NCBI RefSeq assembly: GCF_007713715.1
Contig: NZ_VJWX01000006.1
Coordinates: 1-50,070 of the forward strand
Reading direction: 5' to 3'
DNA length: 50,070 bases
Origin: Amycolatopsis rhizosphaerae
Lineage (GTDB): Bacteria; Actinomycetota; Actinomycetes; Mycobacteriales; Pseudonocardiaceae
Notes under the pieces: generated by a model
Databases searched by the model: none
What the model was told of the DNA's origin: nothing
The model's input: only the letters and a program-made list of their open reading frames with translations
Position numbers and translations under genes: made by a program
Shown here: positions 1 through 50,070 of the stretch, in pieces
How positions within the stretch are numbered: the stretch's first letter is position 1
How the letters are laid out: the number at the start of each line of letters is the position of its first letter

Positions 1-2
1 CC

Positions 3-1316
3 CCCACCCTCACCCCGGGGACCGCACTGCTGGGCGTCTACGAAGGCGGCGGCTACGACGAGCCCCGCTACCTGGTCTCGCGGGGCGACGGCCAGATGGT
101 CCTGATCTCCCGGATGCTCAACGCCGTGGCCTCCGCGCTGGACGGCAAGCGCTCGCTGGAACAGGTCGCGGAGGAGGCGAGCCGGCACTACGGCGCGGAG
201 TTGAACGCCGACGCCGTCCGCTACCTGGTCGAAAACAAGCTGCGGCCGCTGGGCCTGGCGACGATGGGCGTGCCGGACGCCCCCGCTCCGAAGCCGAACC
301 CACTGCTCGCGCTGAGCCTGAGGTTCGTGCTCATGCCCGCGTGGATGGTCCGCCGCGTCGCCGCCTTATTCGCCCCGATGTTCCGCCCGCCGGTGATCGT
401 GCTCGTCCTCGCGACGCTGCTGGCCATGGACGTGTGGCTGCTGGTCACCGGCCGCGTCGGTGCCTCCATCCACCTGTCCGTCGGCTCACCGGGGCTGATG
501 CTGACGATCATGGGCGTGGTGCTCGCGGGAACCCTGTTCCACGAGTTCGGGCATGCCGCCGGATGCCACTACGGCGGCGGGAAACCGGCCCAGATCGGGG
601 TGGGTGTCCTGATCGTGGTCCCGGCGTTCTACACCAATGTCAACGACGCCTACCGCCTGGACCGTCGGGGACGGCTGCGGACCGACCTCGGCGGTATCTA
701 CTTCAACGCGATCTTCGCCGTGTTCCTCGGTGCGCTCTGCCTGTGGACCGGGTTCCCCGCGCTGCCGGCGATCATCGTGATGATCCACATCCAGATGATG
801 CAGCAGTTGCTGCCGCTGGTCCGGATGGACGGCTACTACATCCTGGGCGACCTGGTCGGCGTGCCGAACCTGTTCGAGCAGATCCGGCCGATCATCCGGC
901 ATTCGCTGCTGCGCAAGCCGCCCGAGCGGGCCGTCACGAACCTGCGCAAGAAGACCAGGGTCGTGATCACCACCTGGGTCTCGCTCGTGGTGCCCGCACT
1001 GGTACTCGCGCTGGTCAATCTCGCGATCTTCGTGCCCAGCTATTTCCGGAGCGCCGTGCAGGGCATGAGCGTGTACTACCGGGAGGGGCTGGCGGCGTTC
1101 GACAACGGCAGCGTGAGCGGCGTACTGCTCGCGCTCCTGTCGGTGATCATCCTGCTGGTCCCGTGGGTCGGTATCAGCACGATGGTCGTCCGCACCACCG
1201 CAAAGATCGTTTTCGCGGTGAACCGGAGGCTGGCGCGCCGCCGGAAGGCGGCCTCGGCACCGAACCGCGAAGGGGACGGTGGACTGCCCGCGCCGGAGTT
1301 CCAGCGCGCCGAGTGA
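3..1316 (+). CDS. Membrane zinc metalloprotease, M50-like, with PqqD-like N-terminal domain (5' partial)
   Basis: The frame is open from the first bases of the window, so the gene starts upstream. The first ~115 visible residues resemble a PqqD-type peptide-recognition domain (YLVSRGDGQ, ALDGKRSLEQVAEEA). Membrane segments follow, and the zinc motif HEFGH lies at codons 540-554, inside a hydrophobic segment as in site-2-protease (M50) enzymes. More hydrophobic helices and a basic tail complete the protein. A PqqD-like domain joined to an M50 core is typical of the 'putative peptide zinc metalloprotease' group, some of which sit in modified-peptide (RiPP) clusters; a RiPP role here is inference because the upstream genes are not visible. 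An in-frame ATG at 96 falls inside the PqqD-like domain and is unlikely to be the true start. Confidence 0.8.
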   Translation, partial: PTLTPGTALLGVYEGGGYDEPRYLVSRGDGQMVLISRMLNAVASALDGKRSLEQVAEEASRHYGAELNADAVRYLVENKLRPLGLATMGVPDAPAPKPNPLLALSLRFVLMPAWMVRRVAALFAPMFRPPVIVLVLATLLAMDVWLLVTGRVGASIHLSVGSPGLMLTIMGVVLAGTLFHEFGHAAGCHYGGGKPAQIGVGVLIVVPAFYTNVNDAYRLDRRGRLRTDLGGIYFNAIFAVFLGALCLWTGFPALPAIIVMIHIQMMQQLLPLVRMDGYYILGDLVGVPNLFEQIRPIIRHSLLRKPPERAVTNLRKKTRVVITTWVSLVVPALVLALVNLAIFVPSYFRSAVQGMSVYYREGLAAFDNGSVSGVLLALLSVIILLVPWVGISTMVVRTTAKIVFAVNRRLARRRKAASAPNREGDGGLPAPEFQRAE

Positions 1317-1331
1317 ACTCGGTCGATCTCC

Positions 1332-1362
1332 GTACCCCTGCTCGGCCTCCGGGCAGGGGTAC
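1332..1362 (+). terminator. GC-rich hairpin after the metalloprotease gene
   Basis: Perfect 10-bp arms (GTACCCCTGC at 1332-1341 and GCAGGGGTAC at 1353-1362) with an 11-nt loop, 15 nt after the stop codon. There is no immediate T-run, but the hairpin is followed by TTTT at 1368. A terminator is the likeliest role. Confidence 0.6.
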
Positions 1363-1367
1363 CCGTG

Positions 1368-1393
1368 TTTTCTGCCCGGAATCGGGCAGAAAA
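1368..1393 (+). promoter_or_regulatory. Second perfect hairpin, TTTTCTGCCC / GGGCAGAAAA
   Basis: Perfect 10-bp arms at 1368-1377 and 1384-1393 with a 6-nt loop. The arms end in T4 on one side and A4 on the other, so it could terminate transcription in either direction. It could instead be an operator for the small gene at 1430. Confidence 0.5.
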
Positions 1394-1429
1394 CTTGCTC
1401 CGGCGCCGTCGTGCTGCCACTTTCAGGAG

Positions 1430-1687
1430 ATGGATCAGCAACTGGTCCGCCACGTCGCGACCTCCACCGGCCTGCCGATGGAGGTCGCCGAGCGGGTGAT
1501 CGCGGACGTCATCGCGTACTTCGGCGAGACCGCCGAGGAGTTCGTCCGCCGCCGTCACGCCGAACTGCAGAGGCGCGGACGCAAGAACGCCGAGATCTGG
1601 CGGCTGATCGCCGCCGAACTGAAGGGACGGCCCCTCGGCGCCGTCCCGCTGAGTGAACGCCAGTTGCGGCGCATCGTCTACGGCTGA
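1430..1687 (+). CDS. Small conserved protein of unknown function (85 aa)
   Basis: An 85-residue, mostly helical, charged protein. It contains EEFVRRRHAELQRRGRKNAEI and ends in SERQLRRIVYG. I recognise this C-terminal pattern as recurring in small uncharacterised bacterial proteins but know no function for it. The ATG at 1430 follows directly on AGGAG (1425-1429), an unusually tight spacing, so the true start may differ. No signal peptide or membrane segment is visible. It sits 15 nt before glmS and could be co-transcribed with it. Confidence 0.6.
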   Translation: MDQQLVRHVATSTGLPMEVAERVIADVIAYFGETAEEFVRRRHAELQRRGRKNAEIWRLIAAELKGRPLGAVPLSERQLRRIVYG

Positions 1688-1702
1688 AGGAGAGAACAGC
1701 GT

Positions 1703-3529
1703 ATGTGCGGAATCGTGGGGTACGTCGGGGCGCGAGCCGCCACCCCCGTCCTGTTGGAGGGACTGCACCGGCTGGAATACCGCGGCTACGACTCCGCCGG
1801 GCTGGCCGTCGTGCACCGGGGCAGGCTGAGACTGACCAAGGCGGCGGTGCGCGTGGACGAGCTCCGCGAACTGGTCGAACCGGACCAGCCGGGCACGGTC
1901 GGCATCGCCCACACGCGCTGGGCGACGCACGGCGAGCCCACGGACGCGAACGCCCACCCGCACGTGGACACCGCGAAGCGGATCGCGGTGGTGCACAACG
2001 GGATCATCGAAAACGCCGATCTCCTGCGCGCCAAGCTGACCGCGAAGGGAGTGGACTTCGCGTCGGAAACCGACACCGAGGCGCTGGCCCACCTCGTCGC
2101 CTCGGCGCTGGAGGAAGGCGCGCCTTCCCTCGAAGAGGCGGTGCGCGCCACGTTGCGGGGGGTCAACGGCGCCTACGGTCTCGTCGTGCTCGACACGCAC
2201 AACCCCGGGCAGCTGGTGGTCGCCCGCAACGGCAGCCCCATCGTGCTCGGTCTCGGCGACGGCGAGATGTTCGTCGCCTCCGACGTCGCCGCACTCGTCC
2301 GCTACACGCACCGGGTCGTCTACCTCGACGACGGTGAACTCGCCACGATCTCGCCGGACGGCTTCGTCACCAGCACGCTGCAGGCCCGGCGCACCGCGAA
2401 AACCCCGACCACGGTGGACCTCGAGGACTCGGACTACCAACTGGGCGAGTACGCGAACTTCATGCACAAGGAGATCCGGGAACAGCCGGAGGCGGTCCGC
2501 CGGACACTGGCGGGACGGCTGGACGAGCGTTTCGGCACCGCCCGGCTCGGTGGCCTGAACCTGGACCCGCGCGCGATGCGCGGCATCCGGCGGGTCAAGT
2601 TCATCGGCTGCGGCTCGGCCTACTACGCGGGACAGATCGGCGCGAACCTGGTCGAGGAGTGGGCGCGCCTGCCCGCCGACGCCGAACCCGCCTCCGAACT
2701 GCGGTACCGCAATCCGGTGGTCGAGGAGGACACCCTCTACGTCGCGGTCAGCCAGTCCGGTGAAACCGCCGACACCCTCGCCGCCGTGCAGGAGCTGTGC
2801 CGCAAGGGCGGACGGGTGATCGGCGCGGTGAACAGCGTCGGCAGCGCCATCGCGCGTGCCTGCGGAAGCGGTGTCTTCCTGCACGCCGGCCCCGAGGTGT
2901 CGGTGGCCTCCACGAAGGCCTACACCAACATGGTGGTCTGCTTCGCGATGCTGGCGCTGTCACTCGGCCGGGTCCGCGATCTGTCCGTTTCGGACGGTGC
3001 ACGGATCGTCGAGGCGCTGCAATCCCTGCCGGACCACATCACCGCCGTGCTGTCCGGCGAAAACACGATCTCCGAGGTGGCCAAGGAGCACAGCAACGCC
3101 GAGCGGATGTTCTTCGTCGGCCGCGTGCGGGGCTGGCCGGTGGCGCGGGAAGGCGCGCAGAAGCTGAAGGAGATCTCCTACGTGCACGCCGAGGCCTACC
3201 AGGCGGGTGAACTCAAACACGGGCCGCTCGCGCTGATCGACCCGGCGATGCCGTCCGTGGTGGTGGTCCCCGACGACGAACTGCTGGCGAAGAACATCGC
3301 CACCATCGAACAGATCAAGGCGCGCGGCGGCCCGGTGATCGCGGTGACCAACGCGGAGCTGCCCGAGGGCCTTGCCGACTCGCTCATCCGGGTTCCGCGC
3401 GGTGAACCGGAACTCGACCCGATCCTGTTCACCGTCCCGCTGCAGCTGTTCGCCTACCACCTGGCCCGGCATCTGGGGCGGGACATCGACAAGCCCCGGA
3501 ACCTGGCGAAGAGCGTGACCGTCGAGTAG
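1703..3529 (+). CDS. glmS: Glutamine--fructose-6-phosphate aminotransferase (isomerizing)
   Basis: Cytoplasmic enzyme making glucosamine-6-phosphate from fructose-6-phosphate and glutamine, the first step toward UDP-GlcNAc for peptidoglycan. At 608 aa it is the usual length. The start MCGIVGYVG exposes the N-terminal catalytic Cys2 of the class II glutaminase domain (about 1-220). Two SIS sugar-isomerase domains follow (about 290-430 and 460-600), with SQSGETADT in the first and the conserved C-terminal tail PRNLAKSVTVE. A good ribosome-binding site (AAGGAGAGAA) precedes the ATG at 1703. No glmS ribozyme is visible upstream; the gap to the previous gene is only 15 nt. Confidence 0.97.
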   Translation: MCGIVGYVGARAATPVLLEGLHRLEYRGYDSAGLAVVHRGRLRLTKAAVRVDELRELVEPDQPGTVGIAHTRWATHGEPTDANAHPHVDTAKRIAVVHNGIIENADLLRAKLTAKGVDFASETDTEALAHLVASALEEGAPSLEEAVRATLRGVNGAYGLVVLDTHNPGQLVVARNGSPIVLGLGDGEMFVASDVAALVRYTHRVVYLDDGELATISPDGFVTSTLQARRTAKTPTTVDLEDSDYQLGEYANFMHKEIREQPEAVRRTLAGRLDERFGTARLGGLNLDPRAMRGIRRVKFIGCGSAYYAGQIGANLVEEWARLPADAEPASELRYRNPVVEEDTLYVAVSQSGETADTLAAVQELCRKGGRVIGAVNSVGSAIARACGSGVFLHAGPEVSVASTKAYTNMVVCFAMLALSLGRVRDLSVSDGARIVEALQSLPDHITAVLSGENTISEVAKEHSNAERMFFVGRVRGWPVAREGAQKLKEISYVHAEAYQAGELKHGPLALIDPAMPSVVVVPDDELLAKNIATIEQIKARGGPVIAVTNAELPEGLADSLIRVPRGEPELDPILFTVPLQLFAYHLARHLGRDIDKPRNLAKSVTVE

Positions 3530-3565
3530 CCGCGTCGGTTCGAGACAGGGGAGAACGGAGGGGCG

Positions 3566-4120
3566 ATGGCGGGGGAGCAGCCGCGGGGCGTGCGCCGTCG
3601 GCAGGCGCTCGCGTCGCTGTACCGGGCCTTCGCGGCGGACGTGCTGCTGCTGGTCTGCTACTTCGTGGCGCCGCTGGACGAGAAGCTCGGCCCGGTCGCG
3701 TGGGCGAAGTTCGTGGTCGCGCTGATGCTCTTCGCCTCGGTCATCGTCTTCCAGCTCTGGGCGATCGTGCGCTCCAGCGCGCCCCGGCTGCGGGCCGTCG
3801 AGGCGGCCGCCATCGGCCTTCCCCTGTTCCTCGTGCTGTTCGCCGCGAGCTACGTGGTCATCCAGCACAACCTGCCGGGCAGCTTCACCGAACACATCAC
3901 CCGATTTGATTCGCTCTACTTCACGGTGACCGTGTTCGCCACCGTCGGCCTCGGCGACATCGCCCCGGTCAGCGAGGGGGCGCGGATCATCGCGACCATC
4001 CAGATGCTCGGCGGCCTGGTCGTGGTCGGCGTCGTGGCCAGGTTGATCATCGCCGCCGTGCAGGTGGCCCGGCGGCGTCCGGCCGAACCGGAAACCCCGC
4101 CGCCGGAGGACCGGAGGTAA
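3566..4120 (+). CDS. Potassium channel family membrane protein
   Basis: 184 aa with two hydrophobic segments (about residues 15-30 and 46-68), then a two-helix pore module. The module has an outer helix near 80-103, a pore loop with a selectivity filter (TVFATVGLGDIAP, about 124-136) and an inner helix near 143-165. The filter TVGLGD matches the K+ channel signature TVGYGD with Leu for Tyr, as in many prokaryotic channels. No RCK/TrkA-N domain follows. It starts at ATG 3566 after GGAGAACGGAGG, 36 nt downstream of glmS. Ion selectivity is inferred from the filter only. Confidence 0.85.
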   Translation: MAGEQPRGVRRRQALASLYRAFAADVLLLVCYFVAPLDEKLGPVAWAKFVVALMLFASVIVFQLWAIVRSSAPRLRAVEAAAIGLPLFLVLFAASYVVIQHNLPGSFTEHITRFDSLYFTVTVFATVGLGDIAPVSEGARIIATIQMLGGLVVVGVVARLIIAAVQVARRRPAEPETPPPEDRR

Positions 4121-4194
4121 AGAACTTGGCCGGTGTCCGGCGCGGGCGTTACGTTGGCCCGCTGTCGACTGGGAGGCCAAGGGAGGCCACAGCC

Positions 4195-4758
4195 ATGTCC
4201 GAACCGCTCACGGAAGAGCACCTCGCCGCCATCCTCGTGCACGGGCTCCGCCCGGCACGCATCGTGCTCGCCGACTACGACCCCGCGTGGCCCGCGCGTT
4301 TCGAAGCCCGCGCGGCGGAACTCCTCGCGATACTGGGCGAACGAGCCCGGCTCGTCGAGCACATCGGTTCCACGTCCGTCCCGGGCCTGATCGCGAAACC
4401 GATCGTCGACATCGTCGTCGGCATCGACGATCCCGACGACGAAGGCGCCTACCTGCCCGACCTGGAGGCGGCCGGTTACGACCTGCGCGTGCGCGAACCG
4501 GGGCACCGGGCCCTGCGCATCGGCAAACCCGACGAGCCGGTGAACCTGCACTGCTATCGGCCGGACGACGAGGAAGTGCGCCGGTACCTGCTGTTCCGCG
4601 ACCGGCTGCGAGCCGACGACGCGGACCGCGAACTGTACGCCGCGACAAAACGGCGCCTGGCCCAGCGCGAATGGCGGGACGTCAATTTCTACGCCGAGGC
4701 GAAACGGCCTGTCATCGACGAGATCCTGCTCCGCGGTGGCTGGACACCCCCGTCTTGA
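4195..4758 (+). CDS. GrpB family (UPF0157) nucleotidyltransferase-fold protein
   Basis: 187 aa. The family is identified by the run VEHIGSTSVPGLIAKPIVDI, which carries a GS motif followed by a D-x-V metal-binding-type pattern, and by DYDPAWPARFEARAAEL near the N-terminus. GrpB proteins have a nucleotidyltransferase fold; their substrates are mostly unknown, and they are unrelated to the chaperone GrpE. I chose ATG 4195, which has GGGAGG upstream, over an in-frame TTG at 4126 with no plausible ribosome-binding site. Reads in the same direction as the channel gene before it and the methyltransferase after it. Confidence 0.88.
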   Translation: MSEPLTEEHLAAILVHGLRPARIVLADYDPAWPARFEARAAELLAILGERARLVEHIGSTSVPGLIAKPIVDIVVGIDDPDDEGAYLPDLEAAGYDLRVREPGHRALRIGKPDEPVNLHCYRPDDEEVRRYLLFRDRLRADDADRELYAATKRRLAQREWRDVNFYAEAKRPVIDEILLRGGWTPPS

Positions 4759-4779
4759 CCGCCCGGTACGGTTTCCGGC

Positions 4780-5433
4780 GTGACCGAGCCGTCCTTCCTG
4801 CGGACCACCCGCACCGCCTACGACACCGTCGCCGCCGACTACGCCGAACTCCTCAAGGGCGAACTGGCCGGGAAGCCGTACGACCTCGCGATGCTCGGCG
4901 TGTTCGCCGGACTCGTGCGGGCAGGCGGGACCGGTCCCGTGGCCGACCTCGGCTGCGGGCCCGGCCGGGTGACGGCCCATCTGGATTCACTGGGACTGGA
5001 CGCCTTCGGCGTCGACCTGTCGCCGGAAATGATCTCGGTGGCGCGGCGGACCCATCCGCACCTGCGATTCGAAGAAGGCACCATCACCGCGCTGGAACTG
5101 GGGGACGAGTCACTGGCCGGCGCGCTCGCCTGGTACTCGATCATCCACACTCCGCGGGAGCTGCTGCCGGGGGTCTTCGCCGAGTTCCACCGCGTACTGA
5201 TGCCGGGTGCCCCGCTGCTGCTCGCCTTCCAGGCCGGCGACGAACGGGTCCACCTGCGGGATGCCTACGGCCACCGGATCTCCCTCGACGCCTACCGCCT
5301 GCCTCCCGAGAAAATCGCCGAAATGCTGGGGGAAGCCGGTCTCACCGTCGATGCCCGCCTGGTCCGGGCCGCCGCCGAGCCCGAGAAGACGCCGCAGGCG
5401 TACCTGATGGCGCGGAAGCCGACGGCTTCGTAA
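4780..5433 (+). CDS. Class I SAM-dependent methyltransferase
   Basis: 217 aa with a Rossmann-type methyltransferase core. Motif I is DLGCGPGRVTAHL (about residues 50-62), the acidic residue of motif II lies in GVDLSPEM, and a motif IV-like segment WYSIIHTPREL follows. The substrate cannot be predicted. It starts with GTG at 4780, 21 nt after the GrpB-family gene, suggesting one transcript. The C-terminus (PQAYLMARKP) is typical of small-molecule methyltransferases. The next gene converges, with an 8-nt gap. Confidence 0.9.
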   Translation: MTEPSFLRTTRTAYDTVAADYAELLKGELAGKPYDLAMLGVFAGLVRAGGTGPVADLGCGPGRVTAHLDSLGLDAFGVDLSPEMISVARRTHPHLRFEEGTITALELGDESLAGALAWYSIIHTPRELLPGVFAEFHRVLMPGAPLLLAFQAGDERVHLRDAYGHRISLDAYRLPPEKIAEMLGEAGLTVDARLVRAAAEPEKTPQAYLMARKPTAS

Positions 5434-5441
5434 CCCGGGTT

Positions 5442-6065
5442 TCAACCCCCGATCCGGCGGGCGAGGACCGGCTGTCCCGGTCCGCTCAACTCCGCGACCA
5501 CCCCGCGTCGCCCGGCGATCGCCATCAACAAGGTCTCCGCCGGGCCTCGCACCACGGGTCCGCGCCCCAGGGACCAGTCCAGATCCGTGGCGACGAGCCG
5601 CAACCCGCGGGTTCGCGAGAAGCCTCGGATGACCGGTGCGCCAAGCGCGCCGCGAAGGGCCGGGCGCAGCCGCTCTTCGGGAACGCTGCGCGGCAGACCG
5701 AGCGGACGGCGGATGTCCTGGTGGTGGATGACGCAGTCGACCAGCGCGATCATCCCGCCGAACGCCGTCGTCAAACCGCGCGGCCGCAGGCGCGCCTTCA
5801 GCAGGGCGAGGACTTCTTCCGGGCCGTGGTCCCGGTACTCGGCCAGGGCGAGGTCGTTGATCCGGTCCGGCCGGAACCGGCCCCGCACGAACCGGGACAG
5901 CACATCCCGGAATCCCAGCCCGTCGTAGCTGATCACATGCGCCACCACGTCCCTGACCCGCCACCCCGCACACAGCGTCGGGGACTCCCACTGCTCAGGA
6001 GAAAGGGACTCCAGGAACGCGGCGAGGTCCGACCGTTCCTCCATCGCGAGTCGCGCCATGTCCAT
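5442..6065 (-). CDS. DinB-like maleylpyruvate isomerase N-terminal / TIGR03083-type protein
   Basis: About 207 aa. The N-terminus (LAAFLESLSPEQWESPTLCAGWRVRDVVAHVISY) is the typical start of the mycothiol-dependent maleylpyruvate isomerase/DinB family, with metal-ligand-type histidines in VVAHV and VDCVIHHQD. The C-terminal part (LVATDLDWSLGRGP...ETLLMAIAGRRGVV) also matches the family. These four-helix-bundle metalloenzymes often use mycothiol in actinobacteria; the substrate here is unknown. The frame stays open further upstream, but I chose the ATG at 6065 because homology begins there; a second ATG two codons later is also possible. Confidence 0.82.
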   Translation of the reverse strand: MDMARLAMEERSDLAAFLESLSPEQWESPTLCAGWRVRDVVAHVISYDGLGFRDVLSRFVRGRFRPDRINDLALAEYRDHGPEEVLALLKARLRPRGLTTAFGGMIALVDCVIHHQDIRRPLGLPRSVPEERLRPALRGALGAPVIRGFSRTRGLRLVATDLDWSLGRGPVVRGPAETLLMAIAGRRGVVAELSGPGQPVLARRIGG

Positions 6066-6349
6066 GGCATGCCGGTCTAATCCATCCAGCCCACATCCGC
6101 AACCCTCGGCGCCGGGAACGTGGTCGGTCGTCCTGCCCGGCGCCCCGTAGGCGAAAGCAGGCTGCCTGATCACGTTTTCATCCGGGGAACGTGGCGCGAC
6201 TCGCTGCTGTATTCGGCAAGCCAAGTCGACGACTCGGGTCATTCCACCGATGTTCGATCCTCCGACGGTCCGGGGACCTGAGGTGCGCGGGCGCCGACCC
6301 ACTCACGCACGTCGCGACGCAGCAGCAGACCAGGCATCGAGGTCATGGG
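6066..6349. other. Region without a recognisable gene
   Basis: Lies between the 5' end of the DinB-type gene and the 3' end of the truncated DUF6228 gene, both on the minus strand. It must hold the promoter of the former, but I see no clear -35/-10 pair. Immediately beyond the DUF6228 stop, another minus frame reads PELTHDLDAW, which may be a decayed continuation of that gene. Confidence 0.4.
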
Positions 6350-6607
6350 TCAGCTCCGGATGCCGGACCAGCCCCGCCAGTCCCTGGCCAGCCCGTCGAG
6401 GAAGTCGCGGAGGTTCTCCGGTGTCTCGCCGTCGAGGGTCGCCGAACTCTTGGCCGAGATCCCGTCATCGCTGATCTCGACGACGATTTCGTACACGTAC
6501 CCGTCGCCGTAATGGTCCACGGGTCGATGGACGATCCAGCGCTGCGTCGAGCCGGGCGGGGCGATCACCAAGCAGTCTTCTTCGCCGGTCACCGGGCGAT
6601 TTGTCAC
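6350..6607 (-). pseudogene. DUF6228-like protein, apparently truncated (85 aa)
   Basis: Starts with GTG at 6607, 10 nt after the lipoprotein stop, so probably translated from the same message. Residues around YVYEIVVEISDDGISA and the end LRDFLDGLARDWRGWSGIR resemble the N-terminal half of DUF6228 proteins, which as I recall them are roughly 150 aa and continue with a W-x-S-L-E type segment. Here the frame stops just after GWSGIRS. This looks like a 3'-truncated or frameshifted copy; a short functional variant cannot be excluded. Function of the family is unknown. Confidence 0.5.
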
Positions 6608-6617
6608 GATCCGAACC

Positions 6618-7193
6618 CTATGGTGCCTCAGGACCGTTCGCGCCGATCGAATAGTCGTAGGGACTGTCGCCCTGCACCTCGACGTGTATCCGCGTGTACT
6701 GGCCGCCGGTCAATCCGGAGACCGTCACCGTCGCCGGATGGGACGCGTTGTGTCCGCCGGCGCAGGTCGGGTTGCAGTCGTTCGCCCACAGATTGCCGCT
6801 CGCCTGCGCGGTGGTCGAACCCCATGCCGACCAGCGCAGTCCATCGAGCCAGATACCGGCGTCGCCGCAGGTGAGGGTATAGCGAGAGGGGGAAGAAGCG
6901 GCAGTGCCATCGCAGGTGATCAGCGTGGCACGGGGCGCCTGCGATGACTGCACGGTTGCGGAACTGGATGTGCGCCTGGCAGTGGATGTAGAGGGCATCC
7001 GGGTGCTGGAAGTGGCGGGCATCTCGGTGCTGTCCGAGGTTGCGGAGGGCGTGGACACCGGCCATCCGCCGGCGGTCCCGACCCCGGCCGTGTCGGAAGT
7101 ACGGCAGGCGGTCATGAAGAGCAGAATCGCTCCCCCGGCCAGTGCCGAGAGGATGCGCCGCCGCGCGGGGCCGAACAGAGGTTCACGGGGCAT
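6618..7193 (-). CDS. Secreted lipoprotein with a conserved actinobacterial C-terminal domain
   Basis: 191 aa starting at ATG 7193, with a well-spaced AGAAGGAG. Basic residues (ARRR) are followed by a hydrophobic stretch and the lipobox-like LLFMTAC, predicting lipidation and membrane anchoring. A Ser/Thr-rich spacer (about 35-85) leads into a C-terminal domain with paired cysteines (LTCGDAGIWLDGLRWSAWG, NDCNPTCAGG). This pattern recurs in secreted proteins of streptomycetes and relatives; its function is unknown to me. The truncated DUF6228 gene follows in the same direction. Confidence 0.78.
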   Translation of the reverse strand: MPREPLFGPARRRILSALAGGAILLFMTACRTSDTAGVGTAGGWPVSTPSATSDSTEMPATSSTRMPSTSTARRTSSSATVQSSQAPRATLITCDGTAASSPSRYTLTCGDAGIWLDGLRWSAWGSTTAQASGNLWANDCNPTCAGGHNASHPATVTVSGLTGGQYTRIHVEVQGDSPYDYSIGANGPEAP

Positions 7194-7494
7194 GATCGAA
7201 CTCCTTCTGCCCACCTGGGGATTGACTGGTCATTCCGGCCTCGCGTGGACAGCGGCCCGACCCGGCCGGGGCCACCGGCAAGCGCAGAGCGTTCTTCCAG
7301 TGTGCGGCCAGGCGAGGTTCGGGCGGGACCGACCACATCAAGATCGTCTACCAGCAGGTTACGAAGTCACCCTGATGGAGCAATTGCGTTCACATATTAT
7401 GTGAAACTTGTCACAACGTTCCATCGCTCGTGACCGGCAGGATTTCGGCGACTTTTCCTTTTTATCGCTTTTGCCGATGTCGACACCTCTGCAA
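7194..7494. other. Intergenic region
   Basis: About 300 nt upstream of the lipoprotein gene. It contains its ribosome-binding site and a short AT-rich stretch around 7390-7415 unlike the surrounding composition. I find no gene, and no operator I would defend. Confidence 0.4.
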
Positions 7495-7740
7495 TCACTG
7501 TGGGCGTTTCGCCTCTTTCGCCCAGCGGAGCATCTCGATGCGCCCGCCGCGCCGCGGCCGGACCTCACGGCCCGCGATCCTGAAACCCGCGCGCCGGGCA
7601 ACTGCTTCGCTGGCGGTGTTGCCGGGAATGGTCAGAAGCTGGACGCGTGGTGCTCCATGGTCGAACGCCCAGTCGCTGAGGACGAGTGTCGCGATGGTCG
7701 CCGCGCCGCATCCTCGCCCGCTGGGCAGTAACGCGTAGAA
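7495..7740 (-). pseudogene. GNAT acetyltransferase, C-terminal fragment A (RimJ/RimL-like)
   Basis: Read on the minus strand, a frame ending in TGA at 7495 encodes LLPSGRGCGAATIATLVLSD, then DWAF and TIPGNTASEAVARRAGFRI. This is the acetyl-CoA loop (RGxG), the N-x-A-S segment and the RAGF motif of a RimJ/RimL-type GNAT. The N-terminal half of the family is absent: upstream of the RGxG region homology stops and no start codon is available. The fragment abuts a second GNAT fragment on the opposite strand at about 7739. Confidence 0.7.
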
Positions 7741-7975
7741 GCTGCGCGGACAGGGCGTAGGACGTGCCCTTTACCGAGCCTTCTTCGCGCTCGTCCGCTC
7801 GCACGGACGCCGCTACGTGCACTGCATCACCAGCCCGCAGAACACGGCGTCGCAGGCGTTTCATGCGCGGCTCGGCTTCACGATCTCAGCCGTAAAGCCG
7901 GACTACGACGGTCCCGGACTCGACCGCGTGGCGTTCACCATCGACCTTGCCGCGCATTCGGGGGCCGGTCACTAG
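7739..7975 (+). pseudogene. GNAT acetyltransferase, C-terminal fragment B
   Basis: The plus frame after an in-frame TAG at 7736 reads KLRGQGVGRALYRAFFALVR, then TSPQNTASQAFHARLGF, and near the end YDGPGLDRVAF. The acetyl-CoA loop (RGQGVG), the N-T-A-S segment and the HARLGF motif are those of a GNAT enzyme. It begins exactly at the acetyl-CoA loop with no start codon, so it is a 5'-truncated remnant. It is a different subfamily from fragment A. Confidence 0.72.
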
Positions 7976-8013
7976 CCACACCGACTCACCTTTGCCCAGC
8001 CGAACGATCTGGG

Positions 8014-8364
8014 TCAGCCGCCGGCCTGGGCCAGTACTTCGGTGAGACGTTTGCGGACGACGTCCAGCGCGGCGATCTTCTCCTCCACGTCGGTGAGCCT
8101 CCGGGCGATGACCCGCGCGCTCGCGGGACAGATGAGTTCATCGGCGATGTCCTGATCGAGGCAGGGCAGGAAGGCACGGACGTCACGAGCGGTGAGGCCG
8201 AGCGAGAGCAGAAGCCTGATGTTGCCCACCTGGCCGACCGTCTTCTCGTCATACTCGCGGTAACCGTTCGGCGCTCGCCGGGGGTGGAGCAGGCCCTGCT
8301 GCTCGTAATACCGCAGCGCCCGAACGGTGGTGCCGGCCTCGTTCGCCAGTTCTGAGATCAGCAT
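8014..8364 (-). CDS. MerR family transcriptional regulator
   Basis: 116 aa. The N-terminus MLISELANEAGTTVRALRYYEQQGLLHPRR and the NGYREYDEKTV wing are the MerR DNA-binding domain; the rest is a dimerisation coiled coil (about 75-112). No conserved metal-binding cysteine cluster is evident: Cys occurs near residues 68 and 79 only. It follows the SDR gene by 10 nt on the same strand. The promoter upstream of that SDR carries a palindrome in a 19-bp spacer, the typical MerR arrangement, so this regulator probably controls its own operon. Confidence 0.9.
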   Translation of the reverse strand: MLISELANEAGTTVRALRYYEQQGLLHPRRAPNGYREYDEKTVGQVGNIRLLLSLGLTARDVRAFLPCLDQDIADELICPASARVIARRLTDVEEKIAALDVVRKRLTEVLAQAGG

Positions 8365-8374
8365 CGCTCCATCT

Positions 8375-9133
8375 TCATCCGGCCGCGCTCAGCCCGCCGT
8401 CGACACGAATGATCGTACCGGTGAGGTAGCCGGCTTCGGGGCGCATCGCGTTCACGATCCACCACGCGATCTCCTTGGGCTGAGCGATACGCCCGAGCGG
8501 GATCCGGGCCCGAAGCTCCTTCCCCGCCGCGGCGATCTGCTCGTCGGAGAAGCCGGCATGGCTCAACACCGGTGTCGCCGTTATCCCGGGGGCCACTGAC
8601 AGCACGCGAATGCCGCGCTGCGCCAGCTCGACAGCCCACGTGTGGGTCAGGAAGTCGAGAGCCACCTTGGTGGATCCGTAGATCGAATTGTCCGGCCAGC
8701 CGTAGTTGGGTGGGTTGGATGTGACGTTGACGATGATGGCACCGGCCTCCATGTGCGGCAGAGCATGTTGGGCCAGGAAGACCGGGCCGAGAAGGTTCGT
8801 GGCGAGCTGTTCCTCGGCGACCTTCCGGTCGATCGCACCGAGCGGAGCCGGACGAGTGATCGCGGCATTGTTGACCAGGGCATCGATGCGGCCGAACGTC
8901 TCCAGCGCGGCGGCGACGATACCGGCGGGGGCGTCCGGCTCGGCGACGTCGGCCACGAACGTCCGGATGCGCGGGTGTTCCCTGGCCGTCTCCGCAAGAC
9001 GCTCCGCAGTCCGGCCGACGATGAGAACCTCAGCGCCCTCGGCGGCGAACTGCTGGGCCGTCGCACGACCGATCCCGGTGCCTCCTCCGGTGATGAGCAC
9101 TGCCCGGCCGTGAAGGGTGTTCCTCTTTTCCAT
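8375..9133 (-). CDS. Short-chain dehydrogenase/reductase (SDR)
   Basis: 252 aa, classical SDR. The nucleotide-binding motif is TGGGTGIG near the N-terminus, the NNAA motif follows at about residue 90, and the active site shows S...YGSTK (YxxxK) with Ser about 13 residues before. PG near 185 and C-terminal VDGG complete the fold. The substrate is unknown. I start at ATG 9133 (MEKRNTLHG) rather than the earlier frame opening because the Rossmann fold begins directly after. First gene of a two-gene operon with the MerR regulator. Confidence 0.92.
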   Translation of the reverse strand: MEKRNTLHGRAVLITGGGTGIGRATAQQFAAEGAEVLIVGRTAERLAETAREHPRIRTFVADVAEPDAPAGIVAAALETFGRIDALVNNAAITRPAPLGAIDRKVAEEQLATNLLGPVFLAQHALPHMEAGAIIVNVTSNPPNYGWPDNSIYGSTKVALDFLTHTWAVELAQRGIRVLSVAPGITATPVLSHAGFSDEQIAAAGKELRARIPLGRIAQPKEIAWWIVNAMRPEAGYLTGTIIRVDGGLSAAG

Positions 9134-9142
9134 GTGCGAGAC

Positions 9143-9180
9143 GCTAAGCCTTGACTCTGGCGTCAAGGTCAAGGTCAAGG
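9143..9180 (-). promoter_or_regulatory. MerR-type promoter with palindromic operator
   Basis: Perfect inverted repeat CCTTGAC (9149-9155) and GTCAAGG (9162-9168) separated by 6 nt. On the minus strand a -35-like TTGACC lies 19 bp from a -10-like TTAGCG, and the palindrome lies in between. A 19-bp spacer with a central palindrome is the hallmark of MerR-activated promoters. It lies just upstream of the SDR-MerR operon. Confidence 0.7.
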
Positions 9181-9234
9181 ACGCCGACGGCGTCCCAGGC
9201 AGCCACTGCGGCGAAGTATGTGGTCACGCCGATC

Positions 9235-9285
9235 GGTGTTGCGCGAGATGCCCAGTTGCTCAGCGATCTGCCCATTGTTGGCATT
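9235..9285 (-). pseudogene. Possible relic of a helix-turn-helix (transposase-like) coding segment
   Basis: On the minus strand a short open stretch reads QIAEQLGISRNT, the classic helix-turn-helix of transposase N-termini and some regulators. There is no start codon, no second domain and no inverted repeats, so only a scrap remains, if it is real. Confidence 0.25.
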
Positions 9286-9301
9286 ACAACTCAGGGCCTA
9301 C

Positions 9302-9892
9302 CTAGCTCCGGGCGTACAACGCCTGCGAGAGCGCGCTCATGGTGATGTCGATTATCGTGTGGAGCTGCTCCTGACTCGCCCCGGCCCTGCTCATCACGGC
9401 CAGCGACTGGTTGACCGCCGCGATGTGGACGGCGAAGTCGTCGGCGTCGCTGTCGGCCAACTTCATGGCGCTCAAGGCGGTCCGCAGCCGCGCACGCTGT
9501 AAGCCCAGAGCTTCGATCGCGCGCGCGGCGATGTCAGGGCTCAGCACCGGTATCGCCATCGCGGTCTGGGTGACCAGGCATCCGTCCGGCAGGTCGGGGT
9601 CGGCGATGCGCTTCAGTGTGACTTCGAAGAACTCCCGTATCGCCCGCAGCGGCTCCTCGGACGCACTTGAAAGGGCCTGGTCGTACCTGTCCCCGTAGCG
9701 CGTGGCATAGCGGTCCAGGCAGCGCAGATAGAGCGAGTCCTTGTCGCCGAGCGAGGAGTAGATGGAACTGCGGTTCAATCCGGTCGCCCTGCAGAGGTCG
9801 TCGAGAGATGTGTCGGCGTACCCGGCTCGCCAGAACTGGACCATCGCCGCATCGAGCACGGTGTCCACATCGAACTGCTTCTTACCGGCCAT
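9302..9892 (-). CDS. TetR/AcrR family transcriptional regulator
   Basis: 196 aa. The HTH is at about residues 8-50 (FDVDTVLDAAMVQFWRAGYA, DLCRATGLNRSSIYSSLGDK). The C-terminal ligand domain has the GCLVTQTAM segment seen in QacR/AcrR-like regulators with a TetR_C-type fold. ATG 9892 has GAGGTG upstream. The gene diverges from the alpha/beta hydrolase at 9983, and a perfect 30-nt palindrome lies in the 90-bp gap, so it very probably represses both genes. Confidence 0.92.
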   Translation of the reverse strand: MAGKKQFDVDTVLDAAMVQFWRAGYADTSLDDLCRATGLNRSSIYSSLGDKDSLYLRCLDRYATRYGDRYDQALSSASEEPLRAIREFFEVTLKRIADPDLPDGCLVTQTAMAIPVLSPDIAARAIEALGLQRARLRTALSAMKLADSDADDFAVHIAAVNQSLAVMSRAGASQEQLHTIIDITMSALSQALYARS

Positions 9893-9939
9893 CGTGCATG
9901 CACCTCGTTCTTGAGCCAAGCCGCTTTTGCCCTGCCCAT

Positions 9940-9969
9940 CGTATCTTGAACTGCTCAGTTCAAGATACG
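9940..9969. promoter_or_regulatory. 30-nt perfect palindromic operator
   Basis: Two perfect 14-nt arms (CGTATCTTGAACTG and its complement) flank a 2-nt centre. Located between the divergent TetR and hydrolase genes, 14 nt before the hydrolase ATG; a TetR operator is by far the best explanation. Confidence 0.85.
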
Positions 9970-9982
9970 TTAGGCTTGAGAC

Positions 9983-10927
9983 ATGACTGACGATGCAACC
10001 GCCGCGAACCGCTCTTGCGACCAGAACCCGATCTCCGGGTTGCCGCTGCACGACCTCGCGGGATTCACTCACCGCTGGGTCGACGCGGAAGGCATCCGAC
10101 TTCATGCCGTGGAAGGCGGTCACCCGACCGGCCCTGCCGTCGTCCTGCTCGCCGGATTCCCGCAGACCTGGTGGGCTTGGCGCAAAGCGATGCCGGGCCT
10201 TGCCGAGCGATTCCACGTGATCGCAATCGACCTGCCAGGGCAAGGCCACTCCGACCGCCCTCACGACAGCTACGACACGCACACCGTCGCTTCGCGCGTC
10301 CAGACTGCAGTGACTGCGCTCAACGTTTCGAAGTACTGGCTCGTCGCCCACGACATCGGAGCCTGGGTTGCCTTCTCGCTAGCCCTGAAGTACGAAGAGC
10401 ACCTGCACGGTGTCGCTCTGCTTGACGCCGGCATTCCCGGAATCACCCTCCCCGACGCCATTCCCACGGATCCCGACCGGGCCTGGAAGACCTGGCACTT
10501 CGCGTTCCACCTGGTGCCGGATCTTCCCGAGAAACTGCTCGCCGGCCGCGAGCGTGACTACGTTGACTGGTTCCTGAAGGTCAAAGCACTGCCCCCGAAC
10601 ACGTTCGACAGTGCCGAAATCGACCATTACGCCGCCGCTGTTGCGGCCGAGGGTGGTCTCCGAGCGTCTCTCGCCTACTACCGCGATGCCGCGGAATCGG
10701 CGCGTAGGAATCACGACGCTCTTGGACGACAGCACTTGACCGTCCCGGTCCTGGGAATCTCCAGCTCCCATGGCTCGATCCCCGACATGGCCGCTTCAGT
10801 CAGCCCCTGGGCAGAAAACGCGACAGGCGTCGTCATCCCACATGCCGGACACTTCATTCCTGACGAGCAGCCCGACGCAGTTGTGGACGCGTTGACCGCG
10901 TTCATCGATCACGAACGTGTGGGGTAG
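9983..10927 (+). CDS. Alpha/beta hydrolase, epoxide hydrolase/haloalkanoate dehalogenase-like
   Basis: 314 aa alpha/beta hydrolase. The oxyanion region is LLAGFPQTWWAW, and the nucleophile elbow AHDIGAW places Asp at residue 124. The catalytic His is in HAGHF near the C-terminus. An aspartate nucleophile with the HGxPxTW-like motif (here AGFPQTW) is characteristic of epoxide hydrolases and fluoroacetate/haloalkane dehalogenases rather than serine esterases. The substrate is unknown. The gene is divergent from a TetR regulator and shares its palindromic operator, suggesting induction by a small xenobiotic or metabolite. Confidence 0.88.
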   Translation: MTDDATAANRSCDQNPISGLPLHDLAGFTHRWVDAEGIRLHAVEGGHPTGPAVVLLAGFPQTWWAWRKAMPGLAERFHVIAIDLPGQGHSDRPHDSYDTHTVASRVQTAVTALNVSKYWLVAHDIGAWVAFSLALKYEEHLHGVALLDAGIPGITLPDAIPTDPDRAWKTWHFAFHLVPDLPEKLLAGRERDYVDWFLKVKALPPNTFDSAEIDHYAAAVAAEGGLRASLAYYRDAAESARRNHDALGRQHLTVPVLGISSSHGSIPDMAASVSPWAENATGVVIPHAGHFIPDEQPDAVVDALTAFIDHERVG

Positions 10928-11002
10928 TTCGGGCATCCCCCATCACCGGCCGTGGGCTCATCGTGGGACCGCCGACGTCACGGGCCGGGATCCGCACCAT
11001 GA

Positions 11003-11354
11003 TCATCCCAGCGGACGAAGTGGACCGAGGTTGTGATGAAGATGGGCCTCAAAGAGCCTGCACTTCCACGACTTGCGTCACGCCCGGAACATCTTTGCGG
11101 CCTCGACCAAGGACCTCATGGCCCGGATAGGGCACGACGACATGAGGGCCGCGCTGATCTACCAGCGAGCGACGAGTAACGCCGATGAGCGCATCGCCGA
11201 ACGGCTCTCCCAGCTCGTCGACGAGCACCGGGAGAGGGACGCCGAAGATCCAGACGAGGCGGCTCGGGCACTCCCGCCCTGGCGGGCTAATGGCCCAACT
11301 CAAGAGGGTATCTACCAAGCACGAAGGCCTAGGTCCGAAGTAGACACCTTCTGA
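11003..11354 (+). pseudogene. int: Tyrosine recombinase (integrase) C-terminal remnant, frameshifted
   Basis: From 11052 the frame encodes LHFHDLRHARNIFAA, LMARIGHDD and ALIYQRAT. These are the C-terminal catalytic HxxR, the LMxxxGH box and the nucleophile Tyr of actinobacterial phage/AICE integrases. An upstream fragment in another frame (KWTEVVMKMGL, from 11018) matches the preceding part of such proteins, so there is a frameshift near 11050. The N-terminal two thirds are missing, and the catalytic Arg of box I is absent, so it cannot be active. Its 3' end runs into the left copy of the 94-bp tRNA-linked repeat. Confidence 0.85.
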
Positions 11355-11414
11355 CCCAGGCCTTCGCCATGAGAGCGGATGACGGGAATTGAACCCGCGT
11401 TCTCAGCTTGGGAA
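11321..11414. repeat. Left copy of a 94-bp direct repeat containing the 3' half of tRNA-Gly (candidate attL)
   Basis: 86 of 94 positions match 16720-16813. It contains a degenerate copy of the tRNA terminator (11323-11365) and about 41 nt equal to the 3' half of tRNA-Gly from the discriminator base to the anticodon loop (11374-11414), then diverges completely. This is the expected product of site-specific integration into a tRNA gene. Confidence 0.85.
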
Positions 11415-11478
11415 TCAAGTGGATCACGCTGGAAAGTGGTCCTGACCTGCGGCTCGTGGTTCCCGGGGTATGCCGCTG

Positions 11479-11520
11479 TTGACCGTGGTTGACCCCCTCT
11501 AATGGCACGCGAATGGCACG
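11479..11520. repeat. Paired short direct repeats beside the att core
   Basis: TTGACC occurs at 11479-11484 and 11489-11494 (10-bp period), and AATGGCACG at 11501-11509 and 11512-11520 (11-bp period). Helically phased repeats 65-105 nt from the att core resemble integrase or excisionase arm-type sites; the role is inferred. Confidence 0.45.
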
Positions 11521-11555
11521 GCGTGGCGGGTTCCCACCTGCACGTTTCGGGCTGA

Positions 11556-11691
11556 GGTGATCTCCTCGCGGCGCGGGTTCATCCCTGCCGGGCCGGGTGG
11601 TGCCGGTCAAGGGTTTGCCGGAGGCCGCGAAGCGCCCTTGACCGGTGCCGCCCGGTCTGGCTGCCCTTGGGCGCGCCGCGAGGAGGTCACC
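11556..11691. repeat. 136-nt nested inverted repeat (possible plasmid origin hairpin)
   Basis: Outer arms 11556-11575 and 11672-11691 pair at 19 of 20 positions. Inner arms CCGGTCAAGGG (11603-11613) and CCCTTGACCGG (11635-11645) pair perfectly around a 21-nt loop. The segments between pair partly. A structure this long in a non-coding part of an integrative-element remnant suggests a single-strand or transfer origin; this is inference. Confidence 0.6.
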
Positions 11692-11811
11692 GGACCGGTC
11701 CTTCCCCTGATCTCCGAAGCGGTGTCGGGTCCAGGGCAGCGCCCTGGCCGCCGGAGGCCTCTGGGCTGCTGGGAGACCTGGTGGTGAGCCTGCTGGCGGT
11801 GCGATCATGGT

Positions 11812-12288
11812 GTGGTGCAGGTGGTTAGGTCGCCCGAGGTGGTGGAGGCGATGCGTCGTCTTGGGGCAGTGCTGAGTACTGACCTGCCTGATTGCGCTGC
11901 CACTTTGTTGGTCCATGGCTGGGACTCGCCGTCGTTACGGGAGTTGGCGGGGCATCCGCGTGATGACCCGTGGCGCGTTGACGAGCTTTGGGGGTTGACG
12001 TTGGTCGAGTTCGGCGTCGATTTCGTGCCTTCTCGGGCTGTCTGGCTTGGGGCGGCGGCGGGCTATGAGTTGCAGTTGTGGCGGGCGGGTGTTCAGGAGA
12101 CCTACGAGACGATGCATCGGCTCCTGGAGTTGACGGACTGGCTGCCTCCCGCGGAGTTGCCTGAGCTTCAACGCTTGATCGGTCTGGGCGACGAGCCGTC
12201 CGAGCGGCGGGGTAACCACCTGATCTACGTGGACGTTCAAGCGACGCTGGTTGCTCTGGAGCAACGGCTCAACCGCCGAGTGGGGTGA
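11812..12288 (+). CDS. Hypothetical protein (158 aa) in the island
   Basis: A soluble 158-aa protein of mixed alpha/beta character, rich in Trp (WDSPSLRELAG, DPWRVDELWGLTL, LWRAGVQETY). I do not recognise the family. Start is uncertain: GTG codons occur at 11812, 11815 and 11821, with no strong ribosome-binding site. Codon use is less GC3-biased than in chromosomal genes (many TTG and GGG codons). The next gene converges. Position inside the tRNA-Gly island makes it accessory cargo. Confidence 0.6.
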   Translation: MVQVVRSPEVVEAMRRLGAVLSTDLPDCAATLLVHGWDSPSLRELAGHPRDDPWRVDELWGLTLVEFGVDFVPSRAVWLGAAAGYELQLWRAGVQETYETMHRLLELTDWLPPAELPELQRLIGLGDEPSERRGNHLIYVDVQATLVALEQRLNRRVG

Positions 12289-12297
12289 GGTTCGGTT

Positions 12298-12525
12298 CTA
12301 CGGGGACAATGTGTGCGCTAGGTGGTGCATGGCGTTGACGAGATCGGCAGCGCCCTTGAGCTGGACGGACTGACCATCCATGCTCTTGAGCTGGTGAAAG
12401 ATCGCGAGCAGGGCTTGGACGGTGGCGATGTGGAGTGCGTTGCGTTCGTTCTCGATCGCTGCTTCAACGGTCTGTTGTGCGGCGCTTGCGTAGCCGTCGG
12501 CCAGAGTCTGGGGATCGGTCGCCAT
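12298..12525 (-). CDS. Small helical hypothetical protein (75 aa)
   Basis: 75 aa from ATG 12525, essentially one long amphipathic helix region (YASAAQQTVEAAIENERNAL, then IATVQALLAIFHQLKSMDG). No family recognised. It converges on the 158-aa gene with a 9-nt gap. An upstream in-frame start at 12543 is possible. Could be a small coiled-coil accessory protein of the element; real expression is unproven. Confidence 0.5.
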   Translation of the reverse strand: MATDPQTLADGYASAAQQTVEAAIENERNALHIATVQALLAIFHQLKSMDGQSVQLKGAADLVNAMHHLAHTLSP

Positions 12526-12873
12526 GCGCCGACCATGCCACAACTCGATGAATCAGCGACTCCGCCAATCCGGCGATCGCCGGGGTCGCCGGCCGGAGCG
12601 GAGCGGCAGGCCGAGCGGCCCGACGGCGGCGGCGCGCTTGCGCGCCGCCCTTGATCCCATAGAGCCAAATTCGGCAGAGAAGGTTGCGTAGGCCGTGTCG
12701 GCTGCAGAGCCGTCCGTGCTCAACTGCGGCCGACAGCCATGCAGCGGGGCTGAGATAGACCACCCATTCAGCCCTACTGTGTAACGATCTGTAGACGATG
12801 GGTAACACTAATGGGCTCCGAGTTGATATGAAACTTGTCGACCGTCTCGGTGATGGGCCGATGCACAGGGGGC
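12526..12873. other. Intergenic region with strong hairpin
   Basis: About 350 nt between divergent genes. The left part (12570-12650) is very GC-rich and holds a perfect hairpin. The right part (12770-12830) is AT-richer (GTAACGATCTGTAGACGA) and probably contains the promoter of the low-GC gene, though I cannot assign a clear -10. Confidence 0.45.
12628..12649. terminator. Perfect 10-bp hairpin GGCGGCGCGC / GCGCGCCGCC
   Basis: Two perfect arms around a TT loop, calculated to be very stable by composition alone. No T-run follows on either strand. It may be the relic terminator of a deleted plasmid gene that once lay to the left. Confidence 0.45.
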
Positions 12874-14253
12874 ATGGAGGGAAGCTTGGACGACGATCTC
12901 GTGGCCGTCGCAACTCGCTATTTTGCCGACGCTTGCGAGAAGAGCGGACATAAGCTCAGTCGAAGCAAAGGCCAAGAGTGCCAGTGCCGTGCTTTAGCCG
13001 ATAAGCTCGAGCGAGAGCACCGAGCGAGATTTGAAGCAGAAACTTATGACGTGAACAAGTTTCTGCTTCAAGCTTCGGCTGGCGGAGGTTTCCCTGCAGC
13101 AGATTGGCCAACTCCAGCTCTGATTCGATTGGTTGCGGATCACATCGTCGCGCCACCGTGGTTTAGCGGTTCCCCCAACCAGCGTATGGTCAAGCTAACA
13201 TCCGGACTTGCGCGAATTGGAGAACGGGGGCTTCCACCAGATGCCTTGGTTCGCGTCGGCTTGAACCGGCAAATACGACTTAGTATTACGTCTCTAGTTA
13301 TCGCCTTCTATCGTGAGAAATTTACCAAAGAAATACTTTCCAGACTTCCTCGCGACCTTCAAACATGGCTAGCCCTGGCCGAGACTTGCCTGGGCAAGCT
13401 GACTACCGCAGAGAATCTCGATGACAGCACCCGGATGCTAACTATTATTCCCGCCGTTAAGCACGGTATATTTGCAAAAAAGCTACAAGAATGGCTCGAG
13501 CGTGCCAGCATGCAAGACGTCATTGCATGGAGATATAAGGCGCCACCTCATGATGGACTCGCAGAGGAAGACATCAACATACAAGGGGGTCACGAGGCGA
13601 TTCATTGGGTCATGGACAGGTTTTCTTTTACGCATTACAACGAGTGGTACAGAACGTCACTTTATTGGGAACTTAGATTCGCCAGCAATCCGGAAGCGAC
13701 AGCGAACGAAGCTGGCCTCCCGTTGTCCATGCTAAAACAACGCCCGTCGCATACGGGTTTACTTGTGGAATCAATCGTCTCACGCGCATCTTACGCTCTT
13801 GAGCAGGAGGCGCTAATTGGAGACATAACACACGGCGAACTCCATTCGCATATACTCCTCCTGCTCGACCGCGGCTTCGTCAACCAAGCCATTGACGTCC
13901 TTAGCGCCGCATTAAAGAAGCACCCAAACAATGTTCTCATACGTTCCATGCTGAGCTTCTGCCTGACGCCGTCAAGTCCAATGAAAGCTCTTGAAGAAAT
14001 CGATAAATGCACAGAAGATCCCGACGTGCCGGCTGAACTTTTGGCAATCAACAAGATCGCCGCTTTATGGCGTTCGGGCAATAAAGAGGACGCCAAGAAG
14101 ATTGCGAACAGCAAGTTTTCCTTCAAAGAAGATGTCTTCTACATTCTATGGCGACCAGAAGATTTTGCTTCCGCATCCAATTCTGCTTGTTTCAAGGTTA
14201 AAAGGTATCGACCGAAAGACTGGATATCTGAAGCTTCTCGACTCTTGAACTGA
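12874..14253 (+). CDS. Low-GC orphan protein, about 459 aa, helical with TPR-like C-terminal part
   Basis: I do not recognise this protein. Composition is strikingly AT-rich for the window, with codons such as ATA, TTT and AAA frequent, so the gene was acquired from a different source. No signal peptide or membrane helices. The N-terminal part has a small Cys/His-containing segment (ACEKSGHKL, QECQCRALADKL). The middle is helical. The C-terminal third (LLLLDRGFVNQAIDVLSAAL, ALKKHPNNVLIRSML, then LAINKIAALWRSGNKEDAKK) reads like tetratricopeptide-type helical hairpins. The start is uncertain: ATG 12874 or TTG 12886 (preceded by GGAGGG), with ATG 12853 possible. It converges on the toxin gene with a 7-nt gap. 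A defence or phage-related role would fit the setting but is not shown. Confidence 0.7.
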   Translation: MEGSLDDDLVAVATRYFADACEKSGHKLSRSKGQECQCRALADKLEREHRARFEAETYDVNKFLLQASAGGGFPAADWPTPALIRLVADHIVAPPWFSGSPNQRMVKLTSGLARIGERGLPPDALVRVGLNRQIRLSITSLVIAFYREKFTKEILSRLPRDLQTWLALAETCLGKLTTAENLDDSTRMLTIIPAVKHGIFAKKLQEWLERASMQDVIAWRYKAPPHDGLAEEDINIQGGHEAIHWVMDRFSFTHYNEWYRTSLYWELRFASNPEATANEAGLPLSMLKQRPSHTGLLVESIVSRASYALEQEALIGDITHGELHSHILLLLDRGFVNQAIDVLSAALKKHPNNVLIRSMLSFCLTPSSPMKALEEIDKCTEDPDVPAELLAINKIAALWRSGNKEDAKKIANSKFSFKEDVFYILWRPEDFASASNSACFKVKRYRPKDWISEASRLLN

Positions 14254-14260
14254 GTTTCTG

Positions 14261-14836
14261 TCACAATTGCTGTATAGCCGAGGGCGTCTGAGCGGCATCA
14301 GCCTGAGTCATGGCCGCCTCGATATGATGGATCGGTATCATCAAGTGCAGTGGGTCCGTCGGCGACTGAAAAAGCTCAGCGTGGTGCATATAGAAAGATC
14401 TCGCAGCAGCATCCCGTGCGTGGATTAGAAAAGCACGAACACCGACGGACTTCGAGAGCATGACAGCGCGCCGCAGGGCATCATTAAACAGCGCGGATCC
14501 GATCTTGCGATCTTGATATTGCCAGTCGACTGCCAGACGAGCAAGCAGAATACAAGAAACCTCAGTGGGAGGAGCACCTCCGGCCACTTCACTTGGTACG
14601 TTTTGCTTACTTACTCCAGCAACAGTAATAGCATAGTAGCCGACAACTCTTCTATCCTCTGTAGCTGTCACATAAGTTACAGCGTTGTTTGCGCGTTGAT
14701 TAACCATGGCATACTTTGTGAGCCATTCGTCAAGCTCAAATGCGCCACTTTGGAACCCGTTGACACTGTCCTCTTTTTCAAGCTTTCTCGGATGGCATAA
14801 CTTCTGCCCCTCCGAAGTGCTTTCATTTTCAGTCAT
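14261..14836 (-). CDS. tacT-like: GNAT toxin, TacT/AtaT-like (type II toxin-antitoxin)
   Basis: 191 aa. The signature LDEWLTKYAMVNQRANNAVTYV, then ILLARLAVD, and the end RSFYMHHAELFQSPTDPLHLMIPI are those of TacT-type acetyltransferase toxins, which acetylate the amino acid on charged tRNA and stop translation. The candidate catalytic Tyr is in SFYMHH. Unusual point: the acetyl-CoA loop, normally QGRGLG or similar, reads QDRKIG, losing two glycines, so activity may be altered. Overlaps the antitoxin gene by 8 nt, as in coupled TA operons. Confidence 0.9.
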   Translation of the reverse strand: MTENESTSEGQKLCHPRKLEKEDSVNGFQSGAFELDEWLTKYAMVNQRANNAVTYVTATEDRRVVGYYAITVAGVSKQNVPSEVAGGAPPTEVSCILLARLAVDWQYQDRKIGSALFNDALRRAVMLSKSVGVRAFLIHARDAAARSFYMHHAELFQSPTDPLHLMIPIHHIEAAMTQADAAQTPSAIQQL

Positions 14837-15131
14837 CGTGCTCCGTAAATGGGCTAGCCTCGGACAGCAGTTTGGCCAACTTAGGCATGTCTCGGACTGG
14901 CGTCTCTAGCAGACGTTGGAATTCTTGCCACTTCTCGTCGTCAAGGACAAACCAACGTCGGTCTGTAAGCACACGTTCAGCTTGAGTCACGGCCGAATCG
15001 AGGATGAAGTCGGTCAATGACCGGTCCGTCGCTGCGGCAGCCTGACGAAGCAAGGACTCTTGACGACTGGTGGCCCGCAAGTTGATCCTCCCGTCCCGTG
15101 GTGCACGTTGAGGAGTTGTCTCCGATGACAT
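14829..15131 (-). CDS. tacA-like: DUF1778 antitoxin, TacA-like
   Basis: 100 aa. The N-terminal ribbon-helix-helix is RINLRATSRQESLLRQAAAA with TDRSLTDFILDSAV. The C-terminal toxin-neutralising segment WFVLDDEKWQEFQRLLETP is classic DUF1778. It should bind its own promoter and block the GNAT toxin encoded immediately downstream. ATG 15131 has AAGGGAAG upstream. The N-terminal RHH and C-terminal tail are both intact, so the pair looks functional. Confidence 0.92.
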   Translation of the reverse strand: MSSETTPQRAPRDGRINLRATSRQESLLRQAAAATDRSLTDFILDSAVTQAERVLTDRRWFVLDDEKWQEFQRLLETPVRDMPKLAKLLSEASPFTEHDD

Positions 15132-15306
15132 GGCATCTTCCCTTCAGTCTGTACACACACAGTACGTACGTCGGCTGAGGCCTCGTATAGTTACATCCCT
15201 CAGTCGGGTGGAACCCAGCTTGTTGCCAAATCTTTATCAAGCTCGGCTCCAATGGAGTAGCGGCGCTCGCGTGATGCCATAACCACAGGTCAGGGCACGC
15301 TTCGGG
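15132..15306 (-). promoter_or_regulatory. Promoter region of the toxin-antitoxin operon
   Basis: Contains an alternating TG/AC-rich stretch with the palindromic core GTACGTAC near 15160-15172, about 30-40 nt before the antitoxin start. This is a plausible ribbon-helix-helix operator. The rest holds no gene. Confidence 0.4.
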
Positions 15307-15987
15307 TCAAGAGCACGAGTCAACAAGGTCAGCTATAGCGTCAGTGATGGCGTCAGGCTGCTGAGTGGCCATCCTCACCCGCTTGCCAACCTTGTTGGCG
15401 TACCCGATGCAAAGAACGCCAGCCGTGCGCGAAGCTCGGATGTCGGAGAGAGAGTCTCCAACGAAGACAGTCCTTGCTGGCTCGCTCTGGATGGACTGCA
15501 CCGCCTGTCTTAGTAGATGCGGACTGGGCTTGAGCAGTGACGCATCAGGGCTCATCCGAGCTGAGATGTGATCAACACTTGGCCGAAGCCCATAGAGGTC
15601 AAGGTAGGCGCTGATAGCTGCGGCACTGTTGTTGCTGACGATGGCTAGTGGCCGTGCGGATTCATGCCACGCCTGGATGAGCTCGTGTGCTCCAGGGGTT
15701 GGCGTGGCGGTGGGGATGGCTTCGACTTCGTGGGCGGTGAAGGCGGCTTCGACGTAGCGGGCTTCGTCTTCGCCGAGGGTGGCGGCGTAGCGGAAGACGT
15801 CGAAGGGGTCTTTGGTGGTGGCGACGTGTTCGGGGAGGTTGGTGTGCCCGCCGTCAGCGAGAACGCCGCGGAGTTGGTCGGCAACGACATGGTCGGGGAT
15901 TCCGGCGAAGATGGAGCAGATGGGGCCGTCGAAGTCGAGGAGGAGTGCGCGGGCTTGGGCGAGGAGTTCAGCGGCGGTGGTGGTCAT
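15307..15987 (-). CDS. HAD family hydrolase
   Basis: 226 aa haloacid-dehalogenase-superfamily phosphatase. Motif I is LLLDFDGPICS, motif II is IVSNNS, the motif III Lys is in SLLKPSPHLL, and motif IV is FVGDSLSDIRAS. A cap domain lies between motifs I and II. The substrate is unknown; HAD genes paired with a GntR regulator are common in actinomycete integrative elements. Its ATG overlaps the GntR stop codon by 4 nt (ATGA), so the two are translationally coupled. Codon style changes abruptly near 15705: the N-terminal half uses nearly only C-ending codons, the C-terminal half does not. Confidence 0.9.
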   Translation of the reverse strand: MTTTAAELLAQARALLLDFDGPICSIFAGIPDHVVADQLRGVLADGGHTNLPEHVATTKDPFDVFRYAATLGEDEARYVEAAFTAHEVEAIPTATPTPGAHELIQAWHESARPLAIVSNNSAAAISAYLDLYGLRPSVDHISARMSPDASLLKPSPHLLRQAVQSIQSEPARTVFVGDSLSDIRASRTAGVLCIGYANKVGKRVRMATQQPDAITDAIADLVDSCS

Positions 15988-16688
15988 CGTTGGTAGTCCT
16001 GGGCAACGGTGGTCCAGAGGCTTTCGAACCAGGTGCGGGCTTGGTCGACGTATTGGCTGCCGATGGAGGTGTCGTCGTCGGTGGTGGAGTGGTGGAAGAG
16101 GATGGCGTCTTTGCCCATGAGGTCGTAGATGGCTTGGGTTTCGCCGTCGTAGGTGATGACGTGTTCGCGGACGGAGTAGAAGCCGAAGAAGGCGTCTTCA
16201 TTGTTGATCAGGTAGAGCTTGAGCATCGGTGCCGCTGGATGCACGCGGACTTGCGCGCTGACCTCGTTGACCAGGCCCAGTTCGCCGAGTTCGGTGACGG
16301 AGTCGACGATGGCCAGGGTGTGATGGCGCATGATCTCCTCGGCTCGCTTGCGGAAGGTGGGGCTGTCGGCGTGCTCGTTGACGGTGCAGGGGATCGCCCA
16401 GGGCTGCGCGGGGTCGGACAGGAGTAGCCGCACGCTGATCGATTCGGGGCGTAGCCGGCCGATGCGGATCTTGTCCAGGGGCTCGGCGATGATGCCGTGC
16501 AGGGTCTCGCCGGAGAACCCGGCAAAGTCGATCCTGACGTGCTGGTCCTCGAACGCGCGCTCAATGTAGGGGCGCAGGCCAACGGGGCGTTCGGTGCGCT
16601 CTCGGACGAAGACGCCACTACCCTGCCGGGACACGATCAGGCCCTCCTCGCGCAGCTCGCGGAGGGCGTTCTGCACATGTTGTCGGGA
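15984..16688 (-). pseudogene. GntR-type regulator, 5'-truncated close to the right att repeat
   Basis: The frame encodes SRQHVQNALRELREEG, then IVSRQGSGVFVRERTERP, the second half of a GntR winged helix, and a long C-terminal domain (IDFAGFSGETLHG, PLDKIRIGRL) typical of the GntR proteins of actinomycete integrative elements. The first winged-helix helices (about 40-45 residues) are absent; homology begins around 16688, and the att repeat starts at 16720. No good start codon exists at the breakpoint, so it is probably inactive. It is coupled to the HAD gene. Codon style changes at about 16200, matching the switch in the HAD gene. Confidence 0.8.
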
Positions 16689-16719
16689 TGCTGCCGCGCA
16701 GTGGCTTGATCCAGCGACG

Positions 16720-16813
16720 ACGAAGGCCCAGGTCCGAAGTAGACACCTTCCGACCTGGGCCTTCACCACAAGAGCGGATGACGGGAATCGAACCCGCGTT
16801 CTCAGCTTGGGAA
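16720..16813. repeat. Right copy of the 94-bp repeat (candidate attR, within tRNA-Gly and its terminator)
   Basis: Matches 11321-11414 at 86 of 94 positions. It covers the tRNA-Gly 3' half through the anticodon loop and the downstream terminator. The identity ends at 16813, after which the intact 5' half of the tRNA follows, so this is the junction that rebuilds a functional tRNA. Confidence 0.85.
16722..16764 (-). terminator. Terminator hairpin of tRNA-Gly
   Basis: Perfect 13-bp stem (GAAGGCCCAGGTC at 16722-16734 with GACCTGGGCCTTC at 16752-16764) and a 17-nt loop, just 3' of the tRNA on the minus strand. The left copy has stem mismatches, consistent with relaxed selection. Confidence 0.65.
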
Positions 16814-16843
16814 GCTGATGTTCTACCATTGAACTACATCCGC
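16773..16843 (-). tRNA. tRNA-Gly (anticodon CCC)
   Basis: The 71-nt minus-strand sequence folds into a complete cloverleaf. The acceptor stem is GCGGAUG/CAUCCGC, the D arm GUUC/GAAC, the anticodon stem UCAGC/GCUGA with loop UUCCCAA (anticodon CCC), and the T arm CGGGUUCGAUUCCCG. The discriminator base is U, usual for bacterial tRNA-Gly. CCA is not encoded. It serves as the integration site of the island to its left. Confidence 0.97.
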
Positions 16844-16920
16844 AGTGCCACAGAGCATACACGCTGCCGCATCCCCCCTTCATCAAGCCCTCCGTTTTCG
16901 CTTGACGTGTCGACCAAAAC

Positions 16921-16938
16921 TGACAACACTTGTTGTCA
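16921..16938. promoter_or_regulatory. Palindromic operator reaching the start codon
   Basis: TGACAACA and TGTTGTCA form perfect 8-nt arms around CT, ending on the A of the ATG at 16938. A -35-like TTGACG (about 16900) with AACACT 17 nt downstream suggests a leaderless transcript; a repressor here would block initiation. Confidence 0.6.
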
Positions 16939-18155
16939 TGATTGACCGTCTGCCGGACCCGGAACTGTTCCGCCAGGGTGGCTTCAAGCTGGCGGCCCGC
17001 CTGTTCGGCCCTGGGGATATCCGTGGGACCGAGGAGCAGGTGCGGCGGTTCCGCGAGTACGCACAGGCCGAGGACGGGCTTGCCGACGAGGTCGTGGCGA
17101 TGTTCCACCGCCTGCCGAAGGGCCAGGGGCGAGCGCTGTTCGAGCGGGCGCTGACCGGGGGGATCGCGGCGGTGGACGATCCTCCGCGCGAGCTGGTCGA
17201 GTTCTTCCGCGCGGTGGAAGCGACGCCGTACTGGGTGGACTACGACCGACTCGACCGCGGGGCCCGCGCGATCACGCGCACGGGGGTGCTGGGGTTGTTC
17301 CCGCTGGGCGACATGTCGCTGATGGGCGGATATCTCGCCTCCCGGGCGACGAAGTCGCTGGTGGCGACCGGCGAGATCGAGCATATGGCCGGCCGCAGGC
17401 TGGTCGAGACGGCCGCGTGGTGGATCGAGGTGACCACTCCCGGCAAGCTCCGCCCCGGCGAGAGCGGGTACGCGGCGGCGCTGCGGGTCCGGCTGGTGCA
17501 CGCGTATGTGCGCGCCGCGATGAACCGGCGCGACGACTGGGACTACGCGGCCTGGGACCGGCCGGTCAACCAGGTGCAGACGACCGGGACGCTGCTGCTG
17601 TTCTCCCTCGTCTTCGTCCTCGGCACCCAGTTGCTGGGCATCCGCTACTCCGCTCGCGAGCGCGCCGACATCATCCACTTGTGGCGCTACGCCGGCTGGC
17701 TGCTGGGCGTCGACGAGGAGCTCCTGCCCGCCACCGAGGAGGACGCATGGCGGCTGTTGTGGCTGCTGGCGGCCACCGAGTTCATCCCGGACGAGGATTC
17801 CAAACGGCTGGCCAAGGCGCTGCTCGTCTCCCACGAGCAGGTCGGCAGTGGCCGGGGCGCGGCGGGCCGGGTGCTGTCCCACCTGTCCGTGCGGGTGCAC
17901 TCCTCCATCAGCCGCCTCGTGCTCGGCAAAACCAACGCCGACTTCCTCGAACTGCCCGACGACCCGATCGCGCAGGGGGCGGTGGTCACGGCGGCGGCAC
18001 TGAACTACGCCGCCGAGACCGTCCGCCAGTACATCCCGGGCGCTACCCTGCTCCGCGAAGTGGTCGGCGGCCTGGAGCGGAGGCGCTACCTCGACCAGCT
18101 TTCCCGGATCTTCCAGCTCGACCCCACCTACGCCCGGCATATGCGTGCGGCGTGA
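16938..18155 (+). CDS. Oxygenase MpaB family protein (DUF2236)
   Basis: 405 aa. Members of this family (including latex-clearing protein Lcp and MpaB) are often haem-dependent oxygenases. Recognisable family segments include DYDRLDRGARAITRTG, SYLASRATKSLV-like GGYLASRATKSL, RLVETAAWWIEVT and RVRLVHAYVRAAM, the last giving the conserved helix with a His that can act as haem ligand. GTQLLGIRYSARERADIIHLWRYAGWLLGV follows. ATG 16938 has no ribosome-binding site and seems leaderless. The biological substrate is unknown. It lies just outside the tRNA-Gly island. Confidence 0.85.
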   Translation: MIDRLPDPELFRQGGFKLAARLFGPGDIRGTEEQVRRFREYAQAEDGLADEVVAMFHRLPKGQGRALFERALTGGIAAVDDPPRELVEFFRAVEATPYWVDYDRLDRGARAITRTGVLGLFPLGDMSLMGGYLASRATKSLVATGEIEHMAGRRLVETAAWWIEVTTPGKLRPGESGYAAALRVRLVHAYVRAAMNRRDDWDYAAWDRPVNQVQTTGTLLLFSLVFVLGTQLLGIRYSARERADIIHLWRYAGWLLGVDEELLPATEEDAWRLLWLLAATEFIPDEDSKRLAKALLVSHEQVGSGRGAAGRVLSHLSVRVHSSISRLVLGKTNADFLELPDDPIAQGAVVTAAALNYAAETVRQYIPGATLLREVVGGLERRRYLDQLSRIFQLDPTYARHMRAA

Positions 18156-18171
18156 CAGCTAGGGTGGACGG

Positions 18172-18753
18172 GTGCTGCTCAGCGATCGTGACCTCCGCAA
18201 AGAAGTCGAAGCCGGCCGGCTGGGGATCGACCCGTTCGACCCCGGGATGGTGCAACCCTCCAGCATCGACGTGCGGCTCGACCGCTTCTTCCGCGTGTTC
18301 GACAACAGCAAGTACACCCACATCGACCCGTCGTTGCAGCAGGACGAGCTGACCTCGCTGGTGGAGAAGGAGGGCGACGACCCGTTCGTCCTGCACCCGG
18401 GCGAGTTCGTGCTCGCGTCGACGTTCGAGCTGGTCAGCCTGCCCGACGACCTCGCGGGGCGGCTCGAAGGCAAATCCTCGCTGGGCCGCCTCGGCCTGCT
18501 GACCCACTCCACCGCCGGTTTCATCGACCCCGGCTTCAGCGGCCACATCACGCTCGAACTGTCGAACGTCGCCAACCTGCCGATCACGCTCTGGCCGGGC
18601 ATGAAGATCGGCCAGCTGTGCCTGTTCCGCCTCACCAGCGCCGCCGAATTCCCCTACGGCTCGGCCGAGGTCGGCTCCCGCTACCAGGGCCAGCGCGGCC
18701 CCACCCCCAGCCGCGCCTACCTCAACTTCCACCGCGTGGACACCTGGCGTTAG
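18172..18753 (+). CDS. dcd: dCTP deaminase (probably dUMP-forming)
   Basis: 193 aa. The sequence [23 protein letters not shown], then [48 protein letters not shown] and [14 protein letters not shown] are all highly conserved. The enzyme deaminates dCTP; actinobacterial members are usually bifunctional and also hydrolyse the product to dUMP for thymidylate synthesis. The length fits. GTG start at 18172, 16 nt after the previous stop. Confidence 0.95.
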
Positions 18754-18795
18754 GCCGCCACCGGAACCTCCCAGTCGGCGGGGAAAAGGCGGACC

Positions 18796-20388
18796 ATGAC
18801 GATCATCGGTGACTTCGACATCCACCTGACCGTCTACGGGCACCAGTCCGCCGTGCTCGCCGTGTTCGGCACCGAGCACAGGCTCAAGGTCACCCACATC
18901 GTCCTCGATCGCGGCACTCACGCCTCGCAGCCGATGCTCACCCTGGCGGGCTCGGGCACCCTGGATGACCAACTCGCGCTCGCCGCGTCCTGGAGCGAGC
19001 GGCTCAGGGCCGCGGGTCTGGGCGTGCAGCGGGTCAAGGTCGAGGCGGCGCCGTGGAACGAGGGTGTGCCGCGCACCGACGCCGAAGCAGCGGACGAGCC
19101 CCCGGTGTACACCGGTCGGTCCTATTGGGGCGGCAGGGATCGGCCCGAACGCTACTTCGAGCACCACGTGAAGCTGCTGCTGCCGGACGACGCCGTCGAC
19201 CGGCTGGTGGCCTTGACCGACCTGGTCGTCCCCCACGGCGCACGACCGTCCCGGGTGGCCCGGCGACGGCGGCCGGACGGTCGTGAGGAGCGGTTCGCCA
19301 CGCAGCGCTGCCACGGCGTCGGTCGCGAGACGGCGATGGCCCGGCTGGACGCGCTGGTCGCCGACCTCCGCGCGGCCGGGCACGAGATCGTCGAGATCGA
19401 GCAGGAGTACGTCGTCCACGACACCGCGCTGCACTACGACCATGGCTGGCTGGAACCCGCGCGAGCCCGCCACGACCCTCTACGGCCCGCGGCGCCCGCT
19501 GGGGCGGACAGGTACCCGGCCACCTACCTCCCGCTGCCCACCGGCGAGGACGTCGAGCAGAGCCAGGTGTTCGACCCGGCGATGAAGCACCGTTCGAACG
19601 CCTACAGGCCCGGCGAGCCCCGGTTCACCGACCCGGCCATGGGTGCGCGGTGGCGGCAGGCGCGCGCGGCGGCGCGGAACCACGTGCTGACCCTGATCGC
19701 CGACTCCCCGTGGGCCGAATCGTTGGTGTTGCGGGGAAGCGTGACCATGCCCGCGTGGATCGGCGACGACGCGCGCGAGCCGGGCGACATCGATTTCGTC
19801 GTGCTGCCACCGGAACGCAGCCTCCGCAGCCCGGACGCGGCCCGGATGTTCGACGACGTCCTCGCCACCGTCCTCGCCGATCCTGCCGCCGGTCTGGACG
19901 CCGATGGCGCGCGCAGCGAGGACATCTGGACCTACGAGCGCGCCGACGGCCGGAGGCTGGTCATCCCGTTCGCCGTGGACGGTGTGCCGCCGGGCGCGGT
20001 GCAGCTCGACTTCGTCTTCGGCGAGCCGCTGCCGATCCCGCCCGCACCGCTGCACCTGCCCGCGATCGACCGGGTCGTGCTCGCCGCGACCGCGGAGCTG
20101 TCGCTGGCCTGGAAGCTGCTGTGGCTGGACACCGACATGTACCCGCAGGGCAAGGACCTCTACGACGCGACGCTGTTGGCCGAGCGCACGGGGGTGCCGT
20201 CGTTGTCGCTGGTCCGTGACCTGCTGCGGCCCCAGCTCGAGGACGCGGCCGACGCCTTCACCGCCGAGTCGGTGCTGGCCTGGGATGTGGACTGGTCCGG
20301 CTTCCGCGACGCGCACCCGCACCTGCCCGCCGACGACGACCACTGGACTCGTCGCCTCGCCCTCGCCCTCGACGCCGCCTGGCGCTGA
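18796..20388 (+). CDS. AbiEii/AbiGii-like nucleotidyltransferase fused to an uncharacterised N-terminal domain
   Basis: 530 aa. The C-terminal part (about 280-530) looks like the AbiEii toxin fold. It has the nucleotidyltransferase GS motif in VLRGSVTMP (about residue 313), the metal-binding pair in GDIDFVV (about 331-333), and the downstream K/D segment LAWKLLWLDTDMYPQGKDLYDATLLAE. The N-terminal ~235 residues form a separate conserved-looking domain, possibly two related halves (FDIHLTVYG...; YFEHHVKLLL...), whose function I do not know. No AbiEi antitoxin gene is adjacent: dcd precedes and an acyl-CoA dehydrogenase converges. It may be a housekeeping or defence nucleotidyltransferase; not resolved here. 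Confidence 0.75.
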   Translation: MTIIGDFDIHLTVYGHQSAVLAVFGTEHRLKVTHIVLDRGTHASQPMLTLAGSGTLDDQLALAASWSERLRAAGLGVQRVKVEAAPWNEGVPRTDAEAADEPPVYTGRSYWGGRDRPERYFEHHVKLLLPDDAVDRLVALTDLVVPHGARPSRVARRRRPDGREERFATQRCHGVGRETAMARLDALVADLRAAGHEIVEIEQEYVVHDTALHYDHGWLEPARARHDPLRPAAPAGADRYPATYLPLPTGEDVEQSQVFDPAMKHRSNAYRPGEPRFTDPAMGARWRQARAAARNHVLTLIADSPWAESLVLRGSVTMPAWIGDDAREPGDIDFVVLPPERSLRSPDAARMFDDVLATVLADPAAGLDADGARSEDIWTYERADGRRLVIPFAVDGVPPGAVQLDFVFGEPLPIPPAPLHLPAIDRVVLAATAELSLAWKLLWLDTDMYPQGKDLYDATLLAERTGVPSLSLVRDLLRPQLEDAADAFTAESVLAWDVDWSGFRDAHPHLPADDDHWTRRLALALDAAWR

Positions 20389-20409
20389 GCGGCGAGGCGT
20401 TGCCGGGGA

Positions 20410-22029
20410 TCAGCCGAGCGAAACCCGCGCCCGCTCGACCACCGCCTTGGTGTCCACAGTGGAGGGAAGGGTGCCGAACGCGATTCCCCAGTCGCCGCCC
20501 AGTCGCGAAGCGCAGAACGCATCGGCGACGGCCTCGGGGGCGTACAGCACGAGCAGGGAACCCTGCAGCACCAGCGCCATCATCTCGACCAGCCTGCGGG
20601 CCCTGAACTGCAGGTCGTCCAGAGTGGACAGCTCCTTGCGCAGCCTGGCCACCGCGTCGTCCAGCCGGGAATCCGCACCCGCCGCGAGTCCGACCTCCCC
20701 GAAGAACGCCTCCACGGATTCCGGCTGCTTGCCCATGGCGCGGAGCGCGTCCAGTGCGGCGACGTTGCCCGAACCCTCCCAGATGGACAGCAGTGGCGCC
20801 TCCCGGTAGAGCCGCGGCATGCCCGAGTCCTCGACGTAACCGTTGCCGCCCAGGCATTCCAGCGCTTCGGCGGTGTGTGCCGGACCGCGCTTGCACACCC
20901 AGTACTTGGTCACCGCGAGCGCCAGCCGGCGGAACGCCTGCTGGTCCGGGTCCCCGGTGGCGCCTGCCAGCCGCATCGCCACGGTGGTGGCCGCCTCGGA
21001 CTCGACCACCAGGTCGGCCAGCACGTTGGCCATCGCGGGCTGGTCGGCCAGAGCGGCCCCGAACGCACGCCGGTGCACCGCGTGGTGCGTGGCGAGGACG
21101 ACGCCCTGGCGCATCAGCGAGGTCGTGCCGAGCACGCAGTCGAGGCGGGTGTTGTTGACCATCTCGATGATGGTGGGCACCCCGCGGCCCTCCTCGCCGA
21201 CCAGCCAGCCCACGGCACCGTCGTACTCGATCTCGGACGAGGCGTTGGACTTGTTGCCGAGCTTGTCCTTCAAGCGCTGCAAGAAGATCCGGTTGCGCGA
21301 ACCGTCCGGCAGCACGCGCGGCAGCAGGAAGCAGGACAGGCCGCCGGGGGCCTGGGCGAGGGTGAGGAACACGTCCGACATGGGGGCCGAGGTGAACCAC
21401 TTGTGCCCGGTCAGCCGGTAGCTTCCGTCGCCAGTGGGGGTGGCGGTGGTGGTGTTCGCGCGGACGTCCGAACCGCCCTGCTTCTCCGTCATCGACATCC
21501 CCGCGATCAGCCCGCGCTTGGTGGTGGGCACCCGCAGGCCGAAGTCGTATTCGGGCGAAGCGAGCAGCGGCTCGTAGACGGCGGCGAGCTCCGGGTTCGC
21601 CCGCAGCGCCGGGATGGCCGAGTAGGTCATGGAGATCGGGCACATGTGCCCGCCCTCGGCCTGGTTCCACACCAGCACCTTCGCCGCCCGCGCGACGTGC
21701 GCGCCCGGCCGCTCGTCGCGCCACGGCGCGCCGTGCAGCCCGTGCCGGACCGCGACGGTCATCAACTCGTGCCAGTACGGGTGGAACTCGACCTCGTCGA
21801 TCCGGTGCCCGTACCGGTCGTGGGTGAGCAGCTTCGGCGGATACTCGTTGGCGAGGCGGCCCCACTCCTGCCCTTGGGCGCTGCCTGCGAGGCGGCCGAG
21901 TTCGTGCACCTCGTCCTCGGCCCAGCCCGCACCTTCACGGCGCAGCCCGGCCAGCAGAGCGGCGTCCTCGGCGACGTCGTAGCCCACCAGCGGGGGGACC
22001 TGGTTGAGGACTTCGTGGGTGTCAGGCAT
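20410..22029 (-). CDS. aidB: Acyl-CoA dehydrogenase, AidB-like
   Basis: 539 aa flavoprotein of the acyl-CoA dehydrogenase superfamily. The long N-terminal region (about 1-150, EVLNQVPPLVGYDV) and segments MSMTEKQGGSDVRANTT, GHKWFTSAPMSDVFL and CLGGNGYVEDSGMPRLYREA are diagnostic of AidB rather than ordinary acyl-CoA dehydrogenases. In Escherichia coli AidB belongs to the adaptive response to alkylating agents; its actual role is uncertain. The ATG overlaps the stop of the upstream TetR gene by 8 nt, so the two form an operon. Confidence 0.93.
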   Translation of the reverse strand: MPDTHEVLNQVPPLVGYDVAEDAALLAGLRREGAGWAEDEVHELGRLAGSAQGQEWGRLANEYPPKLLTHDRYGHRIDEVEFHPYWHELMTVAVRHGLHGAPWRDERPGAHVARAAKVLVWNQAEGGHMCPISMTYSAIPALRANPELAAVYEPLLASPEYDFGLRVPTTKRGLIAGMSMTEKQGGSDVRANTTTATPTGDGSYRLTGHKWFTSAPMSDVFLTLAQAPGGLSCFLLPRVLPDGSRNRIFLQRLKDKLGNKSNASSEIEYDGAVGWLVGEEGRGVPTIIEMVNNTRLDCVLGTTSLMRQGVVLATHHAVHRRAFGAALADQPAMANVLADLVVESEAATTVAMRLAGATGDPDQQAFRRLALAVTKYWVCKRGPAHTAEALECLGGNGYVEDSGMPRLYREAPLLSIWEGSGNVAALDALRAMGKQPESVEAFFGEVGLAAGADSRLDDAVARLRKELSTLDDLQFRARRLVEMMALVLQGSLLVLYAPEAVADAFCASRLGGDWGIAFGTLPSTVDTKAVVERARVSLG

Positions 22030-22618
22030 GGGAACCTCCTAGGGCACGCAGGATGAAGGTGCGCAGACCGGGATCGGCTTCGGTGTTGTCGCTGGTCAGT
22101 GGGCCGACGAGCACCTCGGCGGCGGCACCGACCAGCGCGGCGGCGGTCAGTTCGGCGTCCTGTGCGGGCAGCAGCCCGGCCCGTACCCCGTCGCGGATGT
22201 GCCGGGCGGCCACGTCGCGGAACACGCGGCGGAACACCACGCGCTCGGCCTCGACCTGCGCGTCGACGGGCTCGGCCAGCAGCGCGTAGGCGCGGCGTGG
22301 TGCTTTGAGCGCACGGGCGGCGAAGGTCTCGAACACGGCCACGACCCGTCCGACGGGATCACCCGGCAGCTCGCCGGCCTTGGTGACGGCCTCGACCTCG
22401 CGGCTGACCACCCCTCGGAACAGCTCGACGACCAACTCGGCCTTGCCCGGGAAGTGGCGATAGACGCTGCCGGTGGCGACCCCGGCCCGCTCGGCGACCG
22501 CGGCGACCGAACATCCGGCGTAGCCACGCTCGGCCAGCAGTTCGCCCGCGGCGTCGAGGATCGCCGCGCGCTGGGCGTCCAGGCGCGCCTGCACCTGGGG
22601 GGTGCGTCGGTAGACCAC
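22022..22618 (-). CDS. TetR family transcriptional regulator
   Basis: 198 aa. N-terminal HTH: AILDAAGELLAERGYAGCSV and AERAGVATGSVYRHFPGKAELVVELF. The C-terminal half is a generic TetR ligand domain. A GTG start at 22618 (MVYRRTPQV) is chosen because homology begins there, although no ribosome-binding site precedes it; upstream in-frame GTGs are possible. The gene is first in an operon with aidB, and a near-palindrome lies just upstream. Confidence 0.88.
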   Translation of the reverse strand: MVYRRTPQVQARLDAQRAAILDAAGELLAERGYAGCSVAAVAERAGVATGSVYRHFPGKAELVVELFRGVVSREVEAVTKAGELPGDPVGRVVAVFETFAARALKAPRRAYALLAEPVDAQVEAERVVFRRVFRDVAARHIRDGVRAGLLPAQDAELTAAALVGAAAEVLVGPLTSDNTEADPGLRTFILRALGGSHA

Positions 22619-22625
22619 GCAAGAA

Positions 22626-22642
22626 GTGAACCACTGATTCAC
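22626..22642. promoter_or_regulatory. TetR-type operator between divergent TetR genes
   Basis: GTGAACCACTGATTCAC is a 17-nt near-palindrome, with only two mismatched position pairs beside the central base. It lies 8 nt upstream of the GTG start of the TetR-aidB operon and about 50 nt from the divergent TetR gene; autorepression is likely. Confidence 0.6.
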
Positions 22643-22692
22643 ACCTTGCGGCAAGGGCCGTCCGCCCCTCCCGCGCGCACTACCCTCGGCCC

Positions 22693-23319
22693 ATGACCAG
22701 CACCGCACCGGGCTTGCCCGGACGCCAGGCCGAGGCCCGGCGCAACGACGAGCGCGTCCTCGCCGTCGCCCGTGACGCCCTCGCCGACGAGGGGTACGAC
22801 GTGTCCATGGCGGAGATCGCGCGCCGCGCCGGGGTGGGGATCGGGACCCTCTACCGCCGCTACCCGAGCAAGGACGACCTGGTGACAGCGGTGGCGATCT
22901 CGACCATGGACTGGGCGGCGGACCAGGCCGTGGCGGCGATCGAGGCCGAAGGAGAAGCGTGGAGCGGTTTCGTCGACTTCCTTCGGCGCTGCGTGGAACA
23001 GCGGCCGGGCGATCTGAGGCGCCTGGCCGGGCGGATCGTCTCGTCACCGGAACGTCTCGCCGCGAGCAACCGGCTCGGGGAGGCCCTTGGCGCACTGGTG
23101 GAGAAGGTGAAGCGAGCGGGCCAGCTGCGCCAGGACGTGACCGCCGCGGACGTCTACCTGCTGCTCACCCTGATGCGGTTCCCCGACCCGGCCCTGAACC
23201 GCCGTTTCCTCGCCATCGCCGTCTCGGGCCTTCGACCGGATGGCGCGGGACTGCCGGAACCGGCGCCGAGTTGGCCGGATCTGCAGCGGATGTGGCACCT
23301 GGAACCGTCTTCTGATTGA
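22693..23319 (+). CDS. TetR family transcriptional regulator
   Basis: 208 aa. HTH: NDERVLAVARDALADEGYDV and ARRAGVGIGTLYRRYPSKDDLVTAV. The C-terminal domain resembles the SbtR-like group (PGDLRRLAGRIVSSPERL). It diverges from the TetR-aidB operon. A nested palindrome overlaps its stop codon and precedes the DUF6640-like gene, pointing to that gene as its target. Confidence 0.9.
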   Translation: MTSTAPGLPGRQAEARRNDERVLAVARDALADEGYDVSMAEIARRAGVGIGTLYRRYPSKDDLVTAVAISTMDWAADQAVAAIEAEGEAWSGFVDFLRRCVEQRPGDLRRLAGRIVSSPERLAASNRLGEALGALVEKVKRAGQLRQDVTAADVYLLLTLMRFPDPALNRRFLAIAVSGLRPDGAGLPEPAPSWPDLQRMWHLEPSSD

Positions 23320-23346
23320 ATCGGAATATAGATTCCGTTCCGATTC
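23318..23346. promoter_or_regulatory. Nested palindromic operator upstream of the DUF6640-like gene
   Basis: Outer arms GAATCGGAA (23318-23326) and TTCCGATTC (23338-23346) are perfect. Inner arms CGGAAT (23322-23327) and ATTCCG (23332-23337) are also perfect. It overlaps the TetR stop and sits 11 nt before the next ATG, so repressor binding would block transcription of the following gene. Confidence 0.7.
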
Positions 23347-23357
23347 GAGGAGACAAC

Positions 23358-23747
23358 ATGCGCATCGGCCGAGTCCTGCTGTCCGCGACCTCGCTCACCA
23401 CCATGTTCGGCGCCTTCCTCGCCGACTGGAACGAGACCCACGTGCACAACCCGAAGTGGCCACCCCACGCGAAGTTCCACAACGGACAGACGATGAGCAT
23501 GGGGCTCGCACTCGGCGCCTGCGCCCTGGGCTCGCTCTGGGGCGGCAAGCCGTCCCGGGGCAGGCTCGACGCCGCCACCACCTTCGCCTCGCTCTACTGG
23601 ATCACCCAGCTCTCCGCTTCCCTCTACCCCGGCACGGCACTGGTGGACCCGCCGAGTACCCGCAAGGGACGACAGCCCGTCATCGCAGGCACGACGCTGG
23701 CGCTCAATGCCGTCGGCTACGCGTTGGAGCGCAGACACGTCCGCTAG
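23358..23747 (+). CDS. DUF6640-like small membrane protein
   Basis: 129 aa with about four hydrophobic helices (RIGRVLLSATSLTTMFGAFL, MSMGLALGACALGSLWGG, FASLYWITQLSASLY, VIAGTTLALNAVGYAL). The conserved segment ADWNETHVHNPKWPPHAKFHNGQ is typical of DUF6640 proteins, whose function is unknown. ATG 23358 follows GAGGAG. Controlled, by inference, by the TetR gene upstream through the nested palindrome. Its stop codon overlaps the stop of the convergent CDF gene. Confidence 0.78.
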   Translation: MRIGRVLLSATSLTTMFGAFLADWNETHVHNPKWPPHAKFHNGQTMSMGLALGACALGSLWGGKPSRGRLDAATTFASLYWITQLSASLYPGTALVDPPSTRKGRQPVIAGTTLALNAVGYALERRHVR

Positions 23748-24751
23748 CTGCCCGAACCCGGGTGGATGTAGCGGGAAGCGAGGTCGCCGTAACGGGCGAG
23801 CACGGCGGCGCGGAGATCCGGATCGGTGCGGGGAACCGGCTCGATGAACACCTCGGCGACGTCCGGGAACTCCTCGTGCAGCTCGGCCGCCAGCCGGACA
23901 CAGGTGCGTTCGAGGTCCGCGGCCCCGAGCGCGTCGTCGAAGTCCACGCGCGCGCAGACCAGGATCTGGTCGGTACCGAGCAGCATCGTCTGGAGGTCGA
24001 CCACGGCCTCGGCTTCGGGCGCCGCGGCGAGCAGTTGCCGGATCCCCGCGACCACCACCGGATCGGCCTGCCTGCCGATCAACAGCCGGAGGTTGGTCAG
24101 CCCGAGGCTGTAGGCGACCAGCGCGAGCAGCAGCCCGATCAGGATCGACGCCGTCCCGTCCCAGACCGCCGAGCCGGTCAGATGGTGCAGGAAGAGCCCG
24201 GCGAAGGCCAGCACGAGACCGATCAGCGCCGCCGAGTCCTCCAAGAACACCGACTTCGGCGCCGGATCGTCGACCAGCCTCAGGTACTCGACGATCGACC
24301 GGTTCTGCTCGGCCGACTCGTGGCGCACCTGGCGCATCGCCTGCAGCCACGACACGGTCTCCAGCACGAACGCGGCCGCCAGCACGAGGTAGCCGATGAG
24401 CGGCCGTGACTGCTCCTTCGGTTCCGAGGTAAGTGTCGTGACACCCTCGTAGAAGGAGAACATCGCGCCGGAGGCGAAGATCGACACGGCGGCGAGCAGC
24501 GACCAGAAGTACCGCTCCTTGCCGTAGCCGAAGGGGTGCAAGCGGTCGGCGGGGCGGCGCGAGCGGCGCAGTGCGGTGAGCAGGAGCAACTCGGTGATCG
24601 TGTCGGCGAACGAGTGCGCGGCCTCCGACAGCAGGGCACCGGAACCCGTGATCACCCCCGCGGCGGCCTTCATCACCGCGATCGCCAGGTTGACCGCACC
24701 GGCCAGCAGAACGGTCAGTGTGCTCTCGCTCGCCTCGCCTTCCCCGCTCAC
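23744..24751 (-). CDS. Cation diffusion facilitator (CDF) family transporter
   Basis: 335 aa inner-membrane metal/proton antiporter. Six transmembrane helices are visible. Metal-site residues lie in SEAAHSFADTITELLLL (helix 2, HxxxD type) and in the second D-containing helix AVWDGTASILIGLLLALVAY. A histidine-poor C-terminal cytoplasmic domain follows (VVDLQTMLLGTDQILVCARVDFDD...). The likely substrate is Zn2+ or Mn2+/Fe2+; specificity cannot be read from this. Confidence 0.9.
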   Translation of the reverse strand: MSGEGEASESTLTVLLAGAVNLAIAVMKAAAGVITGSGALLSEAAHSFADTITELLLLTALRRSRRPADRLHPFGYGKERYFWSLLAAVSIFASGAMFSFYEGVTTLTSEPKEQSRPLIGYLVLAAAFVLETVSWLQAMRQVRHESAEQNRSIVEYLRLVDDPAPKSVFLEDSAALIGLVLAFAGLFLHHLTGSAVWDGTASILIGLLLALVAYSLGLTNLRLLIGRQADPVVVAGIRQLLAAAPEAEAVVDLQTMLLGTDQILVCARVDFDDALGAADLERTCVRLAAELHEEFPDVAEVFIEPVPRTDPDLRAAVLARYGDLASRYIHPGSGS

Positions 24752-24771
24752 CCGGTGATCCTATGGCCGGG

Positions 24772-25446
24772 TCAAAGCCGTTGCAGACCGTCGAGAACGC
24801 GGCGCATCAGTGCCATCGGCGGGCGCCCCTCGGCGGTCCGCTCCGTGCCGTGGATGTGCAGCAGGCCCAGCTCGGCCATGTCGCTGAGCAGCACACGCGC
24901 CACCCCGATCGGGACCGACAGGCCGACGGCGACCTCCGCGACGGACAGCGGGACGCGCAGCAGGGCACGCACGGGCTGGTACTCGCCGCCCAACGCCGGA
25001 CCGGCCCACTTCCCGTCGGCCCGCAACGAGACCATGGTCTCCAGCCCGAGCTCGTAACTGGCCTGGGTACGGCCGCGGGTCAGTACGTAGGGGCGGACGC
25101 GAGGCCCGTTGTCCTCCACGTCAACCTCGTCCGTACGCACTCGCCCGGGTTTCGCCCGTGGCCTCGGTGAGGGCCTCGGCGGCTCCTCGGGCTCGGGCTC
25201 GGGCGGGCCTTCCGGCGCGTCGAGCATCTCCCATTGTTTCTCCGTCGGAAAGCGGGCACCGGCGGGCCGGTGTCGAGACGGGCGGGAGTTGCTGTCCTCG
25301 GGAAGCTGCTCCACCTCTGCCTCGGCGTATTTTTCCAGTTGTTTGGCGGACGGGAAGCGAGCACCGGCCCTCGGCGCGGCCGGTTCCCCGGCCGCCTTCC
25401 TTCCGGCAGCCCGCTCCATGTCCATCGCCCCGTTCGCCCCGATCAC
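24772..25446 (-). CDS. DUF742 protein with duplicated N-terminal motif
   Basis: About 224 aa. The C-terminal ~115 residues (RPYVLTRGRTQ, then ELGLETMVSLRADG, SVAEVAVGLSVPIGVARVLLSDMAELGLLHIH) are DUF742, a winged-helix-like domain usually encoded in conservon operons with a roadblock/LC7 protein and a small GTPase. Neither partner is adjacent here. The N-terminal ~100 residues are low-complexity and acidic/Pro-rich, with two copies of a short motif (GARFPSAKQLE and GARFPTEKQWE) that may be protein-binding. The start is GTG 25446 or ATG 25425. Confidence 0.82.
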   Translation of the reverse strand: MIGANGAMDMERAAGRKAAGEPAAPRAGARFPSAKQLEKYAEAEVEQLPEDSNSRPSRHRPAGARFPTEKQWEMLDAPEGPPEPEPEEPPRPSPRPRAKPGRVRTDEVDVEDNGPRVRPYVLTRGRTQASYELGLETMVSLRADGKWAGPALGGEYQPVRALLRVPLSVAEVAVGLSVPIGVARVLLSDMAELGLLHIHGTERTAEGRPPMALMRRVLDGLQRL

Positions 25447-25567
25447 AGTGACTCGTCACAGTGGCTCGCGGACGGCTACGGCTGCGAGGGCATAAGAATA
25501 ACGCCTCTGTCGAGGCCACCGGGGGTATCCAGGGATACCCCCGGCGTGCCGGGACACCGGAATCTGC

Positions 25568-27859
25568 CTATTTGTCCTCGGTCGGCAGCGGAGTGCCGCT
25601 CGGGGCCCGGTCGGTCGCGGTGTCCGCCTCCAGCGGGTCGGCGACCGCGGCCGGGAGTCCCCCGCCCGCCCCGACCGGGACCGGCTGCGGGCGCCGCTTC
25701 ACGGCCTCCAGCAGCAGTTGTGAAACGTCCACGACCTCGACCTTTTCCGAGGCCTTGCCGTCGTTCTGGCGGGCGGTGACACCGTCGGTGAGCATCACGC
25801 GGCAGAACGGGCAGCCGGTGGCGATCTTCGAGGGCGCGGTGCCGAGCGCCTCGTCCACGCGGTCGATGTTGATCCGCTTGCCGATCTTCTCTTCCATCCA
25901 CATCCGGGCACCACCGGCACCGCAGCACATGGAGCGGTCGGCGTGCCGCGGCATCTCGCGGAACTGGGCGCCGGAGGCACCGATCAGCTCGCGGGGCGCC
26001 TCGTAGATCTTGTTGTGGCGGCCCAGGTAGCACGGGTCGTGGTAGGTGACGTCGTCGGCGATCGGCGCCACCGGGACCAGGCGCTTCTCCCGCACCAGGC
26101 GGTTGAGCAGCTGGGTGTGGTGCACGACCTCGAACTTCCCGCCGACCTCCGGGTACTCGTTGGCCAGCGTGTTGAAGCAGTGCGCACAGGTGACCACGAT
26201 CTTGCGGTTGCCCGGCTCCCGGTCCTCGAAGACCGAGTTGAGCACCTCGACGTTCTGCTGCGCGAGCATCTGGAACAGGAACTCGTTACCGGCCCGGCGG
26301 GCGGGGTCACCGGTGCAGGTCTCCTCCGGGCCGAGCACGGTGTACTTGACGCCCGCGATGTGGAGCAGTTCCGCGACCGCCCGCGTGGTCTTCTTCGCGC
26401 GGTCTTCGAAGGCACCGGCGCAACCGACCCAGAACAGGTACTCGGCTTCGCCGAGGTCACCGTCGAAGACCGGCACCTCGAAGTCGAGGTCCTCGGTCCA
26501 GGCCAGCCGGTCCTTGGCGTTCTGGCCCCACGGGTTGCCCTTGTTCTCCAGGTTCTTGAACATCCCGTTGAGCTCGCTCGGGAAGTTCGACTCGATCATG
26601 ACCTGGTAGCGGCGCATGTCGACGATGTGGTCGACGTGCTCGATGTCCACCGGGCACTGCTCGACGCAGGCACCGCAGGTGGTGCAGGACCACAGCACGT
26701 CGGGGTCGATGACGCCGCCGTCGTCGCCCGCGGCGACGAGCGGACGCTCCGCCTCGGCGAGGGCGAGCACGTCGATCCCGGCGTAGGGGTTGTCGCCGGT
26801 CAGGCCGACCTCTTCGCCGGTGACGTCCTTGCGGCCGCCCGCGAGCAGGTACGGCGCCTTGGCGTAGGCGTGGTCCCGCAGCTGGGTGATGACCAGCTTC
26901 GGCGACAGCGGCTTACCGGTGTTCCAGGCGGGGCACTGCGACTGGCAGCGGCCGCATTCGGTGCAGGTGGTGAAGTCGAGCCAGCCCTTCCAGCTGAAGT
27001 CCTCGATCTTGCCGGCGCCGAAGACGTCCTTCTCCGGGTCGGCCTCCTCGAAGTCCAGCGGCTTGCCCGCGCTCATCATCGGCTTGAGCTTGCCCAGCGC
27101 GACGCCGCCGTCGGCCTCGCGCTTGAAGTAGATGTTGAAGAAGGCGCTGAACCGGTGCCAGGCCACACCCATGGTCAGGGTCCGCCCGACGACCAGGAGC
27201 CAGATGATGCCGGAGAGCAGCTTGACCAGTGCGGTGATGCTGACGGCGGCGGTGCTGGCGGGCAGGATCTCGGCGAGCGGCCTGGTGACGAAGCTGCTCC
27301 ACAGCGCCGGGTCCTCGATACCGCTGGAGATCTTGAACGCCTTGACGCCCAGGATGCCGAGACCCTCGACGATGACCACGGTCTCGACGAAGTACGCCTG
27401 CTTGAAGTTGGACCCCTGGAACCGGGACTGCCGGTCGGCGCGGCGCGGGTGGTTGCGCTGGCGGATGATCACCAGGGCGATCCCGCCGACCACGGTGCCG
27501 AGGCCGAGCAGCTCGACCAGGAGCAGCCAGGGTTCCCAGGCCCCGAAGATCGGCCAGTGGAAGTTCGGGTCGAAGGTCTCGCCATAGGCCTCGAACCAGA
27601 CGAGCGAGCCGATCAGGAAGCCCCACATCACCATCCAGTGCCAGGGGCCGACGTGGCGGAACTTGTTCATCCGCGTGTGCGCGGCGAACTCCTTGATCAG
27701 CGTTCCGAGCCGGCTCCAGAAGGGGCCGTTGCGAGTCCCGTCGGGTTGTCCGAGGCGAATGATGCGCACCATGCGCACGACGCCGGCGACGAACGCGATC
27801 CAAGCGACAATGCTTATGGCGACGCCGATCACACCCACTGTGATCTGCAGAGCACCCAT
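25568..27859 (-). CDS. (Fe-S)-binding heterodisulfide reductase-like membrane oxidoreductase
   Basis: 763 aa. The N-terminal region has about five to six transmembrane helices with histidines suited to haem b (HVGPWHWMVMWGF, GVAWHRFSAFFN). Two 4Fe-4S motifs follow: CTECGRCQSQCP (about 300-311) and CTTCGACVEQCP (about 400-411). Two CCG domains (WVGCAGAF, YHDPCYLGRHN and SMCCGAGG) end the protein, with an acidic/Pro-rich tail. The layout resembles an HdrE-HdrD-like fusion conserved in actinobacteria, probably moving electrons between the quinone pool and a cytoplasmic partner. The start at 27859 is a good ATG. Confidence 0.92.
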   Translation of the reverse strand: MGALQITVGVIGVAISIVAWIAFVAGVVRMVRIIRLGQPDGTRNGPFWSRLGTLIKEFAAHTRMNKFRHVGPWHWMVMWGFLIGSLVWFEAYGETFDPNFHWPIFGAWEPWLLLVELLGLGTVVGGIALVIIRQRNHPRRADRQSRFQGSNFKQAYFVETVVIVEGLGILGVKAFKISSGIEDPALWSSFVTRPLAEILPASTAAVSITALVKLLSGIIWLLVVGRTLTMGVAWHRFSAFFNIYFKREADGGVALGKLKPMMSAGKPLDFEEADPEKDVFGAGKIEDFSWKGWLDFTTCTECGRCQSQCPAWNTGKPLSPKLVITQLRDHAYAKAPYLLAGGRKDVTGEEVGLTGDNPYAGIDVLALAEAERPLVAAGDDGGVIDPDVLWSCTTCGACVEQCPVDIEHVDHIVDMRRYQVMIESNFPSELNGMFKNLENKGNPWGQNAKDRLAWTEDLDFEVPVFDGDLGEAEYLFWVGCAGAFEDRAKKTTRAVAELLHIAGVKYTVLGPEETCTGDPARRAGNEFLFQMLAQQNVEVLNSVFEDREPGNRKIVVTCAHCFNTLANEYPEVGGKFEVVHHTQLLNRLVREKRLVPVAPIADDVTYHDPCYLGRHNKIYEAPRELIGASGAQFREMPRHADRSMCCGAGGARMWMEEKIGKRINIDRVDEALGTAPSKIATGCPFCRVMLTDGVTARQNDGKASEKVEVVDVSQLLLEAVKRRPQPVPVGAGGGLPAAVADPLEADTATDRAPSGTPLPTEDK

Positions 27860-27909
27860 GATCGGGGCCTTTCGTCCGTATGTGTACTGGCGGGCAGCCT
27901 AACCGGGCC

Positions 27910-27923
27910 TTACTAGTGAGTAA
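27910..27923. promoter_or_regulatory. Short palindrome in the divergent promoter region
   Basis: TTACT and AGTAA form a 5-bp inverted repeat with a 4-nt centre, between the Fe-S oxidoreductase gene and the SMR pump gene. It may be an operator for either; the arms are short. Confidence 0.35.
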
Positions 27924-28004
27924 CCCATGACGCCGCCCTAAGTCCCACCGATGTGGCGTACGACTCCCTAGCTATTGGGACGATCGTACAAGTAGTTTGG
28001 CGGG

Positions 28005-28331
28005 GTGGCTGCCTATCTCCTGCTCGCGCTGGCGATCACCGCCGAGGTGTCCGCGACGGTCTCCCTCAAGCTGTCCGAAGGTTTCTCCAAGCTCGTCCCG
28101 TCCCTGGTCGTGGTCGCCGGGTACCTGACCGCGTTCGTCGCGCTGGGGCTGGTGCTGAAGCTCGGCCTTCCGGTCGGGGTCGCCTACGCGATCTGGGCGG
28201 CCGTGGGGGTCGCCGCCGTCGCACTCATCGGGGTGCTGTTCCTCGGCGAGCACCTCAATCTCACCATGATCGGCGGACTCGCGCTGGTCATCGGGGGTGT
28301 CGTGCTGATCGAACTGGGAGCGGCCGCGTGA
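28005..28331 (+). CDS. Small multidrug resistance (SMR/EmrE-type) efflux protein
   Basis: 108 aa with four transmembrane helices. The conserved membrane glutamate lies in ALAITAEVSATVSLKLSEGF near residue 14. Later helices contain GVAYAIWAAVGVAAVALIG and HLNLTMIGGLALVIGGVVLIEL, all typical of SMR proton-coupled drug exporters (Mmr/EmrE). GTG start at 28005. A TetR gene begins within its stop codon (GTGA), so pump and regulator are translationally coupled. Confidence 0.93.
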   Translation: MAAYLLLALAITAEVSATVSLKLSEGFSKLVPSLVVVAGYLTAFVALGLVLKLGLPVGVAYAIWAAVGVAAVALIGVLFLGEHLNLTMIGGLALVIGGVVLIELGAAA

Positions 28332-28888
28332 AGGGCCAGCGCGACGGCCGCAAGGTCCGGGGCGACCGGCGGCGTCAGGAGATCATCGAGGCCACGCTGC
28401 GCGTGATCGAACGCGACGGCGTCGCCGGGGTAACCCACCGCACCGTCGCCGCCGAGGCCGAGGTGCCCACCACCTCGACCACGTACCACTTCTCCAGCCT
28501 CGACGACCTGCTCATCGCGACCCTGATCTCCTGCGCGAAGGACATGGCCAGCGAGGTCTACTGGATGATCGACCGGGCCCGCTCCCGCGGCAGCCTCGGC
28601 GCCGACGAGGTGGCGGCCCTGCTCGCCGAGGCACTCGGCCCGCAACGCGGCCGGACGATGGCCGAGTACGAGTTGTACCTGCTCGCGGCCCGGCGGCCCG
28701 AACTGCGCCCGGCCGCCCGCCGCTGGCTCGACGTGCTCACCTCGATGGTCCGGCCCGACGACCTGGTGGCGCTGCGAGCGTTCCTCGCCGGGATCGACGG
28801 GCTGCTGATCCAGGGCCTGATCGACGACGAACCACCCACCGCGGAGGAACTCCGGCCGGTGGTCGAATACCTGCTGCGCCCGCGCTGA
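28328..28888 (+). CDS. TetR family transcriptional regulator coupled to the SMR pump
   Basis: 186 aa, start GTG 28328 overlapping the SMR stop by 3 nt. The HTH region QEIIEATLRVIERDGVAGVT and VAAEAEVPTTSTTYHFSSLDDLL is clear. The C-terminal domain (EYELYLLAARRPELRPAARRWLD) matches the TetR_C group seen in regulators of drug export. As the last gene of the operon it probably autorepresses the pump. Confidence 0.92.
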   Translation: MKGQRDGRKVRGDRRRQEIIEATLRVIERDGVAGVTHRTVAAEAEVPTTSTTYHFSSLDDLLIATLISCAKDMASEVYWMIDRARSRGSLGADEVAALLAEALGPQRGRTMAEYELYLLAARRPELRPAARRWLDVLTSMVRPDDLVALRAFLAGIDGLLIQGLIDDEPPTAEELRPVVEYLLRPR

Positions 28889-28939
28889 GCCCCCGTCCGC
28901 GCTGGCACGCCCCGGCCCGGCCCGGAATGATCGGGATGC

Positions 28940-29383
28940 ATGACGACGAAGAAGGAAGCCGCCGCGGCCGTGCTCGCCGCCAAGACGCGCCTCGGGCTGA
29001 CCTGGGCGGAACTGGCCGAAGCGCTCGACACCCCGCTCGCCTGGACGACCGCCGCACTGCTCGGCCAGCACCCGATGACCGAGGAGCAGGCGGACCGCGC
29101 CGGGGAGGTCCTCGAACTGTCCGCCGACGCGGTGGCGGCGCTGCGCGCGCAACCCACCCGCGGGGCGCTCGACTCGCCGGTGCCCACCGACCCCACGATC
29201 TACCGGTTCTACGAGGTGCTGCAGGTCTACGGGCCCACCATCAAGGAACTGATCCACGAGAAGTTCGGCGACGGGATCATGAGCGCGATCAACTTCCGGC
29301 TCGACGTCGAGCGCGTACCGGATCCCGCGGGCGACCGGGTCGTGGTGACTCTGAACGGGAAGTTCCTGCCCTACCAGTGGTGA
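28940..29383 (+). CDS. cynS: Cyanate hydratase (cyanase)
   Basis: 147 aa. Cyanase converts cyanate and bicarbonate to ammonia and CO2. The catalytic Arg and Glu are in YRFYEVLQVYG, and the catalytic Ser is in GDGIMSAINF. The N-terminal HTH-like domain (LGLTWAELAEALDTPLAWTTAALLGQHPMT) and the C-terminal GKFLPYQW agree with known decameric cyanases. Single gene, no cynT or cynR neighbour visible. Confidence 0.96.
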   Translation: MTTKKEAAAAVLAAKTRLGLTWAELAEALDTPLAWTTAALLGQHPMTEEQADRAGEVLELSADAVAALRAQPTRGALDSPVPTDPTIYRFYEVLQVYGPTIKELIHEKFGDGIMSAINFRLDVERVPDPAGDRVVVTLNGKFLPYQW

Positions 29384-29396
29384 GGCGGGCCGGGGC

Positions 29397-29936
29397 TCAG
29401 CTCTTGTTCTCGTAGACCGGGATGAGGGTGGCGCGGGCCAGGGTGTGGCTGAACAGGTTGAAGCCGAGGATCGCCGGGGTGGCGCCCTCCGGCACGCCGA
29501 GCTTCTCGACGTCCACGGCGTGCACCACGAAGAAGTAGCGGTGCGGGCGGTGTCCGGGCGGCGGCGCCGCGCCGAGGAACTGCCTGACCCCGCCGTCGTT
29601 GGTCAGCGTGATCGCACCCTCCGGCAGGCCCGAGCCGCTCGCGTCCCCGGCACCCGAGCTCAGCTCGGTGACCGAAACCGGGATGTCGAACACGGCCCAG
29701 TGCCAGAACCCGCTCGCGGTGGGGGCATCCGGGTCGTAGCAGGTGACGGCGAAGCTCTTCGTCTCGGCCGGGAAGCCAGACCAGGCCAGATGCGGCGAAC
29801 GGTCCTCGCCGCCGGCGCCGAAGATGCCGCTCAGATGCGGTGTCGCGAGGGTCTCCCCGTCCGCGATGTCGTTGCTGCGCAGGGTGAAGCTCGGTACCGA
29901 GGGCAGGAAGTCGTAGGGGTTGGGCGGCTGTGCCAT
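29397..29936 (-). CDS. YbhB/YbcL family PEBP (Raf-kinase-inhibitor-like) protein
   Basis: 179 aa. Typical PEBP motifs are [33 protein letters not shown]-like ([15 protein letters not shown]), [10 protein letters not shown] with the conserved His pair region, and [11 protein letters not shown]. Bacterial members are cytosolic proteins with a phosphate-like ligand pocket and poorly known roles. The start at ATG 29936 is followed directly by the family N-terminus. It converges with cynS, with a 13-nt gap. Confidence 0.93.
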
Positions 29937-30106
29937 CGATCCTCCTCATCGCGGGACTCCGGTACCCGAAAGGCTACTGCGCGCGCCAGGCGGGAGCCGC
30001 CAGGGTAGGGACAACCCCAGGGTCGATACGGGGACCTTCCCTGATGTACCCGCCTCCTCCGGCCCCTTAGCCTCACCGCACAGGAAAAATGACTGGGGAG
30101 GACGCA

Positions 30107-30775
30107 ATGGGCAGGATCGCACTCGCCGTCGGCGGGATCGTCCTGATCGGCGCCGGCATCGCGATCGCCACCGAGTGGAACTGGCACTGGTCCACGAAGG
30201 CCCAGGTCGACCGCGAACTGGCGCAACGGATCGACACGGTCCAACTGGACACGGGGTCGGGGGACGTGCGGATCCTGGCCGAGGACGTGGCCACCACCAC
30301 CGTCCACCAGCGCTTCAGCTACACCGGCGGCAAGCCGGGTGACGCGTTCACGGTCGAAGGCGGCAAGCTGGTGCTGCACGACTGCGGGAACCGGTGCGAC
30401 GTGGACTACGAGGTGGTCGTCCCCCGTGGTGTCGCCGTGACCGGGAAGGTCACCTCCGGGGAGACGACGGTGCGGGGTGCCGCCGCGGCGGACGTGACTT
30501 CGACCTCCGGCAACGTCCTGGTCACCGACGCGACCGGACCGGTCAAGGTGCGCGCGACCTCGGGCGACGTGACGGTGGCGATGAGCATGGCCCAGAACGT
30601 GAAGGTGGACGTGACCAGCGGGAACGTCATGGTGACCGTGCCGCGCGACCGCTACCGGGTGCGGACCGGCACCAGCTCCGGCACCCAGCGGGTCGACATC
30701 GCGACCGATCCGGCAGGCCCCTACGAGCTCGATCTGAACAGCACCAGCGGCGACGTGACGGTCAGCCCGGCCTGA
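30107..30775 (+). CDS. DUF4097-type beta-repeat protein, membrane-anchored
   Basis: 222 aa starting at ATG 30107 (GGGAGGA before it), which I prefer to the earlier frame opening. One N-terminal transmembrane or signal-anchor segment (IALAVGGIVLIGAGIAIA) precedes a right-handed beta-solenoid-like repeat region. It carries repeated S-G-D/N-V units (TGSGDVRI, TSTSGNVLV, ATSGDVTV, VTSGNVMV, TSGDVTV). The domain faces outside in the simplest topology. Function unknown. It lies just upstream of the HspR-controlled dnaK operon but is separated by the operator region. Confidence 0.8.
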   Translation: MGRIALAVGGIVLIGAGIAIATEWNWHWSTKAQVDRELAQRIDTVQLDTGSGDVRILAEDVATTTVHQRFSYTGGKPGDAFTVEGGKLVLHDCGNRCDVDYEVVVPRGVAVTGKVTSGETTVRGAAAADVTSTSGNVLVTDATGPVKVRATSGDVTVAMSMAQNVKVDVTSGNVMVTVPRDRYRVRTGTSSGTQRVDIATDPAGPYELDLNSTSGDVTVSPA

Positions 30776-30818
30776 CGGGAACAACTCGCGGCACCCCGTC
30801 GTTACGACGGGCAGAAAG

Positions 30819-30839
30819 GTTGAGCGAACCCGACTCAAG
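30819..30839. promoter_or_regulatory. HAIR-like element (HspR operator), upstream copy
   Basis: GTTGAGC, 7 nt, ACTCAAG. It differs from the HAIR consensus CTTGAGT-N7-ACTCAAG in the first and last bases of the left half only. Confidence 0.75.
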
Positions 30840-30845
30840 TCTGGA

Positions 30846-30875
30846 TTGACGCGAGCGGGAAGCGCAGGATAGAAC
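30846..30875 (+). promoter_or_regulatory. dnaK promoter -35/-10
   Basis: TTGACG (30846-30851) and TAGAAC (30870-30875) are separated by 18 nt. They lie between and against the two HAIR-like operators, so HspR bound to either would block polymerase. Confidence 0.6.
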
Positions 30876-30895
30876 TTGAGTGAGACCCGCTCAAG
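30875..30895. promoter_or_regulatory. HAIR element (HspR operator), downstream copy
   Basis: CTTGAGT, 7 nt, GCTCAAG: a single mismatch to the HAIR consensus. It begins at the end of the -10 element and probably covers the transcription start. Confidence 0.85.
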
Positions 30896-30946
30896 GCGGG
30901 CGCGATCACCGCAGCTCAAGCAGCGTATAACCAGGAGGAAACCACC

Positions 30947-32811
<1,865 letters not shown>

Positions 32812-32815
<4 letters not shown>

Positions 32816-33513
32816 CGGGCAAGCACTACCGCGAAGCCGACGAGCAGGAACCGGAGGTGACCGAACCGGTGGTGGTCCGGGATCGTCGCAAGATCGACCC
32901 GGAGACCGGCCAGGTTCGGCCGCAGGCGGCGACCGAGGAGGCTTCCGCGACCGCGGAAGCCTCCGGGCCGGAGCTGGGAGCGACCACCGTCGACGGCGCG
33001 GTGGGCGTTCAGTCCGATCTCGAGAAGCAGCTCGCGGAGCGGACCGCGGACCTGCAGCGGTTGCAGGCCGAGTACGCGAACTACCGCAAGCGGGTGGACC
33101 GGGACCGTGAGGCCGTGGTCGCCGCGGCCAAGGCCAGCGTGGTCAACGACCTGCTGCCGCTGCTCGACGACCTCGAGCGCGCCGAGGCGCACGGTGATCT
33201 CACCGGGGCATTCAAGGCGGTGGGCGACAAGCTCGTCGCGGGTCTGCAGCGGGCAGGCCTCGAGCCGTTCGGCGCCGAGGGCGACCCCTTCGACCCGAGC
33301 GTGCACGAGGCGGTGCAGCACAGCACCTCGCCCGACGTGTCCGGCCCGACGGTGACCACGGTCCTGCGCCGGGGTTACCGGTTCGGCGAACGGGTGCTGC
33401 GGGCCGCGCTGGTCGGGGTGACCGACCACGAGCCGGGCGCCGGGAAACCGGTCGACGCGTCCGTCGAGGGCGAGCTGCCGGTGGAGCAGCTGTCGAATGA
33501 GAACCAGCAGTAA
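32812..33513 (+). CDS. grpE: Nucleotide exchange factor GrpE
   Basis: 233 aa. An acidic disordered N-terminus (about 1-75) precedes the long coiled coil ([29 protein letters not shown]) and the beta-domain with the conserved [12 protein letters not shown] and [20 protein letters not shown]. It exchanges nucleotide on DnaK. GTG start overlaps the dnaK stop (GTGA), so it is translationally coupled. Confidence 0.97.
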
Positions 33514-33543
33514 CGGTCTTGAACAGGAAGGAGGAGACGTCCG

Positions 33544-34718
<1,175 letters not shown>

Positions 34719-34719
<1 letters not shown>

Positions 34720-35156
34720 TGGCGTTCGGTGGGTTGCCGCACGGGGCGGACGAAGACACCCCGGTGTTCGTGATCTCGGTGGCCGCTCAGCTGTCCGGGT
34801 TGCACGCCCAGACCCTCCGGTCCTACGACCGGATGGGCCTGGTGTCGCCCGGGCGCACGGCGGGCGGCGGGCGGCGCTATTCGATGCGCGACATCGCACT
34901 GCTGCGCGAGGTGCAGCGGCTGTCGCAGGAGGCCGGGGTGAACCTGGCGGGCATCAAGCACATCATCGAGCTGGAAAACCAGGTCGAGGCCCTGCGGAGC
35001 CGGGTCGCCGAGCTCACCGAAGAACTGGCCGCCGCCTACGCCGCGGCCGAGCACGCGGCCGCCGCCGTGCACGCTTCCTACCGGAAGGATCTGGTTCCGC
35101 TCCGGCACGAGACCGCGCTGGTGGTCTGGAAACCGAAGCGCACCGGCAAACAGTGA
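34719..35156 (+). CDS. hspR: Heat shock repressor HspR (MerR family)
   Basis: 145 aa from ATG 34719 (the GTG at 34716 is an alternative), overlapping the dnaJ stop by 1 nt. The conserved segment VFVISVAAQLSGLHAQTLRSYDRMGLVSPGRTAGGGRRYS is the HspR DNA-binding domain; a coiled coil follows (about 80-125). HspR binds HAIR elements with DnaK as co-repressor, shutting off this operon and clpB when free DnaK is plentiful. HAIR-like sites are present upstream of both dnaK and clpB in this window. Confidence 0.96.
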
Positions 35157-35159
35157 CGC

Positions 35160-35196
35160 GGGTGGGCACTTCCTCCTGAAGTGCCCACCCTTTTTT
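35160..35196 (+). terminator. Rho-independent terminator of the dnaK operon
   Basis: Perfect 13-bp stem (GGGTGGGCACTTC and its complement) with a 5-nt loop, directly followed by TTTTTT at 35191-35196. It begins 3 nt after the hspR stop. It also lies just outside the 3' end of the convergent hydrolase gene. Confidence 0.93.
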
Positions 35197-35199
35197 CGC

Positions 35200-35898
35200 T
35201 CAACTGCCGAGGTGCTGGGCGAAGAAGGCGAGCACGCGACGCCAGGCGTCCTCGCTGGATTCGCGGTGGAACGACAGGCCGGCGACCTTGAGCAGCTTGT
35301 TGAGCGGGCCGCCCGCGAGCTGATTGGCGAAGCTGTGCCCGGCTTCGGGATATTCCTTGACGTCGTGCGGGATGCCGCGGGCGGTCAGCTCCGTTTCGAG
35401 CTTGGCCGCGGCCCCCTTCAACGCCGGGTCCCTGCGCCCGAAGCTGGCCACGATCGGGCAAGCATCGTCCAAAACGGACAGATCCTTGGGCAGTTGCCCG
35501 TAGTACGGCGCGGAAGCGTCGAACCCGCCGGACGCGGCGACGAGGGCGAATCCGCCGCCCATGCAGAATCCCACCACACCGACCTTGCCGGTGCAGTCCT
35601 CCCGTTCGGCCAGCAGCCGCCGGGCGGCCTGCAGGTCCTCGAACGCGCGGCCCTGGCCTGCCATCAGATCCCGGAACACCGACTTGATGCACCGCATGAC
35701 ACCGCCTCGTGAGAACAGGTCGGGCGCCAGCGCGACGTACCCGGCGGTGGCGAACCGCTCGGTGACGTTGCGGGTGTCCTCGCTCATCCCGAAGGCGTCG
35801 TGAACGACCACCACTCCGGGCCACGGCGGGTCACCCGCGACTTCCCGCTGGGGCAGGGCCAGGTAGCCGCGAAGGGCACCATTGACAGAGATGTCCAT
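35200..35898 (-). CDS. Dienelactone hydrolase family protein
   Basis: 232 aa alpha/beta hydrolase. Family features: [36 protein letters not shown], nucleophile elbow [11 protein letters not shown] (Cys nucleophile), Asp in [10 protein letters not shown] and catalytic His in EAGHSFANQ, giving a Cys-Asp-His triad as in carboxymethylenebutenolidase. The substrate is unclear because many homologues are not true dienelactone hydrolases. ATG 35898 directly begins the family N-terminus. It converges on hspR. Confidence 0.92.
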
Positions 35899-35925
35899 AC
35901 CGGTGAGCCTAGGAGCCCGGCGCGC

Positions 35926-36804
35926 TCATCGCTGTCCCAAGGGATCGAGGTGTTCGAGGGTGGCGTCGTCGGCGACCGTGGATTCGGAAAGCTCGCGCCA
36001 GCGCTCGTCCTCCGCGAGCAGCGCACGACCGGCCGCGGTGGCGTAGGCATACGCGTCGGGGCCGACGAGCAGGCGCAGCGGCGGCTCCTCCAGCGCGACC
36101 AGCCGCAGCACCAGTCGAGCCACCTTCGCCGGATCATTGGCCGCGAGCGAGTCGCCGCCGTGCATGGCCGCCATTTGACCGACGGTCGCGGCGTATTCCG
36201 GGCGGATCGGGTCGATGCGCATGGACGGGCCGGACCAGTCGGTCCGCATCCCACCCGGTTCCAGCACGGTCACCTTGATGCCGAGCGGCGCCACCTCGGC
36301 GGCGAGCACCGAAGAGAAGCCGCCCACCGCCCACTTCGCGCTCTGGTAGGCGGCCAGCCCCGGCGTGGCCAGCCTGCCGCCGACCGAGGAGACCTGGATG
36401 ATGTGCCCCGACCGCTGCTCCCGCAGGACCGGCAGCGCCGCCCGGGTCAGCCGCACCACCCCGAACAGGTTGGTGTCGACCTGTGCCCGGAAGTCGTCGA
36501 GGTCGACGTCTTCGATGGCGCCGACGTTGGCGTAACCGGCGTTGTTGACCAGCACGTCCAAGCGGCCGAACCGCGACACCGCGGTGCGCACCGCGGCCTC
36601 GGCCGCCTTGTCGTCGGTCACGTCCAGTGCGACCACGACGAGCCGGTCACCGTGCTCCGCGGCGAGAGCGTCCAGCGCGGACGGGGTGCGGGCCCCGGCC
36701 ACGACCTGGTGTCCCGCGGCGAGGGCGGCTCGCACGATCTCCTCGCCCAGCCCACGGGAAGCCCCGCTGACCAGGAAGACGGAATTCGAAGCTGTGGAGG
36801 ACAT
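35926..36804 (-). CDS. Short-chain dehydrogenase/reductase
   Basis: 292 aa classical SDR. NAD(P) motif SGASRGLG near the N-terminus, NNAG at about 88, active site S...YQSAK with YxxxK, and PGG further on. The C-terminal extension after about 220 is longer than usual. ATG 36804 is chosen because the fold begins directly after. It diverges from a TetR gene with palindromic AACTAG-rich sites in the gap, so it is probably repressed by that regulator. The ligand and substrate are unknown. Confidence 0.92.
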   Translation of the reverse strand: MSSTASNSVFLVSGASRGLGEEIVRAALAAGHQVVAGARTPSALDALAAEHGDRLVVVALDVTDDKAAEAAVRTAVSRFGRLDVLVNNAGYANVGAIEDVDLDDFRAQVDTNLFGVVRLTRAALPVLREQRSGHIIQVSSVGGRLATPGLAAYQSAKWAVGGFSSVLAAEVAPLGIKVTVLEPGGMRTDWSGPSMRIDPIRPEYAATVGQMAAMHGGDSLAANDPAKVARLVLRLVALEEPPLRLLVGPDAYAYATAAGRALLAEDERWRELSESTVADDATLEHLDPLGQR

Positions 36805-36823
36805 GGCTACTTCACCGAACTTT

Positions 36824-36892
36824 CTAACTAGTTGTTTAGCTACTTCGCCAGCTAACTCCTTCCCGGGCCACCTGTCAACTAGATGGTTAGTT
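36824..36892. promoter_or_regulatory. Operator region with AACTAG-type repeats
   Basis: AACTAGTT (36826-36833) is a perfect 8-nt palindrome. A second site has AACTA (36877-36881) and TAGTT (36888-36892) flanking 6 nt. They are about 50 nt apart in the SDR/TetR divergent promoter region and probably bind the TetR product. Confidence 0.6.
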
Positions 36893-36903
36893 AGAATGCG
36901 GAG

Positions 36904-37467
36904 ATGACAAGGGACGCGGAGGCCACCCGGCGACGGCTCCTGGAGGCGGCGAGGGACGAGTTCGCCGCGTACGGCATCGCGGGCAGCCGCGTCGACCGGA
37001 TCGCGGCCGCCGCACGCAGCAACAAGGCGCAGATCTACCACTACTTCGGCAGCAAGGACGGGCTGTTCGACGCGGTTTTCGACGCCATGTGCCGGGAGAC
37101 CGTCGACGCGGTGCCGATCGACGCGGGCAACCTGCCCGAATACGCGGGTCGGCTGTTCGACTCCTACCAGCAGCGCCCGTGGGTACAGCGGATCGCGACC
37201 TGGTACCGGCTCGAACGCGCCGGCACCGGCGATCTGAACCGGATGGTGCTCGCCAGCAACGAGGCGAAGGTCCGGGCCGTCGCCGACGCGCAGGCGAAGG
37301 GCATCCTTCCCAGGCGCTTTCCCGCGGACGTCCTACTCGGGCTCGTCATCCACCTTTCCGGGTTCTGGAGTTCCCACGTGCCGGAATTCGACGCGCTGGT
37401 GGACCGTGAAACCACGGCCGACCGGCGCCAGGTCGTAGTCGACGCGGTCGCGGCGCTGCTGTCCTGA
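36904..37467 (+). CDS. TetR family transcriptional regulator
   Basis: 187 aa. HTH region: ATRRRLLEAARDEFAAYGIAGSRVDRIAAAARSNKAQIYHYFGSKDGLFDAVF-like (segments RLLEAARDEFAAYGI and KAQIYHYFGSKDGLF). The C-terminal domain (IATWYRLERAGTG, VIHLSGFWSS) fits the large TetR_C group. It likely represses the divergent SDR and itself through the AACTAG-rich sites. The next gene converges after 9 nt. Confidence 0.92.
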   Translation: MTRDAEATRRRLLEAARDEFAAYGIAGSRVDRIAAAARSNKAQIYHYFGSKDGLFDAVFDAMCRETVDAVPIDAGNLPEYAGRLFDSYQQRPWVQRIATWYRLERAGTGDLNRMVLASNEAKVRAVADAQAKGILPRRFPADVLLGLVIHLSGFWSSHVPEFDALVDRETTADRRQVVVDAVAALLS

Positions 37468-37476
37468 GTGGATGCT

Positions 37477-38649
37477 CTAGTCGATGGTGAACGGGTCGTA
37501 GTGGATCTGCTCGAGCGCGGTCCCGGCGACGAGCATGCGGGAAACGGTCGCGCGGATCATCGCGGGTGAGCCGGAGACGAGCACTTCGTGCCCGGGCCAG
37601 GCGCCGTGCCGGGTGACCACGTCGGCCAGGGTGCCCTGCTCGCACCCGACGAGGGCGGGGCCCTTCTCGATCACCGGTGTGACCGTGAACCAGGGGTTGC
37701 ACGAGGCCACCATGCGCAGGCCTTCGAGCGCGTAGAGGTCTTCCCGGGTGCGGCCGCCGTAGAACAGCCGGACCTTGGGGTTCTCCCCCCACTGGGAGAG
37801 CTCGTCGAGCAGCGCCTGCAGCGGGGCCACCCCGGTGCCACCGGCGATCATCAGCACGTCCCGCCCGGCCTCGCGGTCCACCGAGAGACGCCCCAGCGGC
37901 GGGCCGAACCGCCACGTGTCGCCCTGCTGGGTATGACTGACGATCGCACGGGAGACCCATCCCCCGTCGACCGCGCGGATGTGGAACTCCAGCGAGCCGT
38001 CCTCACGGGGTGCGTTGGCCGGGGAGAGGTACCGCCAGAGCCGGGGCCGCTGCGGCACCTCGACGCTGAGGTACTGGCCCGCCTGGAACGGGATCGGCTG
38101 TTCCGGCTCGATGCGCACCATGGCCAGGTCCCAGCTGAGCCTGCGGTGCTCGGCGACCCGCCCCCGCCAGCTGGGCGGGTTGGTGTCGGCGGCGGCCGCC
38201 TCCTGCATCTGCCGGGCGACGATGGTGAACGCCTCGGCCCAGGCCCGCTCGACCTCCGGCGTCCAGTCCGGCCCGAGCTGGGTCTTCATCGCCGCGAGCA
38301 GCGCGGTGCCGATGGCCTCGTAGTGCTTGGGCACCACGCCGAACTTGCGGTGGTCGCGACCGAGTTGGCGGAGGAAGGGGACGAGGTCCTCGGGCTGGTC
38401 CACCATCTGCACGACGTGCACCAGCGCGCGCACCATCCGGTTGCGCTGGACCTCCATGTTGATCGGGAAGAAGTCGCGGGTCGCCGGGGCCAGGGTGAAC
38501 AGCATCCCGTAGAAGAACTGGGTCACTTCCGGTAGGTACGGCTCGGCCTTGACCCAGGAATCCCGGATGAGCCGCACCATCGCGGTCACGGCTGGGGGCG
38601 CCTCCCGGTGGCTGGACCGGGGGACGGGACTGACGGGATCGGCGGTCAT
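37477..38649 (-). CDS. Flavohaemoprotein (globin-ferredoxin reductase fusion)
   Basis: 390 aa. Globin domain about 20-155 with the proximal His at residue 100 (LGRDHRKFG) and Tyr/Gln-type distal region (FFYGMLF). FAD domain about 160-265 with RLWRYLSPANAP (the RxYS-like flavin motif). NAD(P) domain about 265-390 with IAGGTGVAPLQALL. Such proteins detoxify nitric oxide or use haem for other redox reactions. The RYLSPANAPR variation places it with the actinobacterial type II group rather than E. coli Hmp, inference. The ribosome-binding site is weak. Confidence 0.9.
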   Translation of the reverse strand: MTADPVSPVPRSSHREAPPAVTAMVRLIRDSWVKAEPYLPEVTQFFYGMLFTLAPATRDFFPINMEVQRNRMVRALVHVVQMVDQPEDLVPFLRQLGRDHRKFGVVPKHYEAIGTALLAAMKTQLGPDWTPEVERAWAEAFTIVARQMQEAAAADTNPPSWRGRVAEHRRLSWDLAMVRIEPEQPIPFQAGQYLSVEVPQRPRLWRYLSPANAPREDGSLEFHIRAVDGGWVSRAIVSHTQQGDTWRFGPPLGRLSVDREAGRDVLMIAGGTGVAPLQALLDELSQWGENPKVRLFYGGRTREDLYALEGLRMVASCNPWFTVTPVIEKGPALVGCEQGTLADVVTRHGAWPGHEVLVSGSPAMIRATVSRMLVAGTALEQIHYDPFTID

Positions 38650-38994
38650 GGTCTACGGGTCTTTCGGGGCTTTTTCCGGGGGGCCTGCTGCTACTCGGCT
38701 CGATTATTCACTGACGACGCAAGAGCGACCCCGAACCACGCAGCGGCAGGCCGGCGGGCATCGCTACTGCCCGAAATGATCATGGATATTCCGCCCCGTT
38801 CGGCCGGGTCACGCCAGGAAAGCGGAGAGGCAATCGACCGCAGAGTAGTCACCCCTCCCGGATGAGTGCCCCTCATTGCTCCGTCCGGGTGGTTAACGAC
38901 AACCCGGTCGAGTGGCGGGCCTCACGTTCGTCGTTCGTTAATCGTCCGACTACCTGGCGTATAGTTGTATGTGACAACCAAATGGAGGGTCGAG
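38650..38994. other. Intergenic region between divergent flavohaemoprotein and MarR genes
   Basis: 345 nt. It contains the promoters of both genes; the only clear signal is the MarR-type palindrome near 38964 with a TATAGT -10 at 38960. No gene in it is convincing, and no NsrR-type nitric-oxide operator was recognised. Confidence 0.5.
38964..38978. promoter_or_regulatory. MarR operator palindrome with -10
   Basis: GTTGT (38964-38968), 5-nt centre, ACAAC (38974-38978), overlapping a TATAGT -10 box at 38960-38965. Just upstream of the MarR gene; autorepression is likely. Confidence 0.65.
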
Positions 38995-39468
38995 ATGAGC
39001 CTGAGCGAGGACGCCGGCCTCGAACTGATGCGGCAACTGCGGCTCACCGGCCAACTGCAGCACGCGTGGGTGACCCACGCCTGGCAGACCCGCGACGCCG
39101 GCCTGCACCCGGCCGCCGCGATCCTGCTCAGCGACCTCGCCGCGAACGGCGAGTGCCGCCCCTCCGATCTGGCCAAGCGCAAGATGGTCGACGTCTCGGT
39201 GGTCAGCAGGCAGATCAGCCAGCTCTCCGCCGCCGGACTGATCGAGCGGCGCCCGGCCCCCGAGGACGGCCGCGCCGCGCTGATCCGCGTCTCGGAACAG
39301 GGTCTCGCCGAAATCAAGAAGTGGCGGGAGAACCACATCGAGTTCTTTCGCAAGGCACTCGATGGCTGGGACGAGGCGGAGGTCGCCGAGCTGACCGGCC
39401 GCATCGCCGAGATGAACGAGGCGTTGCGCACGGCGATGGACCGGCTTTCCCGTGGCGATTCGTCCTGA
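38995..39468 (+). CDS. MarR family transcriptional regulator
   Basis: 157 aa. Winged-helix region ECRPSDLAKRKMVDVSVVSRQISQLSAAGLIERRPAPEDGRAALIRVSEQG-like (HTH VSVVSRQISQL, wing RRPAPEDGRAALI). ATG 38995 after GGAGGG is preferred to the earlier frame opening. Probably controls its own promoter and possibly the divergent flavohaemoprotein gene or the downstream iron-uptake genes, though the latter have their own boxes. Confidence 0.92.
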   Translation: MSLSEDAGLELMRQLRLTGQLQHAWVTHAWQTRDAGLHPAAAILLSDLAANGECRPSDLAKRKMVDVSVVSRQISQLSAAGLIERRPAPEDGRAALIRVSEQGLAEIKKWRENHIEFFRKALDGWDEAEVAELTGRIAEMNEALRTAMDRLSRGDSS

Positions 39469-39499
39469 ATGAGCCTGATGCGGCGCGAGCCGCGGTAAT

Positions 39500-39518
39500 T
39501 AAAGCAAGGCTAACCTCT
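39500..39518. promoter_or_regulatory. DtxR/IdeR-type iron box, copy 1
   Basis: The 19-nt site contains AGGCTAACCT, matching the DtxR/IdeR consensus (TTAGGTTAGGCTAACCTAA) at 13 of 19 positions. About 85 nt upstream of the efeUO start. Confidence 0.6.
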
Positions 39519-39539
39519 GTTTTCACCCCGCTCCGCGGC

Positions 39540-39558
39540 TAAAGTAAGCCTAACCAAG
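39540..39558. promoter_or_regulatory. DtxR/IdeR-type iron box, copy 2
   Basis: A second 19-nt site with GCCTAACC, also 13 of 19 to the consensus, 40 nt downstream of the first (about four helical turns). Two boxes suggest cooperative repression by iron-loaded IdeR/DtxR. Confidence 0.6.
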
Positions 39559-39586
39559 CAACTGGTTCGGCGACGAGGAGTGCCGC

Positions 39587-41608
39587 GTGTGGGCCGACGC
39601 TGTCCCCAACCTGCTGATCGGGCTTCGCGAGGGGTTGGAAGGCGGGCTGGTGGTCAGCATCCTGCTCGCCGCTCTGCACCGCGCCGGTGACGGCCGCACC
39701 TCCTCGGCACCGATCTGGCTCGGCGTGCTGGCCGCGGTCACCCTCGCGGCCGGCTTCGGCGCGGTGCTGACCTTCTCTCGGGCGGAACTGTCCAGTACCG
39801 CGCAGGACGCCTTCGGCGGCGTGCTCAGCCTGGTCGCCGTCTGCCTGGTCACCGCGATGGTGTTCTGGATGCGCCGCACCGCCCGTGGCCTGTCTGGCGA
39901 ACTCTCGGCGAAGGTGACCGGCGCGCTCGCGGTCGGCTCGGGCGCGCTCGCTCTCACCGCCTTTCTCGCGGTCGGCCGCGAGGGCCTGGAAACCGCCTTG
40001 TTCCTGTGGACGACGGTGCAGGCCGCCGGCGAGTCCACCGCCCCGCTGCTCGGGGCCGCCGTGGGCATCGGGGCCGCCGCACTGCTGTGCTGGCTCCTCT
40101 ACCGCAGCGCGATCCGGATCAACCTGGGGAAGTTCTTTTCGCGCACCGCCGTGCTGCTCGTGGTGATCGCCGCGGGCGTGCTCGCCTACGCCCTCGGCGA
40201 CCTCCAGGACGCCGGCCTGCTGCCCGGGCGCACCTGGATCGCCTTCGACCTGTCGGACACCGTCTCCGCCGACGCGTGGTGGGTCACCGTCATCCGCGGC
40301 GTCACCAACCTCTCCCCGTCGATGACGTGGCTGCAGGTGATCACGTACACCGGCTACATCGCGGCCGTGCTGACCGTGTTCTTCCGCGGCGCGGCGACCC
40401 CGAAACCGGCACCGGCTCCGGCTCCGGCTCGGGAAGGCGCGCCCGAACGCACCCCGAAGACGGCGAAGCGCCGGTGGGTCCTGGTCACCGCCGCGATCGG
40501 CGTCCCCCTGCTGGCCGCCGGGGTGTTCGCCGTGGTGGTGCCGTCCGGACGGGGAGGCACCGAGCGCGTCACGATCACCGCTTCGGCCTGCGCGCCCGAC
40601 TTCAGCGCTCCGTCCGCGGGGCGGCAGGAATTCACCGTCGTCAACAAGTCCGGCCGCAGCGGCGAGGTCTACCTCGTCCGCGGCTCCGACGGCGGGGTGA
40701 TCGGCGAACTCGAAGGGCTCGGCCCCGGAACGGAGCGAACGCTGCCCGCGAACCTCCCGGCGGGCGAGTACGCCTGGCGCTGCGAGATGTCGGGCATCCC
40801 GGAACTGAAATCGGCCACGGTCGCGGTGCGCGGCACCACCGGCCCGGTCCCTCCCGCCGTGCTTCCGGTGTCGTCGCAGGATCTCGAAGGACCGCTCGAC
40901 GAGTACCGCACCTACGTGACCGGACAGCTGGCCACGCTGGCCGGGCAGGTGGACTCGCTGCGGTTCGCGCTGACCACCGGGGACACCGGCGCCGCCAGGG
41001 CGGCCTGGACCGATGCCCAGCTCACCTGGGAGCGCGTCGGGGCAGCCTACGGCAGTTTCGGCGGTCTGGCCAAGGCGATCGACGGGCTGCCCGACGGGCT
41101 GCCGGGCGGAACCGCGGATCCCGCGTTCACCGGCCTCCGCCGCCTCGAACACGGCCTCTGGCACGGGGAGACCCCGCCCGCGCTGATGCCCGTGGCGGAC
41201 CGCCTGGCCCAGGACCTCGCCACCCTGCGCGGCCAACTGCGATCGGTCACGACGGACCTGTCCGAACTGCCCAAGAGGGCGCACGAAATCCTCGAGGACT
41301 CCTTGCGCGACAAGCTGACCGGCCAGTCCGACCAGGGCGCGGGCACCGGGTATCGGGAGACGCTCGCCGACGCCGGTGCCACCCGGGTCGTGCTGGACGA
41401 GCTCGCCCCGCTGCTCACCGCGCGGCGGCCCCAGCTCGTCGGTACCGCCCAAGCCCAGCTGACCACGCTCGAACAGGCACTGGCCGCGACCACGTCGAGC
41501 CCGGAGACCGCCCCGCTCGCCCAGCGCCAGCGGGTCGACGCGGCGATCGGCGAAGTGCTGGAAACGCTGTCGGTGGTCCCGGACCTGCTCGAAATCAGGG
41601 AGGGCTGA
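39587..41608 (+). CDS. efeUO: Fused EfeU-EfeO ferrous iron uptake protein
   Basis: 673 aa. The N-terminal part (about 1-275) is EfeU/FTR1 permease with seven hydrophobic helices and two REGLE motifs (GLREGLEGGL, about 12-21, and VGREGLETAL, about 130-139). An Ala/Pro linker and a further hydrophobic segment (RRWVLVTAAIGVPLLAAGVFA, about 305-325) precede the EfeO part: a cupredoxin-like domain (about 330-420) and an M75/imelysin domain (about 425-670, RRLEHGLWHG). The imelysin part is expected outside the membrane. GTG start at 39587 after GACGAGGAG. efeB overlaps its stop by 1 nt, so the operon carries the complete Efe system in two genes. Confidence 0.93.
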   Translation: MWADAVPNLLIGLREGLEGGLVVSILLAALHRAGDGRTSSAPIWLGVLAAVTLAAGFGAVLTFSRAELSSTAQDAFGGVLSLVAVCLVTAMVFWMRRTARGLSGELSAKVTGALAVGSGALALTAFLAVGREGLETALFLWTTVQAAGESTAPLLGAAVGIGAAALLCWLLYRSAIRINLGKFFSRTAVLLVVIAAGVLAYALGDLQDAGLLPGRTWIAFDLSDTVSADAWWVTVIRGVTNLSPSMTWLQVITYTGYIAAVLTVFFRGAATPKPAPAPAPAREGAPERTPKTAKRRWVLVTAAIGVPLLAAGVFAVVVPSGRGGTERVTITASACAPDFSAPSAGRQEFTVVNKSGRSGEVYLVRGSDGGVIGELEGLGPGTERTLPANLPAGEYAWRCEMSGIPELKSATVAVRGTTGPVPPAVLPVSSQDLEGPLDEYRTYVTGQLATLAGQVDSLRFALTTGDTGAARAAWTDAQLTWERVGAAYGSFGGLAKAIDGLPDGLPGGTADPAFTGLRRLEHGLWHGETPPALMPVADRLAQDLATLRGQLRSVTTDLSELPKRAHEILEDSLRDKLTGQSDQGAGTGYRETLADAGATRVVLDELAPLLTARRPQLVGTAQAQLTTLEQALAATTSSPETAPLAQRQRVDAAIGEVLETLSVVPDLLEIREG

Positions 41609-42822
41609 TGGAACTCAGCAGGCGCAGATTCCTGCAGGGCACCGGCGCCGGGGTGGCGGGCAGCGCACTGGCCGGCGGTCTCGTCGCCGCGGGTGCCTAC
41701 GCGGACGAGCGGGCCAAGGCACCGGCCTCGACCGCCCAGCGCTACGAGTTCCACGGAGCGCACCAGGCGGGGGTGTTCACCCCGCAGCAGAGCGCCGCGG
41801 CGTTCGCCGCGTTCGACGTCACGGCGGGCGACCGCGCGGGCCTGGTGCGGTTGTTCCGCACACTGACCGAGCGGGCTCGCTTCCTCACGGCGGGCGGCAC
41901 TCCGGACGACCTCGGGGTCGGCTCTCCGCCGTCCGACAGCGCCGTGCTCGGCCCGGACGTACCCGCCGACGGACTCACGATCACCGTGTCGGTCGGTTCG
42001 TCGCTGTTCGACGACCGCTTCGGCCTCGCCTCGCGAAAACCCGCGAAGCTCAGGCCGATGCCGACCTTCCCCGACGACACGCTGGAGCCGCGCTGGTGCC
42101 ACGGGGACCTCATGCTGCAGTTGTGCGCGCACAACCCCGACACGGTGCAGCACGCGCTGCGCGACATCGCCAAGCACACCCGGGGCGCGATGCAGGCGCG
42201 CTACCGCATGAACGGTTTCCATTCCCCGCCGCGCCCGTCCGGCACGCCCCGCAACCTGATGGGGTTCAAGGACGGCATCGCCAACCCCGCCGAGGCGGAC
42301 AACGTGGTCTGGGTGGCGCCCGGTGCGGGTGAACCGGACTGGGCGACCGGCGGCTCGTACCAGGTGGTGCGGTTCATCCGGATGCTGGTCGAGTTCTGGG
42401 ACCGGGTGTCGATCACCGAGCAGGAGAACATGTTCGGGCGCAAGCGGGACAGCGGTGCGCCGCTGGACGGCGCGAACGAGGGCGATGCGCCGGACTACGC
42501 CGCCGACCCCGAGGGCAAGGCGATCCCGCTGACTTCGCACATCCGCCTGGCCAACCCCCGCACGCCGGACACGGCGGCGAGCCGGATCCTCCGCCGTGGC
42601 TACAACTACGACCTCGGGCTGGCCGCGAACGGCAACCTCGACGTGGGCCTGATCTTCGCCTGCTACCAGCAGGACGTGGACCGGCAGTTCGCCGCGGTGC
42701 AGACCCGGCTGGCCGGGGAGCCGCTGACCGATTACATCCAGCCCTACGGCGGAGGGTATTTCTTCACTCTCCCCGGGGTCCGGGATGCCGGAGACTGGTT
42801 CGCCGACAGCTTACTGGCCTGA
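41608..42822 (+). CDS. efeB: EfeB, Dyp-type haem peroxidase (Tat-exported)
   Basis: 404 aa. Twin-arginine signal peptide MELSRRRFLQGTGAGVAGSALAG at the start. Dyp-peroxidase signature GFKDGIANP with the catalytic Asp, and haem-ligand His in the TSHIRLANPR region with ILRRGYNYD after it. EfeB works with EfeU/EfeO to use or oxidise ferrous iron or haem at the cell surface. ATG 41608 overlaps the efeUO stop by 1 nt. Confidence 0.96.
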   Translation: MELSRRRFLQGTGAGVAGSALAGGLVAAGAYADERAKAPASTAQRYEFHGAHQAGVFTPQQSAAAFAAFDVTAGDRAGLVRLFRTLTERARFLTAGGTPDDLGVGSPPSDSAVLGPDVPADGLTITVSVGSSLFDDRFGLASRKPAKLRPMPTFPDDTLEPRWCHGDLMLQLCAHNPDTVQHALRDIAKHTRGAMQARYRMNGFHSPPRPSGTPRNLMGFKDGIANPAEADNVVWVAPGAGEPDWATGGSYQVVRFIRMLVEFWDRVSITEQENMFGRKRDSGAPLDGANEGDAPDYAADPEGKAIPLTSHIRLANPRTPDTAASRILRRGYNYDLGLAANGNLDVGLIFACYQQDVDRQFAAVQTRLAGEPLTDYIQPYGGGYFFTLPGVRDAGDWFADSLLA

Positions 42823-42828
42823 GTCAGA

Positions 42829-42849
42829 CTTGAGCGGAACAGACTCAAC
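42829..42849. promoter_or_regulatory. HAIR element (HspR operator) upstream of clpB
   Basis: CTTGAGC, 7 nt, ACTCAAC: each half differs from the HAIR consensus (CTTGAGT-N7-ACTCAAG) at one terminal base. It lies about 75-95 nt before the clpB ATG, linking clpB to the HspR regulon encoded 8 kb earlier. Confidence 0.85.
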
Positions 42850-42923
42850 TTTTCTGACGTTATGCATGGCGACGGCCGGTGAGGGAGGCTGTCACCAGGC
42901 TGACTTTGGACATGGAGTGTGGG

Positions 42924-45521
<2,598 letters not shown>

Positions 45522-45545
45522 ACCAATTCGAAGAGTTGACGGCGA

Positions 45546-45578
45546 CACGGGCCGCTGATCTTGGATCGGCGGCCCGTG
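45546..45578 (+). terminator. Hairpin downstream of clpB
   Basis: CACGGGCCGC (45546-45555) pairs perfectly with GCGGCCCGTG (45569-45578), with a 13-nt loop, 24 nt after the clpB stop. There is no T-run, as is usual for actinobacterial terminators. Confidence 0.6.
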
Positions 45579-45594
45579 ACGATACCCTGACCAC

Positions 45595-46356
45595 GTGGGT
45601 ATTCCAGCGTGGGTCTGGTTCGTGATCGCCGCCGTCGCCCTGGTGGCCGCCTTGCTGCTGCTCGCGGCGGACCGCACCAGGGAGGGCTCGCGCAACCGCG
45701 AGCGAATGCGCTGGGCCGACCTGCGCGGATGGCAGTTCGTCGAGGAGGACGAGCGGCTGGCCAAGCAGTGGTCCGGCGGTGCGATCGGCTACTTCGGCGC
45801 GGAATCGGCGGTCAACGTCGTCGCGGGGTCGACCTTCACCTCCGACGGCAGGCGGCCGGTCTTCGTGTTCGACATCGAGGCCGACGGGCAGATCCCCGCG
45901 ATCGTGGTCGCGGTGCGCTGCAACCGCGTGCACCAGGTGCTCGTGGAACTGTGGCTGGCGAGCGTGCCCTTCCAGCGCGCGGATATGCCCGAACTACTCG
46001 GCCCGGTGGGCCAGCGCTACGCCTTCGCCGACGACTCGGAGGGCGCCCGCCGCGTCATCACGCAGGAGCTGGTGGACGCCGCGGACGGCCTCGGGGGCGA
46101 CGTCGGCGTGGCGTGGCTGGAGGGCGAGTGGGTGCTGGCCAGCGCCGCCCCGCAGGCGGGGCCGTCGCGGCTGGAGCGCCTGCTGCGGGACCTCGGCGAG
46201 ATCGCCGACATCGTCGACCCGTTCGACGAGGAGACCGCCTCGACCTGGCAGCCGCCCGCCGTGCCCGGGGGCGTGGCCGCGGAAGACAAGACCGCGGAGG
46301 ACAAGACCGAGGACCAGAAGACCGCCGCCGAATCGCAGCCGCAGAGCCAGGCATGA
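45595..46356 (+). CDS. Membrane-anchored hypothetical protein
   Basis: 253 aa. One N-terminal transmembrane helix ([19 protein letters not shown]) anchors a soluble domain with many Trp/Val beta-strand-like stretches ([40 protein letters not shown]) and an acidic, low-complexity C-terminus ([15 protein letters not shown]). Family not recognised. GTG start at 45595. Its stop overlaps the ATG of the SDR (ATGA), so the two are translationally coupled. Confidence 0.75.
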
Positions 46357-47117
46357 GCACCGCACTGATCACCGGGGCGAGCGCCGGAATCGGCGCCGCC
46401 TTCGCCCGTCGGCTCGCCCGCGAGGGCCACCACCTCGTCCTCGTCGCGCGCGACAAGGCGCGGCTGGAAGCCCAGGCCGCCGAGCTGTCCCGGCGGTTCG
46501 GCATCGACACGAGGGTGCTGGACGCCGACCTCGCCACCGCCGAGGGCCGCGCACTGGTGGAGGACCACCTCGCCGCGGAACCGGTCGACATGCTGGTCAA
46601 CAACGCCGGTCTCGGCCTGGCGGGCGAGTTCTGGACCTCGTCGCCGGAGGAGCTGCAACGCCAGCTCGACGTGAACGTGACGGCCGTGCTTCGGCTGACC
46701 CGGGCCGCCGTGCCCGGCATGATCGAACGCGGACACGGGGACATCATCAACGTCTCCAGTGTCGCCGGGTTCTTCTCCGGCCGGGGCTCCACCTACACCG
46801 CCAGCAAGAACTGGGTCACCTCCTTCACCGAAGGCATCGCGGCCGCGCTGCCGCCCGGAGTGCGGATGATGGCGCTGTGTCCCGGCTTCACGGAAACGGA
46901 GTTCCACGAACGAGCCGGGCTGGAAAAGCCGGGCCCGAAGGCCTTCTGGCTCAGCGCGGACCGCGTGGTCGCCGACGCGCTCACCGACCTGCGCCGCGGC
47001 AAGGTCATCTCCATCCCCAGCCTGCAGTACAAGATCGTGGTCGCCGTCGGCGGCCTGCTGCCCCGCAGCGTGATCCGCAAGGCAGGAAGCCTTTTCGCCG
47101 GCCGCGACCGCACCTGA
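46353..47117 (+). CDS. Short-chain dehydrogenase/reductase
   Basis: 254 aa classical SDR. NAD(P) motif [14 protein letters not shown], active-site S and YTASK (YxxxK), then CPGFTETEF. The C-terminus is hydrophobic ([18 protein letters not shown]), as in several membrane-associated SDRs of the DltE/YqjQ group. ATG 46353 overlaps the previous stop. Substrate unknown. Confidence 0.92.
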
Positions 47118-47126
47118 GGTGCGCGT

Positions 47127-47324
47127 TCAGCCTTGCCCCTTGAGGACGGTGAGGGCGCACGAGGAATAGTGGCGGGCTCGGGCAATGTGTTCGCGGGAAG
47201 CAGCGATATCGCCTCTGCTCAGCGCCGGCATTGCCTCGCCCGCCAACGCAAGCCCGGTGTGGATGTCCAGCAGCCCCGGGCGGAAGTCCGGATCCGAGCC
47301 GCGTCTCGCGGAGGGATCGCTCAT
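47127..47324 (-). CDS. Small helical protein following DUF3558 (65 aa)
   Basis: 65 aa, start ATG 47324, whose A overlaps the DUF3558 stop codon. Segments PGLLDIHTGLALAGEAMPAL and ASREHIARARHYSSCAL form likely two helices. No family name known to me. The coupling with a DUF3558 lipoprotein suggests a functional link. Confidence 0.6.
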   Translation of the reverse strand: MSDPSARRGSDPDFRPGLLDIHTGLALAGEAMPALSRGDIAASREHIARARHYSSCALTVLKGQG

Positions 47325-47899
47325 CACGACGGCAACCGCGGTTCGACGAAGTCGTCGATCTTGCTCACAACCGAACACATCTGCTCGTTCGTGCCGTGGT
47401 TGGTCACCGCGTTGATATCGATGCGCCCGGAACCGACAGCAACGGCGGCCAGACAGGAGCCCTCACCCTCATTGCCCTTCACAAGAGCAACCGCGCGGCC
47501 ACCCGTACTGGTCGTATTCGACAAACGCCCACTCGACTTCACGACCACATCATTTATGCTCTGCGCCGGACGCACCACAACGCTGAACGTGACCCCGCCC
47601 CGACCGCCTATTTCAGACTTGCTCCATTGACACTTACTTGTTCCTGCGCCGCCAAGTTCTCCTTCATCTAAATGAGCTCCGGCACCGGAGGCGATTTGTT
47701 GCGTTTCATTGTCGGCGAGAAGGGTGCAGGCGTTAAGCCCGGTCAGCTTGCCCGTGGCAGCGGCGGTCGATGACGGGCCTGCGCTGGACGAAGTGGCTTG
47801 ACTGCTGACGGGTGAAGGTGGTCCGGTATGGGTGCTGCTACAAGCAACCGCAGTCAGAGAAGTGGCTGCGATGATTGTGCTGAGGGCTGCTGAGCGCAT
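47324..47899 (-). CDS. DUF3558 lipoprotein, copy 1
   Basis: 191 aa. Hydrophobic start with lipobox at TAVAC (Cys20), a Ser/Thr/Pro linker, then the DUF3558 domain (LNACTLLADNETQQI, CQWSKSEIGGRGGVTFSVVV, CSVVSKIDDFVEPRLPS). DUF3558 proteins are actinobacterial cell-wall lipoproteins, common near type VII secretion substrates. It is closely related to copy 2 about 0.8 kb away. Confidence 0.88.
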   Translation of the reverse strand: MRSAALSTIIAATSLTAVACSSTHTGPPSPVSSQATSSSAGPSSTAAATGKLTGLNACTLLADNETQQIASGAGAHLDEGELGGAGTSKCQWSKSEIGGRGGVTFSVVVRPAQSINDVVVKSSGRLSNTTSTGGRAVALVKGNEGEGSCLAAVAVGSGRIDINAVTNHGTNEQMCSVVSKIDDFVEPRLPS

Positions 47900-48123
47900 C
47901 CGTGTCCTCCATGCGACCTGTGGGTCACCAGGTCCTGTTCAGGCCATCACGGGTCTTGGCGAAAATAAGCCAACGCATAATCTCGACACACAGGCCGATT
48001 GAGTGAAAATTGCGATGCTTAACAGAGAAACGATCCCCTTTTATCGGTGCACTGATCGGGAGATTTGACTATTTTCCAAACCAAATTCAGGAACTGAATC
48101 TTTCATCACCCGAAATGGATCGA

Positions 48124-48711
48124 TCACGAAGTCGGCAACCTCGGCTCGACGACATCATCGATCTTGCTCACGATGGCACACATATCTTCGGCAGTGGCAC
48201 CACGAACGGTCGTGACGTCGATGTCGACACGACCGGAACCAACCGCAATGGCAGCGAAGCAAGATATACCAGCTCCGTTATTCTTCACCAAAGCGACTTG
48301 ACGCCCCCCGGTAGAAGTCGTACTCGACAACTGCCCACCCGACTGCACAACCACATCCTTGACGCTCTGCGCCGGACGCACAGTGAGGCCAAAAGTGACA
48401 CCACCCTGACCATTCGTAACAGATTTACTCCACCGGCAGTTACTGGTACCAATCCCACCAAGTTCGCCTTGGTCCACGTGGATTCCTGCACCAGGCACGA
48501 TTTGTTGCGCTTCGCCGTCAGCGAGGAGGGCGCAAGCGTTGAGCCCGCTCAGCTTGCTTCCGGTAGCGGCGGTGCCTGTCGATGACGGTCTCGCACTGGA
48601 CGTGGGCGTTTGACCGTTCATAGGCAAAGGCTGCCCAGACTGAGTGCTACTGCAAGCGACCGCAGTCAAAGCAGCGGCTGCGACGATCGTGCTGAGGGCT
48701 ACTGAGCGCAC
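48124..48711 (-). CDS. DUF3558 lipoprotein, copy 2
   Basis: 195 aa with the same architecture as copy 1: lipobox TAVAC (Cys20), linker, DUF3558 domain with LNACALLADGEAQQI and CRWSKSVTNGQGGVTFGLTV. The two copies are similar along the whole length, including the signal peptide and C-terminus (KIDDVVEPRLPTS), so they arose by tandem duplication. The intergenic 47900-48123 holds no gene I can support. Confidence 0.9.
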   Translation of the reverse strand: MRSVALSTIVAAAALTAVACSSTQSGQPLPMNGQTPTSSARPSSTGTAATGSKLSGLNACALLADGEAQQIVPGAGIHVDQGELGGIGTSNCRWSKSVTNGQGGVTFGLTVRPAQSVKDVVVQSGGQLSSTTSTGGRQVALVKNNGAGISCFAAIAVGSGRVDIDVTTVRGATAEDMCAIVSKIDDVVEPRLPTS

Positions 48712-48735
48712 CCGTATCCTCCGTGTGACCTGTGG

Positions 48736-49218
48736 TTATTTGAGCTTCCGCAGGTTAGCGTGCTCGTTGTCCTCGTACGCCTGCTTAGCCTTGTTCAGCG
48801 CATCCCGGATCGCATCGAAGACCGGGCCGAGTTGCCTAACCATCATCTCAGCGGACTGGTCCGGCCCCGCGCCGCCCTTCTGAACATGGGCGGCCACCGT
48901 CTGCGCATACGGACTGCTCCCCAGTTGCGGTGCCTGAACTACGGCATGGACGTTGAATTGGAGATCCCGTAGGTGATCATCGCACTGGTCGAGGGTCTTC
49001 ATGAGGATGTCGAAGCCCTCGGGGGTGATGCGGATCTGACCCGCAGTGGCAGCATCTCCGAGACCCTTGGCGGCCTGTTTCGCCTGCTCCATGGCCTTCT
49101 CGTTCATGCCGGCCTGGACCGCTTCATTGACGAAATTGATGGCGGCGGCGACGCCGCCGAAACCACCTGCGGTGAGTACCGCAGAGGTCGTGTCAGCACT
49201 GGGGTCGTTGATCGCCAT
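48736..49218 (-). CDS. Type VII secretion-associated helical protein (PE/WXG-like)
   Basis: 160 aa from ATG 49218 (strong GGGAGG). Helical hairpin-type sequence (FGGVAAAINFVNEAVQAGMN, ITPEGFDILMKTLDQCDDHL, FDAIRDALNKAKQAYEDNEHA). The C-terminal YEDNE fits the YxxxD/E type VII export motif. No Trp-x-Gly. It is divergent from the PPE gene at 49379, and the two would be a plausible heterodimer, inferred. Confidence 0.7.
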   Translation of the reverse strand: MAINDPSADTTSAVLTAGGFGGVAAAINFVNEAVQAGMNEKAMEQAKQAAKGLGDAATAGQIRITPEGFDILMKTLDQCDDHLRDLQFNVHAVVQAPQLGSSPYAQTVAAHVQKGGAGPDQSAEMMVRQLGPVFDAIRDALNKAKQAYEDNEHANLRKLK

Positions 49219-49378
49219 GACTGCCCTCCCACTCTTGGCCCGGCTCGACGGTAGCAGCGGTGGGGCGCGGTGGGACGTGGTTTGTCGCAATCCACCGCCG
49301 GTTTGTGGTGAAACGGTCACAAGACCGCTTGATCGTCGCTAGGCTTAGGTATAGAGAGCGCTTCCCGAGGGTAGGGGG

Positions 49379-50070
49379 ATGACGAGGATGACTGCTCCGC
49401 AGCCGCCGAAGACTTATGGTGACGGGCACAAGACGGCGCAGGACATCGCGGCGATGCCGGATGCCGAGCAGCGGCGGTACGTCACGGAGTCCATGTCTCC
49501 CGAGGACCGGGCCAACTACCTGCGGGACACCGCCGATGCCCAGGTGGCGGACAAAACGGGCTGGTCGCGGCTGATGGCGGAACTCAAAGCGCGGACTGAG
49601 GCGAAGCAGCAGGCCGACCAGTATGGCCAGCAGACCATCGCACAGTCGACAACCGCCGAGACCCAGTACGTGGAAGGCCTGCCCGCGTCGAACACCAACT
49701 ACAAGGCCGTCCCCCACCCCGAGTTGCAGGGTTACGTCGACAACGGCCTCAATGCGGGGCAGATCGGCGAGATGTCCAACGGATACCACGTGATGGCCAG
49801 CACGCTCGCCCAGATCGCCACGACGCTGAACGACGGGATCAACCGATCGCAGAGCGAGTGGCAGGGCAATGCCGCGGATTCCGCGCGGAACTTCTTCGCC
49901 GGCACGCGCGACTGGGCGGACGGCAACTCGAAAAACATGCAGCTGGCGTCGGAGGTGACGTATCAGCAGTCGGCGGCGGCGCAGACGGCGAAGACGAGTA
50001 TGCCCGCTCCGGTGCCGTTTTCGTGGTCGGATGAGATGAAGAGCTGGGCGACGTCGAATCCGTTGGATTT
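49379..50070 (+). CDS. PPE-domain protein (3' partial)
   Basis: Runs off the window. About 230 residues are visible. The helical region QIGEMSNGYHVMASTLAQIA, then SQSEWQGNAADSARNFF with a W-x-G turn, and a following helix, match PPE/WXG-type helical hairpins of type VII secretion substrates, as in Amycolatopsis-like PPE-domain proteins. Polar Gln-rich segment near 80-105 (EAKQQADQYGQQTIAQS). Start: ATG 49379 is directly preceded by GAGGGTAGGGGG; ATG 49388 is an alternative with better spacing. Confidence 0.75.
   Translation, partial: MTRMTAPQPPKTYGDGHKTAQDIAAMPDAEQRRYVTESMSPEDRANYLRDTADAQVADKTGWSRLMAELKARTEAKQQADQYGQQTIAQSTTAETQYVEGLPASNTNYKAVPHPELQGYVDNGLNAGQIGEMSNGYHVMASTLAQIATTLNDGINRSQSEWQGNAADSARNFFAGTRDWADGNSKNMQLASEVTYQQSAAAQTAKTSMPAPVPFSWSDEMKSWATSNPLD

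Follow-up and report, generated by a model that had tools for sequence, protein, structure and literature searches.

The 50,070-nt stretch of Amycolatopsis rhizosphaerae DNA analysed here (the window) contains a 5.4-kb remnant of an actinomycete integrative and conjugative element (AICE), bounded by 94-bp direct repeats at 11321-11414 and 16720-16813, which are 91% identical. The left att repeat holds the 3' part of a tRNA-Gly on the - strand, and the right one overlaps tRNA-Gly 16772-16843 (-). Between them lie two remnant genes of unknown kind (11812-12288, +; 12298-12543, -), followed by genes for a TPR protein (12835-14253, +), a GNAT/TacA1 pair (14261-14836 and 14829-15131, -), a HAD hydrolase (15307-15987, -) and a GntR-like protein (15993-16691, -). 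The GNAT acetyltransferase gene, sitting beside that of a TacA1-like antitoxin (14261-15131, -), likely forms a toxin-antitoxin pair with it inside the remnant. A sequence-only reading of this DNA had described an element remnant lacking rep and tra genes, and we likewise found no rep, tra or full int at 11.4-16.8 kb; what survives is the att repeats, a large hairpin, a nick-like site, cargo and the GntR-like gene. Left of the left att repeat, an open frame at 11073-11354 (+) contains an integrase C-terminal piece, detected at 11052-11156 by an integrase profile built here and giving no Pfam match; this frame probably belongs to a neighbouring (tandem) element.

The hairpin, a candidate single-strand (minus) origin, occupies 11556-11691 on the + strand, exactly where the sequence-only reading had placed a 136-nt nested structure. 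Its arms also pair as that reading proposed: 19/20 positions (95% complementary) between the outer 20-nt arms (11556-11575 / 11672-11691), and perfectly between the inner 11-nt arms CCGGTCAAGGG and CCCTTGACCGG (11603-11613 / 11635-11645). The inner arms form part of longer, 27-nt arms (11587-11613 / 11635-11661), whose complementarity is 81% when wobbles are left uncounted. Folded as RNA, the hairpin reaches -115 kcal/mol (z -10.5), and folded as DNA, -59.7 kcal/mol (z -9.3), with 0/200 shuffles as good in either case; it is the most extreme fold among 4994 scanned 136-nt windows of the 50 kb. Folds, pair counts on 44 sequences and a covariance model describe a four-way junction, made of a 19-bp outer stem (11556-11574 / 11673-11691), a 27-bp inner stem with wobbles that takes up the 27-nt arms, and two 3-bp hairpins flanking the junction (11575-11585 and 11663-11672). 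Near the top of the inner stem, on its 3' side, a CTTG at 11637-11640 (+) is retained in nearly all copies (column counts 43, 44, 43 and 43 of 44), whereas its pairing partners vary. Mechanical ORFs run across the hairpin; what is conserved among relatives is the pairing.

The hairpin is part of a non-coding module, ~200 nt long, that we found in AICEs of Amycolatopsis, Pseudonocardia and Prauserella and on one circular plasmid. In aligned copies, the conserved block opens ~6 nt ahead of the stem and runs to a small palindrome ~60 nt past it, with flanks that are mostly unrelated between copies apart from an att-side stretch common to some. In the window, alignments place the conserved tail of the module at 11692-11747 (+), with TGATCTCC at 11708-11715 and the small palindrome at 11731-11747. 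The octamer TGATCTCC of the 5' arm thus recurs behind the hairpin; it is kept in most copies and could pair with the 3' arm instead. Within the module, 95.5% of cells are paired in this alternative arrangement, and 3/8 pairs have changed on both sides. We rejected the idea that pairing of the 3' arm with the downstream repeat of the 5' arm forms a general switch: only 4/15 hairpins (the window, L179, L180 and L202) had at most 6/200 shuffles as good, and in the window the best partner of the 3' arm is not the octamer.

Surveying genomes revealed how widely the module is distributed. Counting the copy in the window, the source genome has four that are nearly full-length, plus two shorter pieces. 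At E <= 0.001, 28/61 sampled genomes gave some match, with all matches below 1e-20 falling within Amycolatopsis, and 25 matching stretches in named records divided into 15 from Pseudonocardia, 9 from Amycolatopsis and 1 from Prauserella. A covariance model matched 47/297 family genomes, representing 7/46 genera (E <= 1e-4), and 5/296 sampled class genomes, the window's own included (E <= 1e-3). Phage records gave no match to the hairpin module, and plasmids gave none when compared with a Pseudonocardia copy. The circular plasmid, from Prauserella coralliicola (L037:1-14853), carries one hairpin copy and encodes a VirD4/TraD-like protein; no integrase was found among 10 proteins tested, and no rep gene was recognised in these 10 with Pfam or in 6 of them with NCBIfam. 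In Pseudonocardia sp. ICBG1293 (L072:1372-2878), an insertion with an IS110-family transposase (PF01548, PF02371) splits the hairpin near its top. In L061:9233-9392 and L088 (Amycolatopsis acidicola), the hairpin centre appears rearranged, with pieces matching both strands.

We then assessed conservation of the pairing on an alignment of 44 distinct rows, obtained by removing 8 partial or rearranged entries from an initial 36 and adding 16 (L066 with better coordinates); eight named loci repeating loci already included, the split copy L072 and the rearranged L088 were kept out. Standard pairs make up 96.9% of pair cells, and 25/52 pairs show changes on both sides. Covariation was 0.231 compared with 0.114 in shuffles (0/500 as high), and sliding the partners gave at most 0.061. 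The sequence-only reading would have fallen had related elements lacked compensatory changes, and it withstands this comparison. Wobbles in the stems are distributed unevenly, with 234 G-T cells (26/52 pairs) versus 12 A-C cells (11/52 pairs) over the 44 rows; restricting the count to the 14 Pseudonocardia rows gives 63 versus 1. Were the fold needed on the other strand, this bias would be reversed, and a double-stranded site would have none, so the G-T excess favours the + strand. When letters were shuffled within columns, the G-T count was kept (234.5) and A-C cells rose to only 32.9; the strand argument therefore depends on how the columns are composed, and common descent links the cells. 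Within these limits, the + strand of the hairpin probably acts single-stranded, with a wobble bias that does not separate DNA from RNA.

Intact relatives carry an FtsK-like Tra (PF01580, FtsK/TraB), the rolling-circle initiator RepSA (PF20199) and a tyrosine integrase (PF00589), and in relatives such as L044, L049 and L056 these three lie between att sites, the arrangement that defines a RepSA-type AICE. We took the higher-scoring strand of each hairpin as its own, which possibly misassigns some because the hairpin is nearly symmetric. On this basis, rep lies on the hairpin's strand for 17/17 hairpins (16 loci) with a RepSA match on the fetched locus. FtsK shares the strand in 22/22 counts and integrase in 14/18; GntR shares it in 1/12 and is opposite in 11/12.

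A second conserved site accompanies the hairpin. In 14/15 of the lower-scoring-group RepSA elements compared, a small GC hairpin is followed by CTTGATC..AGAG..TTCGGCA, and in the window this site spans 12628-12676 (+), with the GC hairpin at 12628-12649 and CTTGATCCCATAGAGCCAAATTCGGCA at 12650-12676. It looks like a double-strand (plus) origin that RepSA would nick. CTTG before A is the nick motif of the pC194/phiX174 type. A survey of AICEs describes RepSA as nicking a dso and likens the RepSA nick site to that of pC194 (PMC3218068). We examined the placement of this site relative to 73 hairpins. These comprised 69 obtained from 130 model-match rows after setting aside other-strand mirror rows and six places (L039 at a contig start, L052:5998, L061, L063, L065 and L130:13636), plus four weak matches (L166-L169, 22.6-38.7 bits) added for their position; the variant second site of L047 does not enter the count. 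The site lies downstream on the same strand within 4.5 kb of 38/73 hairpins, at 215-4289 nt (median ~800), or of 34/69 without the four weak matches picked by position. These 38 hairpins correspond to 34 distinct sites because some loci hold two or three hairpins. No site was found upstream on the same strand or downstream on the other, one was found upstream on the other strand (L132), and 34/73 hairpins have none within 4.5 kb. In rolling-circle plasmids, the minus origin is usually found slightly 5' of the plus origin and thus becomes exposed only near completion of the leading strand, a placement that the order of hairpin and second site fits. Two loci are unusual in their arrangement. In L132:5959-6084, the sole hairpin with a nearby site on the other strand, the tail confirms the + strand and the other strand scores almost equally; in L144:6905-8241, three same-strand hairpin copies within 1.4 kb precede one plus-origin-like site.

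We infer, with somewhat better than even confidence, that the hairpin functions as the single-strand (minus, lagging-strand) origin of a RepSA-type AICE. An sso is a site that promotes second-strand synthesis in an orientation-specific manner (PMC4595007). Two features expected of one are present: a conserved secondary structure in a non-coding region, and a position on the nicked strand shortly 5' of the plus origin (here a candidate plus origin, in 38/39 hairpins with a site in reach). RepSA would nick the + strand farther downstream, at the double-strand origin (window position 12650), and leading-strand synthesis round the excised circle would displace the + strand, exposing last the hairpin just 5' of the nick. 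The displaced + strand, presumably acting as single-stranded DNA, would then fold into the four-way junction and recruit a host priming enzyme, so that the second strand would be made before re-integration. The sequence-only reading had suggested a replication or transfer origin. Its replication half gains support, position and polarity fitting the minus kind, and we found nothing pointing to transfer; AICEs are said to move as double-stranded DNA by means of one FtsK-like protein (PMC3218068).

In the main rival reading, a structured RNA is transcribed from the + strand and regulates how the element replicates, excises or transfers. The pairing and wobble evidence serves this reading equally, many tolerated G-U pairs are usual for RNA, and the strand is fixed relative to rep. 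However, the 5' edge of the module is sharp, with few bases before the stem and no sequence, promoter-like or otherwise, common to aligned copies upstream beyond the att-side stretch that some share. A scan of 11300-12900 limited to the sigma-70 consensus found no sigma-70-like promoter, and an Rfam scan of the window gave a tRNA as its sole match, with no RNA family at the hairpin above gathering score. A regulatory RNA would also leave the order relative to the nick-like site unexplained, and we consider it unlikely.

Another reading that we considered places the double-strand (plus) origin in the hairpin: the hairpin would be this origin, or a part of it that binds Rep or serves termination, and would be nicked at the CTTG at its top. 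This CTTG, on the inner stem's 3' side, hardly varies and suggested the idea; we put it second once a distinct CTTGATC site, conserved in sequence and accompanied by a small hairpin of its own, appeared downstream. An association with RepSA type lends it some weight. In 19 Amycolatopsis genomes, full-length RepSA matches comprise 22 at >=460 bits and 16 at 335-347 bits, leaving out three shorter fragments (153-266 bits) and one match at 62 bits. At the threshold used (E <= 1e-8), a hairpin lies <=13 kb upstream of RepSA in 10/16 lower-scoring versus 0/22 higher-scoring cases. This contrast is one of degree and partly bound to the threshold, as 4 of the 13 higher-scoring loci that we fetched (from the 22) have model hairpins at 47.6-62.3 bits. 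Six lower-scoring RepSA genes lack a strong hairpin: weak matches (22.6-38.7 bits) accompany four of them, on the rep strand, and the other two sit on 13-kb contigs of the window's own genome. Taken together, these points make a plus origin within the hairpin distinctly improbable.

Other RepSA elements carry large hairpins of their own. Eight of the 13 fetched higher-scoring loci have a different, ~143-nt hairpin (type A) shortly before a second hairpin ending in CTTGAACAAG or a close variant; one has the second hairpin only, and four have a third kind (type B). G-T outnumbers A-C in both types, by 13 to 3 (type A) and 18 to 7 (type B). The strand given by the model for type A is not fixed, running with rep in L176 and L178 and against it in L177 and L180. 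We also examined 20 RepSA loci from other families. In two of them, L188 and L189, a near-perfect hairpin (fold z ~ -8) lies upstream of rep, in L188 a few hundred bases before a CTTGAT site. Fold and model tests found no comparable hairpin in 15/20; one of these, L200, has a 43-nt match that scores the same on either strand. We thus rejected the idea that all RepSA elements have a giant hairpin, although big hairpins of other sequence are often present.

Proximity to att raises a further explanation, that the hairpin is an accessory of site-specific recombination adjoining attP in the circle. In several elements (L044, for example), it sits on the far side of att, a few hundred bases from where the integrase ends. 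We regard this role as very improbable: weak model matches on the rep strand lie between rep and int in L197, L199 and L202 of other families (7.7-9.5 kb past the plus-origin-like site) and likewise in L161, the circular plasmid copy comes without an integrase among the 10 proteins tested, and upstream flanks differ between copies. Least credible of all is a MITE-like palindrome spread by transposition, which would suit several sharp-edged copies per genome but which we rejected given the fixed strand relative to rep (17/17), the near-fixed order relative to the nick-like site and the compensatory changes.

We raise tentatively, as something we think rather doubtful, that the remnant, with its att repeats, nick-like site and candidate minus origin but no int, rep or tra, is a living satellite. 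Proteins that sister elements make in the same cell could excise, copy and move it, and the genome does have RepSA genes elsewhere, on contigs C79 and C82. Its minus origin would belong to a class of large folded origins keeping shape and place across unrelated sequences. Such a class would span the module, types A and B of the genus, and L188 and L189 of another family.

Our search of the open literature returned no paper on the hairpin structure; older pSAM2/pMEA300 replication papers lay outside its results, so any priority is provisional. Among known minus origins, the ssoA type is marked by the CS-6 hexamer TAGCGT, which occurs in 0/44 aligned rows. The covariance model gave no convincing match to pIJ101, only one of 35 nt at 16.5 bits. 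The hairpin may work like an sso, yet it belongs to neither sso sequence family tested (TAGCGT, pIJ101). Like the sso (sti) of Streptomyces plasmid pIJ101, it would be a minus origin in a replicon of actinomycetes that replicates by rolling circle and has a transfer gene of the TraB/FtsK type (PMC4170104), but host family and element type differ. The sso1 of ICEBs1, a rolling-circle integrative element of Bacillus subtilis, and the sso of pTA1060/pBAA1 resemble the module as non-coding, ~200-nt, stem-loop-rich sites, and function is said to depend on structure as much as on sequence (PMC4595007). For ICEBs1 sso1, three stem-loops, sequence relatives and orientation-specific activity are on record (PMC4595007), whereas the window hairpin is a candidate sso with one four-way junction, its sequence kinship checked by motif only. 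The closest elements are AICEs of the pSAM2/pMR2 type, which share the element type, RepSA, FtsK-like Tra, tyrosine integrase and tRNA att (PMC3218068). AICEs replicate by rolling circle, yet their survey speaks of a dso and names the plus origin only, the term sso being absent from its text (PMC3218068). Beside a candidate plus origin, a conserved, oriented and covarying structure offers a compact, testable origin pair for these AICEs, useful for Amycolatopsis and Pseudonocardia vectors and for asking how actinomycetes prime the second strand.
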